DNA from: Argonema antarcticum A004/B2
GTDB lineage: Bacteria; Cyanobacteriota; Cyanobacteriia; Cyanobacteriales; Aerosakkonemataceae
Direction: 5' to 3'
Length of the DNA: 64,000 bases
Assembly (NCBI RefSeq): GCF_023333585.1
Contig: NZ_JAIQZN010000003.1
Coordinates: 6,954-70,953 of the forward strand
Under the pieces are notes generated by a model. The model saw only the letters and a program-made list of their open reading frames with translations, did not search any database and was not told where the DNA came from. Positions within the stretch are counted from its first letter, which is position 1. Every line of letters starts with the position of its first letter. The translations under genes were made by a program, and so were the position numbers. Below are positions 1 through 64,000 of this stretch, piece after piece.

Positions 1-740
1 TTGAGTTGATCCACCATTGTGTTGACGGTGTTTTTCAATTCCAGGATTTCGCCTTTAACATCTACTGTAATTTTTTTAGATAAATCGCCATTTGCTACTG
101 CTGTGGTGACTTCGGCAATATTCCGCACTTGGGCTGTCAAGTTGCCTGCCATCATGTTGACGGAATCGGTGAGATCTTTCCAAGTGCCTGCTACGCCTTT
201 CACTTCTGCTTGGACGCCCAATTTGCCTTCTGTTCCCACTTCTCTTGCCACCCGCGTTACTTCTGAGGCAAAGGAACTTAGCTGGGCGACCATTGTGTTG
301 ACAATTTGCGCGGTTTGAAGGAATTCTCCTTTTAAGGGTCTGCCTTCAATTTCTGTTGGGATGGTTTGGGATAAATCGCCATTGGCAACAGCTCGGATCA
401 CGCGAGCTGTTTCAGCTGTTGGCTGCACTAAATCTGTAATTAGTGTATTGACAGAATTAACGCTTTCTGCCCAGGAACCGCCAGCGGAACCCAAGGAGGC
501 TCTTTGAGTAATTTTGCCGTCTTTACCAACAACGGTGCTAACCCGCTCTAGCTCTTTGCTCATCCTTTGATTGAGTTCGATGATGTCGTTGAGCGTATCG
601 GCTATTTTCCCTGCTATGCCTGTCTTGTCGATCGGCATCCGCGCACTAAAGTTACCTTTCTTAACAGATACGAGTATTTTCAGTAGTTCTTTTGTATCCA
701 AGTTATCGGAGTTATCTTTGGGTAATTGTTCGGTTTGCAT
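1..740 (-). CDS. Multi-HAMP signalling protein, N-terminal part (cut by window edge)
   Basis: The frame is open on the minus strand from an ATG at 740 and runs off the window, giving about 246 residues. It begins [13 protein letters not shown] and has no signal peptide or membrane segment. From about residue 20 it consists of successive HAMP-like units, each carrying a variant of '[17 protein letters not shown]' followed by '[12 protein letters not shown]'; at least three units are visible. Cytoplasmic proteins with HAMP arrays are known as the amino half of large hybrid histidine kinases (Nik1/group III type, common in cyanobacteria), where the HAMP ladder passes conformational signals to a histidine kinase core. 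The kinase and receiver domains would lie outside the window, so that part is inferred. It is divergent from nothing: the next gene at 1193 is also on the minus strand, 450 bases upstream. Confidence 0.85.
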
Positions 741-773
741 AACTTTATCCTCTCTGCGGTTATTATTGTTTTT

Positions 774-894
774 ATGACTTACGCAACTGGCACATTTAGG
801 GTGCGTCAAAAGCGGAAACCCTTATTCTATCAATCTATAACTTCGTCTGACGCACCCTAGAAGTTGATTTAAGTGTGTCACTTGCGTAAGTCAT
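774..894. repeat. MITE-like element, 121 bp, with terminal inverted repeats
   Basis: The ends read ATGACTTACGCAA and TTGCGTAAGTCAT, a 13-base perfect inverted pair. A second, inner inverted pair follows (GGGTGCGTCA and TGACGCACCC). There is no coding capacity. The form fits a non-autonomous miniature transposable element that folds into one long hairpin. It sits just upstream of the multi-HAMP gene. A related end, GGACTTACGCA, is seen near 55304. Confidence 0.7.
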
Positions 895-1192
895 GTTTTA
901 TACAGCCCAGTCAGCAGAGCTTACGCTCGATCGCTCGTCGGTTCCAAAACTAAAGGGGGAAGTTACCTATTTGGCTAATGAAAGTTCAGATATTAGGGTT
1001 AACGATCGAATTTTGGCTCTATCTAGGGGTAGTTTAAAATCTTTCTCTGGATAGAAGTTACCTGGTGGAGTCTAAACAGTAAGAAGGGGCTAGGGACTAG
1101 GGGCTAGGGATAAGGGGGACAAGGGGGATACTGTCTGCCAACGAACTACATATCACCGCACCCGTCCCCACTCAGCACTAAAGCCGAAGCAC
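895..1192. other. Spacer without a gene
   Basis: No convincing open frame is seen. Positions 1085-1128 hold a short G-rich tandem stretch of 'GGGGCTAGGG' type, one of the dispersed spacer repeats of this genome. Positions 1164-1193 hold a 'CACTCAGCACTAAAGCCGAA' type stretch that recurs near 35090 and, in variant form, inside the hybrid kinase gene near 41250. Confidence 0.6.
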
Positions 1193-1735
1193 TCAAGAAG
1201 GTTTTTGTTCAAAGCTGGGAGCATAAGCCTCCAGCAGAGAACTCACCTGTTTGAGTACATCTCTCCCTGTGCTTTTGCCTAGAGCTTGGCGGGTAGGGTC
1301 TAATTCCGGTTGCTCTAAGTTACGGGCTATAGCCTCGTTGACTTGTTGGGTAATTAAATCTTGAAGTGCTTCTTTAGCACGCTGGCGCTGATAATTGGCC
1401 CCTTCTTCGGTAGTGGCATACAACGGAGGCAGTCGGTTGAGGGCGTAAGCGGCAATGTCGCCGACATCAAGGACGCGATCGCTAGTGGCTTCTATTTGGG
1501 CTGCCCGTGAGATCGCTTCTGAGAGGACCAACTCTTCCATAACGTTAATGAACTGCTTGCGCGGTACTGCAACGACTTCTCCAGTTAAGAGCGATCCCAT
1601 CAGCCGATCCAAGGCCATATATTCTTCTATAGAAAGCTCTGCGGCAGTGTCGCAGATACGTGCCACTTCCGCTTCCATAGCTGGCGTCAGATAACCATCA
1701 TGTAGCGCCTGTTCAACGATTTTTTCGATACTCAT
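1193..1735 (-). CDS. ComFB-family protein
   Basis: The product is 180 residues if it starts at the ATG at 1735 (MSIEKIVEQAL). A longer open frame to 1855 would overlap the upstream peptidase gene and adds a non-conserved leader, so the shorter start is preferred. The N-terminal half has the late-competence ComFB pattern: a helical start, then 'LDRLMGSLLTGEVVAVPR', then 'NVMEELVLSEAI'. The middle has 'LNRLPPLYATTEEGANYQRQ', also typical of the family. Known family members in cyanobacteria bind cyclic dinucleotides, including the cell-size regulator CdgR, so a c-di-GMP or c-di-AMP receptor role is plausible here but inferred. The gene follows the M23 peptidase by 28 bases and is probably cotranscribed with it. 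A GGDEF-EAL protein is encoded at the other end of the window, far from this gene. Confidence 0.82.
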   Translation of the reverse strand: MSIEKIVEQALHDGYLTPAMEAEVARICDTAAELSIEEYMALDRLMGSLLTGEVVAVPRKQFINVMEELVLSEAISRAAQIEATSDRVLDVGDIAAYALNRLPPLYATTEEGANYQRQRAKEALQDLITQQVNEAIARNLEQPELDPTRQALGKSTGRDVLKQVSSLLEAYAPSFEQKPS

Positions 1736-1763
1736 AAGTTTATTTTTGGGAAATCCGTAAGCT

Positions 1764-2723
1764 CTATTCGATTCCTTGAATCCGCCAAGGCGTTGGGTCA
1801 ACGCACTCTCCGTTAACATACAATCCCCAGTGTAAATGAGGCCCTGTGGACGCACCCGTAGAACCTATGGCACCGATGACTTGACCTGGCCCGACGATAT
1901 CTCCTTCCTGTACGTTGATGCGGCTCAAGTGCAGAAAGATGCTGGTTACGCCTTGACCGTGGTCGATGCCGATCGTATTGCCATGCAGTCGGAAGCCTTC
2001 AGAAACTCTTCCTACCAAGGCTACTCGACCGGCTGCCGGAGCAACTACTGGTGAACCATATCCACCAGCGTAATCCACGCCGCGATGGTAGTAGTCTTTA
2101 GCAAAGACACCGTTGTAGTAGCGGCGCACTCCGTAGATGCTGCTGATTCTACCCCGATTTGGTGCCATCAAGGGGCCATTCCAGTATTTTTCTGGGGTGA
2201 TCAGTTTTTTGAAGGCGCTTACCCGGTTAAGTTCATGCTGTGTCGGTTCGGTTCCCCCTCCAGATAGGCGGATGCGTTGGGTGGGAAATGCGCGTCCGGC
2301 TACCTGTACTGTAAGGTTTTGTACCTCATCCCCTGCCTTAACTTGGATTTGGCGAATTCCAGGTGTCTCTAGGGGTGTGGTGGGGATTAATGCGCGAAAG
2401 TTATTCGATCGAATTAAAAAAGTCTGGTAGATCTTATCGCCGACTTTCACGGTGGGAGTACTGCTAAGTGCCGGATTCTGCTGTATGACCACCGACAGGG
2501 TATCGCCTAGTTTGGGATTGGCTGGTGTCACCTGCACCTCTTGGGCGCGTACTGAGCTGACCAGGATAGCAAGACCGATCGCGAATGCTACGCTTATAAT
2601 CTTTGCGTCCCAACCATTCCGGCGTCGTGGCGCTTTTAAAAGAGGTGAGGAGGGCTCTAGCGCCCCAGACCATAAACTTGCTAGCTTTTTCCACAAATAT
2701 CTTGATTGACGCCAGGTACTCAT
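1764..2723 (-). CDS. M23 (LytM-type) metallopeptidase, exported
   Basis: The product is 319 residues from ATG 2723 (MSTWRQSRYLWKKL). The frame stays open to 2765, but the extra codons lie in an AT-rich spacer repeat, so the downstream start is chosen. A hydrophobic segment at about residues 40-58, ending in 'SSVRAQE', acts as signal peptide or anchor. The middle is a beta-rich region. The C-terminal 120 residues are a lysostaphin-type peptidase domain with the zinc motifs 'HRGVDYAGG' and 'HLHWGLYVNG' and an additional 'FLHLS'. Such enzymes cut peptide cross-links of peptidoglycan outside the cytoplasmic membrane. Two minus-strand genes (hfq upstream, comFB-like downstream) are co-oriented. 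Whether it acts in elongation, septation or junction drilling cannot be told from sequence. Confidence 0.9.
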   Translation of the reverse strand: MSTWRQSRYLWKKLASLWSGALEPSSPLLKAPRRRNGWDAKIISVAFAIGLAILVSSVRAQEVQVTPANPKLGDTLSVVIQQNPALSSTPTVKVGDKIYQTFLIRSNNFRALIPTTPLETPGIRQIQVKAGDEVQNLTVQVAGRAFPTQRIRLSGGGTEPTQHELNRVSAFKKLITPEKYWNGPLMAPNRGRISSIYGVRRYYNGVFAKDYYHRGVDYAGGYGSPVVAPAAGRVALVGRVSEGFRLHGNTIGIDHGQGVTSIFLHLSRINVQEGDIVGPGQVIGAIGSTGASTGPHLHWGLYVNGECVDPTPWRIQGIE

Positions 2724-2850
2724 AACAATTTTAGATTTTAGATTGGGGAATTGGGCATGGGGCATTGGGAAGAGGATTTCAAATTTTAGATTTCCGATCG
2801 CAAATTGAAATAAATCTCAAATCTCAAATCTCAAATTCCCCTCTTCTCTT
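2724..2850. repeat. AT-rich dispersed repeats
   Basis: The spacer holds copies of 'TTTTAGATTTTAGATT' (2729-2744) and 'AAATCTCAAATCTCAAATCT'-type runs (2812-2834). The two are near reverse complements of each other and can pair. The same family recurs at many gene boundaries in the window. Confidence 0.7.
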
Positions 2851-3063
2851 CTATTTGGGCTTTACGTATGCGATCGCGTGTCGCCAGACGATGGACGATT
2901 CATTGTTTTCATCGACCACGCCAATGCAGAATTGATCTTGCCAGAGAATCTGTCCGTTTAGTGTTTCCCCACTGATGAGTTTTACTTCGGCTTGTTTTTG
3001 GTCTTTAATCATTGACTGAATTTGACGAGAGCTTGGTAGCCCAGTATCGAATCCGGTAGGCAT
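2851..3063 (-). CDS. hfq: Cyanobacterial Hfq-like RNA-associated protein
   Basis: The product is 70 residues, the usual length for cyanobacterial Hfq. It shows the Sm-like fold pattern: 'PSSRQIQSMIKDQKQAEVKL' at the start, 'TLNGQILWQDQFCIGVVDE' as Sm1, and the closing 'SSIVWRHAIAYVKPK', which replaces the enterobacterial 'YKHAI' Sm2 motif. In Synechocystis this protein has poor RNA binding and acts through the pilus motor PilB1, being needed for motility and transformation; a similar role here is inferred from family membership. The gene is divergent from dapF with 119 bases between the starts. An AGGAG-like site (rc of 'tctgctcctttt') lies just before the ATG. Confidence 0.92.
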   Translation of the reverse strand: MPTGFDTGLPSSRQIQSMIKDQKQAEVKLISGETLNGQILWQDQFCIGVVDENNESSIVWRHAIAYVKPK

Positions 3064-3182
3064 AAGTCTGCTCCTTTTTACATAATTTCCAGTAGGGGCG
3101 GGTTTTACGAGGATGTTGCTGAGTATGCAAGATATGCTCGTATACAGTACCGACCGCTTTCATCACTTTTGAGGATAATTTA
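3064..3182. promoter_or_regulatory. Divergent spacer between hfq and dapF
   Basis: These 119 bases separate two outward-facing genes and must hold both promoters unless transcripts start farther away. It contains 'AGTAGGGGCGGGTTTTA' (3091-3107), a member of the dispersed 'GTAGGGGC' repeat family. A 'GAGGATAATTTA' stretch precedes the dapF ATG and includes its ribosome binding site. Confidence 0.45.
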
Positions 3183-4022
3183 ATGGCAATCGAGTTTACT
3201 AAGTATCACGGGCTGGGAAATGATTTCATTCTGATTGATAATCGCACTTTATCGCTTCCAGTGCTGACGCCGGAGGAGGCTATAAAGTTGTGCGATCGCC
3301 ATTTTGGTATCGGTGCTGATGGTGTAATTTTTGCCCTAAAAGGACAAGATGGCACGGACTATACGATGAGAATTTTTAACTCGGATGGCTCTGAACCGGA
3401 AATGTGTGGCAACGGTATCCGCTGCTTAGCCCAGTTTATCGCTGAATTAGAGGGAATCTCAAGTCAGGATAGCGAATATCGCATTCACACTCTCGCTGGG
3501 GTAATTACACCGAAATTGCGTCGCGATGGTCAAGTTATTGTAGATATGGGACTACCTCGACTGCTAGCTGCTGAAATTCCGACTACGCTTTGTTCCGGCG
3601 ACGAGAAAGTGGTTAACCAGCCTTTGGAAGTGGATGGAAAATCTTGGGATGTCACTTGCGTCAGTATGGGCAATCCTCACTGTATAACGTTTGTGGAGGA
3701 TGTGGCAGCTATTCCTTTAGAAACTGTTGGGCCGAAGTTTGAGCATCACTCGGTTTTCCCTCAACGCACAAATACGGAATTTATTCAAGTGGTTGGACAA
3801 GATTATCTGAAGATGCGGGTGTGGGAACGCGGTGCTGGGGTAACTTTGGCTTGCGGGACGGGTGCTTGTGCTGCGTTGGTTGCTGGGGTGCTGACGGGAA
3901 GATGCGATCGCAAAGCGACTGTTGAATTACCTGGTGGCCCTCTGGAAATTGAATGGTCGGAGGTTGACGGGCGAGTTTACATGACTGGGCCAGCCGAGAA
4001 AGTTTTCACAGGAAAGATTTAG
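3183..4022 (+). CDS. dapF: Diaminopimelate epimerase
   Basis: The product is 279 residues and full length for the family. It converts LL-diaminopimelate to the meso form, used for lysine and for the peptidoglycan stem peptide. Both catalytic cysteines are present: C75 in 'EMCGNGIRC' and C224 in '[10 protein letters not shown]'. The start '[16 protein letters not shown]' is the standard N-terminus of the family, and a GAGGA site lies seven bases before the ATG. The two-lobed repeat typical of the enzyme is visible. The gene is divergent from hfq and followed by a REP-like hairpin rather than another gene, so it is probably monocistronic. Confidence 0.97.
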
Positions 4023-4060
4023 CATTAACGTACATTTTTCCCCATCAACCCGAAATAGCC

Positions 4061-4124
4061 TGTAGGGGCGGGTAACCCTCCTAATTCGATTTTAATATTG
4101 ATATTTTAGTTAAACCCGCCCTTA
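4061..4124. repeat. REP-like hairpin after dapF
   Basis: GGGCGGGT at 4066-4073 pairs with ACCCGCCC at 4114-4121 across an AT-rich loop. The left arm belongs to the 'TGTAGGGGC' repeat family seen also near 3091, 11406, 37803 and 55338. It may terminate or stabilise the dapF transcript, but there is no clear U tract. Confidence 0.55.
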
Positions 4125-4209
4125 TACAGTTTTAAATTTAAGAAAGCTGCCAAATTGGGCTATAGCAATCCTATATTAACTCGAAAATGCGATCGCCATA
4201 AAAATATGA

Positions 4210-4404
4210 CCCACTTTAGCCATTATTACCCCAGATGGTCAATGGCAGGAATTAGACAATCATGTAGCTATAGAAGCTACTGCGAAAATGCTGAGGGGAG
4301 ATACAACAATAAGTGAAGAATAAGCAAAATGGGAGCGTCAAGTTCGGGGAATTTTAGCAAGTTACCCGGATTATCTTGCTGTCGCTTTAGACTGCCACAT
4401 TTGA
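4210..4404 (+). pseudogene. Decayed fragment of an unrecognised small gene
   Basis: One frame reads PTLAIITPDGQWQELDN and continues in protein-like sequence to an in-frame TAA at 4321-4323. It then resumes as AKWERQVRGILASYPDYLAV and ends at a TGA at 4402-4404. A TGA also stands immediately before the first codon, so no start remains. The text looks like former coding sequence rather than random spacer, but I do not recognise the family. The rest of the 4023-4486 spacer holds no other gene. Confidence 0.45.
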
Positions 4405-4486
4405 GCTTGTTAGTGCAAAGATTATTTTAGATATTATCAGCCAGATCGATCTATTGATTGGCCTCAATTGGCAATTAGTTTTAAGC

Positions 4487-5251
4487 TTACTCTGGCACCT
4501 GAAGATCATCAAGGAAACAACGAATAAACTTCCCATAAGCTTCTTTCATAGGCAATTCATCATCCACCTTAATTCGGCGTCTTTTCGCCACAACAGTTTT
4601 ATTTTCAATGGGATTGTAACCTTCTTTCTCATATTCTTCCCAATATAAACCAACTCCTCGCCGTTGCCAAGTTGGTAAATCGTTAAAATTAATCCCATTT
4701 TGAAATAATAATTCGTTTTTGAACGCTACCGACTTATTTTCAAGCGCTGCTGTTGCTTCGGTAACACTTCGACCGGCTTTTCGTAATGTCCAATAACACC
4801 AACCATTCAAGGCGCAACGGGTAGCATCTGCTTGACGCCAGCGGAAATAATCAACTACTTGAGATTTATTTGCACCCAGCCAAACGCGGCTATCAAAATT
4901 TACTATAGTTTGTGCGGCGTGGGTAAATGTGGCGGTGGCGATGCTGGCAGAAATGGAAACAATCTTTTCGAGACTGCGATCGAAAAAATCCCAGTCTGGA
5001 TTGAACAGCACCGAAATTTCATCGCTTTCCGTATAAGCATAAATGCCTTGGAGTTCTTCCAGCAACGCTTTGGCAGTTTGTACCATCAGTTCGTGGAATT
5101 TGGGGTCAAAAGGCTTCTGGTAGCGAGACTCGGTAAAACGCGAAAAACCTCGTCCATCTAGGCGAACTACTGTCCAAGCGCCTGGTAACAGGCGCAGGGA
5201 GTGGAAATATTCCAGCGATCGCATTTGCTTTTCAAAATTATCGTTATCCAT
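4487..5251 (-). CDS. Thg1-like 3'-5' nucleotidyltransferase (TLP)
   Basis: The product is 254 residues. The fingers-palm pattern of the Thg1 family is clear: 'VVRLDGRGFSRFT' carries metal ligand D32, and 'AYTESDEISVLF' carries D77 and E78. The 'HINNLYNT' block of eukaryotic tRNA-His guanylyltransferase is absent and replaced by 'DATRCALNGWCYWTLRKAG', as in bacterial and archaeal Thg1-like proteins. Known TLPs add nucleotides in the 3' to 5' direction to repair truncated 5' ends of tRNAs; in bacteria the G-1 of tRNA-His is normally encoded, so repair is the more likely role. The start overlaps the last 8 bases of the kinase-like gene upstream, pointing to translational coupling and a shared task. 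The exact RNA substrate is unknown. Confidence 0.88.
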   Translation of the reverse strand: MDNDNFEKQMRSLEYFHSLRLLPGAWTVVRLDGRGFSRFTESRYQKPFDPKFHELMVQTAKALLEELQGIYAYTESDEISVLFNPDWDFFDRSLEKIVSISASIATATFTHAAQTIVNFDSRVWLGANKSQVVDYFRWRQADATRCALNGWCYWTLRKAGRSVTEATAALENKSVAFKNELLFQNGINFNDLPTWQRRGVGLYWEEYEKEGYNPIENKTVVAKRRRIKVDDELPMKEAYGKFIRCFLDDLQVPE

Positions 5252-5717
5252 GCTCTACCTCATTTTCCTTCCACTCCGCCACCTCAAAATTTGAGTCATC
5301 AGTCATCTGGACGTAGAAAAGCCGATCGAAACCTTCTGCATAAGAGGGGCGTATTAGCTTTTTAATTGTGACGTAAATCCCCACATCCGGCACCCGCGCC
5401 TTACCAGATCGTTGCTGGTTGCGATCGAGGCATTGCTTGATATCCGATTCACAGTAATAACCGATAATTTCAGCACCGTACATTTTGCCAAGCTGAATTA
5501 GCGATGCGCGATCTTCAAGGGTTGGGTTGGTATTATCTACAACTACCGATCGGCCCTTCTCAAGTGCAGCTTCAATCAACTGTGTCTGTCTTCTAGCGCG
5601 GTTCTTGTTATTACGAATCAAATCTTTGCTGACAATCTCGTGGGTTGTCGCGAAATGAGTGCGAAAAAATGTACTTTTTCCAGAAGCTTGCAAGCCGATA
5701 AAAATGACTAACTGCAT
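5244..5717 (-). CDS. P-loop kinase resembling the 5'-kinase part of T4 polynucleotide kinase
   Basis: The product is 157 residues. The P-loop is 'GLQASGKST' (residues 8-16), followed by 'SKDLIRNN' and 'VVVDNTNPTLEDR', then the lid-like 'CLDRNQQRSGKARVPD'. This order matches the AAA/zeta-like small kinases that include the T4 Pnkp kinase domain. Such enzymes phosphorylate 5'-hydroxyl ends of RNA or DNA, but related proteins use other small substrates, so specificity is uncertain. It is the first gene of a two-gene unit, its end overlapping the Thg1-like gene. Together they could rebuild damaged tRNA 5' ends: the kinase supplies the 5' phosphate that Thg1-family enzymes activate. That joint role is inference. 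Confidence 0.8.
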   Translation of the reverse strand: MQLVIFIGLQASGKSTFFRTHFATTHEIVSKDLIRNNKNRARRQTQLIEAALEKGRSVVVDNTNPTLEDRASLIQLGKMYGAEIIGYYCESDIKQCLDRNQQRSGKARVPDVGIYVTIKKLIRPSYAEGFDRLFYVQMTDDSNFEVAEWKENEVEHG

Positions 5718-5845
5718 AGCTTATCGGCTCCGAAAAGTGGTGAAATTTGATATCTTTTACCACAGATGAACGCAGATGTAGATCTAGATTGATGGTGGAA
5801 TAGGTTTTCGGTATTGACGCTGCGTTAATGCACCCTAATCAAAAC

Positions 5846-7756
5846 TCAAAACTGTAACTCTTCGATCGCGCCTGTTAAACCATTGCTGTTGATTTTTTGG
5901 AGCATTTCCTCAGCTTCTTGACGATCGCGATAAGCGCCCACCTGCATCATCACGCGACCGTTAGCACGAGTCTGAAAAGCGCCGGGAACGATCGATCGCA
6001 CCAGTCTCTGCTGACGCGGACTCTCTACCTCCACGACTACGCGGTAACGCAAACCAAGCGCTACAGCACGATTGGGCACCGAACGCGGGGTAGGAGGGGC
6101 AGAGTAATTGCGTTGTTGCTGGCGGGGATTATCTTGAGATATGGCTACCATCGGCAGGTTATTATCGGTGTTTGCCATCGGAATTTCAGAACCGGGAACA
6201 GGGAGTAGACCCGCTTCCACCCCTGGGTTGGGCAGCGTACCTCTGCCTTGCCTTACAGGTTGTACCGAACCAAAATTCCCTCGTGTGCCTTCTTCTCTTG
6301 TAGAGGGAAAAGAGGGGAGTGGTTGGGATGCCCTCTGGGATTCAGGGGTAGGGATAGAGGAGGTAATTTCTAATGCGCCTGTTTGACTGGTAGAGGGCAA
6401 TACCGGAAGTGTCCTAGAGTCGCGACGCTGCACTCTTGGTTGAGTTTGATTCACCTGCACAGGCTGTATTTGAGATGTTGCTGGCGGGGGGACTGGAATT
6501 TCTACAGCGGTATTTGATGGGAAGCTATTTGTCGATCGCGTTCCCCTAGAACTTAGAATCGGCGAGACAACTGTCGGCGGTGACTGTGAAGCCGTGACTT
6601 CGACAGGAGTTGGGGGGGCTGTTCCCGCCAGATCCAGGCGTCCGGTAGTACGATTCCTAGCTAGTTGATTGCCAAAAGCTGGGATGGTTTGGCTGGAAGT
6701 TTTGCCATTGATATCAAGGCGGCGATTGTTGCGAAAAATATTGGCTCCCGGTTGCTGGGCCGTTCCCAGATCGGGCCGTGCTTCGCCGATCGCAACTATT
6801 CCATCTCGGCTGTTTCCCTCAATTGTATTACCGCGCAAAACAGGTTGCGCTTTGTTTTGAACTACTATGCCATCTAGGTTTTGGGTGATGCGATTGCCCA
6901 CTAGCAACGGTGCCGCATTTTGACCGATGTTAATCCCAAATCCAGTTTTCTCAAATACATTTTCCCGCACTTCTGGCCGCGAGGTATTGTAAATAGTAAT
7001 TCCATTCGCCCCATTCTCAGAAAAATAATTGTTGCGAATCAGAGTCGCACTGTTGCCAGTAACTGAGATGCCGTCGTGGCTGTTACCGATAAAAGTATTG
7101 TCGGCTACCACCGGACTACTGGATTCTATCCACAAACCATAGCCTCTTCGGTTGGTATTGGTTACTGTCACTCCGGTAATTCCGGCTTTGTCTGCCCCCA
7201 GAATGGCGATGTTTTGGCGGGCGAAGGTGGGGCTGATAAAAAGACCGCCGCCTTTGATGATGATATTTCTGCCTTTGCTAGCGGGGTCGCCCTGAATTGT
7301 CACACCGGGTTTTAGCGTAATTGGAAAGGTTTCGCCAGTTTCTTCGCTATAGGTGCCCGGTGCAAGCACGATCGCAGTATTTGGCCCTGCTACCCGCAGT
7401 GCTTGGGTAATGGTTTTGAAGGGAGTGCGATCGCTGCCGTTGCCAGTAGTATCGTTACCAGTAGTGGGATTAACCAATAACTGGGTTGTTTCTGATTTTG
7501 CTGGCGTTTCATCTCTACTCTGGGCTAGTTGCTGGGATACAGTTTCCGCCTGCGCCGGGGTTTTACCCAAGGCTAGGGTGACTGCGGTTGCTAGTATTGT
7601 AGCGATCGCAACTGCATCTCTGGCTAATGCTAGAGTCCAAAATTGTCTCTGCTGGCCTTGGTTTGCCAATTTTGCCCTCATTTTAGGCGGGATGCTGATA
7701 TCCAACTGGATTGCGGATAAAATTTGGCGATGGAAGCAAGGATGTCTTAAATTCAC
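5846..7756 (-). CDS. Exported DUF1565/parallel beta-helix protein with C-terminal SPOR-like domain
   Basis: The product is 636 residues, starting at GTG 7756; an AGAGAGG site seven bases upstream supports this start over the internal ATG at 7681. Residues about 40-70 form a signal segment ending in 'PAQAET'. Residues about 90-160 are a DUF1565 block ('NGSDRTPFKTITQAL', 'VLAPGTYSEETGETFP'), followed by about eight turns of a right-handed beta helix rich in 'N.I..N..DGI.V' units to about residue 370. A long Pro/Ser/Thr-rich linker leads to a C-terminal segment 'GRVMMQVGAYRDRQEAEEML' of the SPOR type, which in known proteins binds denuded peptidoglycan. An envelope or surface role is therefore likely; enzyme activity (lyase-like) is not proven. 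It stands alone between the kinase pair and thiDE. Confidence 0.8.
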   Translation of the reverse strand: MNLRHPCFHRQILSAIQLDISIPPKMRAKLANQGQQRQFWTLALARDAVAIATILATAVTLALGKTPAQAETVSQQLAQSRDETPAKSETTQLLVNPTTGNDTTGNGSDRTPFKTITQALRVAGPNTAIVLAPGTYSEETGETFPITLKPGVTIQGDPASKGRNIIIKGGGLFISPTFARQNIAILGADKAGITGVTVTNTNRRGYGLWIESSSPVVADNTFIGNSHDGISVTGNSATLIRNNYFSENGANGITIYNTSRPEVRENVFEKTGFGINIGQNAAPLLVGNRITQNLDGIVVQNKAQPVLRGNTIEGNSRDGIVAIGEARPDLGTAQQPGANIFRNNRRLDINGKTSSQTIPAFGNQLARNRTTGRLDLAGTAPPTPVEVTASQSPPTVVSPILSSRGTRSTNSFPSNTAVEIPVPPPATSQIQPVQVNQTQPRVQRRDSRTLPVLPSTSQTGALEITSSIPTPESQRASQPLPSFPSTREEGTRGNFGSVQPVRQGRGTLPNPGVEAGLLPVPGSEIPMANTDNNLPMVAISQDNPRQQQRNYSAPPTPRSVPNRAVALGLRYRVVVEVESPRQQRLVRSIVPGAFQTRANGRVMMQVGAYRDRQEAEEMLQKINSNGLTGAIEELQF

Positions 7757-8118
7757 AGTTAGCCTCTCTTTGTCTTTATAGGTTAAAGGTTGCTTGTATG
7801 GGAAAATGTCAGGTGTGTTAATTTCTTTCTTTACACCCTACACCCTTTTTCAGATGCTGATTGTGGGAGTTAACGGGAAAAGTCAGAAGGTTGATGTGAC
7901 TGTCAACAGGGGAAGCAGATTCTTTGAGAAGAATCTGAATAATATTCAGATTTTCCGGTAAAATCGTTGCACCAGCAGCAGTGGCTTTCAAATCCAGACC
8001 TAAGAATCCAACTTAGTAACTGTGGGATTCTCAAAACGATCTTAGTTTGGAAGGTGGGTTTTCCCCACCAATACAAAGCCCGTGCTAGTGACGCGCAAAT
8101 AAGATTGGAGTTGTTTCG
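7757..8118. other. Spacer before thiDE with two overlapping hairpins
   Basis: No gene is seen on either strand. At 7916-7937 a 9-base perfect stem (CAGATTCTT / AAGAATCTG) with a TGAG loop is followed by an overlapping palindrome CTGAAT-AAT-ATTCAG at 7935-7949; only one of the two can form at a time. A CTGAGA-type thi box, the mark of a TPP riboswitch, is not found. A GGAG site lies close before the thiDE start. Confidence 0.45.
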
Positions 8119-9228
8119 ATGGGCGATCGACATGAGCCATATAGGCCATTCCCAAACTTGCCCGCACAAGCACAGCCTGCTGTTTGCCGGATCTTAGATG
8201 CCAACTTGGACCGATCGCGCGAAGGTTTGCGGATCGTGGAAGAGTGGTGTCGTTTTGGTCTGGATAGCACTGAGTTGGCTGGGGAATGCAAGCAATTACG
8301 GCAGGAAATAGCTGGATGGCATACTCTCGAACTACGGGCTTTTCGAGATACCACCGGCGATGTCGGCACAGAGTTAACTCATCCCCAAGAAGAACAACGT
8401 GCTGGTATTGAGCAGTTGTTACAGGCTAACCTCTGCCGAGTTGAAGAAGCACTGCGGGTTTTGGAAGAGTATGGCAAGCTTTACTCGCCAGATATGGGTG
8501 TGGCGTTTAAACAAATGCGCTATCGGGTCTATACTCTGGAAAGCAATTTGCTGGGCTACCAGCGTCACCAGAAGCTGATCCGCAGTTACCTGTATCTCGT
8601 CACTTCGGCTTCAGAAAATCTGTTTGCTATTGTGGATGCAGCCCTGCAAGGGGGGTTAACTTTAGTGCAGTACAGGGATAAAACGGCAGATGACGATCTC
8701 CGTTTAGAAGCAGCGCAGAAACTGTGTCAGCTTTGCCACCGCTACAACGCGCTATTTATTGTGAACGATCGCGTAGATTTGGCTTTGGCGGTGGATGCGG
8801 ATGGGGTACATCTGGGACAGCAGGATATGCCTATAGCCCTAGCCAGACAGTTACTTGGCCCCCATCGCTTGATCGGTCGTTCTACCACCAATCCCGATGA
8901 AATGCAGCGTGCTCTAGCAGAAGGTGCCGACTATATCGGCGTCGGGCCAGTATACGAAACCCCCACAAAAGTGGGCAAAGCTGCCGCCGGATTAGAATAC
9001 GTCCGCTACGCCGCTCAGAATGCCTCTATACCCTGGTTTGCCATTGGCGGCATCGAACCGAGCAATTTAAACGATGTGCTATCAGCAGGCGCAGAGCGGA
9101 TCGCCGTGGTTAGATCCATCATGGAGGCAGAACAGCCAACTTTAGTCACTCAGTATTTCCTCTCTCAGTTAACTCGCCTGCAAACCCTGCGAGCTTTTAA
9201 AGCACAGCTGCCTCAGTCTCATGTCTAG
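8119..9228 (+). CDS. thiE: Thiamine-phosphate synthase with N-terminal ThiD2 domain
   Basis: The product is 369 residues, much longer than a stand-alone ThiE (about 210). Residues about 20-145 match the ThiD2 domain ('RILDANLDRSREGLRIVEEW', 'NLCRVEEALRVLEEYGKL'), known to phosphorylate HMP-phosphate. Residues about 155-360 are ThiE: 'LYLVTSA', 'LVQYRDKTADD', 'LFIVNDRVDLALAVDADGVH', 'LGQQDMP', 'GADYIGVGPVYETPTK' and 'IGGIEPSN'. ThiE couples HMP-PP with the thiazole phosphate to give thiamine phosphate. The fusion is common in cyanobacteria. It overlaps thiS by 8 bases, so the pyrimidine-activating, coupling and sulfur-carrier steps are made from one message. Confidence 0.93.
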   Translation: MGDRHEPYRPFPNLPAQAQPAVCRILDANLDRSREGLRIVEEWCRFGLDSTELAGECKQLRQEIAGWHTLELRAFRDTTGDVGTELTHPQEEQRAGIEQLLQANLCRVEEALRVLEEYGKLYSPDMGVAFKQMRYRVYTLESNLLGYQRHQKLIRSYLYLVTSASENLFAIVDAALQGGLTLVQYRDKTADDDLRLEAAQKLCQLCHRYNALFIVNDRVDLALAVDADGVHLGQQDMPIALARQLLGPHRLIGRSTTNPDEMQRALAEGADYIGVGPVYETPTKVGKAAAGLEYVRYAAQNASIPWFAIGGIEPSNLNDVLSAGAERIAVVRSIMEAEQPTLVTQYFLSQLTRLQTLRAFKAQLPQSHV

Positions 9229-9433
9229 TCAAATAACTCTGCAAGTAAATGGGGAATCCCGTACCTGCGCCGACCAAACAAAGCTACCCCATTTGCTAGA
9301 ACATCTCGGTTACAATCCCCGCCTAATTGCCGTAGAGTACAACGGCGAAATCCTACACCGACAGTTTTGGAATGAAACTCAGGTGCAGGAAGGCGACAAT
9401 ATTGAAGTTGTCACCATTGTCGGCGGCGGCTAG
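9221..9433 (+). CDS. thiS: Thiamine sulfur carrier ThiS
   Basis: The product is 70 residues with the beta-grasp ubiquitin-like pattern: 'ITLQVNGESRT' at the start, 'LLEHLGYNPRLIAVEYNGEI' in the middle and the tail 'VEVVTIVGGG'-like 'EVVTIVGGG'. The C-terminal Gly-Gly is adenylated and thiocarboxylated to donate sulfur for the thiazole ring; the extra third glycine is usual in cyanobacterial forms. The ATG lies inside the end of thiE (8-base overlap). The partner enzymes ThiF and ThiG are not in the window. Confidence 0.94.
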   Translation: MSSQITLQVNGESRTCADQTKLPHLLEHLGYNPRLIAVEYNGEILHRQFWNETQVQEGDNIEVVTIVGGG

Positions 9434-9764
9434 TTAGATTTTAGATTTTGGATTTTGGATTTTCGATTTGTGTTTACAGCCCTTTTCACGTGAGTGAGGG
9501 ACAAAGAAACCCGGTTTCTTGAAGAAACCGGGTTTCTGGTTGGTACTTTTGCCCAAAAAACCGGTTTTCCAGCACAAACAGAGGGATAACCTTTCTCTCT
9601 TTTGACTTTTGACTTTTGACTTTTGACTTAAAGTACGGATATCTACCCAGCTATCCGCCCTGAGATAGCTACCCAGCGAAGATGCTAGGCGCTAAATTAG
9701 AAATGTGTAAAGATACGTTAACAAAAATTTGCACAACACCCAGAAACTACAGTATTTCTTTGAG
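9434..9764. repeat. Spacer with perfect AGAAACCCGGTTTCTT palindrome and tandem heptads
   Basis: At 9505-9537 two 16-base arms (AGAAACCCGGTTTCTT and its exact complement) flank a single base. It is the most perfect copy of a repeat found also at 52119-52152 and 57096-57114. Positions 9597-9630 hold tandem 'TTTTGAC' units and 9434-9470 the 'GATTTTGGATTTTGGATTTT' type. No gene is seen; an upstream TTG at 9729 keeps the next frame open but is not preferred. Confidence 0.7.
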
Positions 9765-10733
9765 ATGAGTTGGAATAAGCTTCGTTATATGTACAAGAAA
9801 CTACTCTCAACTATTAAACCGCTTCTCAAACCCATGCTAGTTGCTGGCCTCATGCTAACCTTGGCACTTGGTCACGCTGATGGAGCTTTGGCCGCTCGCA
9901 CTGGAGGCCGGATTGGCGGCGGTTCTTTTAGTGTACCCAGTCGCGGTTACTCGTCTCCCCGTACCTACGCACCACCATCTGGAGGATATTATCCCTATGG
10001 CGGTGGTGGATTTGGGTTCCCCTTTCTGATTCCATTTTTTGGGATTGGGGGCGGGTTTGGCGGTCTATTCAGTATCCTGATTTTTATTGGGATTGCCAAC
10101 TTCCTGGTGCAAAGCTTCCGTCGCATCGGTAGCAGTGAAAATACCGAACTCGGAAACAGCAGCAATCCTGCCGTTTCCGTAGCGCGTTTGCAAGTGGGTC
10201 TGCTGGCTAATGCTCGCAACTTGCAAAAGGAACTCAATCAAATTGCTGAAGCTGCCGATACGGGTTCTCCCCAAGGTCGCGCCGAAGTTTTGCAGGAAAC
10301 AACTCTCGCTTTGTTGCGCCACCCCGAATTCTGGGTTTATGCTGGTAGCGAAACTCAGCAGGCTCGGTTAGAATCGGCTGAAGCTCAGTTTAACCGCTTG
10401 TCCCTGGGAGAACGCAGCAAATTTACATCAGAAACTCTGTCAAATGTCAATAATGTTTTGAGGGAAGCTGAACCTCAGAAAGCTTTGCCGGGTGGAGAAA
10501 CTGAAGAACCGAGTCAATACATTGTCGTTACTCTTCTGGCGGCAAGTCTGAACAAGTTGCAATTGCCAACAATTAATAATTCTGACGAACTGCGTCAAGC
10601 GCTGCGCCAGTTTGGTGCTATTCCTAGCGAGCAATTGCTGGCGATCGAAGTTCTCTGGACGCCCCAAGCAGAAGGTGATACTCTCACCTCGTCAGACATG
10701 ATTGTCGAATATCCAAACTTGAAACTCGTTTAG
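9765..10733 (+). CDS. DUF1517 family membrane protein
   Basis: The product is 322 residues from ATG 9765 (MSWNKLRYMYKKLL); ATG 9789 is an alternative. The N-terminus has a hydrophobic signal segment ending 'HADGALAARTGGRIGGG'. A Gly/Tyr/Pro-rich stretch follows ('SGGYYPYGGGGFGFPF'), and then a second hydrophobic segment at about residues 105-130 ('LFSILIFIGIANFLVQ'). The C-terminal 200 residues are the conserved soluble part ('VARLQVGLLANARNLQKEL', 'YIVVTLLAASLNKLQLP'). This is the DUF1517 layout found in cyanobacteria and plastids (thylakoid or envelope proteins); the function is unknown. It is not clearly in an operon. Confidence 0.85.
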   Translation: MSWNKLRYMYKKLLSTIKPLLKPMLVAGLMLTLALGHADGALAARTGGRIGGGSFSVPSRGYSSPRTYAPPSGGYYPYGGGGFGFPFLIPFFGIGGGFGGLFSILIFIGIANFLVQSFRRIGSSENTELGNSSNPAVSVARLQVGLLANARNLQKELNQIAEAADTGSPQGRAEVLQETTLALLRHPEFWVYAGSETQQARLESAEAQFNRLSLGERSKFTSETLSNVNNVLREAEPQKALPGGETEEPSQYIVVTLLAASLNKLQLPTINNSDELRQALRQFGAIPSEQLLAIEVLWTPQAEGDTLTSSDMIVEYPNLKLV

Positions 10734-10809
10734 CCACAATTGAAGTTTAATGAGCCAGACAGGGGTTGGAGTTCAGCCCCTGTTTTGTAGATTTTTCCTA
10801 AAAAGCAAA

Positions 10810-11040
10810 CTATAGATCCGTAATTTTGCTAATTTCGGCTTTGCTATCCTGTACTTTAACTTCCCTAACCATCCAAATAGGCCACAACAAAGCCATCCAA
10901 AGCTTAGTTAACTTACTTGCATTGCGTTTTAATGCCGAAGGCTCAGAATATTGATTTAAATCGTTCCTAAAAGCTACATAACACACAGAACCTGAAAAAA
11001 AGTAAGCTGTTGCAGAATAGGCTAAGAGTATTGCAGTCAT
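10810..11040 (-). CDS. Small hypothetical membrane protein
   Basis: The frame encodes 76 residues. The first 25 (MTAILLAYSATAYFFSGSVC) form one hydrophobic segment, and a second, weaker one is around 'LWMALLWPIWMVREV'. An AAGG-type site is found 8-12 bases before the ATG, which supports translation. No family is recognised. It lies between the DUF1517 gene and a nest of repeats and could be a genuine small protein or chance. Confidence 0.4.
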   Translation of the reverse strand: MTAILLAYSATAYFFSGSVCYVAFRNDLNQYSEPSALKRNASKLTKLWMALLWPIWMVREVKVQDSKAEISKITDL

Positions 11041-11100
11041 CGTCAGTACCTTGTAAGCTATGAGTGTTTTTGTCGCGAGATAGACCGTCCAGCCTCAAAA

Positions 11101-11580
11101 AAATCGCCTCTTCCGTGCTTACTATGCTATTTGGGCAGAGGGGTAGGGGAGAAGAGAAATAAAAATGTTCTTAATTGAACAAAAGCATAGCAACTCCGAA
11201 AGAACCAGTATTAAGTGTAATTCCTGAATCTTTGGATTCCTCTGTTCCAGATTCTAGTAAATATACGGATTAGTTTATCCATAATTTTTCATTTGATTCT
11301 AGTTTTTACAATATCTTTGTCTAATCTTTATATAAACTTCATAAAACCAATGTTCAGGAATTCAGAATGCCTTAAGCGCCTTGGCGGTTGCTATATTTTT
11401 GATTTGTAGGGGCGAAGCATTCCGGTAAATATAGCAACCGCTCTCGTCGGTTAGGGCAACTCCAACTCTTACTTCTGGTTCATAATCCCTTACTCGGAGT
11501 TGTTATGCTTTTGTTCAAAAAAATCACATTTTTATTCCTCTGCCCCTCTTACCCCCGCCCCTCTGCCCTTCTGCGGCCTC
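11101..11580. repeat. Nest of dispersed repeats: two inverted copies around a hairpin
   Basis: Copy A (about 11107-11205, plus) contains 'CTTACTATGCTATTT' and later 'GAACAAAAGCATAGCAACTC'. Copy C (about 11493-11560, minus) is its reverse complement at about 80-90 percent by eye. Between them, GCGGTTGCTATATTT (11384-11398) pairs exactly with AAATATAGCAACCGC (11427-11441) around a 'GTAGGGGCGAAGCATTCC' core. A third copy of A, with the same order of blocks, lies at about 56938-57090. No gene is seen. Confidence 0.65.
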
Positions 11581-11584
11581 TAAA

Positions 11585-12394
11585 TCACTTCAGGCGTTTT
11601 TCTGTGCTTTGGTAACGGATGGATTCGGCTATCAAGAAAACTAATCCTGACACGAGCATAAGTACGACACTGAGGGCGTTGATGTCGGGTTTTACGCCGG
11701 TACGGATGCGGCTGTAAATTTCTAGGGGCAATGTAGTGGCGTCGCTACCGGCGGTGAAACTGGCAATCAGAAAGTCGTCTAAGCTGAGGACAAAAGCGAG
11801 GAGACAACCGGAGATAATACCGGGCATGAGTTGGGGTAGCAGCACTTTGATGAATGCTTGAAAGGGTGTGGCACCTAAATCGAGGGCGGCTTCTTCTAGG
11901 TGGGGGTTTAAGTCTGCGAGTCGTGTGGAAACAATCAGTCCGACGTAGGCGAGGCAGAAGACGACATGAGATGCCACAATTGTCCAGAGGCTAAGGCGAA
12001 TTTGAACTACTGCCAAAAATATGAGGGTGGCAACAGCGATCGCAATATCTGGAATAATCAGCGGCAGGTAGGAAATACCGCGATATAAGGATCTGCCGGG
12101 AAATCGGTAACGCGCTAAACCCACTGCCATCAGCGTGCCCACTACAGCTGAAACGCCCACGGCACAAAAAGCCACCGTCAAACTATTTTGCAAGGCAAAG
12201 AGAATGCGGGCATCGCTAAATAGCTTTTGATACCAGGCGAGGGTGAATCCCTCCCAACTAGCGCTATAGCGGGATTGATTGAAGCTGTACAAAGCGAGTA
12301 CCAGGATGGGCAGGTACATGAAAAAGAACATTAGCAGGGTGAAAAGCCCCTGCCAAAGGAAACCGCGTTGAACTCGCAATTGAGATTTGGCCAT
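11585..12394 (-). CDS. potC: Polyamine-type ABC transporter permease PotC
   Basis: The product is 269 residues with six predicted membrane segments. The permease loop signature is 'EEAALDLGATPFQAFIKVLLPQ', the EAA motif that contacts the ATPase. The opening 'LPILVLALYSFNQSRYSASW' and the segment 'LSLDDFLIASFTAG' are typical of PotC-type spermidine/putrescine permeases. It is the last gene of the cluster, 50 bases after potB. It would form the membrane channel with PotB in the cytoplasmic membrane. The exact polyamine cannot be read from the permease. Confidence 0.9.
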   Translation of the reverse strand: MAKSQLRVQRGFLWQGLFTLLMFFFMYLPILVLALYSFNQSRYSASWEGFTLAWYQKLFSDARILFALQNSLTVAFCAVGVSAVVGTLMAVGLARYRFPGRSLYRGISYLPLIIPDIAIAVATLIFLAVVQIRLSLWTIVASHVVFCLAYVGLIVSTRLADLNPHLEEAALDLGATPFQAFIKVLLPQLMPGIISGCLLAFVLSLDDFLIASFTAGSDATTLPLEIYSRIRTGVKPDINALSVVLMLVSGLVFLIAESIRYQSTEKRLK

Positions 12395-12444
12395 GAGCCT
12401 GTTATAAGTTCTCTATAGTTGGTGATGTGGAATGGGAGTAATGT

Positions 12445-13383
12445 TTAACCGGCGGCGTTGCGATCGCCAAATTTGAGCAGAAGCGCGATCGCAATACTTA
12501 CAAGCATGATTAACACCATACTCAAAGCCGAACCAAAACCCCACTGATTAGTTTTGAGAAACTGGTTATAAATCAAACGAGAAATAGTCATAGTCGAATC
12601 GCCTCCCAGCAATTCTGGATCGACGAAATCGCCTAAACCAGTAATAAATACTAGCAAAGAAGCGGCAGCAATACCGGGCATTGTTTGTGGAACCGTTACC
12701 TGAAAAAAAGTTTGAATTGGATTAGCCCCCAAATCGGATGCCGCTTCCAACAACCGTCGGTCTAACTTTTCCAAAGAAGCATAAAGAATTAATACCATAT
12801 AAGGTAGATAGCCGTAGCTCATCCCAATCAAAACTGCGGGCCAATCGTTGAGCAATTCCAAACGCGGTATCGTCGGCAGTCCCAGATTGCTCAACCACGG
12901 GTTGGGGCTAGTCAGTAACGTATTCAGGACGCCGCTGTAGCGCAGAATTGTAATCCAAGCATAAGTACGCAGCAGCGATGATGTCCACAAAGGCAAGACA
13001 AAGCCAACCACGAGCAAATTGCGCCACTTTTTGGGCGCTAACAGGGCAATCCAGTAGGCAACGGGGAATCCCAGCAGCAAACAGATTACAGTAGTCCCAC
13101 CGGCAAAAAATAGCGATCGCTTCATCACCGACAAATTAACCGGCTCAAATACCCGTAAATAATTTTCCAATCCAGAGGGATTAACCAGACCCCCCGGTTC
13201 TAGTCCCGGCACCAAACTCAGCTCAAACAGCACCAAAGTCGGCAATACCAGCAATAGCCCCAACCAAATACCGGCGGGGCCAAGCAATCCTAGATAGCCC
13301 AACCAAATACCGGCGGGAGGGCTAGCTTGCGGCCCAGATTTAGGGGTGGGGGGAGTAGGGGGAGAGGAAATTTGGGTAGACAT
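12445..13383 (-). CDS. potB: Polyamine-type ABC transporter permease PotB
   Basis: The product is 312 residues: a proline-rich cytoplasmic lead of about 25 residues, then six membrane segments. The EAA loop reads 'LEAASDLGANPIQTFFQVTV', and the block 'ITGLGDFVDPELLGGDSTMT' matches PotB-type permeases. It pairs with PotC. The 120 bases upstream contain tandem 'CAGTTGTCAGTTGT' repeats and separate it from potD, so potB-potC may be partly uncoupled from potD or read through. Confidence 0.9.
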   Translation of the reverse strand: MSTQISSPPTPPTPKSGPQASPPAGIWLGYLGLLGPAGIWLGLLLVLPTLVLFELSLVPGLEPGGLVNPSGLENYLRVFEPVNLSVMKRSLFFAGGTTVICLLLGFPVAYWIALLAPKKWRNLLVVGFVLPLWTSSLLRTYAWITILRYSGVLNTLLTSPNPWLSNLGLPTIPRLELLNDWPAVLIGMSYGYLPYMVLILYASLEKLDRRLLEAASDLGANPIQTFFQVTVPQTMPGIAAASLLVFITGLGDFVDPELLGGDSTMTISRLIYNQFLKTNQWGFGSALSMVLIMLVSIAIALLLKFGDRNAAG

Positions 13384-13503
13384 ATAGCTAGTGCAAGTGG
13401 TCAGTTGTCAGTTGTCAGTTGTCAGTTGTCAGTGGTAAAAATCAAGATTTCCAGAGCAAGTAGGGCAATCATCTAAACTGGCAAATCCAAAATCCCAAAT
13501 TGA
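13384..13503. repeat. Tandem decamer repeats between potD and potB
   Basis: Positions 13397-13431 hold a tandem run of 'TCAGTTGTCAG' units. This is the reverse complement of the 'ACTGACAACTG' array at 27980-28139. No gene is seen. Confidence 0.7.
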
Positions 13504-14631
13504 TTAACTGCTAGTCAACTGAGTCCAGTAGCGATCGTAAACTTGATTAAATTTCCCTAATGGTATAATTCTTTCGCACTTTTCCAGTACAGACTCTTTA
13601 GGAAATAAGCTAGGATTTTCGCTCACTTTTGGAGGCAACTGCTTGATGGCGACTTGATTTGGGGTGGCAAAATTAAGTCGTTCGCATACTTGAGCTGCCA
13701 CAGCCGGTTGCAACATAAAGTTTATCCAATTATAAGCAGCATCGCGATTGGGAGCAGATGCGGGAATTATCATCGTGTCCGTCCACAAAGAAGTACCGCT
13801 GCGAGGAATCGCGTATTGCAAGCTGGGGTTTTCTTTGGCCACTTCCACGGCGTCTGCTGAGTAACCCATAGACACCAACAAGTCTCCGGCCAAAATTTGC
13901 TCTTTCCAGGTGTCAGTTGAAAAAGAAGCGATCGTAGATTTTAGCGACGCCAACTTTTGATAGGCTTGTTCAAGTTGAGCAGAATCTTGAGAGTTGTAGG
14001 AATAGCCCAGCATCCGCAAGGTCGCACCCATCACTTCCCGAACATCATCTAGCATCGTTATCCGCCTGGACAATACTTGCTGTTGTTCCCAGAGATAGTC
14101 CCAATCTTCTGGAGCTTGTTTGAGGGTTTCAGAATTATAAATTAAGCCCGTTGTTCCCCAGCTCAGGGGCACACTGTAGCTGTTATCGAGATCGTAAACG
14201 GGATTTTGGAATTGTGGCAAGAGATTATCCAAACCAATTAGACGGTCTCGATCCAGTTCTAGCAGCAAATTCTTATCCCGCATTTGCCGAACCATGTAGT
14301 CAGAGGGGTAGATAATGCTGTAGTCAGCCCCCCCGCCTATTTGGATCTTGGCCAGCATCGTCTCGTTAGAATCATAAACGGCTACTATCACCTCGATTCC
14401 AGTTTCTTTAGTAAAGCTTTTGAGCAAATCTTCATCTGTATAGCTAGACCAGGTATAGATGTATAGCTTCTTGTTGGCACCGTTTTTTCTATTTGATGGT
14501 GGTTTCGGTCGTACCTGTGCCAGTGTCCAACCGCAACCCGAAAGCGCCAATCCTGAAACTGCCGCCGCTGCTGTTTTTAAGAACTGACGCCGGTTCGGAT
14601 CAAACTGAGATAGCCGCAAATCGTTCGTCAT
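13504..14631 (-). CDS. potD: Periplasmic polyamine-binding lipoprotein PotD
   Basis: The product is 375 residues. The N-terminus carries a twin-arginine motif (RRQFLK, residues 14-19), and the hydrophobic stretch ends in a lipobox, 'LALSGC', with C33 as the likely lipidated residue. The mature part begins 'KKLYIYTWSSYTDEDLLKSF', the standard opening of PotD/PotF solute-binding proteins. Later blocks 'YSIIYPSDYMVRQM' and 'PLSWGTTGLIYN' also match. It delivers the substrate to PotBC. Use of the Tat route together with lipidation is noted in other cyanobacterial binding proteins. Confidence 0.92.
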   Translation of the reverse strand: MTNDLRLSQFDPNRRQFLKTAAAAVSGLALSGCGWTLAQVRPKPPSNRKNGANKKLYIYTWSSYTDEDLLKSFTKETGIEVIVAVYDSNETMLAKIQIGGGADYSIIYPSDYMVRQMRDKNLLLELDRDRLIGLDNLLPQFQNPVYDLDNSYSVPLSWGTTGLIYNSETLKQAPEDWDYLWEQQQVLSRRITMLDDVREVMGATLRMLGYSYNSQDSAQLEQAYQKLASLKSTIASFSTDTWKEQILAGDLLVSMGYSADAVEVAKENPSLQYAIPRSGTSLWTDTMIIPASAPNRDAAYNWINFMLQPAVAAQVCERLNFATPNQVAIKQLPPKVSENPSLFPKESVLEKCERIIPLGKFNQVYDRYWTQLTSS

Positions 14632-14743
14632 ATCAGTTGCCAGTTGTCAATTTAAAAATTTCAGATTTCCGATTTAAAATCGTCAATTTCAAAGTTAAGT
14701 TTTGAAATCTAAAATCTAAAATCTGAAATTAGCCGATGACCAT

Positions 14744-15142
14744 TTAACAGTATCGTACTGATTGTTCTAAAGAGAGCGGTTCACCTGTTTTGGCGTCCGT
14801 GTTTTGATAGGCAAACATCAGTTCGGGGGATATTTTTTCAAATTCCAGGTTATTGCCGTCGCGTCTAAGGAGGTAGCCGCGCAGTTCTTTATACGGTAAC
14901 TTGGTGAATTCATCGATTTCTGAGGTAAAAGAGCGGAGGATCAGAGAAGCAGATGGATTGCAGTCGTCCATCAGTTTCCCCATAAATATTTTTTTGATCG
15001 TTTTGTGGTAGCCATAAGTGACGCGACCTGCTTCTCGGTTCATGTCAACCACAAAAGGTTGTCCGTCGCTGCCCAAAAAGGTAGCGATCGCAGTTGAAGA
15101 GCAATGGGACTCCAACTCTTGTAAAAACAGATCTAATGTCAT
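14744..15142 (-). CDS. Unknown 132-residue protein inside the pot cluster
   Basis: I do not recognise the family. The protein is soluble, with no signal peptide. It opens with 'MTLDLFLQELESHCSSTAIA' and has a beta-rich middle ('GQPFVVDMNREAGRVTYGYH') and a conserved-looking end 'ELRGYLLRRDGNNLEFEKI'. It lies between potA and potD on the same strand, with 50 bases to potA and 112 to potD; both gaps contain short repeats of this genome. Its position suggests a link to polyamine uptake or regulation, but that is only context. Confidence 0.65.
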   Translation of the reverse strand: MTLDLFLQELESHCSSTAIATFLGSDGQPFVVDMNREAGRVTYGYHKTIKKIFMGKLMDDCNPSASLILRSFTSEIDEFTKLPYKELRGYLLRRDGNNLEFEKISPELMFAYQNTDAKTGEPLSLEQSVRYC

Positions 15143-15192
15143 TTGTCAACAGTCATTTGTCATTTGTCAATGGGCTAGATGAATAAAGTTAA

Positions 15193-16335
15193 TCATGCCG
15201 TATCCCTAGAAGCCAGAACCAGACAATCTTTTGGTGTCCAGTAGGCATAGATAGGAGTTTGGGGGTCAGGTAAGCTGGCAAAGGTGTTAGGCTGCTTGAC
15301 AGTAATGCGATCGCCCGAATTTAATTCCACCACGCAGTGAACGTGGGTTCCCAAATACATCACGTGCTTCAGGCGTCCTTCAAAACAGTTCCCCTGAACG
15401 CAGGACGGCTCCAGATTCAGTTGAATCTTCTCAGGTCGCACGCTAACCACCACAGCTTCTTGGGAATTCCAAGACATTGAGGAGGACTGTTTTTGGACTG
15501 CAATCTTCATTTTAGTTTCTGTCACCACCTGTATTTCTGAGGCATCCAAGGCATAAACTCGGCCTCTAAACAGATTCGTATCCCCAATAAAGTCAGCTAC
15601 AAAAGCAGATTGGGGGCACTCGTAGATTTCGCTGGGCGTACCTATTTGTTCAATTTGGCCCTCGTGCATTACCGAAATCCGATCTGAAAGACTCAGCGCC
15701 TCCTCTTGGTCATGAGTAACCATCACAAAAGTCAGCCCCAAGTCTTGGTGTAAATTAGATAACTCCACCTGCATTTCTTTACGCAGCTTTAAATCCAACG
15801 CTCCCAAGGGTTCATCCAGCAAAAGTACCGCAGGCCGGTTCACCAGGGCCCGTGCTAGTGCCACTCGTTGTTGCTGCCCTCCAGACAGCTGAGTGGGAAA
15901 TCGGTTGGTGAAAGCTTCCATTTTAACCAGCTTGAGGGTTTCTTTAACCCGTTCTGCGATCGCAGCTTTCGGTAATCCTTTAATCCGCAATCCAAAAGCG
16001 ATATTTTCCCAAACAGTCAGGTGGTTAAACAGAGCATAACTCTGAAACACAGTATTTACAGGGCGGCGATAGGGTGGCACATAAGTCATCGACTTGCCTT
16101 GAATTACCACCTCACCAGCTGAAGGCATCTCAAACCCAGCAATTAAGCGCAGCGTAGTCGTTTTACCACACCCAGATGGACCGAGAATACTAAAAAATTC
16201 GCCCTGGTGAATCTCAAGGTCAACCCCCCGTACAGCAGTCTCTCCATTGAACACCTTGAAAACTTTACGGAGTTCAACATCCAGTCCTGTGTCTGTGCTA
16301 TTAGCGTCTGGATTCTGAACAGCAGTCTGAGACAT
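15193..16335 (-). CDS. potA: Polyamine-type ABC transporter ATPase PotA
   Basis: The product is 380 residues from ATG 16335 ([15 protein letters not shown]); an upstream in-frame GTG or TTG near 16377 is less likely. Walker A is '[16 protein letters not shown]', the signature is '[15 protein letters not shown]', Walker B is '[11 protein letters not shown]' and the switch histidine is in '[11 protein letters not shown]'. A C-terminal TOBE domain (about residues 280-375) is present, as in PotA. It powers PotBC transport. It is the first gene of the cluster, divergent from the PBP2 gene with a 286-base spacer. Confidence 0.93.
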
Positions 16336-16621
16336 AATGGCGAAATCCTTGTGGCGATGACCCGGTTGCCAGCACAATCAGCATAGTTGTTGATCCAGTG
16401 GCAAATCTTCCCTTTTGCTTATTTTGACATTCTGCCACTGACTAAAGCCAGCTGCCCAGCCTGTCAATATAGTATTTGGCTGGAACCAAGGGCACAAGGA
16501 AAACGCGAATATTGGTAAAGTTAATCATCAAAACTTTGTCCAAATCCCGACAGCTAAGGCTAAAGAGTGTCAAACTCTAAATTCAGGACTTTGGAACTCA
16601 AGACTTTAGGAGTACTGCCGT

Positions 16622-18460
16622 ATGACCTTGCTTTGGTCTTCCTCATCAGACAGAAAATCAAAGACCCGCACGGTCGGACGAAATTACCAGTCCTCGGTTG
16701 TGATGATAATTATTACCTTGGTAATGCTAGGAGGGATGGGCAGTCGTCTTGCCTACCTGCAACTGATTCAAGGAGAACACAACCGGGATCTGGCAGACAA
16801 CAACCGAATTCGTGTGATTCCCAAACAACCCGAACGGGGCAACATTTTCGATCGCAAAGGCAGAATCCTTGCCAGCAGCCGTCTTTCCCGCTCAGTATAT
16901 CTCTGGCCTTTAGCACAGAAGCAAAAATCTTGGCCTACCACGCGCAAACGCCTTTCCGAGATCCTGGAGATTCCAGAAGCAGATATTCAAAAGCGCATCG
17001 AACAAGTAGGCGAAAACAATCCCACCCTCGTGCGGATTGAGCGCGATATCAGTCCCGAAAAGATAGTAGCCCTAGAAGAATCCCAAACTCAGCTAGAAGG
17101 AGTTGAGGTAGACATAGAACCGGCGCGAGTATACCCCAACGGCGAAGTGGCAGCCCACGTCCTGGGTTATACGGGTGAACTGAACGATGTAGATTTAGGT
17201 AAGGCGAAGGGCAAAGGCAACGACTATCGACTCGGAGATGTCATGGGGAAAATGGGCGTGGAAGCCGCCTTTGAGAAAACTCTGAGGGGAACCTGGGGCG
17301 GTCAACAGGTCGAGGTAGATGGCAAAAATCGGATTTTGCGTATTTTGGGGGATAAAGCCTCAGAACCGGGCAAAAATGTGCATCTAACTATAGACCTAGA
17401 TTTGCAAAAGGCGGCGGAAGCGGCACTTGGGAATAGCAGAGGTGCAATTGTGGCGATGAATCCCAATAATGGGTCAATCTTAGCAATGGTAAGTCGTCCT
17501 GCTTTCGACCCCAATTTGTTTACGCCTCGAATCACCCAAAAAGCATGGCAGCAGCTGCAAAAAGCAAACCACCCCTTTGTCAACCGTGCCCTCCAGGCTT
17601 TTCCACCGGCGAGTACCTTTAAAATCGTTACTACCACTGCTGCTATTGAATCGGGCAAATTTTCTCCAAACGCGGTGTTGCCAACTTATGCAGGTATCAG
17701 GGTCGGAGGGATTTTCTTTGCAGATTGGAACCACGCTGGATTTGGCCCATTGGGATTTGTGGGCGGTCTGAAGTGGAGTAGCGATACTTTCTTTTACCAA
17801 GTGGGAATGAGAACCGGAGGACCAACCCTGATTGACTGGACGCGACGCTATGGCTTTGGTCAAAAAACTGGCATTGAATTGGAAGCTGAAGAAACAGCGG
17901 GTTTGGTGGCAGATAATGACTGGAAGCAGCGACGGATGAAAGAGGAGTGGACTATTGGAGATACGGTCAATATGTCGATCGGTCAAGGTTTTCTGCAAAC
18001 CACACCACTACAGGTGGCCGTGATGTTTGCCGTGCCTGCTAACGGTGGCTACCTCGTCAAACCTCACTTGCTAAAAGATAATGAGGAAGCAAAAAACTGG
18101 CGGGTAGATTTACATTTGAAACCAGAAACCGTTCGAGTGGTGCGGCAAGGTTTAAGAGCTGTGGTAAGTAGCGGTACGGGCACGGTAATGAATTCCCCAA
18201 CTATTCCACCTGCTGCTGGTAAAAGCGGCACTTCGGAAGTGGCACACGGTAAACTAACTCACACTTGGTTCGGTGCCTATGGGCCTATAGATAATCCAGA
18301 AATTCTTGTTGTGGTATTTGGCGAACATTCCGGCGGTGGTGGCGGCAAGTTTGCAGCTCCCAAGGTGCTAAAAGTTATGGAAGCTTACTTTCGCCTTAAG
18401 AATGGGGGTAAAGAGGCCCCAGCGAAGCCAGTTAAAGTTAAAAAAGTCAGACGGCGTTAA
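16622..18460 (+). CDS. mrdA: Penicillin-binding protein 2, peptidoglycan transpeptidase
   Basis: The product is 612 residues. A short cytoplasmic lead is followed by one membrane anchor (about residues 27-50, 'VVMIIITLVMLGGMGSRLAY'). The dimerisation domain begins with 'PERGNIFDRKGRILA'. The transpeptidase motifs are S331-x-x-K334 ('PPASTFKIV'), S386-S-D388 and K534-S-G536 ('AGKSGTSEV'). Ser-x-Asp instead of Ser-x-Asn is usual for PBP2. It cross-links peptidoglycan during lateral growth with a RodA-type partner, which is not in the window. It converges with the VanY-like gene. The C-terminal 20 residues are Lys/Arg/Pro-rich. Confidence 0.93.
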   Translation: MTLLWSSSSDRKSKTRTVGRNYQSSVVMIIITLVMLGGMGSRLAYLQLIQGEHNRDLADNNRIRVIPKQPERGNIFDRKGRILASSRLSRSVYLWPLAQKQKSWPTTRKRLSEILEIPEADIQKRIEQVGENNPTLVRIERDISPEKIVALEESQTQLEGVEVDIEPARVYPNGEVAAHVLGYTGELNDVDLGKAKGKGNDYRLGDVMGKMGVEAAFEKTLRGTWGGQQVEVDGKNRILRILGDKASEPGKNVHLTIDLDLQKAAEAALGNSRGAIVAMNPNNGSILAMVSRPAFDPNLFTPRITQKAWQQLQKANHPFVNRALQAFPPASTFKIVTTTAAIESGKFSPNAVLPTYAGIRVGGIFFADWNHAGFGPLGFVGGLKWSSDTFFYQVGMRTGGPTLIDWTRRYGFGQKTGIELEAEETAGLVADNDWKQRRMKEEWTIGDTVNMSIGQGFLQTTPLQVAVMFAVPANGGYLVKPHLLKDNEEAKNWRVDLHLKPETVRVVRQGLRAVVSSGTGTVMNSPTIPPAAGKSGTSEVAHGKLTHTWFGAYGPIDNPEILVVVFGEHSGGGGGKFAAPKVLKVMEAYFRLKNGGKEAPAKPVKVKKVRRR

Positions 18461-18651
18461 GGAATTTTAGATTTTAGATTTGAAATTAAATCTAATTTCT
18501 GTAATCTAAAATTTGGAATTCCAATCCCCAAACTGACCTCAATTTCAGATTTCAGATTTAAAATTGTCAATTCAAAAAAAATTTGAAATCTGCAATCTAA
18601 AATTTGCAATTCCCATGCCAAAACTGACCCCAATGCCCCAGTCGCTGAATT
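18461..18651. repeat. AT-rich repeats between PBP2 and VanY-like genes
   Basis: The whole spacer is built from 'ATTTTAGATTTTAGATTTG' type units and complementary 'AATCTAAAATTTG' units that can fold on each other. It separates two convergent genes and could act as a weak bidirectional terminator. Confidence 0.6.
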
Positions 18652-19482
18652 TTAAATTTTTCGTTGTTTGGCCTTGTAAAAAGTTTCTAAGCTGTCGCGA
18701 TCGCCCACAAACCTCCAATGCCAAGGCTCATAACTGACGCCTTGAGCATTGTTTTTCGGGAACGACATCTCAAAGCTATAGCGAGCCGCATTAGCCTGGA
18801 GCCACCTGAAGGCAGCAGTCTTTTCAAAATTGGGACTCAGGTTGGTTGCCGGTACTCTTCCATCCCCAACATCGACGGCATAACCCGTGTGGTGTTCGCT
18901 GTAACCGGGCGGCGCACTAACAGTCGCTCGTTCTGCTGCTACCTGTCCCCGCTGCGCTTTAACGTCAAAAAACAGGTGCTGCTGTTCCGCCGCTGAGCGA
19001 AATCCCGAAATCGGCACTAAAATCACACCCTGTGCCCTAGCTGCTGCCACCATAGCGTTATACTGCTGGGCAGCAGCTTTGCGTAGCTTAAGACGACCAT
19101 CCGCCGCAATGGGTTGAAGTTCTGCTCCGGGGGCTTCTTTGTAAGCAAAGTGGCCTGATTTTCCCAAGACTATATCCGGCGAGTGGGGGGAACTACTGAC
19201 AGCTTCAGTTGAGGTGGGACTTGGTTCGGTGGTGGGTGCTGCTTGACTCTTTTGAGATGTCGTTGTCTGAGAGGAAGATTGAGATAAACTGGCGAACCAA
19301 AGACCGGCAAAAAGAGCGAAAGCTCCCCATCCCACTAATAGTCCCACCAGCCAGACTCGCTGCGATCGCGGCTGGGGTGATGGGGACTGCACTTCCCGTA
19401 AGGCTTCGGGAATATCCTCCATAGAAGAAGTTGCTACCTTAGACGGGTTTCCAGACAAGCTGGCATTATCCACACCATTCAC
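18652..19482 (-). CDS. D-alanyl-D-alanine carboxypeptidase, VanY (M15B) type
   Basis: The product is up to 276 residues. The frame starts at GTG 19482, but internal ATG 19422 is also possible. One membrane anchor lies at about residues 44-65 ('VWLVGLLVGWGAFALFAGLW'), followed by a Ser/Thr/Pro linker. The peptidase domain has 'ISGFRSAAEQQHLFF', the zinc motif 'SEHHTGYAVDVGDG' and the closing 'EPWHWRFVGD'. The family trims the terminal D-Ala from peptidoglycan stem peptides in the periplasm. It is convergent with the PBP2 gene, so two wall enzymes lie side by side. The similarity to VanY does not imply vancomycin resistance. Confidence 0.88.
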   Translation of the reverse strand: MNGVDNASLSGNPSKVATSSMEDIPEALREVQSPSPQPRSQRVWLVGLLVGWGAFALFAGLWFASLSQSSSQTTTSQKSQAAPTTEPSPTSTEAVSSSPHSPDIVLGKSGHFAYKEAPGAELQPIAADGRLKLRKAAAQQYNAMVAAARAQGVILVPISGFRSAAEQQHLFFDVKAQRGQVAAERATVSAPPGYSEHHTGYAVDVGDGRVPATNLSPNFEKTAAFRWLQANAARYSFEMSFPKNNAQGVSYEPWHWRFVGDRDSLETFYKAKQRKI

Positions 19483-19676
19483 TCCTGCACTTAAGATCGA
19501 AACCAGAACACTAAAGAAATTGTAACGGTGTCAGATTGGTCTTTGGGAAGGGAAGATTGAAAATTGCAGATTGCAGATTTAATTAAAATCTAAAATTCCC
19601 TTGTCATTGGTCAAAAACACTCGGACAACTGACAAAAGATAACGGACTGCTACCATTTCCTTTAACTTCAGCTACC

Positions 19677-20627
19677 ATGTCCAGTCCGGAAATTAAGCTT
19701 TTGGAACTCTATATGCCGATCGCGGGAGGAGTTCTCCTGGGATGGTTTCTAGGCTACATCCTGCCTAAAAGCGTGCCCGCTTATTTGGGCCAGTTTCTCT
19801 TCTGGATCGGAGTCCCGATTAGTATTGTGGCGTTTCTGCGACGTACTAATTTATCGGGGCCAATTTGGATCGCACCAGTGGCAGGTTGGGCGGCAATTCT
19901 ATTGGGGGCAGGACTTGCTTGGGCGGGGATTAAGATCCGAGCATATTTTCAATCTAATGTTGGTGTAGAAATCGATCGCGAAGAGCAGAATCAGGGCAGC
20001 TTCTTGTTGGCATCGATGGTGGGCAATACAGGCTACTTAGGCTATCCCGTCACCCTTGCCCTAGTTGGACAGGAATACTTTGGTTGGGCAGTCTTCTACG
20101 ACTTGCTGGGCAGCACCCTGGGAACCTATGGGTTGGGCGTTGCTCTTGCTGCTCGCTTTGGGACGGGGGCGCATAGCTTTGGACAATTACTCGGTGCGGT
20201 TGTGAAAACTCCCGCTCTGTGGAGTTTGGGATTTGGACTGGCTTTCAGACTCCTGCCCCTACCAGATGTAGTTGATACCAGCTTACAGTGGTTTGCGTGG
20301 ACGATAATAGCGCTGTCCCTAATACTAATTGGAATGCGGTTGAGCCAGTTATCTTCTTGGGGCAGTGTGCGACAGGCGTCCATTTCCTTGGGGATTAAAA
20401 TGCTGCTGGTTCCTTTAGTTTTGGGGTACGGATTGCGTAGCTTGGGTGTGACTGGGTTACCTCTGCTGGTAATCTTGTTGCAAATGGCAATGCCGCCAGC
20501 TTTTGCGACTCTGATTATTGCGGAAGCTTATAATCTAGACCGAGATTTAGCCGTAACTGCGATCGCACTTGGTACAGCTTTACTCTTCTTCACCCTACCG
20601 ATTTGGCTATGGCTGTTTGGAGTTTAA
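19677..20627 (+). CDS. AEC-family (auxin efflux carrier-like) transporter
   Basis: The product is 316 residues with about ten hydrophobic segments in the two five-helix halves of the AEC fold. Recognisable blocks are 'LLGWFLGYILPKSVPAYLG', 'SMVGNTGYLGYPVTLALVG' and 'LQMAMPPAFATLIIAEAYN'. Bacterial members export or exchange small organic acids and related anions; the substrate is not predictable. No Shine-Dalgarno site is seen near the ATG, and ATG at residue 13 is an alternative. Its last 21 bases overlap the convergent phosphoribosyltransferase gene. Confidence 0.87.
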   Translation: MSSPEIKLLELYMPIAGGVLLGWFLGYILPKSVPAYLGQFLFWIGVPISIVAFLRRTNLSGPIWIAPVAGWAAILLGAGLAWAGIKIRAYFQSNVGVEIDREEQNQGSFLLASMVGNTGYLGYPVTLALVGQEYFGWAVFYDLLGSTLGTYGLGVALAARFGTGAHSFGQLLGAVVKTPALWSLGFGLAFRLLPLPDVVDTSLQWFAWTIIALSLILIGMRLSQLSSWGSVRQASISLGIKMLLVPLVLGYGLRSLGVTGLPLLVILLQMAMPPAFATLIIAEAYNLDRDLAVTAIALGTALLFFTLPIWLWLFGV

Positions 20628-21140
20628 AGCTGCCGGATAAGATGCTGCTAGATCGGCTATATTCATATTCTCGTAGGGTTCAAAAGGCTGATGAATCCAG
20701 GGGCTATCCGGTAAATAGTCCACGCAGTAATCTGGGGCAATTCCAGAACAGCCTTTGTACCAGAGTACCGCTGTCCGAATTTCTTCGATTTGGGAACCAT
20801 AATTGCGCTTTAGCCAGACAACACTCTGCTGGAGAGTTGTGCCAGAATCTACTAAGTCATCGACTAAAAGGATATGGCTGCCGAGTTGGTCATTGGTCAT
20901 AGTTATGTGAGAGGAAAATGTGAGATCGCCTCGCTCTCGGTTCTCGAAACCACCGTAAGATGAGGCAGCCAGAATTGCCAGCGGATATCGGTAAATCCGA
21001 GATAGAGTATCGCCAATTCGCAATCCACCCCTAGCAAGACAGATAATCTGGTTGAAGTTCCAGTCGGACTGATAGATTTTGACAGCCAAGTGTTCAATTT
21101 TAGAGTAGTAGTCTGGCCAAGAGACGTAAATGTCGGGCAT
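20607..21140 (-). CDS. Purine-type phosphoribosyltransferase
   Basis: The product is 177 residues from ATG 21140 (MPDIYVSWPDYYSKIE); the frame is open to 21164. The PRPP-binding motif is 'HILLVDDLVDSGTTL', and the upstream 'NFNQIICLARGGLRIGDTLS' is the PPi-loop region of the type I phosphoribosyltransferase fold. The closest known type is the xanthine-guanine/hypoxanthine group used for purine salvage, but base specificity cannot be fixed. Its 3' end overlaps the AEC transporter gene by 21 bases on the opposite strand. Confidence 0.85.
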   Translation of the reverse strand: MPDIYVSWPDYYSKIEHLAVKIYQSDWNFNQIICLARGGLRIGDTLSRIYRYPLAILAASSYGGFENRERGDLTFSSHITMTNDQLGSHILLVDDLVDSGTTLQQSVVWLKRNYGSQIEEIRTAVLWYKGCSGIAPDYCVDYLPDSPWIHQPFEPYENMNIADLAASYPAALNSKQP

Positions 21141-21200
21141 AAGTGACGCGATCGTATATATCATGCTACCAGTTTAAAGAAAAACTGTAGAGTACTTTAC

Positions 21201-21378
21201 TTATTCGCCCAGCAATTGAGCGAAGCGTTTTAACACGCTCACAACAGTATACAAATCATTACCCCGCTGGAGCGCAAATGGATAGAAATCAGCATATTTT
21301 GCCTTACCTTGTTTCATCAGCCTGAACTTCCGCTGGCAATTGTTTCAGCACTTCGTAGTTGACAACAAGTTCTAACAT
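21201..21378 (-). pseudogene. Frameshifted small gene remnant overlapping the end of the STAND ATPase gene
   Basis: From ATG 21378 one frame reads MLELVVNYEVLKQLPAEVQA and stops at TAA 21304-21306. After a one-base shift the next frame continues as KYADFYPFALQRGNDLYTVV and ends with 'LKRFAQLLGE' at TAA 21201-21203. Both halves look like real protein, so a frameshifted gene of about 60 codons is likely. It overlaps the last 62 bases of the STAND gene in another frame. The family is not recognised. Alternatively it is the displaced C-terminus of a neighbouring frame. Confidence 0.4.
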
Positions 21379-22717
21379 ATACTTGAACAATCAGAGATAA
21401 ATCAAACAATATCTTCTCTCCTTCTATTCTTTTGAGTAAATAACGTTGGCTCAAAGATTGTAACCCATTCATCAAATCCATTGATGATAGAGATAGATTT
21501 TCTCTTAAATCTTCTCTCGACACAGGTCGATCAAATTTACTTAATTGTAAAATAATCTCTAGTTCTATCGGTGATATTCGTTTGAATAATTCAGTGAAGC
21601 GTGATTTCATATCTTTAGTGACAATTATCCCATCTTCATTCAAAAAATCAGCGACTTTCCCATCAAATATATTTTTAATTAAATTCGCAATATCTTTTAA
21701 ATCAACCGGATTACCTTCATAGACTTCAATCAGCTTTGACCAGCTTGACTCGTCTTTTAACTTCAGGCTTTTCAGTATTTCGGTATTGTTTAAGCCTTGT
21801 AACTCTAAGGATTTAATAGGGTATAATTCTTCATCTAAGCAGAGCATTTCCTGGCATTGTTCTTGACTGATTAAGATTAAAGTACTTTGATGTTCTATCT
21901 CTGTCATCATTTTCATCAAGTTTTGATAGTTCTTATATTCCGGTTTGAATTGTCCTGCCAATTGTCCACTGACAAATAATTCTTCCACATCATCAAGGAT
22001 AATTAAACATCTTTGCTGGCGTAAAAGGTTAAAAAATTGAGTTAACTTATTGTCAGATTGAATAAGCTCGGTATTGATACCTGTGAAAATTTCAGTAAGA
22101 ATACCATCTAAAGACTGGGATAGTTTGAGAATTTTCCAGATAACTACATCAAATTGTTGTATATTTAGGTCAAGAAACTGTTTAACTAGGGTAGTTTTAC
22201 CAATTCCACTTAATCCTAAAACTGAGATGAGACGAGTATTTTGGTTAGTTAGCCAATCGGATAGGGTTTGAAGTTCGAGAGTGCGATCGTAGAAATGAGT
22301 AATTTTCGGTGCTAGGGTTAAATCGTGATATCTTCTGTTTTTGTTCGTTTTCTCTTCCTTATTGATAGATTGATTTGGATCTGCTGGAGGATAAAACGGA
22401 CAATAAGTAATATTTGTATTTACACCAACAAACTGAGCAGAATTTATAACGCTTTCTGAATTTATAAATCTTTCTAGCGTCCAACAAAAATTATATTTAT
22501 TAATATCTTCATCTAACTGTTCAGATAAAATCTTAAATAACTTACGACTAACATCTCCCACATAGTTTTTATCATACCCAGATTCATCTGCAATTTGATT
22601 GTAACTTTTCCCTTGCCAAACTCCTTGAATGACAGTTTTTTGCAGATCGTCTAGGTGTTCACCCGTTTGTTTCTCGACTAACCGATCTACAAATTGTAAA
22701 ACTTCCGTAATAGTCAT
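21317..22717 (-). CDS. NB-ARC/STAND-type ATPase with N-terminal vMAP-like helical domain
   Basis: The product is 466 residues and soluble. Residues 1-90 (MTITEVLQFVDRLVEKQTGE onward, 'KSYNQIADESGYDKNYVGDV') match the HTH-like domain found at the N-terminus of vWA-MoxR-associated proteins in cyanobacteria. Residues about 140-400 are an NB-ARC core: Walker A 'GLSGIGKTTLVKQF', Walker B 'CLIILDDVEELF', then a winged-helix part ('ELFKRISPIELEIILQL'). Typical STAND proteins continue into WD40 or TPR sensor repeats; here the protein ends right after the winged helix, so the sensor is missing or supplied in trans. The gene is AT-rich against its neighbours. It is divergent, by 233 bases, from four genes for exported proteins. 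Confidence 0.8.
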   Translation of the reverse strand: MTITEVLQFVDRLVEKQTGEHLDDLQKTVIQGVWQGKSYNQIADESGYDKNYVGDVSRKLFKILSEQLDEDINKYNFCWTLERFINSESVINSAQFVGVNTNITYCPFYPPADPNQSINKEEKTNKNRRYHDLTLAPKITHFYDRTLELQTLSDWLTNQNTRLISVLGLSGIGKTTLVKQFLDLNIQQFDVVIWKILKLSQSLDGILTEIFTGINTELIQSDNKLTQFFNLLRQQRCLIILDDVEELFVSGQLAGQFKPEYKNYQNLMKMMTEIEHQSTLILISQEQCQEMLCLDEELYPIKSLELQGLNNTEILKSLKLKDESSWSKLIEVYEGNPVDLKDIANLIKNIFDGKVADFLNEDGIIVTKDMKSRFTELFKRISPIELEIILQLSKFDRPVSREDLRENLSLSSMDLMNGLQSLSQRYLLKRIEGEKILFDLSLIVQVYVRTCCQLRSAETIASGSSG

Positions 22718-22950
22718 AGAGGTTAGGTAGGATAAGGGTTTTGGGGATTATAGCTTAGTATAAGCCAAGAAAATCAGGTTTTTTCGGGGTTTACCTTAAT
22801 ATTTTGTTATAAAAATGCCATCAAATCTGTTTTTTTCAGTTGGTAGCGTTTAGCACAAGGGATTTACTATAAGACTGTGCCATTTTACTGGTCAGATAAA
22901 GTTCTACTTTTTTAACCAAAACAACGCAAGCAGTAGAGCGCAGGGTAAAA
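22718..22950. promoter_or_regulatory. Divergent spacer between STAND ATPase and exported-protein genes
   Basis: The 233-base AT-rich spacer separates two outward-facing units and should hold both promoters. No clear operator repeat or hairpin is seen. Bases 22869-22925 on the plus side ('AAGACTGTGCCATTTTACTG') precede the first exported-protein ATG. Confidence 0.35.
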
Positions 22951-23484
22951 ATGAAGCTTATTCGTAAAGTTGCCGCATTTGGGGCGATATGCCTGGTTTT
23001 TGCGGGATCGGCTTGGCAAGTAGCGGAAGGACAACAGCGCACCACTTCTCTATTTTCAACTGGTTGCGTTGAGCGCGGCTTTGCCTCAAGTGACAACACA
23101 AATATTTCTATTGGTAGAGAGTTATTCACTTCTATCTATAAAATGGGTGCAGGTTCAAATCCGTTTAATGAAGGAGGTTCTGCGGTTACTTGCAGGATTA
23201 GACCTGGTGGGTCTCCACCCAGGTTTAAAACTCTTCGCTTAGCATTTGGTATGGCTGATGATGAGAGATCAAAGGGCGTCTTAGAAGTAAATATATATCT
23301 GGATGGGGTTCAAGTGGAATCTAGAAGTATCGGTCAAGGAGATAAAGCACTGGTGTTGCTTGATGTTAGCCGTGCAAGCAGCATAGCAATAGAAATTCCC
23401 TGGGATAAAAATTCCTTTGGTTATATTAGGTTTTTTCAAGCCTTACTTGAACCTATTTCCTCATCACCTGGTCGCCGGCGGTAA
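22951..23484 (+). CDS. Exported protein with possible NPCBM-like domain (first of four)
   Basis: The product is 177 residues. A signal peptide covers residues 1-28 (MKLIRKVAAFGAICLVFAGS, then 'AWQVAEGQQ'). The mature part has exactly two cysteines ('STGCVERG' and 'VTCRIRPG'), which could form a disulfide in the periplasm. The C-terminal half 'LRLAFGMADDERSKGVLEVN', then 'IYLDGVQVESRSIGQGDKAL', resembles the jelly-roll NPCBM/NEW2 carbohydrate-binding pattern, though I cannot confirm it. The next gene starts 2 bases after the stop, so this opens a four-gene unit. Function unknown. Confidence 0.75.
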   Translation: MKLIRKVAAFGAICLVFAGSAWQVAEGQQRTTSLFSTGCVERGFASSDNTNISIGRELFTSIYKMGAGSNPFNEGGSAVTCRIRPGGSPPRFKTLRLAFGMADDERSKGVLEVNIYLDGVQVESRSIGQGDKALVLLDVSRASSIAIEIPWDKNSFGYIRFFQALLEPISSSPGRRR

Positions 23485-23486
23485 TT

Positions 23487-24215
23487 ATGAGCATCAGCAG
23501 ACGTAAATTTACTAAGTTAGGTATTATAGGTGGCGCTTCTCTAGCGACTACCTCTGGTATATTTTTCCCTAAACCAGCAGAAGCGTTTATTTTCGGCTTT
23601 CTGCTGAGAGCATTATCATCCCGTGCTGTTTTTGGTGGCTTATTGCGCTTTGCTGCTGGCAGAATTATTCGAGGTGCATTATCCGACGAATTTGGCCCTT
23701 CTGAAGAAGAACTTTTGGCAATTCAACTAGCTGACCGGGATTTCGTTGAGCGTCAATTCAGAGAAAATAAAACCGAACTTGCACGCGCTCAAACCAATAT
23801 TATCTGGGGGCAACAAAGACAAGATAAATGGGGGCCAAATGTGGGTTTCGGTTTTGTTCAGAAATCTCAAGATGGAACTAGCACTGCTAAAATTACTGGC
23901 CCCACAATGGTAGGTATTCACGTTGCTACTCAAGTGCTAGCCAAACAGGGACTTTCTCCTAATCAGGTTGCAGATTCACTTTTACCCGTGCGTTCTCAAT
24001 TGGATGATTGGTGTAGTTGGGAAGGAGATAGTTTTCCTGATGCAACTGGGAACCGAAATGTTTGTTTTCAAAACTATCGTACAGTCATGGGCGAAGTTAC
24101 TTCTCGCTATGAGTTAATTCAACCTGGTCGCGGTGGACGTGGTAATGTTGAGCTAATTGTTGAAGCTGGTGGTCAGCCGCGCCGGGAAATCATTGTTGAA
24201 GTCAAATTTTCGTAA
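23487..24215 (+). CDS. Exported protein with Tat signal (second of four)
   Basis: The product is 242 residues. It starts with a twin-arginine signal (SRRKFTKLGIIGG) ending in 'PKPAEAF', followed by a second hydrophobic stretch 'FIFGFLLRALSSRAVFGGLL', which may be membrane-active or a helical hairpin. The mature part contains two cysteines only ('DDWCSWEG' and 'NVCFQNYR'). A middle block 'DFVERQFRENKTELARAQTN' is helical, and the end 'GNVELIVEAGGQPRREIIVE' is beta-rich. No family is recognised. Tat use implies export in folded form. It is separated from the genes on either side by 2 and 10 bases. Confidence 0.72.
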   Translation: MSISRRKFTKLGIIGGASLATTSGIFFPKPAEAFIFGFLLRALSSRAVFGGLLRFAAGRIIRGALSDEFGPSEEELLAIQLADRDFVERQFRENKTELARAQTNIIWGQQRQDKWGPNVGFGFVQKSQDGTSTAKITGPTMVGIHVATQVLAKQGLSPNQVADSLLPVRSQLDDWCSWEGDSFPDATGNRNVCFQNYRTVMGEVTSRYELIQPGRGGRGNVELIVEAGGQPRREIIVEVKFS

Positions 24216-24225
24216 TTTTTTAGCT

Positions 24226-24786
24226 ATGAGGACACCTCTAAAACTAACTGCTTCTTTACTTATCCTTCTGGGATTATCTTTTCAAGCTGAAGCTAAAATT
24301 TTATACACACATCAGGAATCGGCAAGTAAACTCGGTATTTCAGCAGATGGTGTAAATGAAATTTTAGTTAGCAGGGAAACTATTATTCCAAGACCTAGAA
24401 GAAGTGATTTGAATGATGCTTTGAGAGGATTCAGAACGCAAACTTTTAGAGTAAGTCGTTCTGTAGATTTTACTTTGAACAGAGACGGAATGCGGCATAT
24501 TCTCCAAAGTCATCATCCTAATTATTGGGATGGTTCACGAGAACAGTACCAAACATTTTTTGATGAAGATATGGATGTTCGTGATATTGTAGGAGCAATT
24601 AGAAAGGTAGTAAATGAAAATAGGGAAATATTTAATGGTGTGACTGCTAATCGGCAGTGTCAAATTACTGGAACATTAGGTATATTAAATCGAAAAAATT
24701 ATGTTTTAGGTATAAAATCCGGCAGGCTCATAGGTCAGTTTTTTCCAAAACATCGAAATTACCGACTTACAAACCCCTGTCGGTAG
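24226..24786 (+). CDS. Exported protein with toxin-like 'HxxxxHHP' domain (third of four)
   Basis: The product is 186 residues from ATG 24226; the frame is open to 24157 but that part overlaps the previous gene. Residues 1-23 are a signal peptide (MRTPLKLTASLLILLGLSFQ, then 'AEA'). The C-terminal 110 residues have 'MRHILQSHHPNYWDGS', 'QTFFDEDMDVRDIVGAIRKV' and 'NRKNYVLGIKSGRLIGQFFP'. From memory this order resembles C-terminal domains of bacterial polymorphic toxins, some predicted as RNases of the BECR fold; I cannot verify the exact family. Two cysteines are in the mature part. As a free-standing exported protein it is unusual, because such domains normally sit at the end of large Rhs or CDI proteins. 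Confidence 0.72.
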   Translation: MRTPLKLTASLLILLGLSFQAEAKILYTHQESASKLGISADGVNEILVSRETIIPRPRRSDLNDALRGFRTQTFRVSRSVDFTLNRDGMRHILQSHHPNYWDGSREQYQTFFDEDMDVRDIVGAIRKVVNENREIFNGVTANRQCQITGTLGILNRKNYVLGIKSGRLIGQFFPKHRNYRLTNPCR

Positions 24787-24841
24787 ATAAATTATTTGTA
24801 GGCTATTATTCAGCCAAATCAACTAGCAAGGAGAATCCCTG

Positions 24842-25285
24842 ATGAAAACATCTCGTTTCAAATCAGTTTTGGCTTTACTTGTAACTGCTGTGATTCTACT
24901 TTCTGATGTGGGTGCAGCATTTGCTAGACCTCGCATTCGTTTAAATCGGAGTCCGCGCAATCCAATACCTCGGACTGGGATTATTGGAACCCGTCTTCGC
25001 GGCTTTTTGCCTACCCCCAGACAGCACGGTCAGAACAGAAAGAGAAAACACAATATTCCTGCCAGAGATGTACTTCAAGCAGTTCGAGAAGGTAGGATTG
25101 TTCGTCAACACCATCAACGCGGACGTAATGGTAGAATGAGAGTGCGCTATGAAGGTCGCAATGCTACCGTAGTGACCCAGAACGGTAGAATAGTAACTAC
25201 ATTTTGGAATAATCCACTTAATCGTAGCCGCCAACGCAGCGCCGCAGAAGGACGCCGAATTCCTTTTCCAAATCGTAATCGCTAG
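24842..25285 (+). CDS. Small basic exported protein, DUF4258-like (fourth of four)
   Basis: The product is 147 residues. A signal peptide covers about residues 1-29 ('ALLVTAVILLSDVGAAFARP'). The mature protein is very basic and Arg/Asn-rich. The middle block 'NIPARDVLQAVREGRIVRQH', then 'MRVRYEGRNATVVTQNGRIV' and 'TTFWN', follows the pattern of DUF4258-type small domains (RelE/BECR-like relatives), a weak resemblance judged by eye. An AAGGAG site precedes the ATG. There are no cysteines, unlike the three upstream products. It follows the previous gene by 55 bases. Confidence 0.7.
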   Translation: MKTSRFKSVLALLVTAVILLSDVGAAFARPRIRLNRSPRNPIPRTGIIGTRLRGFLPTPRQHGQNRKRKHNIPARDVLQAVREGRIVRQHHQRGRNGRMRVRYEGRNATVVTQNGRIVTTFWNNPLNRSRQRSAAEGRRIPFPNRNR

Positions 25286-25329
25286 CAGCTATAGTAGGAT
25301 GCGTCAGAAAAAAGTTATTGATCGGATAA

Positions 25330-25485
25330 TTAACTTAACAATCTGATAATTTCCACACCAGTTATTGCTCCAATATATACCTCATTGTTCAAAGTTGGAT
25401 CGAATAGCCCTAAAACCCAAGCCGAGCCAATTTCGCTAATATAACGCTTGACCAATGTGCTACTATCTATGAAGTAAATTGCCAT
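25330..25485 (-). pseudogene. Truncated VapC-like PIN toxin
   Basis: From ATG 25485 the frame reads MAIYFIDSSTLVKRYISEIG and continues to 'YIGAITGVEII' before TAA 25330-25332, giving 51 residues. This is the N-terminal third of a VapC toxin: the first catalytic aspartate ('FIDSS') and 'LVKRY' are intact. The remaining acidic residues and helices are missing, so the RNase cannot be active. After the stop, sequence turns into a 'GGATGCGTCAGA' repeat, suggesting truncation by a MITE-type insertion or deletion. Confidence 0.72.
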
Positions 25486-25590
25486 TTAACGCCGTTCCTC
25501 AATGATAGTTTCAGAAACAGACTTTCCCTCGACCTGAATTAAATTTCTCTCTGCGATCGGTTGATATGTAGGATGAGCGATCGCTTCGTT
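25486..25590 (-). pseudogene. Fragment of the matching VapB-like antitoxin
   Basis: The frame ends 'QVEGKSVSETIIEERR' at TAA 25486-25488, directly followed by the ATG of the VapC fragment. Upstream it reads 'NEAIAHPTYQPIAERNLI' and then meets a TGA at 25591-25593, so about 34 codons of the C-terminal part are left. The close antitoxin-toxin junction and the 'EERR' end fit an antitoxin gene. Confidence 0.55.
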
Positions 25591-25779
25591 TCATGTTAAC
25601 TTACCGCGATTTCATTTATGAAGCCCAACAAGTGGGATATTTGTCCAAATGGAATCTGAGAATGGACTCTTACGATCGCTTCTTTTCACGCGCAGCCTGC
25701 CTAACGGCATTTTATATGCTATAATTACCGAAAATAGCAGCGCTACATTTATAATATAATTATCACGCCCAAAACTCAA

Positions 25780-25983
25780 ATGAAAGCTGAAGATTATCCA
25801 TTTGTTAAAGAACTGATAATTGACATTAAGGGTACTATCCAAAAAGTCGTTATCAATTTTAGTGATTATCAGCGCCTCCTAGAAGCGATGGAGGATGAAG
25901 GACTCGTACTTGCCATGATGGAAGTAAAAGATGAAACCCCCCTTAATTTAGATGAAGCGCTAGCAGAACTTGAAAAAGAGTGA
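25780..25983 (+). CDS. Antitoxin of a RelBE/ParDE-like pair
   Basis: The product is 67 residues. The C-terminal half 'YQRLLEAMEDEGLVLAMMEV', then 'KDETPLNLDEALAELEKE', is typical of cyanobacterial antitoxins paired with RelE/ParE toxins (Phd/RelB-like). The N-terminal half would bind DNA and repress the pair. The stop overlaps the toxin start by 4 bases (GTGA), so the two are translationally coupled. The 25591-25779 spacer before it has no other gene. Confidence 0.8.
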   Translation: MKAEDYPFVKELIIDIKGTIQKVVINFSDYQRLLEAMEDEGLVLAMMEVKDETPLNLDEALAELEKE

Positions 25984-26249
25984 ATACACAGTATCTACCT
26001 AGTTTTATTAAAGACCTCAAGGCGCTTAAAAGTACGCCAGTGTTTGAATCTATTAAAGCACTGGTTTTTGAAGAAATACCAGACATCCCTAATTTTGAAG
26101 ATATCCCCAATTTGAAAAAGCTAAAGGGATATGAAAATGCTTATCGAATTCGATTAGGTGACTATCGCATCGGTGTTGTATTTGATGGCAAAACAGTTAC
26201 GTATTACAGGACACTACATCGAAAGGAATTTTACCGCTACTTTCCTTGA
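25980..26249 (+). CDS. RelE/ParE-family toxin
   Basis: The product is 89 residues and starts with GTG overlapping the antitoxin stop. The core 'YENAYRIRLGDYRIGVVFDG', then 'KTVTYYRTLHRKEFYRYFP', has the R-x-R-x-G-x-Y-R-x-G-x pattern and C-terminal basic/aromatic end of RelE/ParE toxins. Known members cut ribosome-bound mRNA or poison gyrase; which applies is unclear. The pair looks intact, in contrast to the VapBC-like remnant just upstream. Confidence 0.85.
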   Translation: MNTQYLPSFIKDLKALKSTPVFESIKALVFEEIPDIPNFEDIPNLKKLKGYENAYRIRLGDYRIGVVFDGKTVTYYRTLHRKEFYRYFP

Positions 26250-26411
26250 GTGCGATCGCCTATCTCTTAGGCTGCATCAGACCAAAAAAGCTCGATCGCT
26301 CAAACCAAAGCGGACTGCTTCCCCTCACCAAGGGCGCTCAGCCAAACAAAAATACAGCGTTTGGCAACATTTGAGCCTAAAATTAGCCAAGTACAATCGA
26401 TCGTCAGTAGT

Positions 26412-27866
26412 ATGAGTAATCCTGCCAATTCTCCCCATTCCGATTCCACACCTGAGAGCGAAAAGCTCACTTTCGGCACCAAACTGGCTTATGGTGCTGG
26501 TGATATGGGTGCTGCCATCACGGCTAATATTGGGGTGTTTTATACGGCATATTTCCTTACCGATGTGGCTGGCTTGAATACTGGATTGGCGGCATGGGTG
26601 CTGCTGATTGGCAAGGTTTGGGATGCGGTGAACGATCCCATTGTGGGTGTGATGAGCGATCGCACCCAAAACCGCCGCTGGGGTCGTCGTCTACCTTGGA
26701 TGTTATACGGCGCGATTCCTTTCGGGGTTACTTTCTTTTTGCAGTGGATTGTACCCCGTTTTAGTGGTGATGAGGCTACCAATCAGTGGGGATTGTTCTG
26801 GTACTACGTTGTTATATCGATTCTGTTTAATTCTTTCTACACTGTCGTCAATTTGCCCTACACCGCTTTGACGCCCGAACTGACTCAAGACTACGACGAT
26901 CGCACTAACCTCAACAGCTTTCGATTTGCTTTCTCAATAGGCGGCAGTATTCTTTCTGTGATTGTGGTCGGTATTATTGCCGGTGTGATTCCGAATGACC
27001 GCATTCAGCAGTATTTGGTAGTGGGAGCGGTTTGTGCCCTGATGTCCGTATTGCCTTTGTATTGGTGTGTTTGGGGGGTTCGCTCTCGCGTTATGGCTGT
27101 AGCAGCACAACACCCTGAGATCGATCGGCCCGTATCCACACCAATTTTGTCACAATTGCGGATTGTTTTGAGCAATCGCCCGTTTTTGTTTGTGATCGGC
27201 ATCTATCTTTGTTCTTGGCTCGGTGTCCAGCTTACAGCTGCTATTATTCCTTACTTCGTTGTTAGTTGGATGCGCTTGCCAGATTCTGCGATCGCGCAAG
27301 TAATTATCGGCGTCCAAGGAACTGCTTTAGTGATGTTGTTTGTCTGGAGTGCGATTAGCGAACGGGTAGGCAAAAAAGCAGTTTATTTTATGGGAATGGG
27401 AGTCTGGATAATAGCACAGGCAGGACTCTTTTTTTTACAGCCCGGTCAAATATCATTGATGTATGTCTTATCGGTGATGGCAGGTTTCGGTGTTGCTACG
27501 GCTTATCTAATTCCCTGGTCAATGTTGCCAGACGTGATCGAACTGGATGAATTGAGAACCGGAGAGCGTCGGGAAGGTATATTTTATAGCTTTGTGGTAT
27601 TACTGCAAAAAGTTTGTTTGGCGATCGCAGTCTTCTTGGTTTTGAAAAGTTTAGATTGGGCTGGATATATGAAGCCCCTGGCCAACGTTCCGACGCCTAT
27701 TCAACCCGATTCTGTCCTGTTTGCAATCCGCATTGCTATTGGCCCGCTGCCAACAATTGCTCTCATCTGTGGTTTGGTGCTGACCTATTTTTACCCGATT
27801 ACTCGCGAAGTTCATGCGGAAATCTTGCTGAAACTCAAAGAAAAGCAAAATGTTAGTGGTCAATAG
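26412..27866 (+). CDS. GPH-family sugar/cation symporter (MFS-like)
   Basis: The product is 484 residues from ATG 26412 (MSNPANSPHSDSTPESEKLT); the frame is open to 26361. Twelve membrane segments are visible. The start 'KLAYGAGDMGAAITANIGVF' and the loop 'GKVWDAVNDPIVGVMSDRT' with 'RRWGRRLPWMLYGAIPFG' match the glycoside-pentoside-hexuronide:cation symporter family (MelB-like). Cyanobacterial members are poorly characterised, and substrates may include glycosides or lipids. It has no gene partners on the same strand. Confidence 0.9.
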   Translation: MSNPANSPHSDSTPESEKLTFGTKLAYGAGDMGAAITANIGVFYTAYFLTDVAGLNTGLAAWVLLIGKVWDAVNDPIVGVMSDRTQNRRWGRRLPWMLYGAIPFGVTFFLQWIVPRFSGDEATNQWGLFWYYVVISILFNSFYTVVNLPYTALTPELTQDYDDRTNLNSFRFAFSIGGSILSVIVVGIIAGVIPNDRIQQYLVVGAVCALMSVLPLYWCVWGVRSRVMAVAAQHPEIDRPVSTPILSQLRIVLSNRPFLFVIGIYLCSWLGVQLTAAIIPYFVVSWMRLPDSAIAQVIIGVQGTALVMLFVWSAISERVGKKAVYFMGMGVWIIAQAGLFFLQPGQISLMYVLSVMAGFGVATAYLIPWSMLPDVIELDELRTGERREGIFYSFVVLLQKVCLAIAVFLVLKSLDWAGYMKPLANVPTPIQPDSVLFAIRIAIGPLPTIALICGLVLTYFYPITREVHAEILLKLKEKQNVSGQ

Positions 27867-28139
27867 TCAATAGTCAATAGTCAATAGCCATTTGTTATTA
27901 GTCAGTAGCTTTTCACAAATGACTTATTTCAAATTTCTGATTTCAGATTTAAAATAAATCTAAAATCTAAAATTTACCAATGACCACTGACAACTGACAA
28001 CTGACAACTGACAACTGACAACTGACAACTGACAACTGACAACTGACAACTGACAACTGACCACTGACCACTGACAACTGACCACTGACCACTGACAACT
28101 GACAACTGACAACTGACCACTGACAACTGACCACTGACT
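27867..28139. repeat. Tandem repeat block ending at the stop codon of the next gene
   Basis: Three repeat types are stacked: 'CAATAGTCAATAGT' units (27861-27890), the AT-rich 'TTTCAGATTTAAAAT' type (27928-27975), and from 27980 a long run of 'ACTGACAACTG' and 'ACTGACCACTG' units to 28139. The run touches the stop codon of the minus-strand histidine kinase. There are no spacers of unique sequence, so it is not a CRISPR array. Confidence 0.8.
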
Positions 28140-31100
28140 TCACTGACGTAGCGGTAATTCGATGCGGAATGTCGTCCAGCCGTCCCGGCTTTCTACGTTA
28201 ATATTGCCCCCCATCTGCTCTACCAGTTTCTGTACTAAAGCCAGCCCCAAACCAGTACCGCCTTGTTTCCAAAGATCTGCCTGTAGAACTCGATAAAACT
28301 TCTTAAAAAGATGAGCTAACTCCGAAGAAGGAATTTCCACTTGATTGCTGACGGTAAAGATAGCCATCGGCACAGAGGAAGAGGAAGTAGCCTGCGACTG
28401 CGGGAGATATTCTTCAGACTCTATACTGTTGCCTAAATGGTGGTAAACGCGCAAAACTATGCCGCTGTTAGGGGGCGTATATTTGCAGGCATTGTTGAGC
28501 AGTTCTGCCAGGATTCGGCCTAATCCAGCGCGATCGGTAACTAGCGGGGGTAAGTCGGGTGACAATTCTACTTGGAGGTTTTGTTCCCGTTCGAGAGTAC
28601 GAGTGCGAAATGGTTCAACTATGTTGGGTAACCACTCTTGCAGGGTAAGCGATTCCGCGAGGGAGAGGGGATAAGAGGATGCTTCTAGCCGCTGCAAATC
28701 CAGAAGATCGTTAATCAGTTCGGTTTCGCGATCGCACTCGGCTTTGAGAATCTCCAAATAGCGCTGGTGTCGTTCTCCGCTGGGAACCAGTTTGAGCATT
28801 TGGATCGCCATTTTCATGTTAGCCATAGGCGTCCGCAATTCGTGGGAAACCGTACTCAAAAAGTCATCTTTGAGGAGATTGAGTTTTTCCAGTTCTGCTA
28901 CTTGTGCTTGAGCTGCTTGATAAAGTCTAGCTTGACGAATCCCGATCGCGCAATGATTCGCTACCTGCTGTACCAATCGTATTTCTAAATCGCTAAAAGC
29001 ATAATCCTGGTTATTTATTAACCACAAGTCCCCCAAAACTCCTTCATTATCAAAAATAGGACAAGCCAGCATCGCCACTCTTCCATATACTGGATTGGGA
29101 AAGATCGAACAAAACTGGAAATATTGTTTTTCTAAAAGTTGAGTATAGAGTTCCGGGAAGTTTGCCATCTGAGCTAAGCGACCCTGTTTTGCGGGAATCT
29201 TAACTGCGTAGTCCTGACAAACAGTGGAAGTACCATTTTCTAAATCGTATATAGCTGCATTACAGGAACTGATGTTTAGCCCGATAGCTACTTCTCGCAC
29301 GGCTGTTTCAAAAATATGATTTTCATCAAGGCTGTCGCGAACTTTTTCAGTTATGCGTTTGAGCATGGCTTCAAAGTCAAGCGCCTTTTGCAACTGGGCG
29401 GTGCGTTCTTGCACTTGCTGCTCCAGCTCGGTATTGAGTTTTTGTATTTGCTTGAAAAGTGAGGCTTGCTGGATTGCGAGTGCTACCGTTGTGGCCAGAT
29501 GTTGCAGGAAATCGATTTCAAACGGTTGCCAATGTCGCGATCCAGAACACTGATGGGCGCACAGCAATCCCCATAGTTGGTTGTTGAACGCAATTGGCAC
29601 AACCAGATTAGCGTTAATCTGTATTCGAGCGAGTAACTCTATGTGACAACTTGCGAGATTTCCTTGGTAAATATCATCAATGGCACAGACATGACCCTGT
29701 TCGTACTTTTGGATAAATTTGGCGTTAAAACAAGGATCTTCGCAAGAGAAACCCAAGATTGACGAACAATTCGGTGCAATGGATTCGACAACAAATTTAC
29801 CAAAATTTTGGGGCTCGATCTGATAAATTGCTACCCGCTCTACTTGCAGAAAGCTGCGTACTTCTGCTACTGCTTGGTTGAGAATTTCATCTATGTTTAA
29901 AGACTGGCGAATGCGCTCTTGGATTGTTCCCAGTAGCCGTTCTCGCTCAGTTTGCTGGCGTAGGGCTTCTTCTGCTTGTTTGCGATCGGTTATATCTTGG
30001 ACGGCACCGTAGATCAGAAGTAAGCGATTTCTATCATCGCAATAAATAGGCTGGCTATAATCGCGCAGCCAGCGGATTTCCCCATTTTTGGTGAAGATCC
30101 GGTATTCGCTTACATCTGAGAGCCAACACAGAATGGTTTGCAGGCGCTCTTGAAAAATTTGCCGATCATCGTGATGAATGAGATTTTGCCACCCGCCGCG
30201 TGCTTCGACTTCTTCAGAATTGAAGCCGGAAATACGGCTAAAGGCACCTGTAATCCAGTCTGTAACAAAAAAGCCGTTGGAGTCGATCCTCGCGGCATAA
30301 GCGAAGTCGGATGTCAGTTCTGAAACTATTCGATAGCGCTCTTCACTTTTTGCCAGATGTCTTTCTGTTTGCTTGCATTGGCTTGTGTCTCGCACAATCA
30401 CTACAACTTCTTCACTACCGTTAGGAATAATCCGAGCTTCAAAGTCGTGCAATTTGCCATTATTTAACAGATGATATTCAAAAATTTCTGTTTTTCCGTT
30501 CGAGAGGGCTTGTGCTATGTGCTGCATTGCCCTCTCGGCTAGTTTTTTTGGTAATGTCTCGGATATTTTTTTACCCCAGAAATCACTGGGAGGCAATTGT
30601 AAGCTGAAGTCTTTTGGAACGTGCCCGTCCAAAAAAGTACCATCTTTATAGGTGCGAAATATAGCATCCGGTATGACGTTCAACAAAATTTGGGTTGTCC
30701 TTTCGTTTTGTTGCGATCGCTCTTTTGCCTGTACGTCATATTCGACTTCTATAGAAACTTCTACAAAACCTGTGATATCACCATTGGCATTTTTAATAGC
30801 CGAATTAGTTAGCTGTGCCCAAAACTCGCTCCCATCTTTGCGCTGCAAAAAAATTTCGCCTCTCCACTCACCTTGCTGGACTGCGTTGTCGAAAATTTCT
30901 TCTACTCGCTGGCGGCTAATTTGAGGCACGATAATCTCATAGATATTTTTACCTATGACTTCTGCTGCTTGCCATTGATAGAGAGTTTCGGCGCACCTAT
31001 TCCAATAGGTTATCTTTCTTTCTGTATCCGTGGCAATGACAGCATGACAGATCAGATCTAAAAGCGATGCCTGAGAAAACATTTGCTCCTCTGCCTGCGC

Positions 31101-31202
31101 CTGAGTTTCCGCTGCCACTAGAATAGGTGAGCGCGGTCTTGAGGCCATCTCATCCCGGAAAAATTGACGCAGACTATTGAGCCCTTCTAGTTCCATACTC
31201 AA
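28140..31202 (-). CDS. PAS/GAF sensor histidine kinase
   Basis: The product is 1020 residues from TTG 31202, favoured by an AGGAG site eight bases upstream; ATG 31196 is the alternative. Soluble. Domain order: PAS (about 45-165), PAS (170-285), PAS (290-420, ends 'VQDITDRKQAEE'), GAF (430-595), GAF (625-780), HisKA with the phospho-acceptor at about H787 ('STVSHELRTPM'), and HATPase_c ('LAELLNNACKYTPP', then 'GTGLGLALVQKLV'). No receiver is attached, so a separate response regulator must exist. The first GAF has 'LLCAHQCSG' where phytochromes have 'ACHH', so bilin binding is doubtful. The signal is unknown. It has no co-oriented neighbour. Confidence 0.9.
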   Translation of the reverse strand: MSMELEGLNSLRQFFRDEMASRPRSPILVAAETQAQAEEQMFSQASLLDLICHAVIATDTERKITYWNRCAETLYQWQAAEVIGKNIYEIIVPQISRQRVEEIFDNAVQQGEWRGEIFLQRKDGSEFWAQLTNSAIKNANGDITGFVEVSIEVEYDVQAKERSQQNERTTQILLNVIPDAIFRTYKDGTFLDGHVPKDFSLQLPPSDFWGKKISETLPKKLAERAMQHIAQALSNGKTEIFEYHLLNNGKLHDFEARIIPNGSEEVVVIVRDTSQCKQTERHLAKSEERYRIVSELTSDFAYAARIDSNGFFVTDWITGAFSRISGFNSEEVEARGGWQNLIHHDDRQIFQERLQTILCWLSDVSEYRIFTKNGEIRWLRDYSQPIYCDDRNRLLLIYGAVQDITDRKQAEEALRQQTERERLLGTIQERIRQSLNIDEILNQAVAEVRSFLQVERVAIYQIEPQNFGKFVVESIAPNCSSILGFSCEDPCFNAKFIQKYEQGHVCAIDDIYQGNLASCHIELLARIQINANLVVPIAFNNQLWGLLCAHQCSGSRHWQPFEIDFLQHLATTVALAIQQASLFKQIQKLNTELEQQVQERTAQLQKALDFEAMLKRITEKVRDSLDENHIFETAVREVAIGLNISSCNAAIYDLENGTSTVCQDYAVKIPAKQGRLAQMANFPELYTQLLEKQYFQFCSIFPNPVYGRVAMLACPIFDNEGVLGDLWLINNQDYAFSDLEIRLVQQVANHCAIGIRQARLYQAAQAQVAELEKLNLLKDDFLSTVSHELRTPMANMKMAIQMLKLVPSGERHQRYLEILKAECDRETELINDLLDLQRLEASSYPLSLAESLTLQEWLPNIVEPFRTRTLEREQNLQVELSPDLPPLVTDRAGLGRILAELLNNACKYTPPNSGIVLRVYHHLGNSIESEEYLPQSQATSSSSVPMAIFTVSNQVEIPSSELAHLFKKFYRVLQADLWKQGGTGLGLALVQKLVEQMGGNINVESRDGWTTFRIELPLRQ

Positions 31203-31495
31203 TTATTCGTCTCCTGGTTCAGACTATCCCCTACGACGATCTTTATAGAATCAGGCTAGACCGGCTAATACTAGCAATTTAAACTCTTTCTGAGCGTGCG
31301 TCCATAGATACATATTTTTTCTCTTGCGTAAGGGGGGAGTGCTGAGTGCTGAGTGCTGAGTGAGGAGTGGGGAGTGGGGAGTTTGGTGAAGCTTAGTTAC
31401 TGGACTGGCTTTACCATTTAGGTTGCTTTGGCGTCAAGCTGTTGTCAATATGTTAAGATTTGTAAATAAATATAGCTAAAGGTTAAACTAAGCAA
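31203..31495. repeat. Spacer with 'GAGTGCTGAGT' tandem repeats
   Basis: Between a divergent kinase gene and the HEAT-repeat gene, positions 31338-31381 hold 'GTGCTGAGTGCTGAGTG' units grading into 'GGGGAGTGGGGAGT'. The remaining bases probably hold the promoters of both genes. No other gene is seen. Confidence 0.65.
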
Positions 31496-32179
31496 ATGAA
31501 TGATTCCAAGATAGAACAAATTTCGGCTCAGCTAGAGAGTGTGTCTTCGCGCGATCGCATGATTGCCCTCGCCTTGTTGCGGGATGTGCCAGCGTTTGAG
31601 GCGGTGCCTTTAATCAAAAAAGTTTTGGAAGACGAAAACCTCCAAATTCGCTCAATGGCTGTGTTTGCCTTGGGTATTAAGCAGACTCCAGAGTGTTATC
31701 CAATTTTAGTAAAGTTGCTAGAAACCGATCCCGATTACGGAATTCGCGCTGACGCTGCGGGTGCCTTGGGTTATTTGGAAGATAATCGTGCATTTGAGCC
31801 TTTAGTGCGGGCTTTTTACGAAGATACCGATTGGTTGGTGCGTTTTAGTGCGGCAGTCTCCCTGGGAAATCTCAAAGATCCACGGGCTTATGAAGTGTTG
31901 ATTCGGGCTTTAGATACGGATGAAGTCGTGCTGCAACAGGCAGCAATCTCAGCGTTGGGTGAAATCAAAGCGATCGAAGCAGTCGATCGTATCCTCGACT
32001 TTGCCCAGTCAGAAGATTGGTTAGTGAGGCAACGCTTAGCCGAAGCTTTAGGCTATCTTCCCAGTCCTAAAAGTCTTTCGGCCCTCAAATACCTCGAAAA
32101 AGACAGTCATCCCCAAGTTTCTGAAGCAGCTAGAATTTCCCTGGGCCGTCTGGAAGAGGGGCTAGGGGCTAGGGGCTAG
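31496..32179 (+). CDS. HEAT-repeat protein, NblB/CpcE-F-like
   Basis: The product is 227 residues made of about six HEAT-like units of 30-31 residues ('LQIRSMAVFALGIKQTPECY', 'YGIRADAAGALGYLEDNRAF', 'WLVRFSAAVSLGNLKDPRAY', 'WLVRQRLAEALGYLPSPKSL'). Short HEAT proteins of this form in cyanobacteria include the phycobilisome-degradation factor NblB and the E/F-type bilin lyases. The next gene is the phycobiliprotein lyase cpcS, so a phycobilisome role is plausible but inferred. The last residues ('LGARG') and the stop codon are encoded by the start of a 'GGGGCTAGGGGCTAGG' repeat array, so the natural end has been altered by the repeat. Confidence 0.8.
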   Translation: MNDSKIEQISAQLESVSSRDRMIALALLRDVPAFEAVPLIKKVLEDENLQIRSMAVFALGIKQTPECYPILVKLLETDPDYGIRADAAGALGYLEDNRAFEPLVRAFYEDTDWLVRFSAAVSLGNLKDPRAYEVLIRALDTDEVVLQQAAISALGEIKAIEAVDRILDFAQSEDWLVRQRLAEALGYLPSPKSLSALKYLEKDSHPQVSEAARISLGRLEEGLGARG

Positions 32180-32354
32180 GGGCTAGGGGCTAGAGGGGCT
32201 AGGGGCTAGGGGCTAGGGGCTAGGGGGAAGAGGGAAGAGAGAAGAGAGAAGAGGGAGAATTTTCTTTCTTTTGACTTTTGACTTTTGACTTTTGACTTTC
32301 CTAGCCCCTGTAAAATTGGGATAACAAAATTTTTGGCGCGAGACAATTTACTTC
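32158..32354. repeat. GGGGCTAGG tandem array and 'TTTTGAC' units
   Basis: At 32158-32225 seven-base 'GGGGCTA' units run in tandem, overlapping the last codons of the HEAT-repeat gene. Then come a purine-rich run 'AGAGAGAAGAGAGAAGAGG' (32231-32255) and tandem 'CTTTTGACTTTTGACTTTTG' (32270-32298). The cpcS start is close downstream. Confidence 0.8.
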
Positions 32355-32882
32355 ATGGATGTTAAAGAGTTTTTCCAGCTAAGCGCTGGCAAATGGTTTT
32401 CACAACGTACCAGTCACCATCTGGCTTTCAAGCAATCAGAAAGTGGCAAGTCAGACCTCAAGATTGATATGCTCCCAGCAGACGATCCCGAAGTGATTAA
32501 GCTGTGCCAGCAATACGATATTGCCCTGGAGAGTACCTGGGGTGGGGCTCGCGTCACTTGGGACGGCACAATGGAGTGGGATGAAGAAAAACACGCGGGT
32601 TCTTCAGTGCTAGTGCCAATTCCCGACCCGGATCGCCCCAACGAAGGCAAGTTGTTGCGGGATGTTGGCTATGCCGAGAAGGCAGAGGTTGCAGGTCGCT
32701 ACATTATTGGTAGCGACGATGCTATGACGCTGATTACTGAGTACGAGACTATGTATTCAGAAGAGCGCATCTGGTTTGCCAGTCCTAATTTGCGACTGCG
32801 AACTAGCATCCTGAAACGATTTGGTGGTTTCAGTATGGCGTCTTTTTGCTCGGAAATTCGCATGGGAGTAGTCAAAAATTAA
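32355..32882 (+). CDS. cpcS: S-type phycobiliprotein lyase CpcS/CpeS
   Basis: The product is 175 residues, the normal length. It opens '[20 protein letters not shown]' and has '[16 protein letters not shown]', '[20 protein letters not shown]' and '[20 protein letters not shown]'. This is the lipocalin-like S-type lyase pattern; it matches best the cyanobacterial CpcS-III group that attaches phycocyanobilin to Cys-84 of several phycobiliproteins. The protein acts in the cytoplasm on apo-subunits before phycobilisome assembly. It follows the HEAT-repeat gene across a repeat block. The paralogue CpcU is an alternative name. Confidence 0.88.
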
Positions 32883-33005
32883 AAGTTGAAATATTAATTT
32901 TTCAGCTTTTATAGCCACAGTCACATAAGTTAGGACAGTATTGAACGCTCAAAGCAAGGCCGGGACTGTGTTTGTACTCAGCACTTTCCTGTACTCAGCA
33001 CTTTG

Positions 33006-33776
33006 CTATACCTCTTCTATGGGGTAGGCGAAGGCTTTGAGCTTGGTGTAGAAGTCGGAGGATGGGCTATCTGGGATAAATCGATCGATCGGGCGATAGC
33101 CCAAATTCCAGCTGGAAAAGTCACTGAATTCTAGACTTGGCAGTTGCTGGCGAGACTGATAACCTGAATAGCCATTTGTCAGAGGAGATTTCGGCTCATC
33201 TGACTTTGGCAATAGCCCAGATGGGACTTCCACACAAGTTTCATTTGGGCTGGGGTGACTTTCCCGATCAGCCGCGACAGCGATACTTGAGGCGATATGT
33301 TCCTCCAAAACAGGCTGCGCTAGAGCCTCGAAGGGGTTTAAGGTAGGGGCAGCAGACCGATCGCCAGAGATAAAGGAAATCTCTGCTGCTGGTCTATCAA
33401 CAGCGTTAATATGGTGCTGGCGCGACTCCTCTAGTGAGTCTGCGGAACTGGTAAAAAACTGCTCCTGAAGCTCTTTGGGTAATTTGCTGCAAACAAGGCG
33501 TTCAAATTCGTACTTGAAATGGTAAAGCGGTTGGTTACGCCGCAGCCAAATAACTAAAATCTGCTCGACCGAAACGGCTTTATACCGTCCTTGATAGAGT
33601 GCCTCAATGACGGCAAGACGCACCCAGTTAGCTGGGTAATGGCCGATCCACCGCGCAACCAATTCACTAGCCCGATAGCCGCCCACGTCGAAACTGTAGT
33701 TAGCCAACAGCAATGCAGCGGCGGCGGCAGCCGGTTCGTTTTCTTGTGCTGTACAGCCTTTTTTTAGTTCGCTCAT
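33006..33776 (-). CDS. Unknown cyanobacterial protein
   Basis: The product is 256 residues from ATG 33776 (MSELKKGCTAQENEPAAAAA). The N-terminal 110 residues look like a folded helical domain ('SELVARWIGHYPANWVRLAV', 'IEALYQGRYKAVSVEQILVI', 'WLRRNQPLYHFKYEFERLV'). It is followed by a low-complexity middle and a short conserved-looking tail 'FSDFSSWNLGYRPIDRFIPD' with 'SSDFYTKLKAFAYP'. I do not recognise the family; the first part resembles DNA-binding or adaptor helical bundles only loosely. It stands alone between cpcS and the ABC module, divergent from the latter. Confidence 0.75.
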   Translation of the reverse strand: MSELKKGCTAQENEPAAAAAALLLANYSFDVGGYRASELVARWIGHYPANWVRLAVIEALYQGRYKAVSVEQILVIWLRRNQPLYHFKYEFERLVCSKLPKELQEQFFTSSADSLEESRQHHINAVDRPAAEISFISGDRSAAPTLNPFEALAQPVLEEHIASSIAVAADRESHPSPNETCVEVPSGLLPKSDEPKSPLTNGYSGYQSRQQLPSLEFSDFSSWNLGYRPIDRFIPDSPSSDFYTKLKAFAYPIEEV

Positions 33777-34046
33777 CAACTGTCAATCTTAGCGCCGTAA
33801 AAACGACATAGGGGCAAAAGGCAAAGGTTAGCAGCGGGGTACTCGAACCCCCCAACCAATTTTAGGGGTACTTTTCGGAACAATTAACAATGAGTAATGA
33901 ACAGCCCGGACGCGAAAATGTTAGTTTGTGACCGAGGGTTTCTTCACTGACCAAAAAATAGTTATGCTACTTAGACCCTGCCCTCCTTTTCCTCTCACCG
34001 CCAAACTGAGTACAGTTTTGGCGGGAGTCTCTAAGGAGAAAGAAAG
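33777..34046. other. Spacer before the Gld-like module
   Basis: The spacer of 270 bases is divergent. A short stretch at about 33827-33880 resembles a tRNA T-arm on the minus strand, but no complete tRNA can be built. An AAGGAG-like site lies just before the ABC ATPase start at 34047. No gene is seen. Confidence 0.4.
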
Positions 34047-35183
34047 ATGATTGAAGTTGAGCATTTGAGCAAAATCTACGGCTCGACCCCAGCGATCGAA
34101 GATGTAACTTTTACTGTGGAGCCGGGGGAAATCGTCGGGTTTTTGGGGCCGAATGGAGCCGGGAAAACGACGACGATGCGGATTTTGGCTGGGTACTTAC
34201 CTGCTACCAGCGGTACGGCTCGTATTGCTGGGTATGATGTTCATGAGGATTCGATCGCAGTTCGGCAGCGAATTGGTTATTTGCCGGAGGTGCCGCCGCT
34301 GTATCCAGAAATGACGGTAGAGGGATTTTTGCACTTTGTGACGCAGATTAAGGGAGTACCGGCGGGCGATCGCGCTCTTGCGATTAACTCGGCCTTAAAA
34401 CGTTGCAATCTGGAAGAAAAACGCAAAGTACTGATCCGCAAGCTTTCCAAAGGGTTTCGCCAGCGCGTGGGAATTGCCCAGGCTCTAGTCCACGATCCCC
34501 CTGCGATTATTTTAGATGAGCCGACGGTTGGCCTCGATCCGCGTCAAATTATCGAGATGCGAAAGTTGATCAAGAGTCTCGCCGGTAGCCACACGATTAT
34601 TCTTTCAACTCACATTTTGCCGGAAGTCAGCATGACTTGTAGCCGCGTGGCGATCATCAATCGCGGCCAAATTGTGGTAACTAATACGCCAGAAAATCTT
34701 GAGGCTAGTCTGATTGAGGGATCGGGTTATGAAGTCGAGGTTGAGGGAGATGCAGACACCGCCTTGGAAAGGTTAAGAGCGTTGTCGGGGATACGTTTGG
34801 TAGAATCTATGGCGATGGAGCATCTGCCTGAGAATCGGTCTGTTTACCGGATCGTATCGGAAACGGGAGCAGAACCGGGTCGGGAGATAGCGACAGCTTT
34901 GGTGTCAGCTGGATTGGGGTTATGCGAAATGCGACGCACTCGCGCCAGTCTAGAAGATGTGTTCCTACAATTGACGACTTCGGAAAAAGCGATCGCTGAT
35001 GAAGAGGTGCTAAAAAAGTCAAAAGTCAAAAATCAAAAGTCAAAATGGGCAGAGGAGGAAAGGGACAGAGGGGCAGAGGAGAATTCGCACTCAGTACTTA
35101 GCACTAAAGACGAAGCAATTACGGAGTCCCAGTCCTCTTCTTCTGAGGAAAGTGAGAAGCAAAAAGGTATCGGAGATAGTTAA
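34047..35183 (+). CDS. ABC transporter ATPase, Gld-like (GldA type)
   Basis: The product is 378 residues. Walker A is 'GFLGPNGAGKTTTMRILAG', the signature is 'LSKGFRQRVGIAQAL', and Walker B is 'IILDEPTVGLDPRQ'. The core of about 315 residues matches the ATPase of ABC-2 systems encoded with Gldg-family genes. From about residue 323 the tail is translated repeat sequence: 'KSKVKNQKSKWAEEERDRGA' and the following residues come from 'AAAAGTCAAAAGTC' and 'GCAGAGG' spacer repeats. The next gene begins at the stop codon. In Bacteroidetes, GldA supports gliding; in cyanobacteria the role is unproven and may be export or envelope assembly. Confidence 0.9.
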   Translation: MIEVEHLSKIYGSTPAIEDVTFTVEPGEIVGFLGPNGAGKTTTMRILAGYLPATSGTARIAGYDVHEDSIAVRQRIGYLPEVPPLYPEMTVEGFLHFVTQIKGVPAGDRALAINSALKRCNLEEKRKVLIRKLSKGFRQRVGIAQALVHDPPAIILDEPTVGLDPRQIIEMRKLIKSLAGSHTIILSTHILPEVSMTCSRVAIINRGQIVVTNTPENLEASLIEGSGYEVEVEGDADTALERLRALSGIRLVESMAMEHLPENRSVYRIVSETGAEPGREIATALVSAGLGLCEMRRTRASLEDVFLQLTTSEKAIADEEVLKKSKVKNQKSKWAEEERDRGAEENSHSVLSTKDEAITESQSSSSEESEKQKGIGDS

Positions 35184-35978
35184 ATGCGGATAATTCTGGC
35201 AAATATTATGGCTATCTACCGCAAAGAGTTGCTGAGCTATTTTGCTTCGCCCTTGGCATACTCGATCGCAGCTGTCTTCTGGTTTGTCGCTGGTTGCTTT
35301 TTTATGACAATTCTGCTAGGAGAAATTAACCAAGCCGCCATTGTCGATCAACAATACGGAGCAACTGTACCGCCCTTTGATGTCCCCTACAGAGTATTGC
35401 AGGGATTTTTGAACGTGATGGGGTCGTTTTCTTTGTTTATACTGCCGATGCTTTCGATGGGTCTTTATGCTGAGGAACGCAAGCGCGGTACTCTGGAGTT
35501 GTTGGCAACCTCGCCAATTACTAACTGGGCAGTAGCAGTGGGCAAGTTGTTAGGCGTGGTAACGTTTTTCACGGCGATACTGACACCAGTGTTGGGGTAT
35601 GAAGCGATCGCCTTGAGTGCAGCTGACTCCCCAGTGCCTTTTGTCGTGCCGTTATTGGGGCATTTAGGATTAATTCTGGTGGCTGCAAGCGTATTGTCTT
35701 TAGGAATGTTTATCTCTTCCTTGACCGATAGTACCGTTGTGGCGGCAATCTTCACTTTTGTGGCGGTATTGCTGCTGTGGACGATCGATTTGTTCGGCCA
35801 AATGTTTGGCGGTGTGGTAGGCGCAGTATTTGGGTATTTATCGTTGCTAAAACATTACAGTAACCTAGTTCAAGGGGTTTTAGATACTAGCAGTTTAGTA
35901 TTTTTTGCCAGTTTCATTGTGTTGGGAATATTTCTCACCGCTCAGTCGATCGATGCTTTCCGTTTCCAAAGGTCGTAG
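35184..35978 (+). CDS. ABC-2 type permease, Gld-like (GldF type)
   Basis: The product is 264 residues with six membrane segments. The first segment begins 'ELLSYFASPLAYSIAAVFWF', typical of ABC-2 permeases of this family, and the loop 'MGLYAEERKRGTLELLATSP' is the recognised coupling stretch. It begins directly after the ATPase stop codon, so the two are coupled. It would form the membrane domain, probably as a dimer, with the Gldg-like protein. The substrate is unknown. Confidence 0.9.
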   Translation: MRIILANIMAIYRKELLSYFASPLAYSIAAVFWFVAGCFFMTILLGEINQAAIVDQQYGATVPPFDVPYRVLQGFLNVMGSFSLFILPMLSMGLYAEERKRGTLELLATSPITNWAVAVGKLLGVVTFFTAILTPVLGYEAIALSAADSPVPFVVPLLGHLGLILVAASVLSLGMFISSLTDSTVVAAIFTFVAVLLLWTIDLFGQMFGGVVGAVFGYLSLLKHYSNLVQGVLDTSSLVFFASFIVLGIFLTAQSIDAFRFQRS

Positions 35979-35994
35979 GAAATTTCAAATTGAA

Positions 35995-36029
35995 GATTTC
36001 AGATTTAAACTTGAATTCAATCTGAAATC
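35995..36029. repeat. Hairpin inside the Gld-like operon
   Basis: GATTTCAGATT (35995-36005) pairs exactly with AATCTGAAATC (36019-36029). It lies in the 73-base gap between the permease and the Gldg-like gene and belongs to the AT-rich dispersed repeat family. Confidence 0.6.
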
Positions 36030-36051
36030 TCAAATCTGCAATTAGCAATTT

Positions 36052-37770
36052 ATGAAAACATTCAAATTCAGCAGTAAATATTGGAAATATCTTTTGGGGA
36101 TCGGGCCATTCCTGATAGTGATGGGCATATCCGCTGGAGTGGTATCGGATAAGTGGGTGCCCATACCCCTAACGCTGATAATTTTGGGGATTGTGGCTCT
36201 AGGGTTTTGGCTGCTAACTCAGGCTAGCGGCGATTTAACGTCGGCTTCACAAACTTTTTGGGGACGGCGTTCCACACAAGCCGGAACTAATGCAATGGCT
36301 GCGACAGTGGCAGCTGTGATGATTTTAGCGATCGTAAACTTTTTGGGCGTCCGCTATTCGGGGCGGATCGACTTCACGGATAATAAACTGTTTACCCTTT
36401 CGCCCCAGTCCCAGGAGGTGGCGCGGAATTTAAGGCAACCTGTAAAAGTATGGATATTCGATCAAAATCCGAATCCCCAAGACCGGGAATTATTGCAGAA
36501 CTATCGGCGTTATGGGTCAAAGTTTAACTTTGAGTATGTTGAGCCAAATACTAACCCCGGACTGGCTAGGAAATTTAATGTCAAGGAAAGAGGCGAAGCT
36601 TACCTAGAATATGGGGAACAGCGAAAGTTTATCCAAAAAGTCAATCAGGATGAGCGGCTTTCGGAAGAAAAGCTGACCAGTAGCATAGAAAAGATTTTCA
36701 CTCTCGATCGCATTTCCACAGTCTACTTCCTGCAAGGTCACGGCGAACGTCCGATGGAGTCTGTCAAAGAAGGTTTGTCTGAGGCGATGAAATATCTGGA
36801 ACAGAAAAACTTTACCAGTAAATCGCTCAACTTGGCAGAACGCGCATCTGTTCCCAGGGATGCTGTAGCGATCGTTGTGGCAGGCCCAAAACGTCCCCTA
36901 TTCGATCAAGAAGTGAATGTTTTACGCGATTACCTCAAGCAAGGTGGCAGTTTGCTCCTGATGATCGACCCTAACACAGATCCGGGACTGACAGGTTTAT
37001 TGGATGAATGGGGAGTTAAGTTGGAAAACCGCTTTGCTGTCGATGCGTCTGATGATGGGCGTTTGATCGGATTGGGCCCCGCTACTCCCGTAGTGACTGA
37101 CTACGGAAATCATCCGATTACGAAAGATTTTGGCAATAGTATATCGTTCTATCAGCTGGCACGACCGCTGGATATACAGCCGGTGAAAGGTGTTGAGGCA
37201 AGTTCGCTGCTGTTTACTTCCCAGGATAGCTGGGCGGAAAGCGATCTAGAAAACCGGGAATTAACTTTCGATCCAAAAAGCGATCGCAGAGGGCCACTGA
37301 TTTTGGGGGCTGCTTTCACTCGCAAGGTGGAATCCATCCCCAATACCAAGCAGTCAGAGGCATCTCCCTCTCCCGCTGCATCGCCAAATAAATCATCGGA
37401 TAAACCGACGACATCTCAAAGTCCAAAGGCATCTCCCTCTCCTACTGAGTCACCAGCAAAAACAGATCTAAAATCGGATGAAAAGTCAGAAAAACGATCG
37501 GATATGGCTAGGTTAGTAGTGTTTGGCAATTCTGAGTTTGCCACAGATGGCGTGTTTAGCCAGCAGTTAAATGGAGATGTGTTTCTCAACTCCGTCAGTT
37601 GGTTGCGTCAGCAGGAGAATCAAACTCTTTCAATTCGTCCTAAGCAAGCAAATAACCGTCGTCTCAAGATGACTATTTCGCAAGCTAGCTTGTTGTTTTG
37701 GATAACTACAATAATTTTACCTTTAATTGGATTTGGAACGGCTGGCTGGCTTTGGTGGCGGCGGCGATAA
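36052..37770 (+). CDS. Gldg-family exported/membrane protein
   Basis: The product is 572 residues with two N-terminal membrane segments (about 12-55), a third at about 85-105 and one at the C-terminus ('LLFWITTIILPLIGFGTAGW'). The large middle part matches the Gldg/ABC-2-associated IftA-like domain: 'DNKLFTLSPQSQEVARNLRQ', 'FNFEYVEPNTNPGLARKFNV', 'VYFLQGHGERPMESVKEGLS' and 'GGSLLLMIDPNTDPGLTGLL'. A Pro/Ser-rich insert ('PSPAASPNKSSDKPTTSQ') lies before the last third. It works with the ABC-2 permease. The neighbours upstream and downstream (DUF4340) make the standard module. Confidence 0.9.
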   Translation: MKTFKFSSKYWKYLLGIGPFLIVMGISAGVVSDKWVPIPLTLIILGIVALGFWLLTQASGDLTSASQTFWGRRSTQAGTNAMAATVAAVMILAIVNFLGVRYSGRIDFTDNKLFTLSPQSQEVARNLRQPVKVWIFDQNPNPQDRELLQNYRRYGSKFNFEYVEPNTNPGLARKFNVKERGEAYLEYGEQRKFIQKVNQDERLSEEKLTSSIEKIFTLDRISTVYFLQGHGERPMESVKEGLSEAMKYLEQKNFTSKSLNLAERASVPRDAVAIVVAGPKRPLFDQEVNVLRDYLKQGGSLLLMIDPNTDPGLTGLLDEWGVKLENRFAVDASDDGRLIGLGPATPVVTDYGNHPITKDFGNSISFYQLARPLDIQPVKGVEASSLLFTSQDSWAESDLENRELTFDPKSDRRGPLILGAAFTRKVESIPNTKQSEASPSPAASPNKSSDKPTTSQSPKASPSPTESPAKTDLKSDEKSEKRSDMARLVVFGNSEFATDGVFSQQLNGDVFLNSVSWLRQQENQTLSIRPKQANNRRLKMTISQASLLFWITTIILPLIGFGTAGWLWWRRR

Positions 37771-37775
37771 AAAAT

Positions 37776-37893
37776 ACCTCTTGCAAAAGTCTATTTTTAG
37801 CTGTAGGGGAGAAGCATTTGCGCCCGGATTTATCGGTAAAATCAGTGTTTTTATCCGCAAATGCTTCGCCCTTATCCGATTTATGCAAGAGGT
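37776..37893. repeat. MITE-like element with ACCTCTTGCA ends
   Basis: Ten-base perfect terminal repeats ACCTCTTGCA (37776-37785) and TGCAAGAGGT (37884-37893) enclose 118 bp. Inside, GAAGCATTTGCG (37811-37822) pairs with CGCAAATGCTTC (37857-37868), flanked by a 'TGTAGGGG' motif. It begins 6 bases after the Gldg-like stop codon and has no coding capacity. Confidence 0.7.
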
Positions 37894-38080
37894 CTAAAGA
37901 AAAGTCGAAGAAAACGGGAATTTAAAATTTCAGATTTAAAATTTCAGATTTAAAATCTAAAATTTTAAATCTGAAATCTCAAATTCTCGCTCCTCTTCCC
38001 CCTACCCCCTATTTTCTTTTGACTTTTGACTTTTGACTTTTGACTTTTGACTTTTCTAGCCCCTAGCCCCTAGCCCCTCT
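37894..38080. repeat. Three stacked repeat types before the DUF4340 gene
   Basis: Self-complementary AT-rich units (37920-37985, 'TTTCAGATTTAAAATTTCAG' type) are followed by 'CTTTTGACTTTTGACTTTTG' units (38018-38057) and 'CTAGCCCCTAGCCCCTAG' units (38057-38078), which end right at the ATG of the DUF4340 gene. No usual ribosome binding site is visible there. Confidence 0.75.
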
Positions 38081-38839
38081 ATGAAGTTCCAGAAGTCTAC
38101 TCTAATTTTGATGCTGTCGGCGCTGTTTTTTGGTGGTATGGTTTATGTCTTCGAGACAGAAGGCAGACCACAGCTAGAAGCAGCGAAAACCAAGGAAAAC
38201 TTAATTTTTGACTTTCAGGAGAAAGATGTTCGGACTGTAATTTTGACAACAAAAGAGCGGACGCTACAATTTGAGCGAAACACTCAGCAGAAAAACAATT
38301 CAGTTGCATCCAAATGGTTGCTGAAAATATTGGAAAATCCCAAGAAAATAGAAGCACCAAAAGATATGGCGGCAACGAAATCTCCTGAACCTAAACCAAC
38401 TGAGTCTCCAAAAGAGGTTAAGGCAAATAAATCTCCTGAACCTAAACCAACTGAGTCGCCAAAAGATAGTACGGCAAATAAATCTCCTGAACCTAAACCA
38501 ACTGAGTCGCCAAAAGCAACTGTGCCAAGCCAAATGCCAGCGAATGAGGCATATATAGCTTATTTGCTGGATAAGATGGTGAAGGCTAAGAGCGATCGCA
38601 TTCCTGTCGATCCGCGCTTAGAAGATGGTCTGGATCAGCCGCTAGCAACTGTAGAAGTAAAGTTGAATAATCAGGAAACTCATAAACTGATTTTGGGTAA
38701 GCCTAACTTTAACGACACTTCTTTGTATGCTTTAGCCGACCCTCCAGAACAAGTTAAGGAGCCGCTACAAATAGTTTTGGTATCTAAGGAGTTTGAGTAT
38801 GCGGTGAATCGACCTTTATCTGAATGGCAGACCCGGTGA
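38081..38839 (+). CDS. DUF4340 protein of the Gld-like module
   Basis: The product is 252 residues. One hydrophobic N-terminal segment ('STLILMLSALFFGGMVYVFE') would anchor it, with the rest outside. The DUF4340 pattern is seen in 'IFDFQEKDVRTVILTTKERT' and in 'QPLATVEVKLNNQETHKLIL' with 'GKPNFNDTSLYALAD'. The two parts are split by an expanded linker of three 17-residue units ('KSPEPKPTESPK' core). DUF4340 proteins are regular partners of Gldg-type ABC-2 systems. It is the last gene of the module, separated by a MITE and repeats from the Gldg-like gene. The stop codon is immediately followed by a 'GGGGCTAGGGCTAG' repeat. Confidence 0.85.
   Translation: MKFQKSTLILMLSALFFGGMVYVFETEGRPQLEAAKTKENLIFDFQEKDVRTVILTTKERTLQFERNTQQKNNSVASKWLLKILENPKKIEAPKDMAATKSPEPKPTESPKEVKANKSPEPKPTESPKDSTANKSPEPKPTESPKATVPSQMPANEAYIAYLLDKMVKAKSDRIPVDPRLEDGLDQPLATVEVKLNNQETHKLILGKPNFNDTSLYALADPPEQVKEPLQIVLVSKEFEYAVNRPLSEWQTR
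38378..38518 (+). repeat. In-gene minisatellite, 51-bp period, three units
   Basis: Three units start at 38378, 38429 and 38480 and encode 'KSPEPKPTESPK' each, with only single-base changes. The period is exactly 17 codons, so copy-number change keeps the frame. Confidence 0.9.
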
Positions 38840-38843
38840 TGGG

Positions 38844-41800
38844 CTAGGGGCTAGGGCTAGCCCCTAGAGCATGACGAATCTGCTCCAACAACTCCTCCAT
38901 CGACAAAGAAGCAGGCAAAATTCGCGTTGCAACTTCCCCCAAAACCGCTGGAAACTCCAGCGAAGAAGCAACCGAACCTAAACTAGGAGCCCTGGAAGAA
39001 GGAGAAGAATTGATGTCTTCCGACGCCAAAGCCTCTTCATTCGATCGCCTCGCCAGCACCAATATAGGAGGTCTGCTGGCAAACTGTTTCAAAGTATAAA
39101 GCTCGTTGAGCAAAGCCGGATTGGCGATAGAGTCACCCAAGTGGATCAGCAGCAGATCGACGCTGCGGTGCTGAACTTGCTGCAAAACTTCCTCCCAAGA
39201 ATGGCCTAAAACACCTTTGAATCCAGCCGTTTGCAAATACTGGATCAGCGCTTGCAGCCACTGAGCCCGCTTTTTATTACTAGCCGCCATTTCAGGCATT
39301 GTCGGCTTCCCCTCGTATTGGCCGCTGGGTTGCAAACAAGTAGATTCTCCGGTCTGCTGTTCGAGCTTAGACCCAAAACGTTCGTTCAAATCTGGCAGCA
39401 TTGAGATATCCGCCACTAAAATACTGCGCTTATAGGTCATACCGGCAGCAACTTGAATCGCCTGTAACAAAGTGCTGGCTTCTAGTAAAGACCCACGTGC
39501 TGTCAAACAGGGAAATACCTGGAGAGGTAAACTTTCGTGCCTACCCTTGACTTTAAGAGCAGCCTCAGTCGTCTTTTCATCCAGAGTCACCAGCGGCAGA
39601 TTTGCTAGAGCGGTGTATTGGCTTAAATGTTCCAGGTAAGCTAGGGGTTCGGTAATATTGCCATCAAGTAAGACTACCTGCGGGTGCCAAATCCTGGCTA
39701 GGAGTTCTGCTTGCTCCTGATCGTCAGCCTCTAAAATCCTGTAATTGTATTGATGCAAAAGGTGGCTCAGGTGGCTCAGAGGGGGTGATGAGGTGAGGTG
39801 TCGATCTAGATTATCTGTGTTTTCTGCCGATGACCTACCTTGTGCAGAATCCGTTGTAGCATCGGCAATGAGCCGCAGAATTGTCAAACTCGCACTCTTA
39901 TCAGACCCTTTTTCTGAATCCTTAGCTGATTTCGCCAATAGCTCTAAACTTTTTCGCAAAGTATCCAATTCCACGGGTAAACTCAAAAAGTCATCGGCTC
40001 GCTTGCTGTAGGCATAATTCTTTTCTGCTCTGGTTGCGGTCACAATGACTGGAATGTGTTGGGTTTGGGCAGATGCTTTGAGTAAAGTTAAGACATCCCA
40101 ACCTGAGAGTAGGGGTAGGAGGGGATTGAGGAATATGGTACAGGGTTGCAACCGCCGCGCTTTCTCTAAAGCTTCTGTTCCAGACCGAGCAATCACGACC
40201 CGATACCCCAAGCCCAAAAGCTGGTTTGTCAAATTTTCAATCAATACGGGTGTTGCCTCTACGATTAACACCAACCGAGATTGGCTATGGGGCAGTGGGT
40301 AGTGCTTGGGGCCAGGGCTAGTGGATAGATTTTGCTCCTCTTCCCTAGCGCCTTCTTCTGCTTCCCAGTCCTCATCCTGGGTGTCCAGACGATCGCTTGG
40401 GGGGCTAGGAGGCAGTAGCAAGGTAAACTCACTCCCGCTGCCCTGGTTAGAAATAAATGTAACGTCTCCTCCGTGGAGGCGAGTTAGACGCTGAGTTAAC
40501 ACCAGCCCCAGCCCTGTACCATCAAACTGACGAGTCAGGGGATTTTCTAGCTGTTGGAATTTCTGAAAAATTAAGTGCTGCTTTTCGTCTGGGATACCAA
40601 TACCAGTATCCCAGACGGTAAAAGCAATCCAGCCTTCCCAACGGCTGACTCTCAAACCGATAGAGCCGCTAGCCTCTGTAAACTTAAGGGCGTTAGAGAG
40701 CAGGTTAACCAGCATCTGGCGCAGGCGCAGTTCGTCTGCGATCAGGGTATCTAAACCGGATTCAATGGATAGGGTGAAATTGGGCTCTAGGTCGCGATCG
40801 ATCTGTTCTTCTTCCTCTGTTTTGTTTTTTCCAGAATGCTGTTTTCGGGCTTGCTCGTAAGCGCGATCGCATACACTCTGAATATCCACGATCGCGAAGG
40901 TCAGATCTAGCTGCCCAGTCTCCATGCGAGTAAGATCCAAAATGTCGTTGATTACCGTCATCAGATGGCGAGCGCTGTGGTAGATCAGTCGGGTATAGCG
41001 GAGTTGGCGATCGTTGAGCGGTCCGAGTAACCGATCCTTTAGTAAGCTCGACAACCCCAGAACAGCGGTGAGGGGGGTCTTGAGTTCGTGACTGATGCAG
41101 GCTAAAAATTCATCTTTGAGTCGGTTGAGTTGGAGCAGATCGGCATTTTTAGCTGCCAGTTCTTTGGCAACCTGCTGTTCCTCTGTCACATCCTGAGCTA
41201 GCACCAGCCACAAGTCAGTGCAGCCGCCTACCTGATCGGTGCTTCGTACTGAGTGCTTCGTACTGAGTGCTTCGTACTGAATTCTAAATGCTTCGTACTG
41301 AATCCTGAGCTTCTCATTTTCGAGTGTGGGTATGGGATGCGAGATGAGGGCACTATCTGTAGTATCTCCTAAAGTTGCGAGGCGAAAGTGCCCAGAAGGG
41401 TGTGCTACGTGAAGCGAATCTTTTGGCGTACCTTTTTCTATCTCTAAGATATCTTGGTTGGATAAAACATTGCCCAGCCGAATTTTCACAAATTGCCACA
41501 CTCGCTCCGAACCATTTTGCATCGGACAGACACAAATGCAGGTATTTGGATTTGTACCTATATGACACAGCTTAGGTAAGGAGGTGGGATCTGTCGAAGA
41601 GATCTGGGTAAAACCCAGATTGCCTGCTTCCCAAGTAGGCAGGGAATTTGGCAAAACTGAGAAGTCTAATATGCTTAGAGGTTCGGGGATGATATGCTCC
41701 CATTCTCCCGCTTTGTAACTTTCTGACGGGGGTGCCACTTCTTCTAATAAAGCGGCTGCTTCTCGTCTGAGGAATTCAGGATCTTGCAATGCTCCGAAGT

Positions 41801-42638
41801 GTGTGCGCCATGCTAAATTTTGCTTAACTGATTGACCGCTACCAGTTTGCAACATAATGGGCAAAGGCAGTCGTTCTAGAAGTTCTACGAGGGGATCGAT
41901 CGCCCCAAGTGGGGTAGCTATATTGTTGCCAACCGTGCCATTTGAAGGGTTTGTGCCATCAAATCCCTCAAATTGATAGCCACCGGCTGATTTTTGTGTC
42001 GGTTCGGAATCTGCTAACTGCTCTACCGATAAGTGGTTAGCCAGGTATTGCAACAAACGCTGACTATCGAGCAAACCCAGAAATTTGCCTGAGAAGTCAA
42101 CCAGAGCCCAATCCGAATATGCGCCTGTTTTGTACCTTTGGTCTTGCAGGTAAGGCCAAAATTGCTTCAAGGTAAAATCGGCTGGCAAGGTCGCTAGTGG
42201 CTCTGTCACAGATAAACCCAGATCTGATAAAGATTGCTGTAAATTAAACTCTGTGGCAATTTGCGGTCTGCGGGATGTCACTGATGAGTTGTTTAGAGCT
42301 ATATTCATCCTTGTATCAGTGTTCACATCCGTCTGTGCTTCTACTCCCCCAACAAAGAGCGTTCCCACAGATCTGCCTGGAAAGGCGGGGTGTTGGGGAG
42401 GATCTAAATCCGCTGTCACCTTGGATAAGTTCAGGTAGGGCAATAAGCTGCTCAAGTGCAGCATTCCCAGCGGGCGCTGTTGTTCGCTCACCACTACTAA
42501 GCGATCGGTGTAACAGATCTGCTTTGGGTTCATCTCGCACTTGCCCTGGGCTAAAATCTCTAGCACGGCGGCGAGGCTCGTCATCTGCGTACAGATGGGA
42601 ACGGTGACGATAAATTCTTTCAGGCAGGGGGTCGGCAT
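38844..42638 (-). CDS. Hybrid histidine kinase with CBS-like N-terminus and receiver-like tail
   Basis: The product is 1264 residues and soluble. Residues about 5-70 and 140-200 look like two CBS motifs ('RLVVVSEQQRPLGMLHLSSL', 'DWALVDFSGKFLGLLDSQRL'). A PAS-like stretch follows, then HisKA with the acceptor near H516 ('ACISHELKTPLTAVLG') and HATPase_c ('LVNLLSNALKFTEASG', 'GTGLGLVLTQRL'). Three receiver-like segments complete the protein. The first has Asn-Pro ('TIFLNPLLPLLSGWDVLT') where the phospho-acceptor Asp should be; the second keeps Asp ('VVLLDGNITEP'); the third lacks it. In-frame repeat sequence encodes 'LRIQYEAFRIQYEALSTK' near residue 450. The gene is divergent from kaiA with 458 bases between the starts, so a clock-related role is suspected. 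Confidence 0.87.
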   Translation of the reverse strand: MPTPCLKEFIVTVPICTQMTSLAAVLEILAQGKCEMNPKQICYTDRLVVVSEQQRPLGMLHLSSLLPYLNLSKVTADLDPPQHPAFPGRSVGTLFVGGVEAQTDVNTDTRMNIALNNSSVTSRRPQIATEFNLQQSLSDLGLSVTEPLATLPADFTLKQFWPYLQDQRYKTGAYSDWALVDFSGKFLGLLDSQRLLQYLANHLSVEQLADSEPTQKSAGGYQFEGFDGTNPSNGTVGNNIATPLGAIDPLVELLERLPLPIMLQTGSGQSVKQNLAWRTHFGALQDPEFLRREAAALLEEVAPPSESYKAGEWEHIIPEPLSILDFSVLPNSLPTWEAGNLGFTQISSTDPTSLPKLCHIGTNPNTCICVCPMQNGSERVWQFVKIRLGNVLSNQDILEIEKGTPKDSLHVAHPSGHFRLATLGDTTDSALISHPIPTLENEKLRIQYEAFRIQYEALSTKHSVRSTDQVGGCTDLWLVLAQDVTEEQQVAKELAAKNADLLQLNRLKDEFLACISHELKTPLTAVLGLSSLLKDRLLGPLNDRQLRYTRLIYHSARHLMTVINDILDLTRMETGQLDLTFAIVDIQSVCDRAYEQARKQHSGKNKTEEEEQIDRDLEPNFTLSIESGLDTLIADELRLRQMLVNLLSNALKFTEASGSIGLRVSRWEGWIAFTVWDTGIGIPDEKQHLIFQKFQQLENPLTRQFDGTGLGLVLTQRLTRLHGGDVTFISNQGSGSEFTLLLPPSPPSDRLDTQDEDWEAEEGAREEEQNLSTSPGPKHYPLPHSQSRLVLIVEATPVLIENLTNQLLGLGYRVVIARSGTEALEKARRLQPCTIFLNPLLPLLSGWDVLTLLKASAQTQHIPVIVTATRAEKNYAYSKRADDFLSLPVELDTLRKSLELLAKSAKDSEKGSDKSASLTILRLIADATTDSAQGRSSAENTDNLDRHLTSSPPLSHLSHLLHQYNYRILEADDQEQAELLARIWHPQVVLLDGNITEPLAYLEHLSQYTALANLPLVTLDEKTTEAALKVKGRHESLPLQVFPCLTARGSLLEASTLLQAIQVAAGMTYKRSILVADISMLPDLNERFGSKLEQQTGESTCLQPSGQYEGKPTMPEMAASNKKRAQWLQALIQYLQTAGFKGVLGHSWEEVLQQVQHRSVDLLLIHLGDSIANPALLNELYTLKQFASRPPILVLARRSNEEALASEDINSSPSSRAPSLGSVASSLEFPAVLGEVATRILPASLSMEELLEQIRHALGASPSP

Positions 42639-43096
42639 GGGTATGTGCTTTCTGGCTGGCAGTTCAAAATAACTGAAAGCGCCGAAAGCGCCTCTTTGAG
42701 TTCACAGTCCCATGACTTTCACGCCTCAACCGCTACCTACAGGGTAGGCGGTGCGTCTTTTTCAGGTGGAAGCAATACCCGCAAGTAGGGTATTGCTGTC
42801 GTTTAACGCAGAGTAGGAGACGCTTAAAATCGGGTCTTGATCATATTATGATCCCAGCGTGAATTTTGCTTCTATCTCAGCAATTACAATTAATGAGAAT
42901 TCAACTAATGTTAGCTTAATGTTAAGGATTGTATTGATCCCCTCTCAGGATCTCTATCCTGGGGGGGTATAAATTATAGCAAACTGCAACGGAAGCCGTA
43001 CAAATACAGTCGCTTCCTTGCTTTGAGGGATAGATGTCCTAACATATCTGACTTTCGCTATATACAGCCCGTTGAAAACTTTACTGCTTAAAGCGC
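42639..43096. promoter_or_regulatory. Structured upstream region of kaiA
   Basis: The region separates the hybrid kinase from kaiA. It holds three hairpin-forming blocks: CCGCTACCTACAGGGTAGGCGG (42730-42751), imperfect; GCAATACCC/GGGTATTGC (42772-42796), exact with a 7-base loop; and CAGGAT-CTCT-ATCCTG (42946-42961). A 15-base palindrome GATCATATTATGATC lies at 42839-42853. The first two blocks resemble the structured ends of IS200/IS605-type elements, but no transposase is present. Promoters for both genes must lie here. Confidence 0.5.
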
Positions 43097-44020
43097 GTGC
43101 GATCGCAACTTTTTATCTGTACCTTTTTGCCTTCTTCCCTATCGGCTGAGCCGATAGGGCAGTTTTTGAGTGCCGAACGCTATCTGCTGACTCAATTCCA
43201 GTCAAAAGAGGCGTTTTTAAATTTCGTCCAGCAGGAACAGCAACAACTAGATTGCCTAGTTTTACATGATGGCCCAGAGTTATTAGCCCTCCTCAACCAG
43301 CTGCACCAGCAAGGCACGCTGTTACCAAGCGTGATTTTCTCATTGGATACAGAAGTAAGCTCTCGCCAAACCTCTGGAAAAGAGATTCATGAGTCTACAC
43401 CCTCAGAAACGCCAACGGACACCTCGGCAGACGCCCCAAAGTGTTCGATCGATTTCTACGAGGCTTCTGCTCTGAGAGTCTCTCTGAGCGAGCTTACGAA
43501 AATTCCCGCTCTCATCGATCGCGCGATCGCTCAATTTCTGGAGCTTTCTTCCGAGACGACTCTCTATGATAAATCTTCCTTCACGGACGCTAGAGGCAAA
43601 CCAAATATCCTCCTGCAACAGCAGCGGCGGCTGGCTGAGAAACTAAGGGAACGATTAGGGTATATGGGTGTGTATTACAAGCGAAATCCCAAACATTTTT
43701 TCCGCAATATTCCATCTGCCAAAAAGCACGAGTTCCTAGAGCAACTCAAATTAGATTATCGCGAGATAGTTCTGAATTACTTCAATCAAGATAGCAACCT
43801 AAATCAAAAAATTGATGAATTTGTCAATACAGCTTTTTTCTCAGACATTCCAGTTACTCATATCGTGGAAATTCACATGGAATTAATGGACGAGCTTTCT
43901 AAACAGCTAAAATTAGAAGGGCGGAGCGATGAAGTATTATTAGATTATCGTCTGACCCTAATCGATGCGATCGCACACCTATGTGAAATGTACCGCCGTT
44001 CACTTCCCAAAGAATCTTGA
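43097..44020 (+). CDS. kaiA: Circadian clock protein KaiA, full length
   Basis: The product is 307 residues, starting at GTG 43097 (MRSQLFICTFLPSSLSAEPI). It has the long form: an N-terminal receiver-like domain (about 1-135, 'DCLVLHDGPELLALLNQL'), a Ser/Thr/Pro-rich linker about 85-115, and the C-terminal four-helix KaiA domain (about 185-300, 'KLRERLGYMGVYYKRNPKHF', 'VTHIVEIHMELMDELSKQLK'). KaiA stimulates KaiC autophosphorylation by binding its C-terminal tail. Nostoc-type heterocystous strains have a short KaiA without the N-terminal domain, so the long form fits an Oscillatoriales origin. kaiB follows by 98 bases. Confidence 0.95.
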   Translation: MRSQLFICTFLPSSLSAEPIGQFLSAERYLLTQFQSKEAFLNFVQQEQQQLDCLVLHDGPELLALLNQLHQQGTLLPSVIFSLDTEVSSRQTSGKEIHESTPSETPTDTSADAPKCSIDFYEASALRVSLSELTKIPALIDRAIAQFLELSSETTLYDKSSFTDARGKPNILLQQQRRLAEKLRERLGYMGVYYKRNPKHFFRNIPSAKKHEFLEQLKLDYREIVLNYFNQDSNLNQKIDEFVNTAFFSDIPVTHIVEIHMELMDELSKQLKLEGRSDEVLLDYRLTLIDAIAHLCEMYRRSLPKES

Positions 44021-44118
44021 GTCATGATTCGTGGTTCCTGGTTCGCAGTTTATGGTAAAAATCATAAACAACCAACAATGAATAATAAACAATGAATAAT
44101 CAATAACGACGAAACTCT

Positions 44119-44436
44119 ATGACTCCTCTAAAGAAAACTTATGTTCTCAAGCTTTACGTCGCTGGGAACACACCTAACTCTGTACGAGCCTTAAAAATGC
44201 TGAAGAATATTCTTGAACAAGAGTTTCAAGGCGTCTACGCCCTGAAAGTGATTGATGTGCTAAAAAACCCGCAACTAGCAGAGGAAGATAAAATCCTGGC
44301 AACTCCTACCCTAGCCAAAATATTGCCTCCTCCAGTTCGCAAAATTATTGGCGATCTCTCCGATCGGGAAAAGGTATTAATTGGCCTAGATCTCCTATAC
44401 GAAGAACTGCGTGAAGAAGAAGAATACGCTGGTTAA
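44119..44436 (+). CDS. kaiB: Circadian clock protein KaiB
   Basis: The product is 105 residues with the start '[20 protein letters not shown]', the conserved '[20 protein letters not shown]' and '[20 protein letters not shown]'. KaiB switches between a tetramer with a unique fold and a thioredoxin-like monomer that binds KaiC and sequesters KaiA, ending the phosphorylation phase. The acidic C-terminal tail ('[12 protein letters not shown]') is normal. It lies 99 bases before kaiC. Confidence 0.97.
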
Positions 44437-44535
44437 ATAAATTTTGCTAAATTTGTTAGACTGGTTATGTGCCAAACGTAGCCTTGCAGCCCTTTATTTT
44501 ATGGGGTTTTACTTCCATTTTATAAGACCAAAACC

Positions 44536-46098
44536 ATGAATAAGCCAAATAATCAGATTGAGCAAAAACAGAAATTCGTAAAGGCAGGAGTCGAAAAAAT
44601 TCGCACCCTTATCGAGGGATTTGATGATATAAGTTATGGCGGATTGCCTGTTGGTAGAACCACATTAGTAAGCGGTACTTCTGGTACGGGAAAAACCCTG
44701 TTTGCAATCCAGTTTATCTATAACGGCATCATCCATTTTGATGAGCCTGGAGTTTTTGTCACTTTTGAAGAATCGCCCAACGATATTATCAAAAATGCCT
44801 GTAGTTTTGGGTGGAATTTACAACAATTAGTCGATGATGGCAAGTTATTTATTTTGGATGCCTCTCCCGATCCAGAAGGACAGGATGTTGTCGGCAGTTT
44901 TGACCTTTCTGCTCTGATCGAGCGTCTGCAATATGCTATTCGCAAATACAAAGCCAAACGGGTTTCGATTGACTCGGTAACGGCAGTGTTTCAACAGTAT
45001 GATGCAGCATCGGTGGTGCGGCGAGAAATCTTTCGCTTAGTCGCACGTCTTAAGCTACTTGGCGTTACCAGTATCATGACAACCGAACGAGAGCAAGAAT
45101 ATGGCCCCGTGGCGCGTTTTGGGGTAGAAGAGTTTGTTTCGGATAATGTAGCAATTGTCCGAAATGTTTTAGAAGGAGAACGCCGTCGCCGCACGCTCGA
45201 AATCCTCAAATTGCGAGGCACAACTCACATGAAAGGGGAATATCCTTTTACGATTACCAATGATGGGATTAATATCTTCCCACTGGGAGCAATGCGATTG
45301 ACTCAACGTTCTTCCAATGTCCGTGTATCTTCTGGCGTGAAAACCCTCGACGAAATGTGTGGCGGCGGTTTCTTCAAAGATTCCATCATTCTGGCAACAG
45401 GAGCTACTGGTACAGGGAAGACACTTTTAGTAAGTAAATTCTTGCAAGATGCCTGCATGAGAGGTGAGCAGGCGATATTATTTGCTTATGAAGAATCTCG
45501 CGCTCAACTCTCGCGCAATGCCTACTCTTGGGGAACTGATTTTGAAGATTTAGAACAAAAAGGGTTGCTGAAAATCATTTGTGCTTATCCCGAATCCGCT
45601 GGATTGGAAGACCACTTGCAGATTATTAAAACAGAAATTGCACAATTTAAGCCTTCCCGAATTGCCATTGACTCTCTATCAGCTTTGGCACGCGGAGTGA
45701 GCAATAATGCTTTTCGTCAGTTTGTGATTGGGCTGACTGGTTTCGCCAAGCAAGAGGAAATTACCGGCTTTTTTACCAACACTACCGAGCAATTTATGGG
45801 GTCTAATTCAATTACAGATTCCCATATTTCTACGATTACAGACACGATTATCATGCTCCAGTATGTGGAGATTCGTGGCGAAATGTCTCGCGCTATTAAC
45901 GTCTTTAAGATGCGAGGTTCTGGGCACGATAAAGGCATCCGCGAGTACACTATCAGCGAAAAAGGCCCGGAAATTAAAGATTCCTTCCGCAACTTTGAAC
46001 GAATTATCAGCGGTTCGCCCTCTCGCATTAGCGTTGATGAAAAGTCAGAACTTTCTCGAATTGTCAAGGGGGTGCAGGGAAAAATCGGTGATGATTAA
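44536..46098 (+). CDS. kaiC: Circadian clock ATPase/kinase KaiC
   Basis: The product is 520 residues, two RecA-like halves. CI has Walker A 'GTSGTGKT' with K53 and the catalytic pair E78-E79 ('TFEESP'). CII has Walker A 'GATGTGKT' and the phospho-sites S432 and T433 in 'DSHISTITD', one position later than S431/T432 of Synechococcus elongatus. T427 corresponds to T426 there. The C-terminal tail that KaiA grips ('SELSRIVKGVQGKIGDD') is present. All residues needed for oscillation that can be judged are intact. The gene is the third of the kaiABC order. Confidence 0.98.
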   Translation: MNKPNNQIEQKQKFVKAGVEKIRTLIEGFDDISYGGLPVGRTTLVSGTSGTGKTLFAIQFIYNGIIHFDEPGVFVTFEESPNDIIKNACSFGWNLQQLVDDGKLFILDASPDPEGQDVVGSFDLSALIERLQYAIRKYKAKRVSIDSVTAVFQQYDAASVVRREIFRLVARLKLLGVTSIMTTEREQEYGPVARFGVEEFVSDNVAIVRNVLEGERRRRTLEILKLRGTTHMKGEYPFTITNDGINIFPLGAMRLTQRSSNVRVSSGVKTLDEMCGGGFFKDSIILATGATGTGKTLLVSKFLQDACMRGEQAILFAYEESRAQLSRNAYSWGTDFEDLEQKGLLKIICAYPESAGLEDHLQIIKTEIAQFKPSRIAIDSLSALARGVSNNAFRQFVIGLTGFAKQEEITGFFTNTTEQFMGSNSITDSHISTITDTIIMLQYVEIRGEMSRAINVFKMRGSGHDKGIREYTISEKGPEIKDSFRNFERIISGSPSRISVDEKSELSRIVKGVQGKIGDD

Positions 46099-46117
46099 TT
46101 AGGGTAAATTTAAGATT

Positions 46118-46759
46118 TTAGATTTTAGAGCCCCTTTCAAATAAAGCGCGATAAACAGGTTCGCCTTTGGCTTCGGTGAAACGTTCGCGTTCCGTGGGGA
46201 CTGGCAAAGGGTTTGCAGTCAGCCATTCGGATGAAGTTCTTTGAAAAGCTGGGTGAGAATGGAAGCGATCGCACATTTCGATCGCTACCTGCTCCACATC
46301 AGACTGAATAAATACCCATCCTCCAGAAGCAAGATAAGTTGCCAACTCAGCCACCGTATCGGTTTGCACCACTCGCCTCTTCTGGTGGCGCTTTTTAAAC
46401 CAGGGGTCGGGAAATTGAATCGTCACTCGCTGCAATATCCCAGATGGAAAAGAACTTAACAGAGGACGCAGGGAATTGTTCGCGTTGCAAAACAGGTAGT
46501 GCAGATTCTGCAAAAGATGCTCGTCTCGCAGCTTATTTGCCTCCAAAACCAACGGTTCCCGAATTTCTAGCCCCAAATAATTCCAATCGGGTTGCAACTG
46601 TGCCATGCTCAAAAGGAACTGTCCCTTAGCACAGCCAATATCCAAATGCAGTGGCAGGGTAAGATCGGCGTAAATCTGAGTCCAATCGGGAGGACTCGTG
46701 GGTGTCTGATACTTACTACTAAGAGGATTGACGTGCTGGCGAACTCTGACAGCTGCCAA
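46118..46759 (-). CDS. trmB: tRNA (guanine-N7-)-methyltransferase
   Basis: The product is 213 residues, starting at TTG 46759 with a strong AAGGAG site eight bases upstream. It has the SAM-binding block '[20 protein letters not shown]', the '[14 protein letters not shown]' acidic turn and the family signature '[20 protein letters not shown]'. It methylates G46 in the variable loop of several tRNAs. It is convergent with kaiC (19 bases between ends) and divergent from the metallophosphoesterase gene. Confidence 0.94.
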
Positions 46760-46866
46760 AATTAATACTCCTTCTCAAAACGATTAACTACTTCTGGTTG
46801 CGATCGCATTGCCCAACCATTAGTTATACTGGACGGGGATCGCTATTTTTTGGCGATTTTAATGAT

Positions 46867-47967
46867 ATGAGCCTAAATTTCCGCTTTGCTGTGGTGAGCG
46901 ACTTGCACATCGCCGTGCCTCACACCATCTGGGATAGTCCAAGCAGGTTTCATCTGGTGGAAGTCAGTATACCAGCGCTGGAGATTGTTCTGAAGCATTT
47001 GGAACAACTTGACCTGGATTTTCTGCTTTTACCGGGAGACTTAACGCAGCACGGCGAACCGGATAATCATGCTTGGTTGCAGGGGCGCTTGTCGCAACTG
47101 CCTTTTCCAGTGTACGTTGTGCCGGGGAATCACGATGTTCCCAGTTTGCGCGGGACTGAAAACGCGATCGCTTTTTCAGATTTCCCTCGCTTCTACCACA
47201 AGTTTGGCTACAACGATAAAGCACAAATTTATTACACTTGTCAAGTTTTGCCCGGTGTACGCCTGATCGGACTCAATTCTAACCAGTTTGACGAGGAAGG
47301 CAAACAAGTTGGGCGTTTAGATGATACTCAGATAGAGTGGCTGAGGGAGGTTCTAGCGGCATCCTCAGATGAACTGGTGCTGGTGATGATACATCACAAT
47401 GTAGTAGAACACTTGCCGGGTCAATCTCGCCACTCATTAGGGCGTCGGTATATGCTGGAGAATGCGCCGAGTTTGCTGGAGATTCTGCGATCGGCTAAAG
47501 TGCAACTGGTGTTTACCGGACACTTGCACGTTCAGGATATCGCTTACAACCAAGGCATATACGACATTACCACTGGTTCTCTGGTCAGTTATCCGCATCC
47601 CTATCGGATTTTACATTACCGTACCGACGAACTGGGCAGACGATCGTTGCAAATTGAGACGCATCGGATCGAATCGGTGCCAGATTGGCCTACTTTACCG
47701 CAGATCTCGCGAAAATGGATGGGCGATCGCAGCCATCCCTTCATGCTCAGACTGCTCACCGAACCACCTCTAAGTCTACCTCACATCACAGCAGAGGAAC
47801 TCGTTCCCAGTCTGCGCTATTTCTGGGCAGATATTGCTGGTGGCGATGCTATCTTTGACTTCTCCCACTTTCCACCAAAAGCGCGTCGTTTCTTCGAGAG
47901 TTTTGGCGCTATTAGCAGTAACGGTACACCCGCCTTCATCGACAACAATACAACTTTGCTGCTTTAA
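46867..47967 (+). CDS. Calcineurin-like metallophosphoesterase
   Basis: The product is 366 residues from ATG 46867 (MSLNFRFAVVSDLHIAVPHT); the frame stays open to 46798, which lies in a repeat-like leader. The metal motifs are 'VVSDLHI', 'LLPGDLTQHGEP', 'VVPGNHDVPSL', 'MIHHNVVEH' and 'VFTGHLHVQDI'. The closest group is the cyanobacterial Icc/CpdA-like branch, but substrates range from cyclic nucleotides to phosphoproteins. No signal peptide is seen. The TPR-like gene follows after 36 bases and may be cotranscribed. Confidence 0.88.
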   Translation: MSLNFRFAVVSDLHIAVPHTIWDSPSRFHLVEVSIPALEIVLKHLEQLDLDFLLLPGDLTQHGEPDNHAWLQGRLSQLPFPVYVVPGNHDVPSLRGTENAIAFSDFPRFYHKFGYNDKAQIYYTCQVLPGVRLIGLNSNQFDEEGKQVGRLDDTQIEWLREVLAASSDELVLVMIHHNVVEHLPGQSRHSLGRRYMLENAPSLLEILRSAKVQLVFTGHLHVQDIAYNQGIYDITTGSLVSYPHPYRILHYRTDELGRRSLQIETHRIESVPDWPTLPQISRKWMGDRSHPFMLRLLTEPPLSLPHITAEELVPSLRYFWADIAGGDAIFDFSHFPPKARRFFESFGAISSNGTPAFIDNNTTLLL

Positions 47968-48003
47968 ATTCTCTGTAGCGGTATATTTTAAAATAATCAA
48001 GAT

Positions 48004-49860
48004 ATGACTGTCAGCGTGAGTTATCAGTTTGATGAATTTGTCAGCCAACATTTGGCTGATGCTGTTGTTGCTGCCAAAACTATCAGAGATGCTCCTATTA
48101 AAACTGTGACTTTATCCCGCATAGCTCTCCACTATGCAAGATTTGGACAGCAAAATCAAGCCCTAGAAGTTTTATCTCAAGCCCTTAATCCCGCCCAAAA
48201 GATTAAAGAGGCTGTGAGTCTAGTAAAAGCAATGGGCGAAGTAGCAGGAATATGTCTGTTTGAGCCTGCACTGACAAATCAAATATGGGAAATATTAACT
48301 CAAGCTTTACAGGTAGCTCAAACCATCCACAACTCCGAACAAAAACATCAGGCGTTATCAGAAATTGCCTTTCGCTACGCAAGTGCAGGAGAAAGCGATC
48401 GGGCAATGCGAGTATTGGATTTGGTTGGAAAATCTTCAGATAAAAATTATGCCAAAAAGTATTTTCAGCAGAGTTTAATTTACTATTATATCACTTTTCG
48501 TAAACACGACGAAGCTCTAAAATTAATCTCCGAAGCAGAAACTATTGATCCTTCCGAGAAGTTAATAATACTCTCTGGCATGGCTTTGGATTACGCAGAC
48601 TTGGAACAAGTAGAACTAGCCGATAGCACTCTAACTGAAGCTTCACAAATAGCTATTATTTTAAATAATAGCAGCGAAAAAGTCTTTCATTGTATAGACA
48701 TAGCCGAGCGATATTCACTAATCGGATACCATAATAAAGCAATTCAGATACTGAAACAAGGGCTAGATATAATCCCAAATATTGAAGAAGAAAATACAGA
48801 AAACATATCGTATATGTTGGGTAATATTGCTCAAGGATTTGCTCAAGCAGGCCAACCTGATTATGCCTTACGAGTAGCTCAAACTATAAAAGATAATGAC
48901 CCAGCCTTATATTCCAAAGTCAACGCATTAGAGGAAGTTGCTGGTGCGTATGTAAAGGCTGGTCAGATCGATCGAGCTAAGGCTACATTATTTGAAGCTT
49001 TTGAAGTAGCTAACGCGATGCCAAATGCTGGCGAACGACAAGCTTATTTATTAATTAAACTAGCTGAAAAGTATGTAAAATATAGCTATGTTGACAGAGT
49101 TGCTGAGGTATTAGCTCAAGCTCTTAATATTACCAAAGATTTAAAGCCTAGTAAGCAAACAGACGAGCTAAAGTCGTCGATTGTTTTCTGCTATAAAGAG
49201 GCTGGTTTATACGATCTAGCCTTACAACTTGCTATTGGCATTAAGGATAGTAATTCCAGAAACAAAGCTTTAGATTACTTAGTTACCAGCTATATAGATA
49301 CTGGAAAATATGAGAATGCTTTACGATTGTTAGAGATGATTGATGACGCCATGTATAGATGCAAAGCTTTATCAAAGATAGCTGCCAAGTATACCAAATC
49401 AGGACAAATAAAACAAGGTTTAGAAACGTTTAAACAAGCAGTGCAAATCGCCAAAAATATCAAAAATACCAGGCAAAGAAAAGTGGGATTAATTGAGGTT
49501 TTTCGCTGCTACATGGAGATCTATGAATACAACGATATTGTTGAGATTGTTGAGATTGTTAAAACTATCAAGGATGCTTCATTAGAAGCCGAGGTATTAA
49601 CCAGGATAATTTATTTTTATAATCAGTCTGGACAGGAAACTAAAGCTGTTTACCTTTATCCTCAAGTTGTTACCCCAATTGAACGCATGAGAGACAGCCC
49701 CGCCAAAACTAATTTGATGGCTGGCATATATTCGGGATACGCTAAAGCAGGCCAATATGAACAAGCCCTAGAGCTTGTCAAAAGAATCAAAAATGCTGAA
49801 ACGAAAGTTCAGGCATTACTTGACATTGTTTATATATACGCAGCAGCTAATCGCGATTAG
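48004..49860 (+). CDS. TPR-like repeat protein
   Basis: The product is 618 residues, soluble and entirely helical, with about fifteen units of 35-45 residues of the form 'A..YA.AGQ.D.AL.....I.D' ('ALHYARFGQQNQALEVLSQA', 'AGAYVKAGQIDRAKATLFEA', 'SGYAKAGQYEQALELVKRIK'). No catalytic domain is seen. Such arrays serve as protein scaffolds. The coding region is more AT-rich than its neighbours and carries a small tandem duplication ('EIVEIVEIVK', near 49540-49560), suggesting recent expansion or transfer. Function unknown. It may be cotranscribed with the metallophosphoesterase. Confidence 0.78.
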   Translation: MTVSVSYQFDEFVSQHLADAVVAAKTIRDAPIKTVTLSRIALHYARFGQQNQALEVLSQALNPAQKIKEAVSLVKAMGEVAGICLFEPALTNQIWEILTQALQVAQTIHNSEQKHQALSEIAFRYASAGESDRAMRVLDLVGKSSDKNYAKKYFQQSLIYYYITFRKHDEALKLISEAETIDPSEKLIILSGMALDYADLEQVELADSTLTEASQIAIILNNSSEKVFHCIDIAERYSLIGYHNKAIQILKQGLDIIPNIEEENTENISYMLGNIAQGFAQAGQPDYALRVAQTIKDNDPALYSKVNALEEVAGAYVKAGQIDRAKATLFEAFEVANAMPNAGERQAYLLIKLAEKYVKYSYVDRVAEVLAQALNITKDLKPSKQTDELKSSIVFCYKEAGLYDLALQLAIGIKDSNSRNKALDYLVTSYIDTGKYENALRLLEMIDDAMYRCKALSKIAAKYTKSGQIKQGLETFKQAVQIAKNIKNTRQRKVGLIEVFRCYMEIYEYNDIVEIVEIVKTIKDASLEAEVLTRIIYFYNQSGQETKAVYLYPQVVTPIERMRDSPAKTNLMAGIYSGYAKAGQYEQALELVKRIKNAETKVQALLDIVYIYAAANRD

Positions 49861-49961
49861 TCATCAGTGATTCGGTAATGGGTAATGGAAAAAAGTAAAC
49901 CAATGACTAATGACCAATGACCGATGACTAATGACTAATGACTAATGACCAATGACCAAAA
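49861..49961. repeat. Tandem 'ATGACTAATGACC' repeats
   Basis: Nine- to ten-base units of 'TGACTAATGACCAATGACC' type fill 49902-49957, between the convergent TPR-like and FIST genes. They belong to the same family as the arrays at 13397, 27980 and 15143. Confidence 0.75.
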
Positions 49962-51218
49962 TTACGGTTGTCGGCAAATCCCAAATACAGAAGTATATCC
50001 GTGCAGGAAAGTGCTACCCGCCACAGGGCCGATTTCCCCATTGCAGAAAAAACCGCCCACAGGAATATCTTTCATGTAGCGGCGGAACAGCCGCGAGTCA
50101 AAATCAGGACAGCCATAAAGTCCTTCCCCGCGTCCCATACAAGAGAACATCAAGGCACCCGCAGCAGCAGGATCGGAGGGCGTTTGCTTTTGATGACGCT
50201 TGAGCAGCATTTCCAGGTCTTCAGCGGAAGCGTGGGCGTCCCGTAGGTGAAATTGGATACGCTGTCCAGGACGAACGCGATCGCCAATTGCGATCGCCCC
50301 AGCTCTGGGATCGACCCCCAGCAAACTGCGGATTAAGAAATCTCCCTGTTCCAAATCCTGCTTAAACTCATCCCGCGCCACCCCCACAAACAGCGCATTC
50401 TGCGCCAGCATCCGATCCTCCTCATTGAGAGTTTGGATCAAATCTCGCAGCGCTTCCAAAGGCTTCCGCGATTTTCCGCAAACAGCAAAATCCTCACTGG
50501 TTTGCTCCTCCAATTCCATCACAACATTGCGCTCTCCTTCCTTCACCCTATAAGGCTGACCTATAGGACGACATCCTTGAGCCACAATAGTTTCCAAAAC
50601 AATATTGCCACTCAGAGCGACACCCACCGTACCTTCCCGGTGCAAATTATAGTTACAAAACAAGCCACTACTGCCGCCTACAGAAGTACCGCTAGCCAGT
50701 CCTCCCACCTTAATAGATCCTGGATAAGCAAAATCCAGTCCCTGAACTAAATCATTAATGCTAGACGAGAAGGGATCTGCTAACAAAATAAACTGAGGTT
50801 GAGCTTGTGGCAGCACACCAATCAAATCTATCCACCCATCTGGGGCGCTATCTAAATCTGGCAATGCTTCTGGAAGTATATGAAAGGCTCGCACGTTTAC
50901 CCCCGGCAACGACATCAAGCTCAGGCTCAATCCCGGTTCTCCCTCTACTTCCTGCACCTCTCCCTGTCGGTTTACGCCAATGACGCCGCCACCAGCGCAA
51001 CCAATTAATACCGGCACCGACAGTAGCTCCTCAAATAAAGGCATCAGTCTGGTATACTCGCTTGCAAAAGCAGACGAAATAAACACCACAGCCAGATCTG
51101 CCGACGCCTGCAACGACAAACTAGCACGTTCTACAACTTCCTCTACAGCCGCTTCCAAAGAAGGACGGGTTGACAGAGCGTTTGCCCACTTTATCTGGTT
51201 GGTCATGGGTTTTACCAT
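49962..51218 (-). CDS. FIST-domain sensory protein
   Basis: The product is 418 residues, with ATG 51218 first and ATG 51206 (MTNQIKWANALSTRPSLEAA) a good alternative. The FIST_N part (about 35-220, 'ADLAVVFISSAFASEYTRLM', 'LIGCAGGGVIGVNRQGEVQE') is followed by FIST_C (about 225-400, 'NALFVGVARDEFKQDLEQGD', 'AGALMFSCMGRGEGLYGCPD', 'PVGGFFCNGEIGPVAGSTFL'). FIST proteins are predicted small-ligand sensors, often linked with two-component or chemotaxis proteins. No signal output domain is fused. It is convergent with the TPR-like gene. Confidence 0.93.
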   Translation of the reverse strand: MVKPMTNQIKWANALSTRPSLEAAVEEVVERASLSLQASADLAVVFISSAFASEYTRLMPLFEELLSVPVLIGCAGGGVIGVNRQGEVQEVEGEPGLSLSLMSLPGVNVRAFHILPEALPDLDSAPDGWIDLIGVLPQAQPQFILLADPFSSSINDLVQGLDFAYPGSIKVGGLASGTSVGGSSGLFCNYNLHREGTVGVALSGNIVLETIVAQGCRPIGQPYRVKEGERNVVMELEEQTSEDFAVCGKSRKPLEALRDLIQTLNEEDRMLAQNALFVGVARDEFKQDLEQGDFLIRSLLGVDPRAGAIAIGDRVRPGQRIQFHLRDAHASAEDLEMLLKRHQKQTPSDPAAAGALMFSCMGRGEGLYGCPDFDSRLFRRYMKDIPVGGFFCNGEIGPVAGSTFLHGYTSVFGICRQP

Positions 51219-51772
51219 CGTCCTTAGTTTAATGTTGTTTTTAGTTTAGGGATTTTCGGCTTGAGCTTTTATAGCAAAGTGCTTAGTGCTGAGTGCTTAG
51301 TACGGCAAAGTGCTGAGTGCTGTAGTACCAACACACTCGCTTCTTTATCCAAGTAAATCCCCAATATACCGCAATATTAACCCTCACAGGCTCTCAAAAT
51401 ACCAATTTTGCTCCGAAAACCCTCAAAGAATAACTTGCTAGAGCAGCTTTTACCCTATGGTAAACGACATTTCCCCATGCCCAGAGTAATATTACCTACT
51501 CGAACTGGCGATCGGACCTTAAGTAGTGTTAAGATACCAAAACGACAAGCAATTGAGTGTAAAGTCCGCCTGGGGAGCAATCAACGGTTAAATCTTAAAA
51601 AAAAACCTCAATACCGACTCCATAATTCGGCTGAGGGTATGAATAGAAAGAAAAACTCCGTTAAAAACCGGCCTCCCAGGTAAAATTTATCCGAAGCGAC
51701 TAAAATAGCTTGAGTCGTGTTTCCTTCCCGCTACAACCATAGAAGCGGTTTCCACACTTCCCACGAGGTCTT
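51219..51772. other. Spacer before cp12
   Basis: About 550 bases. Positions 51279-51325 hold 'AGTGCTTAGTGCTGAGTGC' units. A 91-codon frame at 51408-51683 lacks any family likeness, is very basic, and is not called. The cp12 promoter lies in the 3' part. No other gene is seen. Confidence 0.5.
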
Positions 51773-51994
51773 ATGAGCAACATCCAAACAAAAATCGAAG
51801 AAGAACTTATCCAGGCTCGTCAAGTCTGCGATATCAGCGGCGGCAACTCGAAAGAATGTGCGGCTGCTTGGGATGCCGTCGAAGAGCTGCAAGCAGAAGC
51901 TTCTCATCAGCGCCAAAACAAACCCAAGACTTCCCTTGAGAAATATTGCGATGACAACCCCGATGCGGCTGAGTGTCGGCTGTACGAAGACTAG
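51773..51994 (+). CDS. cp12: CP12, Calvin cycle regulatory protein
   Basis: The product is 73 residues. Both redox cysteine pairs are present: C19/C29 ('VCDISGGNSKECAAAWDAVE') and C59/C68 ('EKYCDDNPDAAECRLYED'). The core 'AAAWDAVEELQAEASHQR' is the conserved motif. When oxidised in the dark, CP12 folds and bridges GAPDH and phosphoribulokinase, switching off both. It is encoded alone, 90 bases before a MITE-like element. Confidence 0.97.
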   Translation: MSNIQTKIEEELIQARQVCDISGGNSKECAAAWDAVEELQAEASHQRQNKPKTSLEKYCDDNPDAAECRLYED

Positions 51995-52080
51995 AATTTG
52001 TTAGTTCTACAGGTCTGTACCCCGTAATCTCCGTGTAGTGGGTAGTGGGAAAATAATCTCACTACCCACTACCTACTAAG

Positions 52081-52180
52081 CAAGTGGGCATAATTAAACG
52101 TAAAACTGCCGCACCCTTAGAAACCCGGTTTCGGAGGAGAAACCGGGTTTCTGGGTGTTATGTTTATTTACGCCCACCTA
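52081..52180. repeat. MITE-like element with GTGGGC-type ends
   Basis: The ends are AAGTGGGCATAATTAAAC and GTTTATTTACGCCCACCT; 15 of 19 positions match as inverted repeats. The core is a hairpin AGAAACCCGGTTTC/GAAACCGGGTTTCT (52119-52152). The right half, 'GTTTATTTACGCCCACCTAC', is repeated at about 57121-57140. It sits between cp12 and the DUF3177 gene. Confidence 0.7.
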
Positions 52181-52221
52181 CTACGAGTTCGCATTCGCGT
52201 GATGTCAGTAATACAAAAGTT

Positions 52222-52821
52222 ATGCAAGACCCTTGGTTTAAACCGCTAGTCTGGATGGACTACCGAGTGGCGGTATTGTTTACGGTTATTATGCCCTTGA
52301 TTCTGCTAATTTGGGCTTTTGCCCAAAAAAGCGAAGCGATTCAACGCTTGTTAATTATTTACTGGCGAGTTGCGAGTTTGCTAGCGATCGCACTTTACCT
52401 GATGATTGATGCTATACCGATCGGCTTTGGAGCGAATTTGATAGCTCGCATCCTCATTCCCATTTCTTTGTGGTTTTGGGCTGATATCAACGAAGAGATC
52501 GACGACCTCCCGCAGCGAGAACTAAAGCTAGCCATAACATCATGGCGTTGGGGAATAACGGTTTACAGTCTGCTGGGAGCATTGCTAGAAATTCCTTTCC
52601 TCAGCTGTTCCATTTCCTCTAAGCAAGCAGTGCTGGAAAACCCATTTTGTAGGGTTTGGTTAGATGTGCCTTGGAGCTACAAGCAGATTTTCCATGCCAA
52701 TACTGGTGAGGCATTTTTGGGCTTTCTGGGAATCGTGGGATTGATAATTTATTTTGCTTCGTTGAGCTATTTTGTGCTTTTTAGGTTAGGCAAACAGGGA
52801 CGGTCAGCTATCGAGCAATAA
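52222..52821 (+). CDS. DUF3177-like membrane protein
   Basis: The product is 199 residues from ATG 52222 (MQDPWFKPLVWMDYRVAVLF). The open frame extends back through the MITE to 52084, adding 46 residues of repeat-derived sequence that are unlikely to be used. Five or six membrane segments are visible ('LFTVIMPLILLIWAFAQ', 'LIARILIPISLWFWADI', 'GFLGIVGLIIYFASLSYFV'). The conserved part 'ADINEEIDDLPQRELKLAIT' matches the cyanobacterial DUF3177 family as I recall it. Function unknown. Confidence 0.75.
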   Translation: MQDPWFKPLVWMDYRVAVLFTVIMPLILLIWAFAQKSEAIQRLLIIYWRVASLLAIALYLMIDAIPIGFGANLIARILIPISLWFWADINEEIDDLPQRELKLAITSWRWGITVYSLLGALLEIPFLSCSISSKQAVLENPFCRVWLDVPWSYKQIFHANTGEAFLGFLGIVGLIIYFASLSYFVLFRLGKQGRSAIEQ

Positions 52822-52937
52822 ACAGCCAAGAGAATTGCAAATTTACGATTTCAAATTGCCAAGAAAGAAAAGAGAATTTAAATCTGCAATCTGAAATCTA
52901 AAATTTGAAATTAAAGTAACTAACAACTAATACCTTT

Positions 52938-53234
52938 ATGACAGATTCTCTAGCACGGCGTCTGGAGCAATACACTTCAAGGCGGCCCCAGGAAGTCCTC
53001 ATCGTAACAGCCGAAATCGCAGGCGAAGAAGACCGAGTGGCGATTTTTAAAGGATATTCCAGTTCTTTAATGCGTCCGACCGCTTTCGATCCAGATGTGA
53101 CTGTATTGCCGGACGAGGCCAAGATTATCGCGATCGATCGCGTAGCAAGTCCTTATAATCCAGAATCTCCTCGCTACATAGAAGAAGGGTTGACTTGGGA
53201 GACAATCCAACCCTTGTTGTCAGAGGTTGGATAG
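52938..53234 (+). CDS. Conserved small protein, unknown function
   Basis: The product is 98 residues: 'MTDSLARRLEQYTSRRPQEV' at the start, 'EEDRVAIFKGYSSSLMRPTA' and 'FDPDVTVLPDEAKIIAIDRV' in the middle, and 'YIEEGLTWETIQPLL' at the end. It is soluble and without cysteines. Proteins of this form are found across cyanobacteria and in plastid-bearing plants, from memory, with no assigned role. The gene follows the DUF3177 gene across an AT-rich repeat and may be cotranscribed with it. Confidence 0.75.
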   Translation: MTDSLARRLEQYTSRRPQEVLIVTAEIAGEEDRVAIFKGYSSSLMRPTAFDPDVTVLPDEAKIIAIDRVASPYNPESPRYIEEGLTWETIQPLLSEVG

Positions 53235-53585
53235 ACTTACATCTTCACAGATGACTCAATCAGGCTAAAAAAACCGGGTTTATCAACGAAAAATCTAGGC
53301 TTTCAGGTAAGGGTATTTGCACCAAACTTGGTTTCTCACCCTAGTGCCAGATTTGATATAGTGTCCGGCTGCATCGGTAGTGTAAGAGCGATCCGGGAAA
53401 TTGTCTGTTGTCGTTGGGGGTAAAATTTTTACCGCAGATCGAGACAGATAAACGCAGATAAACGCAGATATGAGAGCGATTTATGGAGGCAATCGATGCT
53501 TAAGAATATGATGTGAGTTAAGGGAATTCCGGAAAGTGTTATCCTCCAGTGTAAGTAAGTGTGTTGTCTGGAGTGTTTGGAAAAT
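53235..53585. other. Spacer before glmM with short repeats
   Basis: A partial 'AAACCGGGTTTATC' copy lies at 53270-53285, and 'GATAAACGCAGATAAACGCA' tandem units lie at 53448-53472. A related 'CAGATGAACGCAGATG' stretch is at 5763. The glmM promoter must lie here. No gene is seen. Confidence 0.5.
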
Positions 53586-55082
53586 ATGGTTACAACCCCC
53601 GTCGGGACTCAACTGTCTAGCGCTTCCTCTTCGCCATCGTCCGCTTCCGAATCGATGCTTATGGCAAAATCGCTCAATCTCAATCCTGCTTACAACCCAA
53701 TCAATTTGCCCGCAACGCCTTTGTTTGGAACTGATGGGATTCGCGGCCGAGTGGGAGATTTGCTGAGTGCCGAATTAGCTCTACAAGTCGGTTTTTGGAC
53801 TGGTCAAGTGTTGCGATCGCAGGCAGTAAGCTCCCAAGCCCCAGGGCCAATCATCTTAGGCCAAGATACTAGAAACTCCAGCGATATGTTGGCAATGGCC
53901 CTAGCCGCCGGTCTTACTTCGGCTGGACTAGAGGTTTGGCAGCTGGGGATATGCCCTACTCCCTGTGTAGCTTACTTAACCAGTATTTTCCAGGCAGCCG
54001 GAGGAGTAATGATCTCGGCTAGCCACAACCCGCCAGAGGACAACGGGATTAAAATTTTCGGGCTTGGTGGTACGAAGCTGTCCAAGGAATTGCAAGCACA
54101 AATTGAGGCAGGACTTCGGGGACAGCAGATTGAGAGTTCTGTTGTAAGTGTTTCGGGAAAACACTACCATCGCCCTGAGTTGCTTAACGAGTACGCTGAG
54201 TCGCTTCAGAAACCGCTCTTGCCAGATATCGATCTGCGGGGAATGCGAATTGTGCTGGATCTGGCTTGGGGAGCGGCTGTGGGACTTGCGCCGAAGATTT
54301 TTGCCGAAATGGGGGCGGAGGTGATTTGCCTGCATGAGAGTCCTGATGGCGATCGCATTAATGTCAATTGCGGTTCGACTCATCTTGGGCCTCTCCAGCA
54401 GGCGGTGAAGCAGCATCAAGCGGATATGGGATTTGCTTTTGATGGGGATGCCGACCGCGTACTGGCTGTGGACAGCCAAGGTCGCATCGTTGATGGCGAT
54501 CGCATCCTCTATTTCTGGGGAAAAAGTCTGGCCCTGGGGCAACAATTGCCCAACAATACGATCGTGACTACCGTGATGGCTAACCTCGGTTTTGAACGAG
54601 CTTGGCAAAATTTCGGCGGTCAATTCCTGCGGACGCCAGTGGGAGACCAGTACGTTCATGCGGAAATGCAGATCCACGGTGCTATGTTGGGTGGCGAGCA
54701 ATCGGGACATATTCTCTGCCGTCATTACGGTGTCACTGGTGATGGTTTGTTAACGTCGTTGCATTTGGCCGCACTGGTAAAACGGATGAATGCTTCCTTA
54801 TCTGAATTGGTCGATGGAAGTTTCCAGACTTACCCCCAGCTATTAAAGAATATTCGGGTGGAAGACCGCGATCGTCGTCTCGGTTGGAAAAACTGCGATA
54901 TTCTTACAAGCGCGATCGCACAAGCAGAAGCTGCAATGGGGGACTCTGGACGTATCCTCGTTCGCGCTTCTGGAACCGAACCCCTCATTCGCGTTATGGT
55001 GGAAGCCGTCAGCGCCGAACTCGCCTCTAGCTGGGCTGACAATCTGGTTCTAGCCGTTCAGCAATATCTCAGTAGGGGCTAG
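53586..55082 (+). CDS. glmM: Phosphoglucosamine mutase
   Basis: The product is 498 residues from ATG 53586 ([20 protein letters not shown]). The first 45 residues are a low-complexity extension usual in cyanobacteria, and the enzyme proper starts at '[20 protein letters not shown]'. The phospho-serine is S146 in '[13 protein letters not shown]', the metal loop is '[11 protein letters not shown]', the sugar loop is 'LGGEQSGHI' and the phosphate site is '[12 protein letters not shown]'. It makes glucosamine-1-phosphate for UDP-GlcNAc and peptidoglycan. The last codons ('LSRG') run into a 'GTAGGGGCTAGG' repeat that provides the stop. Confidence 0.94.
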
Positions 55083-55437
55083 GGAAGTCAAAAGTCACTC
55101 ATTCAAAAGTCAAAAGTCAAAAATGAACAATTCTTTCTTTTGCCTTTTGCCTTTCCCAACTCCCTAAATAAGACTTAACAAAGGGCTGTAGCTAAGAGAG
55201 AAGCTTCTCTGCGGCAGATTTTGCCTTGGTTTTGTATAATAGGTCACTACTTTGTATAAAACGACACGAAACTTTCCAGCTTTTTAGCTCATATTTTTTC
55301 AATAGGACTTACGCATTTAATTTTGCAGCACCGCAGATGTAGGGGCAATTCATGAATTGCCCCTACATCTAGGGTGAAAAGGTTTATAAACCCGATTTCT
55401 TTAGCCGTATTGGAGTTCCTAAAATCTAAAATATAAA
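55083..55437. repeat. Repeat-rich spacer with a perfect 36-bp palindrome
   Basis: Positions 55088-55130 have 'AAAAGTCAAAAGTCAAAAAT' units. A 'GGACTTACGCA' end (55304-55314) matches the MITE near 774. At 55335-55370 lies AGATGTAGGGGCAATTCA followed directly by its exact complement, a loopless 36-base palindrome of the 'TGTAGGGGC' family. No gene is seen. Confidence 0.75.
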
Positions 55438-56907
55438 ATGGTATTATCCGTGCTTGCTTTCACTTCTGAACTAAATGTGAGTCAGATCGCTATCGCTAGA
55501 GAAATTAGTGCAGCAGTTGTCAATGTGAGCGGTCGTCAGCGGATGCTCTCTCAAAGGACGGCGCTGTTTTCCCTCAGATTGGTTTGCTCTCAAGATAAGG
55601 TTGAGCGGGAAAAGTTGCGATCGCAACTAACAATTGCGATCGATTTAATGGAAAATTCCCATAATGGATTGATCGATGGCGATCTTGAGATGAAACTACC
55701 CGGAAACCCTTCTAAGGTAGTAAAAGCGATGTATTTTGAACCACCGCTTCATTTAGACGGGCAGATTCGGAAATTCATCGCCCAAGTCAGAGCCTTAGCG
55801 GAAGTTGAAGACGGCGATCTGAATCAGCATAATCCCCATCTGCTCTACATCCTGGACTTTGCTGACGGCGGACTGCTAGATGCTTTAGATGCGATCGTCA
55901 GTCAGTATCAGAAAGAGAGCGAAGCTGAGCAACTGGAGCTCGATCTCAACCAGATCCAACTCTATAAGCAAAGTTGTGCCGCCACTGCTGCTGCCCAAGC
56001 GCAAGCGCAACAACTAGAAAAAGCACTGCACGACTTACAACAGGAACGGATTAAGCTTATTCACACCGAGAGAATTTCCAGTCTCGGTCAACTGGTTGCT
56101 GGTGTTGCCCATGAAATCAACAACCCAATCAACTTTATTTACGGAAACTTGACTTATGCGAACAACTATGTAGAAGACCTAATCAAGCTGCTACACCTTT
56201 ATCAAAAGGAATATCCCAACCCCAATCCTTCCATTGAAAAAAAAATTATAGATATTGACCTGGATTTTCTGATCCAAGACCTGCCTAAAGTTCTATCTTC
56301 TATGAAAATCGGTGCCGATCGCATCCGTCAGATTGTCCTATCGCTGCGGACTTTCTCTCGAATGGACGAAAAGGAAATGAAGCCGGTTGATATTCACGAG
56401 GGCATTGAGAGTACGCTGTTGATCTTGCACAGCCGTCTGAAAAGCAAAGACGATCGTCCTGAAATCAAAATAATCAAGGAGTACGGAAATTTGCCGTTGG
56501 TGCAATGCCACGTCGGTCAACTGAATCAAGTATTAATGAATCTTCTCTCCAACGCAATTGACGCCCTGGAAATGGGGACTGGAGACTGTTCAATCCCAAA
56601 TCCCAAATCCCAAATCCCAAATCCCCAGATTCTGATTCGCACTGAAGCGTTACACCCCGATTATATTAATGTGCGGATTGCCGATAACGGGCCGGGGATA
56701 ACAGAGGAAGTAAAAGCGCGACTATTTGACCCTTTTTTCACTACCAAGCCGGTAGGTAAAGGTACTGGGCTAGGATTGTCGATCAGCCATCAGATCGTAG
56801 TCGAAAAACATGGGGGGTCACTCCTGTGCGTGTCCGAACCGGGACAGGGGACGGAATTCTGGATTGAAATTCCGATCCGTCAAAAGTCATTAGTCATCTG
56901 TTATTGA
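55438..56907 (+). CDS. Cytoplasmic histidine kinase with PilJ-type N-terminal domain
   Basis: The product is 489 residues. Residues about 20-150 match the type IV pilus chemotaxis-transducer N-terminal domain ('VVNVSGRQRMLSQRTALFSL'), which normally is periplasmic between two membrane segments; none is present here. A coiled coil (about 155-205) leads to HisKA with H225 ('GVAHEINNPINF') and HATPase_c ('MNLLSNAIDALEMGTG', 'GTGLGLSISHQIVVEKHGG'). Near residue 385 the repeat 'ATCCCAAATCCCAAATCC' is translated as 'SIPNPKSQIPNPQ'. The kinase half is closely related to the next kinase. The signal is unknown. Confidence 0.9.
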   Translation: MVLSVLAFTSELNVSQIAIAREISAAVVNVSGRQRMLSQRTALFSLRLVCSQDKVEREKLRSQLTIAIDLMENSHNGLIDGDLEMKLPGNPSKVVKAMYFEPPLHLDGQIRKFIAQVRALAEVEDGDLNQHNPHLLYILDFADGGLLDALDAIVSQYQKESEAEQLELDLNQIQLYKQSCAATAAAQAQAQQLEKALHDLQQERIKLIHTERISSLGQLVAGVAHEINNPINFIYGNLTYANNYVEDLIKLLHLYQKEYPNPNPSIEKKIIDIDLDFLIQDLPKVLSSMKIGADRIRQIVLSLRTFSRMDEKEMKPVDIHEGIESTLLILHSRLKSKDDRPEIKIIKEYGNLPLVQCHVGQLNQVLMNLLSNAIDALEMGTGDCSIPNPKSQIPNPQILIRTEALHPDYINVRIADNGPGITEEVKARLFDPFFTTKPVGKGTGLGLSISHQIVVEKHGGSLLCVSEPGQGTEFWIEIPIRQKSLVICY

Positions 56908-57446
56908 CTTTTGACCGAAAACCAAAAAGGTCAGAGAGCGGCTCTTCCTTACTTACTATGCTATTTCAGCAGAGAGGGAGAGGGGGAGAGGGGGAGAGGG
57001 GGAGAGAGGGAGAGGGGGAGAGTGGGAGAGGAGAAAATCAATAAAAATGTTCTTAAGTGAACAAAAGCATAGCAACTCCGAAAGAGCCGTTTCTCCCAGA
57101 AACCCGGTTTCTGGTTGTTCAGTTTATTTACGCCCACCTACTTATCCTTTCAGCCAAAATCGATCGATCAATTGGCAATTTTGTAAATTTCGATTCAATT
57201 TCGTGATGCGATCCCAAATATTATATAAAGTTCAAAGAAATTAAATTGACTTTTTCATAAAAAATTCAATTTAGGATAAAATAAAAAAAAGGTTGCCTCA
57301 AGTCAGAATTTAACGCATTAATAATTCCTGACTTAATAAACTTTTGTAAAAATTAAGTTGTTTGAATCAAAAAGCTCAAAGCTGAGACGCAACTAATCGT
57401 AAAAAAGGCTTTTTGGGCACCAAAAAGGATGTTTGTGAGGATAAAT
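56908..57446. repeat. Spacer with purine array and copies of two dispersed repeats
   Basis: A copy of the 11.1-kb repeat spans about 56938-57090 ('TTACTATGCTATTT' ... 'GAACAAAAGCATAGCAACTC'), interrupted by a 'GAGAGGGGGAGAGGGGGAGA' tandem run (56972-57031). A palindrome CCAGAAACCCGGTTTCTGG (57096-57114) and the right half of the 52.1-kb MITE follow. From 57150 to 57446 the sequence is AT-rich with no gene. Confidence 0.7.
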
Positions 57447-60233
57447 ATGCTTGGATCTTTATCTTTTTTACCTCGGTTATCACCAGTGTTTTTATACAGC
57501 AATAAAGTGGGATTAATCCAGATTCAAGACTATCGTAAACGGAGCGTATTGATGCGAAAAGTGATTGACCGCATCTGGAACTCTCTGGAGATGAAAGTGG
57601 GAGCGGCATCAGGGTCGCCCCTACTCCAGACAGCGGTGGATGAGGTTGGCAACCTACTGCATCTGGATCGTTGTAGTTTTTTGTGGTATTACCCTCACAC
57701 ACAAAGGGTTCAATTGGTTTACGAGCAGGTTCGCGGCAATCAAGAACCTATGCAATGGGCGTATGATGGGTTAGAAATGTTTCGATCGGCAGCAAGTGTC
57801 CTAGCCCAAGGGCAATTGGTAGTCAGCAGCGGCACCGAACCAAGAACAGGAGCCTTTGGTGCTATTTCGCGATCGCTCACCCAATTGCCGATTTTCCAAC
57901 ATCAGAAAAACAAGCTTCAGCACAGTAGAACAGAGGTTATTTCTGGCCCAGGGGTGCAGCCAGATATCGCCAAGCTATTAGTTCCAGTCTGTCGAAGTAG
58001 CGCCGAAGAAACATCCCTACAGGAAAGTAGGATAGGACTGATGGCCTGTTTGCGGTCAAGGCCCCGCAATTGGTCGCCAGATGAAATAGAAATAGCGCAG
58101 TTAGTCGCCCAACAGCTCGATATCGGCATCCGCCAGACAAAACTTTACGAGCAAAGCCAGAAACAGGCACAGCGAGAGAAACTGATTAACCAAATTACTA
58201 GCCAAACGCGCCAAAGCTTAGATCTAGAAACAATTTTAACTTCTGCGATCGCGCAACTGTTGGATGCCTTAGAAGTAGACCGCTGTCTGGTTCATTTGGT
58301 AGAAGACTGTCGCGAACAAGATCTGGGAAGTAAAGGAGAATGCTCTATTTCCTCCAAATCTCAAATTTTCTGGGAGACAGCCCATCGAACCGCATATCGA
58401 CGCCAACATTTGTATGAAGTTTGTCGAGAACCATTTCCTCGGACTATAGATGATTTCGATACCCACGGGCCGATTACCCAGTGGGTAATTAAATATCGTC
58501 AAACAGTTATCATTCCCGATATTACTCAAGATCCCCGCATTGGAGCCCAAAACGAAGAATACAAAAAAGCTCAGATCAACTCTTCTTTAGTTGTACCAGT
58601 GCAGGCTAATAACGTACTGCACGCCATTCTTTATCTAAATCAATGTGCCTACAATCGATATTGGTCTAAAAACGATCGAGAATTAGCCGAAGCAGTTGGC
58701 AACCAGCTAGCTATTTCGATCCAACAAGCTTGTCTGTATGCCCAAACTCGCGCCTCAATGGAACGAGAATCGCTCCTGCGGTTAATCAGCGATCAAATTC
58801 GCGGCACTCTAGATTTAAAAACAATCTTACAGACAGCTGTGCGCGAGGTGCAAAGCTTACTAAAAACAGACCGGGCAGCGATTTATCAATTTACGGAAGA
58901 TTCCCAAGGTGAGGTGGTGGTAGAACAGACAACGGGCAAGTGCGTTTCGATTATGGGGGAAATGAGTCAAAGAAGTTGCTTTGTCACCAAGTCTGCCTAT
59001 CAATACCTGGGAGAACGGGTACAGGCTATCAACGATGTATTTAATGCGGACTTAGATGATGGCAATATTGCTTTATTGCAGGAGTTGCAAGTGCGAGCTA
59101 CGCTGGTTGTGCCTATACCTAAAACTGAAGAATTAGGAGAGTTATTAAGTGAGAAAGAAGGAGAAAATCTACATCCAAATTCTCCTTCTCGTTCTGTTTG
59201 GGGATTGCTGATTGTCCACGAATGCGAAAGGCCCAGAGTTTGGCAGGAGTCAGAGGTTGAGTTACTGCAACAGCTGGCAATTCAGGTGGCGATCGCAATT
59301 CAGCAAGCCGAACTGTACGAACAAGCCCGCACCAGCGCCACAGCTGCCCAAACCAAAGCTGAAGCCCTAGAAAAAGCTATATACGACCTCCAGCAGACTC
59401 AAGCACAATTAATTCAGACCGAAAAAATGTCTAGCCTCGGTCAGCTGGTGGCAGGTGTGGCCCATGAAATCAACAATCCGGTCAATTTTATCTACGGCAA
59501 CTTGACCTACGCAAACAGATATACTCAAGACTTGCTAAAGCTAGTGAGTTTGTATCAAGAGTTATATCCCGAACCTAGCCCCGAAATCTTGGAGTGTGCT
59601 GACGATATTGACTTGGAATTTCTGATCGAAGATTTTCCCAAAATTTTGTCCTCGATGGAAGTAGGGGCCGATCGCATCCGTCAAATTGTCCTCTCTTTGC
59701 GGAATTTCTCGCGACTCGATCAAGCAGAAATGAAGCCAGTCGATATTCACGAAGGCATTGACAACACGCTGTTAATCTTGCAAAACCGCCTCAAAACCAA
59801 CGGAGGGCGTACCCAGGTTGAAATTATTAAAGAGTATGGTGACCTGCCTTTGGTGGAGTGCTACGCGGGACAGCTCAATCAAGTTTTTATGAACCTTTTG
59901 AGCAATGCGATCGATGCAGTCGAAGAGTTTGCAGTCAATGGAAACGCAACTGAGACTCCTCAGATTCGGATTCGCACCGAAATGTTGCAACCCGACTTGA
60001 TCACGGTGCGGATTGCCGATAACGGGCCTGGAATGACAAATTCAGTGAGGATGCGACTTTTTGACGCTTTCTTCACCACCAAGCCGGTAGGACGGGGTAC
60101 AGGACTGGGTTTGTCGATTAGCTATCAGATTGTCGTGGAAAAACACAAAGGGGCGTTCTGGTGCGAGTCAGAACCGGGAAAAGGAGCTGAGTTCTTTCTT
60201 GAGATTCCGGTGCGCCCATACGATCGGCCCTAA
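57447..60233 (+). CDS. Multi-GAF histidine kinase
   Basis: The product is 928 residues from ATG 57447, favoured by a GAGG site eight bases upstream; ATG 57429 and 57552 are alternatives. Three GAF-like domains (about 50-215, 255-440, 450-640; 'VQLVYEQVRGNQEPMQWAYD', 'SSLVVPVQANNVLHAILYLN', 'ATLVVPIPKTEELGELLSEK') are followed by a coiled coil, HisKA with H673 ('GVAHEINNPVNF') and HATPase_c ('MNLLSNAIDAVEEF', 'GTGLGLSISYQIVVEKHKG'). The third GAF has 'IVHECERPRVW' instead of a bilin-binding Cys-His. There is no receiver. The kinase half is paralogous to that of the upstream gene. Confidence 0.9.
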   Translation: MLGSLSFLPRLSPVFLYSNKVGLIQIQDYRKRSVLMRKVIDRIWNSLEMKVGAASGSPLLQTAVDEVGNLLHLDRCSFLWYYPHTQRVQLVYEQVRGNQEPMQWAYDGLEMFRSAASVLAQGQLVVSSGTEPRTGAFGAISRSLTQLPIFQHQKNKLQHSRTEVISGPGVQPDIAKLLVPVCRSSAEETSLQESRIGLMACLRSRPRNWSPDEIEIAQLVAQQLDIGIRQTKLYEQSQKQAQREKLINQITSQTRQSLDLETILTSAIAQLLDALEVDRCLVHLVEDCREQDLGSKGECSISSKSQIFWETAHRTAYRRQHLYEVCREPFPRTIDDFDTHGPITQWVIKYRQTVIIPDITQDPRIGAQNEEYKKAQINSSLVVPVQANNVLHAILYLNQCAYNRYWSKNDRELAEAVGNQLAISIQQACLYAQTRASMERESLLRLISDQIRGTLDLKTILQTAVREVQSLLKTDRAAIYQFTEDSQGEVVVEQTTGKCVSIMGEMSQRSCFVTKSAYQYLGERVQAINDVFNADLDDGNIALLQELQVRATLVVPIPKTEELGELLSEKEGENLHPNSPSRSVWGLLIVHECERPRVWQESEVELLQQLAIQVAIAIQQAELYEQARTSATAAQTKAEALEKAIYDLQQTQAQLIQTEKMSSLGQLVAGVAHEINNPVNFIYGNLTYANRYTQDLLKLVSLYQELYPEPSPEILECADDIDLEFLIEDFPKILSSMEVGADRIRQIVLSLRNFSRLDQAEMKPVDIHEGIDNTLLILQNRLKTNGGRTQVEIIKEYGDLPLVECYAGQLNQVFMNLLSNAIDAVEEFAVNGNATETPQIRIRTEMLQPDLITVRIADNGPGMTNSVRMRLFDAFFTTKPVGRGTGLGLSISYQIVVEKHKGAFWCESEPGKGAEFFLEIPVRPYDRP

Positions 60234-60920
60234 TTTGGATCGCTATGAGCTTCGAGCGCATCCCCCGTAGGATGGATGTTGGATGTCGATCGCGCCCAAA
60301 AAATCGACTTAATGTTATACTGTTCACGATCTCAAACTGAGCTTTTTTACTCCAGTAGGAGCGGCAAGCTTTCCGGTGCGGATGCCTTTACTATTCCTTA
60401 AGAGATCTTTGGGTTCTAAGCTGCTACGCATCTAAAATGACCGTCAGTTTTTCCGATCTTCTTGTGGGATGGGCATCCTGCCCGTCTTTGTATTGGATTT
60501 AGATGCGTAATAGCTTACCAACAAATTATCCTGGGAATGCTTCGCCCCGGAGCCTGCTAGTGCAAAGTCTCATAATATATTGAGGCGCATTTTGTTGTGT
60601 TTTGAAACACAAATTTTTGGTGACTATAATCACCATCAAAGGATGTTAGCTTAACAGATCTTTATCCCCGATCGTAAAATATACTTGTTCATATTGCTTC
60701 TTTGTCGAGTCGTTACACATTTGAGGTTAGCGTTTAACAAACAAGCAATCTGTAGCACAGCGTAAACAACCCACCGATAATCGGAGTACCCATATAGCGG
60801 GGGCTTTTAAGAAGCCCTAGTTTATCAGACACAGGTAGAGATACCTACGTTAGTGATGAAATTAAACTATAAAAAAGCAGAGTAAAAATAAAATCTGCCA
60901 TACTTAGGCTGCCGGAAAAA
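60234..60920. other. Long spacer with MITE
   Basis: The spacer of 687 bases between the kinase and the GGDEF-EAL gene has no gene on either strand. It contains the MITE at 60417-60517 and a 'GAATGCTTCGCCCC' copy of the 'GGGCGAAGCATT' repeat (60536-60549). The last 150 bases, AT-rich, probably hold the promoter of the next gene. Confidence 0.5.
60417..60517. repeat. MITE-like element, 101 bp
   Basis: TAAGCTGCTACGCATCTAAA (60417-60436) and TTTAGATGCGTAATAGCTTA (60498-60517) are inverted repeats with only two mismatches in 20. The core holds a small hairpin GGGCA-TCC-TGCCC (60471-60483). There is no coding capacity. Confidence 0.75.
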
Positions 60921-63566
60921 ATGACCCACAGCGATCGCTCACCAGAAGAACAGCGACAAAGCGATGAAACCTATCGCTTTCTAATGAACCACATCAAAGA
61001 AGCGATATTCCAGACAGACGCCAATGGATTCTGGACATTTCTCAATCCTGCCTGGGCAGAAATTACCGGATTCACAGTTGCAGAAACACTCGGCAAAAGT
61101 ATTATAGATTACATTTATTATGATGACAAAGAACGGAATATAGAAATATTTAAGAGCCTAATTGAACGCCAAAAAGAAGACAGCCGACATAAGATTCGAT
61201 ACATAACTAAAAATGGCGGTTTTCGTTGGATTGAAGTTTATGCGCGATTAACAGTCGATCGCAACGGTGCTATTATAGGCATATCCGGCTCTCTGAACGA
61301 TATCACCTCTAGCAAACTGGCAGTAGAAGCTCTGACGCGCCTTACCGCGCTCGTAGAAGCGACCGCTGACATCGTTGGTACAGCCGACAAAGAAGGACGG
61401 ACTTTTTACATCAATTCCCCAGGGCGTCGCTTGCTGGGAATTGGTGCAGAAGAAGATATTTCAACCATAAACATCGCCAGCTTTCACCCTGAATGGGCGG
61501 CTAAAGTGGTTTTAGAGGAGGGTATTCCACACGCTATCCAACATGGGGTTTGGAGTGGCGAAACAGCGCTTTTGAGCCGTGATGGCCGACAAATTCCGCT
61601 CAGTCAGCTAATTATCGCGCACAAACAGTCCGATGGAAGCGTTGAATATCTTTCCACCATTGGTCGCGATTTAAGCGATCGCAAACAAGTCGAAGATATC
61701 CTCACACAGCTTAACGCAAAATTAGAAATAAAAGTTCTAGAGCGGACAGCGGAATTAAGGAAAGCCCTAGACCAATTGCAGAGCGAGATTGCCGATCGTA
61801 ACAAAGCAGAAAAAGAATTAGAAAAATCGCTTTCTCTCCAGCAAGCAGCACTGGAATCCACTGCTGATGGAATTCTTGTGGTGAACAAAAACAGAAAGAT
61901 TGTCGGGTTTAATCAAAAATTTGTCCAAATGTGGCGGATTCCTCAATCTATCCTAGCCGATGAGAATGATGAAGAAGTAGTGTCGTTTGTCTTGCATCAG
62001 CTAAAAACTTCGGAAAATTTTATCACAAAAGTAAATGAACTGTACGCCACTCCAGAAACAGAATTTTGGGACATTTTGGAATTTAAAGATGGGAGAATTT
62101 TTGAGCGCTATTCTCAGCCTCAGCGCCTTGGAAAAGAAATCGTTGGCCGAGTTTGGAGCTTTCGGGATATCACCGAGCGTCGGATGGCAGAACAAACAAT
62201 TCGCTATCAAGCTTTACACGACCTTTTAACAGATTTGCCCAACCGGATACTGTTCAACGAGCGGCTATCAGCGGCATTGTCAAATGCACGTGAAAGGCAA
62301 GGAATGCTCGCTGTGATGTTTTTAGATTTAGATCGTTTTAAGACAATCAACGATACACTAGGTCACGTTTTTGGGGATCAGTTGTTGCAAATAGTTGCTG
62401 AACGACTCACCAATTGTCTGTGGCAGCACGATACAGTTGCTCGTTGGGGAGGGGATGAATTCACCCTGCTGCTACCCCAAATCACTTGTGCAGAAGATGC
62501 TGGTAGGATCGCCAAAATAATTCTAGATGCTCTTAAGCAGCCTTTTAATATAGAAGGGCACCAACTTTATATCAGCAGCAGTATTGGCATTGCTTTCTAT
62601 CCTTATGATGGCGAAGATGCCGAAACACTTATAAGAAACGCAGACGTTGCCCTATACCGTGCTAAAGAACAGGGTCGCAATAATTACCAGTTTTACAAAG
62701 CGGCGATGAACTCTCAAGCTTCCGAGTTGTTGATCCTAGAAAACAAGCTGCACCAAGCTTTAGAAAAGGGAGAATTTGTCGTCTACTACCAACCTCAAGT
62801 TCATACTACCACTGGCAAAATTACCGAAATGGAGGCTTTAGTACGTTGGCAACATCCTGAGTTGGGGCTGATTTCTCCAGCCAAATTTATCCCGTTAGCT
62901 GAGGAAAACGGACTGATTTTACCCATCGGCGAATGGGTGCTGCGAACTGCCTGCGCCCAAAATAAAGTTTGGCATGACGCGGGTTTCCCATCGTTATGCG
63001 TAGCGGTTAACCTTTCTGCCCGCCAGTTTCAACAACCAAATCTTGTGGAAATGGTGGCGCGAGTTTTGTCAGAAACAGGGCTCTCGCCCTGCTTTTTGGA
63101 GTTAGAAATCACTGAAAGCATTGCTATGCAAAATTTGGATTTTACTAGGGCAATCTTGAAAGACTTGCATAGTATGGGTGTCTCTATTTCTATGGATGAT
63201 TTTGGCACTGGATATTCTTCGTTGAGCTATCTCAAAAAGTTCCCGCTTGATAAGCTAAAAATTGACCAATCTTTTGTGCGGGAATTGACAACTGACCCGA
63301 ATGATGGTGCGATTATTAATGCGATCGCAGCTTTGGCAAAAGTATTGAATCTCAAGATGGTGGCAGAAGGGGTGGAAACAGAAGATCAAAGAGATTTTTT
63401 ACAAAGTCTGCAATGCGAATATATGCAGGGTTATTTGTTCAGTCGGCCCTTATCGGCTCAGGATGCAACCCAAATTCTCCAAAAGTCTTGGCCGATTACA
63501 GTCAAACCTTTTGCCAGCTATTGTTATCTTTGTCCCAACAAGGGAGCTAAGCTCTCACAGATCTAA
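60921..63566 (+). CDS. PAS-GGDEF-EAL cyclic-di-GMP protein
   Basis: The product is 881 residues and soluble. PAS (about 15-130, ends 'GSLNDITSSKLAVEA'), PAS (140-255), coiled coil, and a degenerate PAS (305-420) are followed by GGDEF with an intact motif at 510-514 ('ARWGGDEFTLLLP') and EAL starting at 'EALVRW' (638-643), with 'ELEITESI', 'MDDFGTGYSSLSYLK' and 'KIDQSFV' intact. The inhibitory RxxD site before GGDEF is changed to 'WQHD', so product inhibition may be lost. Both making and breaking of c-di-GMP are possible. In cyanobacteria c-di-GMP affects motility, aggregation and cell size. It has no close operon partner. Confidence 0.93.
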   Translation: MTHSDRSPEEQRQSDETYRFLMNHIKEAIFQTDANGFWTFLNPAWAEITGFTVAETLGKSIIDYIYYDDKERNIEIFKSLIERQKEDSRHKIRYITKNGGFRWIEVYARLTVDRNGAIIGISGSLNDITSSKLAVEALTRLTALVEATADIVGTADKEGRTFYINSPGRRLLGIGAEEDISTINIASFHPEWAAKVVLEEGIPHAIQHGVWSGETALLSRDGRQIPLSQLIIAHKQSDGSVEYLSTIGRDLSDRKQVEDILTQLNAKLEIKVLERTAELRKALDQLQSEIADRNKAEKELEKSLSLQQAALESTADGILVVNKNRKIVGFNQKFVQMWRIPQSILADENDEEVVSFVLHQLKTSENFITKVNELYATPETEFWDILEFKDGRIFERYSQPQRLGKEIVGRVWSFRDITERRMAEQTIRYQALHDLLTDLPNRILFNERLSAALSNARERQGMLAVMFLDLDRFKTINDTLGHVFGDQLLQIVAERLTNCLWQHDTVARWGGDEFTLLLPQITCAEDAGRIAKIILDALKQPFNIEGHQLYISSSIGIAFYPYDGEDAETLIRNADVALYRAKEQGRNNYQFYKAAMNSQASELLILENKLHQALEKGEFVVYYQPQVHTTTGKITEMEALVRWQHPELGLISPAKFIPLAEENGLILPIGEWVLRTACAQNKVWHDAGFPSLCVAVNLSARQFQQPNLVEMVARVLSETGLSPCFLELEITESIAMQNLDFTRAILKDLHSMGVSISMDDFGTGYSSLSYLKKFPLDKLKIDQSFVRELTTDPNDGAIINAIAALAKVLNLKMVAEGVETEDQRDFLQSLQCEYMQGYLFSRPLSAQDATQILQKSWPITVKPFASYCYLCPNKGAKLSQI

Positions 63567-63693
63567 GGCAGAGGGGCTAGGGGAATTTTAGATTTTAGAT
63601 TTTAGATTTTAGATTTTAGATTTTTTTTCACCAGTTTTTCACATTTATTTCCTAGACTGAAAAAAGTCATAAATATTCAGGGAATAGATTGTC
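63567..63693. repeat. AT-rich tandem repeats
   Basis: Six tandem copies of 'TTTTAGA' fill 63585-63622, preceded by a 'GGGGCTAGGGG' unit. No gene is seen. Confidence 0.75.
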
Positions 63694-63915
63694 ATGGAAA
63701 TCCAGCTTTATCTGGTTCCTCACACCATTTCGGAACTTTTCGTTAAAGTCAGTAAGTCTGGAAAGATGAGTGCGATCGAGTATTACAAGCTGTTGGCTAC
63801 ACTGGCAACGAATTCGCTCAACGAAGATGACAATCGCTCTATCAAAAGACTGCTTCACGCCGTGCGTAGAGGATGGGTGCAAGTTGTGGGTATAGATGCG
63901 ACTATTGAGAACTAA
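63694..63915 (+). CDS. Small conserved protein, unknown function
   Basis: The product is 73 residues. It starts 'MEIQLYLVPHTISELFVKVS' and has 'KSGKMSAIEYYKLLATLATN' and 'RSIKRLLHAVRRGWVQVV'. The sequence is helical, soluble and free of cysteine. Similar short proteins are found in cyanobacteria, from memory, with no function assigned. The last 85 bases of the window after it hold no gene. Confidence 0.6.
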   Translation: MEIQLYLVPHTISELFVKVSKSGKMSAIEYYKLLATLATNSLNEDDNRSIKRLLHAVRRGWVQVVGIDATIEN

Positions 63916-64000
63916 TAATGTTGTAAAAGCTACTATATGTGAGGCCCGATCGCAAATTTAAACTTACTACTCCCTTCTCGATGGAAGATTATGTATAGTG

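What the first reader, a model, noticed from the sequence alone, without database searches (positions are those of the whole stretch)
4487..5717. Overlapping kinase and Thg1-like genes: possible RNA 5'-end repair unit
A T4-Pnkp-like P-loop kinase gene overlaps by 8 bases a Thg1-like gene that lacks the tRNA-His-specific HINNLYNT block. Thg1-family enzymes activate a 5' phosphate and add nucleotides 3' to 5'; cleavage by many nucleases leaves a 5' hydroxyl. A kinase that restores the phosphate followed by a reverse polymerase would make a logical two-step repair of damaged tRNAs.
Basis: partly seen in the sequence, partly recalled or inferred. Interest (0 to 1): 0.65.

Follow-up and report, generated by a model that had tools for sequence, protein, structure and literature searches.

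The report
RNA 5'-kinase with a Thg1-like reverse polymerase
Two overlapping cyanobacterial genes, a probable RNA 5'-end kinase and a polymerase of a type that builds RNA backwards, form a widely shared two-gene unit that probably mends damaged RNA ends, an idea first published in 2010.

Summary
In detail: a 157-aa P-loop kinase gene (5244-5717, minus) overlaps by 8 nt a 254-aa Thg1-like gene (4487-5251, minus). Sequence and predicted fold place the kinase with polynucleotide 5'-kinases. The Thg1-like protein keeps the catalytic residues; both tRNA-His genes found encode G-1, so G-1 addition seems redundant. The pair is conserved: in the order, 26 of 28 genomes with both have them adjacent, and 50 of 80 named-genome Thg1 loci (about eight phyla) have the kinase directly upstream. 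Flanks are otherwise unshared, so it is a two-gene cassette. In a few relatives it, or one half of it, lies among RNA-repair genes (Hen1-kinase-Thg1-Pnkp; RlaP with kinase-Thg1; RlaP-Thg1-RlaP; RlaP-kinase-RlaP). Association and repair idea were printed in 2010 (PMC2904730): a new member of a known kind. One correction: the kinase is not only Thg1's helper. In one genus Thg1 has lost its catalytic half while the kinase looks constrained, and other genomes have the kinase alone. I read the pair as the 5' arm of a modular RNA end-repair kit. I found no biochemical test of it.

The parts
5244..5717 (-). P-loop polynucleotide-kinase-like gene (157 aa), first gene of the pair
   Evidence: model pLDDT 87.5; nearest folds mammalian PNKP Z 17.7, CthPnkp 17.5
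4487..5251 (-). Thg1-like (TLP) 3'-5' polymerase gene (254 aa), second gene
   Evidence: nearest PDB chain 5axk Thg1-like protein, E 2e-34
5244..5251 (-). 8-nt overlap of kinase stop and Thg1 start (translational coupling is inferred)
   Evidence: of the same-strand kinase hits, 9 overlap Thg1 by 8 nt and 10 by 4 nt (most-upstream starts were used, so other overlaps are rough)
5673..5696 (-). kinase P-loop, residues 8-15; G8, G13 and K14 invariant in 76 of 76 aligned kinases
   Evidence: some organisms occur twice
5622..5624 (-). kinase D32, the position of the general-base Asp of polynucleotide kinases (role recalled); 76 of 76
5523..5537 (-). kinase DNTNP motif, residues 61-65; D, N and T in 75 of 76
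5156..5158 (-). Thg1 D32 = human D29 / BtTLP D30 (metal ligand); 112 of 113
5018..5026 (-). Thg1 S76-D77-E78 = human S75-D76-E77; 113 of 113
4799..4822 (-). Thg1 residues 144-151 (TRCALNGW), where human Thg1 has HINNLYNT
   Evidence: alignment

Best explanation
The pair is the 5'-end arm of a modular RNA end-repair kit. Step 1 (inferred): the kinase puts a phosphate on the 5'-OH of RNA fragments left by endonucleases that give 5'-OH ends. Step 2 (known for relatives, inferred here): the Thg1-like protein activates that 5'-monophosphate with ATP or GTP and adds missing nucleotides 3'-to-5', using the opposite strand (for example the 3' side of a tRNA acceptor stem) as template. The overlap couples translation of the two. 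The kinase also serves RNA healing without Thg1, in some genomes probably with RlaP nucleotidyltransferases (3'-end restoration) and a ligase. Shown here: gene pairing, conserved active sites, family and predicted fold, co-inheritance, linkage to RNA-repair genes in a few relatives, kinase persistence without Thg1. Not shown: any reaction, the RNA substrate, the stress that calls for it.
For: Order level: long Thg1 match in 35 of 195 genomes, strong kinase (E<1e-28, a cut chosen at the gap in the list) in 47, both in 28; Fisher OR 29.7, p 3.6e-15, kinship ignored. In 26 of those 28 the genes are adjacent on one strand (coordinates). HMM kinase upstream of Thg1 on the same strand, gap at most 231 nt, in 76 of 113 loci (L024 and L078 have a second, remote hit); 50 of the 80 named-genome loci. 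Distance correlation r 0.846 over 71 loci against a maximum of 0.17 in 2000 permutations. Flanking ORFs share no Pfam family in more than 3 of 93 scanned. RNA-repair company: G077 Hen1-kinase-Thg1-Pnkp; G050 RlaP-DUF6717-RlaP-(328 aa)-kinase-Thg1; Deinococcus plasmid kinase-Thg1, then DUF705, Hen1, RlaP, RlaP; G108/G125 RlaP-Thg1-RlaP; G176 RlaP-kinase-RlaP. Fold and residues. Both tRNA-His genes encode G-1. Bacterial TLPs prefer to repair 5'-truncated tRNAs and activate a 5'-monophosphate (passages).
Against: The kinase outlives Thg1: Thg1 remnants beside intact kinase genes in six genomes of genus g57; dN/dS 0.15 for the kinase against 0.72 for the remnant in the one pair measured; 11 genomes with kinase and no Thg1 match (G014 and G104 hold only split or truncated kinases). 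7 of 35 Thg1 genomes of the order, and 30 of 80 named-genome loci, lack a kinase hit next door (L048 ends at a contig edge; L072 and L110 have an ORF that blastp groups with the kinases). The DxxR arginine of T4/Cth Pnkp (role recalled) is not conserved: R in 24 of 76. PSTK is only 2 Z units behind the PNK group. The nearest neighbour agrees for the two proteins in only 34 of 71 loci. No Hen1 or Pnkp ligase in this genome, and I saw no other RNA-repair gene beside the pair in the window (ORF list of 1-12,000 read, not profile-scanned).
Confidence: 0.6

Rival explanations
1. The kinase is a general RNA 5'-OH healer that mainly feeds an RNA ligase or RlaP-linked pathway; Thg1 is an optional passenger and does not normally use its product.
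For: Kinase without any Thg1 match in 11 of 195 genomes and beside dead Thg1 in genus g57, with low dN/dS in the two pairs measured; RlaP-kinase-RlaP in G176; 8 of the 19 genomes with kinase but no long Thg1 match have strong RlaP.
Against: The tightest and widest neighbour of the kinase is Thg1, with overlap and co-inheritance; the genome-level RlaP association is weaker (OR 4.1). I did not search for ATP-dependent RNA ligases other than PNKP_ligase.
Confidence: 0.22
2. Thg1 here only makes or maintains tRNA-His G-1, and the kinase supplies a 5'-phosphate for that.
For: Several bacterial TLPs can add G-1 to tRNA-His in vitro (passage).
Against: G-1 is encoded in both tRNA-His genes found; 151 of 195 genomes of the order have no Thg1 match; RNase P leaves a 5'-phosphate, so no kinase would be needed (general knowledge).
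Confidence: 0.05
3. The kinase phosphorylates another substrate (an aminoacyl-tRNA like PSTK, a sugar, or a nucleotide-sugar like zeta) and the adjacency to Thg1 serves something else.
For: PSTK Z 15.7 and zeta Z 14.2 share the fold; Pfam KTI12 matches over its cut-off, PSTK models match below theirs.
Against: The best sequence and fold matches are mostly polynucleotide 5'-kinases, plus fungal entries titled only 'kinase' that I recall as tRNA-ligase kinase modules; in a few relatives the neighbours are RNA-repair genes.
Confidence: 0.08
4. The 5'-adenylylated RNA made by Thg1 serves ligation rather than polymerisation (one of the two alternatives printed in 2010).
For: Stated as a possibility in PMC2904730 (section 6); Thg1 catalytic residues are kept.
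Against: Characterised TLPs polymerise on 5'-truncated tRNA (passages).
Confidence: 0.05

Closest known systems
PNK-Thg1 predicted operon (Anantharaman, Iyer and Aravind 2010, PMC2904730; abstract, section 6 and passages seen)
   Same: Same two kinds of gene, same inference: kinase makes the 5'-phosphate that Thg1 uses; RNA repair
   Different: They report MACRO-domain and RNA-ligase neighbours; none was recognised beside the pair here. RlaP, Hen1-Pnkp linkage and survival of the kinase without Thg1 are not in the parts I saw; the additional file was not seen
Bacterial Thg1-like proteins (BtTLP, PMC3701042; M. xanthus TLP named in PMC6471195; passages of both seen)
   Same: Catalytic carboxylates and Lys kept; a Myxococcus xanthus relative (L061) is 62% identical and has this kinase upstream
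   Different: No activity data for this protein; I did not check that L061 is the assayed enzyme
Pnkp/Hen1 bacterial RNA-repair system
   Same: The kinase is homologous to the Pnkp kinase domain; in G077 the pair sits between Hen1 and Pnkp
   Different: No phosphatase, ligase or methyltransferase in this unit; the own genome has no Hen1_L or PNKP_ligase match
RlaP nucleotidyltransferases (PF10127)
   Same: Found flanking Thg1 or the kinase in some genomes; predicted to restore lost nucleotides before ligation (passage in PMC7824862)
   Different: The own genome has RlaP on another contig; no linkage in the window

Membership tests
Thg1-like protein (TLP) | Thg1 and Thg1C Pfam domains above curated cut-off | tested here: met
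   110.1 bits against 29.2; 56.4 against 26.3
Thg1-like protein (TLP) | Three metal-binding carboxylates (human D29, D76, E77) | tested here: met
   D32, D77, E78
   TRCALNGW at the aligned place
Thg1-like protein (TLP) | Template-dependent 3'-5' addition to 5'-truncated RNA | not testable with these tools
   Needs purified protein
Polynucleotide 5'-kinase (Pnkp kinase domain) | P-loop, catalytic Asp, DNTN motif and lid arginines (roles recalled) | tested here: met
   G8, G13, K14, D32 76/76; D61, N62, T63, R99, R103 75/76
Polynucleotide 5'-kinase (Pnkp kinase domain) | Nearest folds are polynucleotide 5'-kinases | tested here: met
   Rows for mammalian PNKP and CthPnkp Z 17.7-16.2; fungal kinases 17.4; PSTK 15.7; T4 Pnkp 14.2. 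A shared fold alone shows no function
Polynucleotide 5'-kinase (Pnkp kinase domain) | Substrate-contacting Arg of the DxxR motif (T4, Cth; recalled) | tested here: inconclusive
   R35 in the window; in the 76 aligned R 24, P 36, K 11
Polynucleotide 5'-kinase (Pnkp kinase domain) | Phosphorylates 5'-OH RNA | not testable with these tools
   Needs purified protein
NCBIfam bacterial Pnkp (TIGR04075) equivalog | Score above 750 bits over the whole 851-position model | tested here: not met
   53.4 bits, kinase domain only
PNK-Thg1 gene neighbourhood of 2010 | Adjacent, same-strand genes conserved across lineages | tested here: met
PNK-Thg1 gene neighbourhood of 2010 | MACRO-domain or RNA-ligase gene in a subset | tested here: inconclusive
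   Not among the 25 families shown of 57 in 93 neighbours; in G077 the downstream gene is Pnkp by homology, an 871-aa ORF
Hen1-Pnkp RNA-repair system | Hen1 and Pnkp present in the genome | tested here: not met
   No PF16542 or PF12623 match in G000, a draft of 249 contigs

The most novel reading that the evidence does not exclude
Bacteria rebuild broken RNAs from both sides before sealing: a kinase-Thg1 cassette refills the 5' side on a template while paired RlaP enzymes refill the 3' side, and these arms are swapped like modules (RlaP-Thg1-RlaP, RlaP-kinase-RlaP, Hen1-kinase-Thg1-Pnkp), making a gap-filling RNA repair system rather than simple heal-and-seal.
Probability: 0.3. Interest if true: 0.65.

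Novelty: new member of a known kind. Interest (0 to 1): 0.4.

Why it matters
What bacterial Thg1-like proteins do in the cell is an open question (passage: the biological substrates are not settled). A conserved partner that could make their 5'-phosphate substrate makes that testable: assay the two proteins together on 5'-OH truncated RNA. The RlaP, Hen1 and Pnkp neighbours in a few relatives point to the same kind of pathway.

Tried and rejected
Complementation by Pnkp: I asked whether actinobacteria with Thg1 but no dedicated kinase keep full Pnkp instead. PNKP_ligase is in 18 of 19 kinase-less and 19 of 19 kinase-bearing genomes that I chose, so there is no complementarity; the long-frame kinase hits (frames of 867-1389 aa in 10 of the 13 kinase-less genomes searched, plus a weak one in an eleventh) are not evidence for it.

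TrcR link: a cyanobacterial repressor controls rtcB and a tRNA array under translational stress (PMC10272220, passages). A 14-base part of its binding sequence is not near the kinase start; 4 matches in the window against 3.7 expected. Dropped. No Rfam family in the window at gathering scores; no terminator-like site and 7 promoter-like sites (3.8 expected) in 4000-6000.

Defence label: no PADLOC family for Thg1; one weak hit for the kinase (E 0.002). Not pursued.

Phage operons: two phage Thg1 loci inspected of 124 phage records; no annotated kinase or RlaP within 3 kb, though most neighbours are hypothetical.

RtcB is in 162 of 195 genomes of the order, too common to be informative.

Limits of counts: the 113 Thg1 loci include some organisms twice where the order sample and the named-genome scan overlap (for example L007/L037 and L014/L042), and 30 of them hold only about 1.5 kb on each side. 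Fisher tests ignore kinship. 'Long' Thg1 means one match of about 190 residues or more; G015 was put among fragments although a 225-aa ORF stands beside its kinase; in G151 Thg1 is split over two contigs and the piece beside the kinase was counted as adjacent. One search scanned 93 of 110 neighbouring ORFs; 17 were left out, among them the two RlaP ORFs of L042 and the NuiA and L111 ORFs, which were scanned (L042's downstream RlaP as the L014 stretch of the same contig). ORF starts are the most upstream ones. dN/dS values are single pairs by a simple counting method; in the kinase-only pair dS is 1.2, near saturation. Burroughs and Aravind 2016 (10.1093/nar/gkw722), the source of RlaP, is not held, so I cannot say which RlaP-Thg1 linkages it already prints.

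Full report
What is there. The minus strand of 4487-5717 carries two complete ORFs: a kinase (157 aa, 5244-5717) and a Thg1-like protein (254 aa, 4487-5251), sharing 8 bases. The next ORF upstream on the same strand (5846-7756, whose relatives match DUF1565) is 128 bases away. The genome (G000, 7.7 Mb, 249 contigs) has one Thg1 match and one clear copy of this kinase, plus a 30%-identical stretch in a 418-aa frame. dapF at 3183-4022 (named by recall) looks unrelated.

The Thg1-like protein. Pfam Thg1 and Thg1C are matched above cut-off. The nearest solved chain is a Thg1-like protein (5axk, E 2e-34); human Thg1 follows. D32, S76, D77 and E78 align with human D29, S75, D76, E77 and are kept in 112 or 113 of 113 aligned proteins; of the BtTLP equivalents, D30 and D75 bind the metals (passage). 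The HINNLYNT block is absent. Two tRNA-His genes were found, one in a tRNA array and one elsewhere; in both the base before position 1 is G, facing C73, so G-1 is encoded. A tRNA-His maturation role would be redundant.

The kinase. Best profile and PDB matches are kinase domains of bacterial and mammalian polynucleotide kinases. An AlphaFold2 model from 27 aligned sequences has mean pLDDT 87.5. Top structural neighbours are mammalian PNKP (Z 17.7, 1.7 A over 138), C. thermocellum Pnkp (17.5, 2.6 A over 145) and fungal kinases that I recall as tRNA-ligase kinase modules (17.4); archaeal PSTK follows at 15.7, zeta toxin and T4 Pnkp at 14.2. P-loop and D32 are invariant in 76 kinases, the DNT residues and lid arginines nearly so; the Arg of DxxR is not.

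Conservation of the pair. In 195 genomes of the order, Thg1 matched in 44 (35 with a long match). The kinase matched at E 1e-3 or better in 119, most of them weakly; 47 are strong (below 1e-28; the next is 4e-17). 28 genomes had both. In 26 of these 28 the genes are neighbours on one strand; in G144 they are 2.7 kb apart and in G024 on different contigs. Among 80 loci from named genomes, 50 have the kinase directly upstream; by their titles these include Cyanobacteria, Actinomycetes, Myxococcota, Planctomycetes, Armatimonadetes/Abditibacteria, Chloroflexi (Ktedonobacterales), Acidobacteria and Riflebacteria; a Deinococcus plasmid adds another phylum. Protein distances of the two genes correlate (r 0.846, 71 loci), although the nearest neighbour agrees in only 34 of 71. 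Around the pair nothing recurs: no Pfam family in more than 3 of 93 flanking ORFs. The two genes are therefore the unit. Between the window and its nearest relative both genes look constrained: dN/dS 0.35 (kinase, 84% identical) and 0.21 (Thg1, 93%).

RNA-repair company. In G077 the order is Hen1, kinase, Thg1, Pnkp, all on one strand with 14 nt between Hen1 and kinase and 150 nt before Pnkp. There Hen1 and Pnkp were named by similarity to the G185 and Deinococcus proteins; the Pfam domains were seen on the G185 proteins and on a part of the G077 Pnkp. In G050 it is RlaP, DUF6717, RlaP, an unnamed 328-aa gene (phrog_24943, labelled 'DNA polymerase'), kinase, Thg1. On the Deinococcus plasmid kinase and Thg1 are followed, after an opposite-strand ORF, by a DUF705 protein, Hen1 and two RlaP genes. 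In G108 and G125 Thg1 lies between two RlaP genes, the first overlapping it by 8 nt. In G176 the kinase lies between two RlaP genes and the genome has no Thg1 match. In Thiodictyon Thg1 and RlaP overlap on a plasmid near BREX genes. These are single cases: among the 113 Thg1 loci as first collected RlaP was found in 5 (four organisms), and G050 was added from a wider stretch. Genome-wide, strong RlaP (E<1e-40, 48 of 195) and kinase co-occur modestly (OR 4.1, p 1.5e-4); 14 of 195 genomes, the window's own among them, have kinase, Thg1 and RlaP.

What speaks against a closed two-step unit. In six genomes of genus g57 only a C-terminal piece of Thg1 was matched, beside an intact kinase. In the two read (G113, G130) the palm with its carboxylates is gone and the rest has an in-frame stop. 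Between these two, dN/dS is 0.15 for the kinase and 0.72 for the remnant (one pair, 162 and 100 codons). Eleven genomes have the kinase and no Thg1 match; one pair of these gives dN/dS 0.10 with dS 1.2. So the kinase seems to have work of its own. Conversely 7 of 35 Thg1 genomes lack a strong kinase.

What is already known. Anantharaman, Iyer and Aravind (2010, PMC2904730; [quoted passage not shown] The finding's interpretation is theirs. The listings of seven searches with Thg1 or guanylyltransferase words (one search showed 20 of 279) brought up no experimental test of the pair that I could recognise from titles and abstracts; the library holds only open-licence papers. A 2021 comparative study of jumbo phages places Thg1, RlaP and polynucleotide kinases among RNA-repair enzymes (passages).

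Verdict. A real pair with conserved motifs; a new cyanobacterial instance of a published association. The added points are the Hen1/Pnkp and RlaP arrangements and the evidence that the kinase outlives Thg1. Mechanism as stated in Best explanation, confidence 0.6; every enzymatic step is inferred from families.

Noticed in passing
G000 contig 230, about 13.4-16.8 kb (locus L181): A dense array of 28 predicted tRNA genes covering many anticodons, in addition to single tRNA genes elsewhere; resembles the stress-induced trn operon described in Anabaena (PMC10272220, abstract start and passages).
   Followed up: partly
L122, L133, L179, L198: Thg1 or the kinase with two RlaP genes of different length beside it (225-338 aa and 250-265 aa); tandem RlaP pairs recur in the order.
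   Followed up: partly
L179, L180, L183, L196: DUF6717 genes stand beside RlaP in several genomes, including the window's own; function unknown.
   Followed up: no
L123 3435-3800, L124 2917-3300: Shared deletion remnants of Thg1 behind an intact kinase in one genus.
   Followed up: yes
L107 7561-7947: A NuiA-like nuclease inhibitor gene directly upstream of Thg1 in a Gloeobacterales genome.
   Followed up: no
L046 6085-9202; L036: Thg1 between a HepT-like gene and an ATPase/Mrr-type protein in an Anaerolineales genome; Thg1-RlaP near BREX genes on a Thiodictyon plasmid.
   Followed up: no
phage collection: 124 phage records carry a Thg1 relative; no annotated kinase within 3 kb in the two inspected.
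   Followed up: partly
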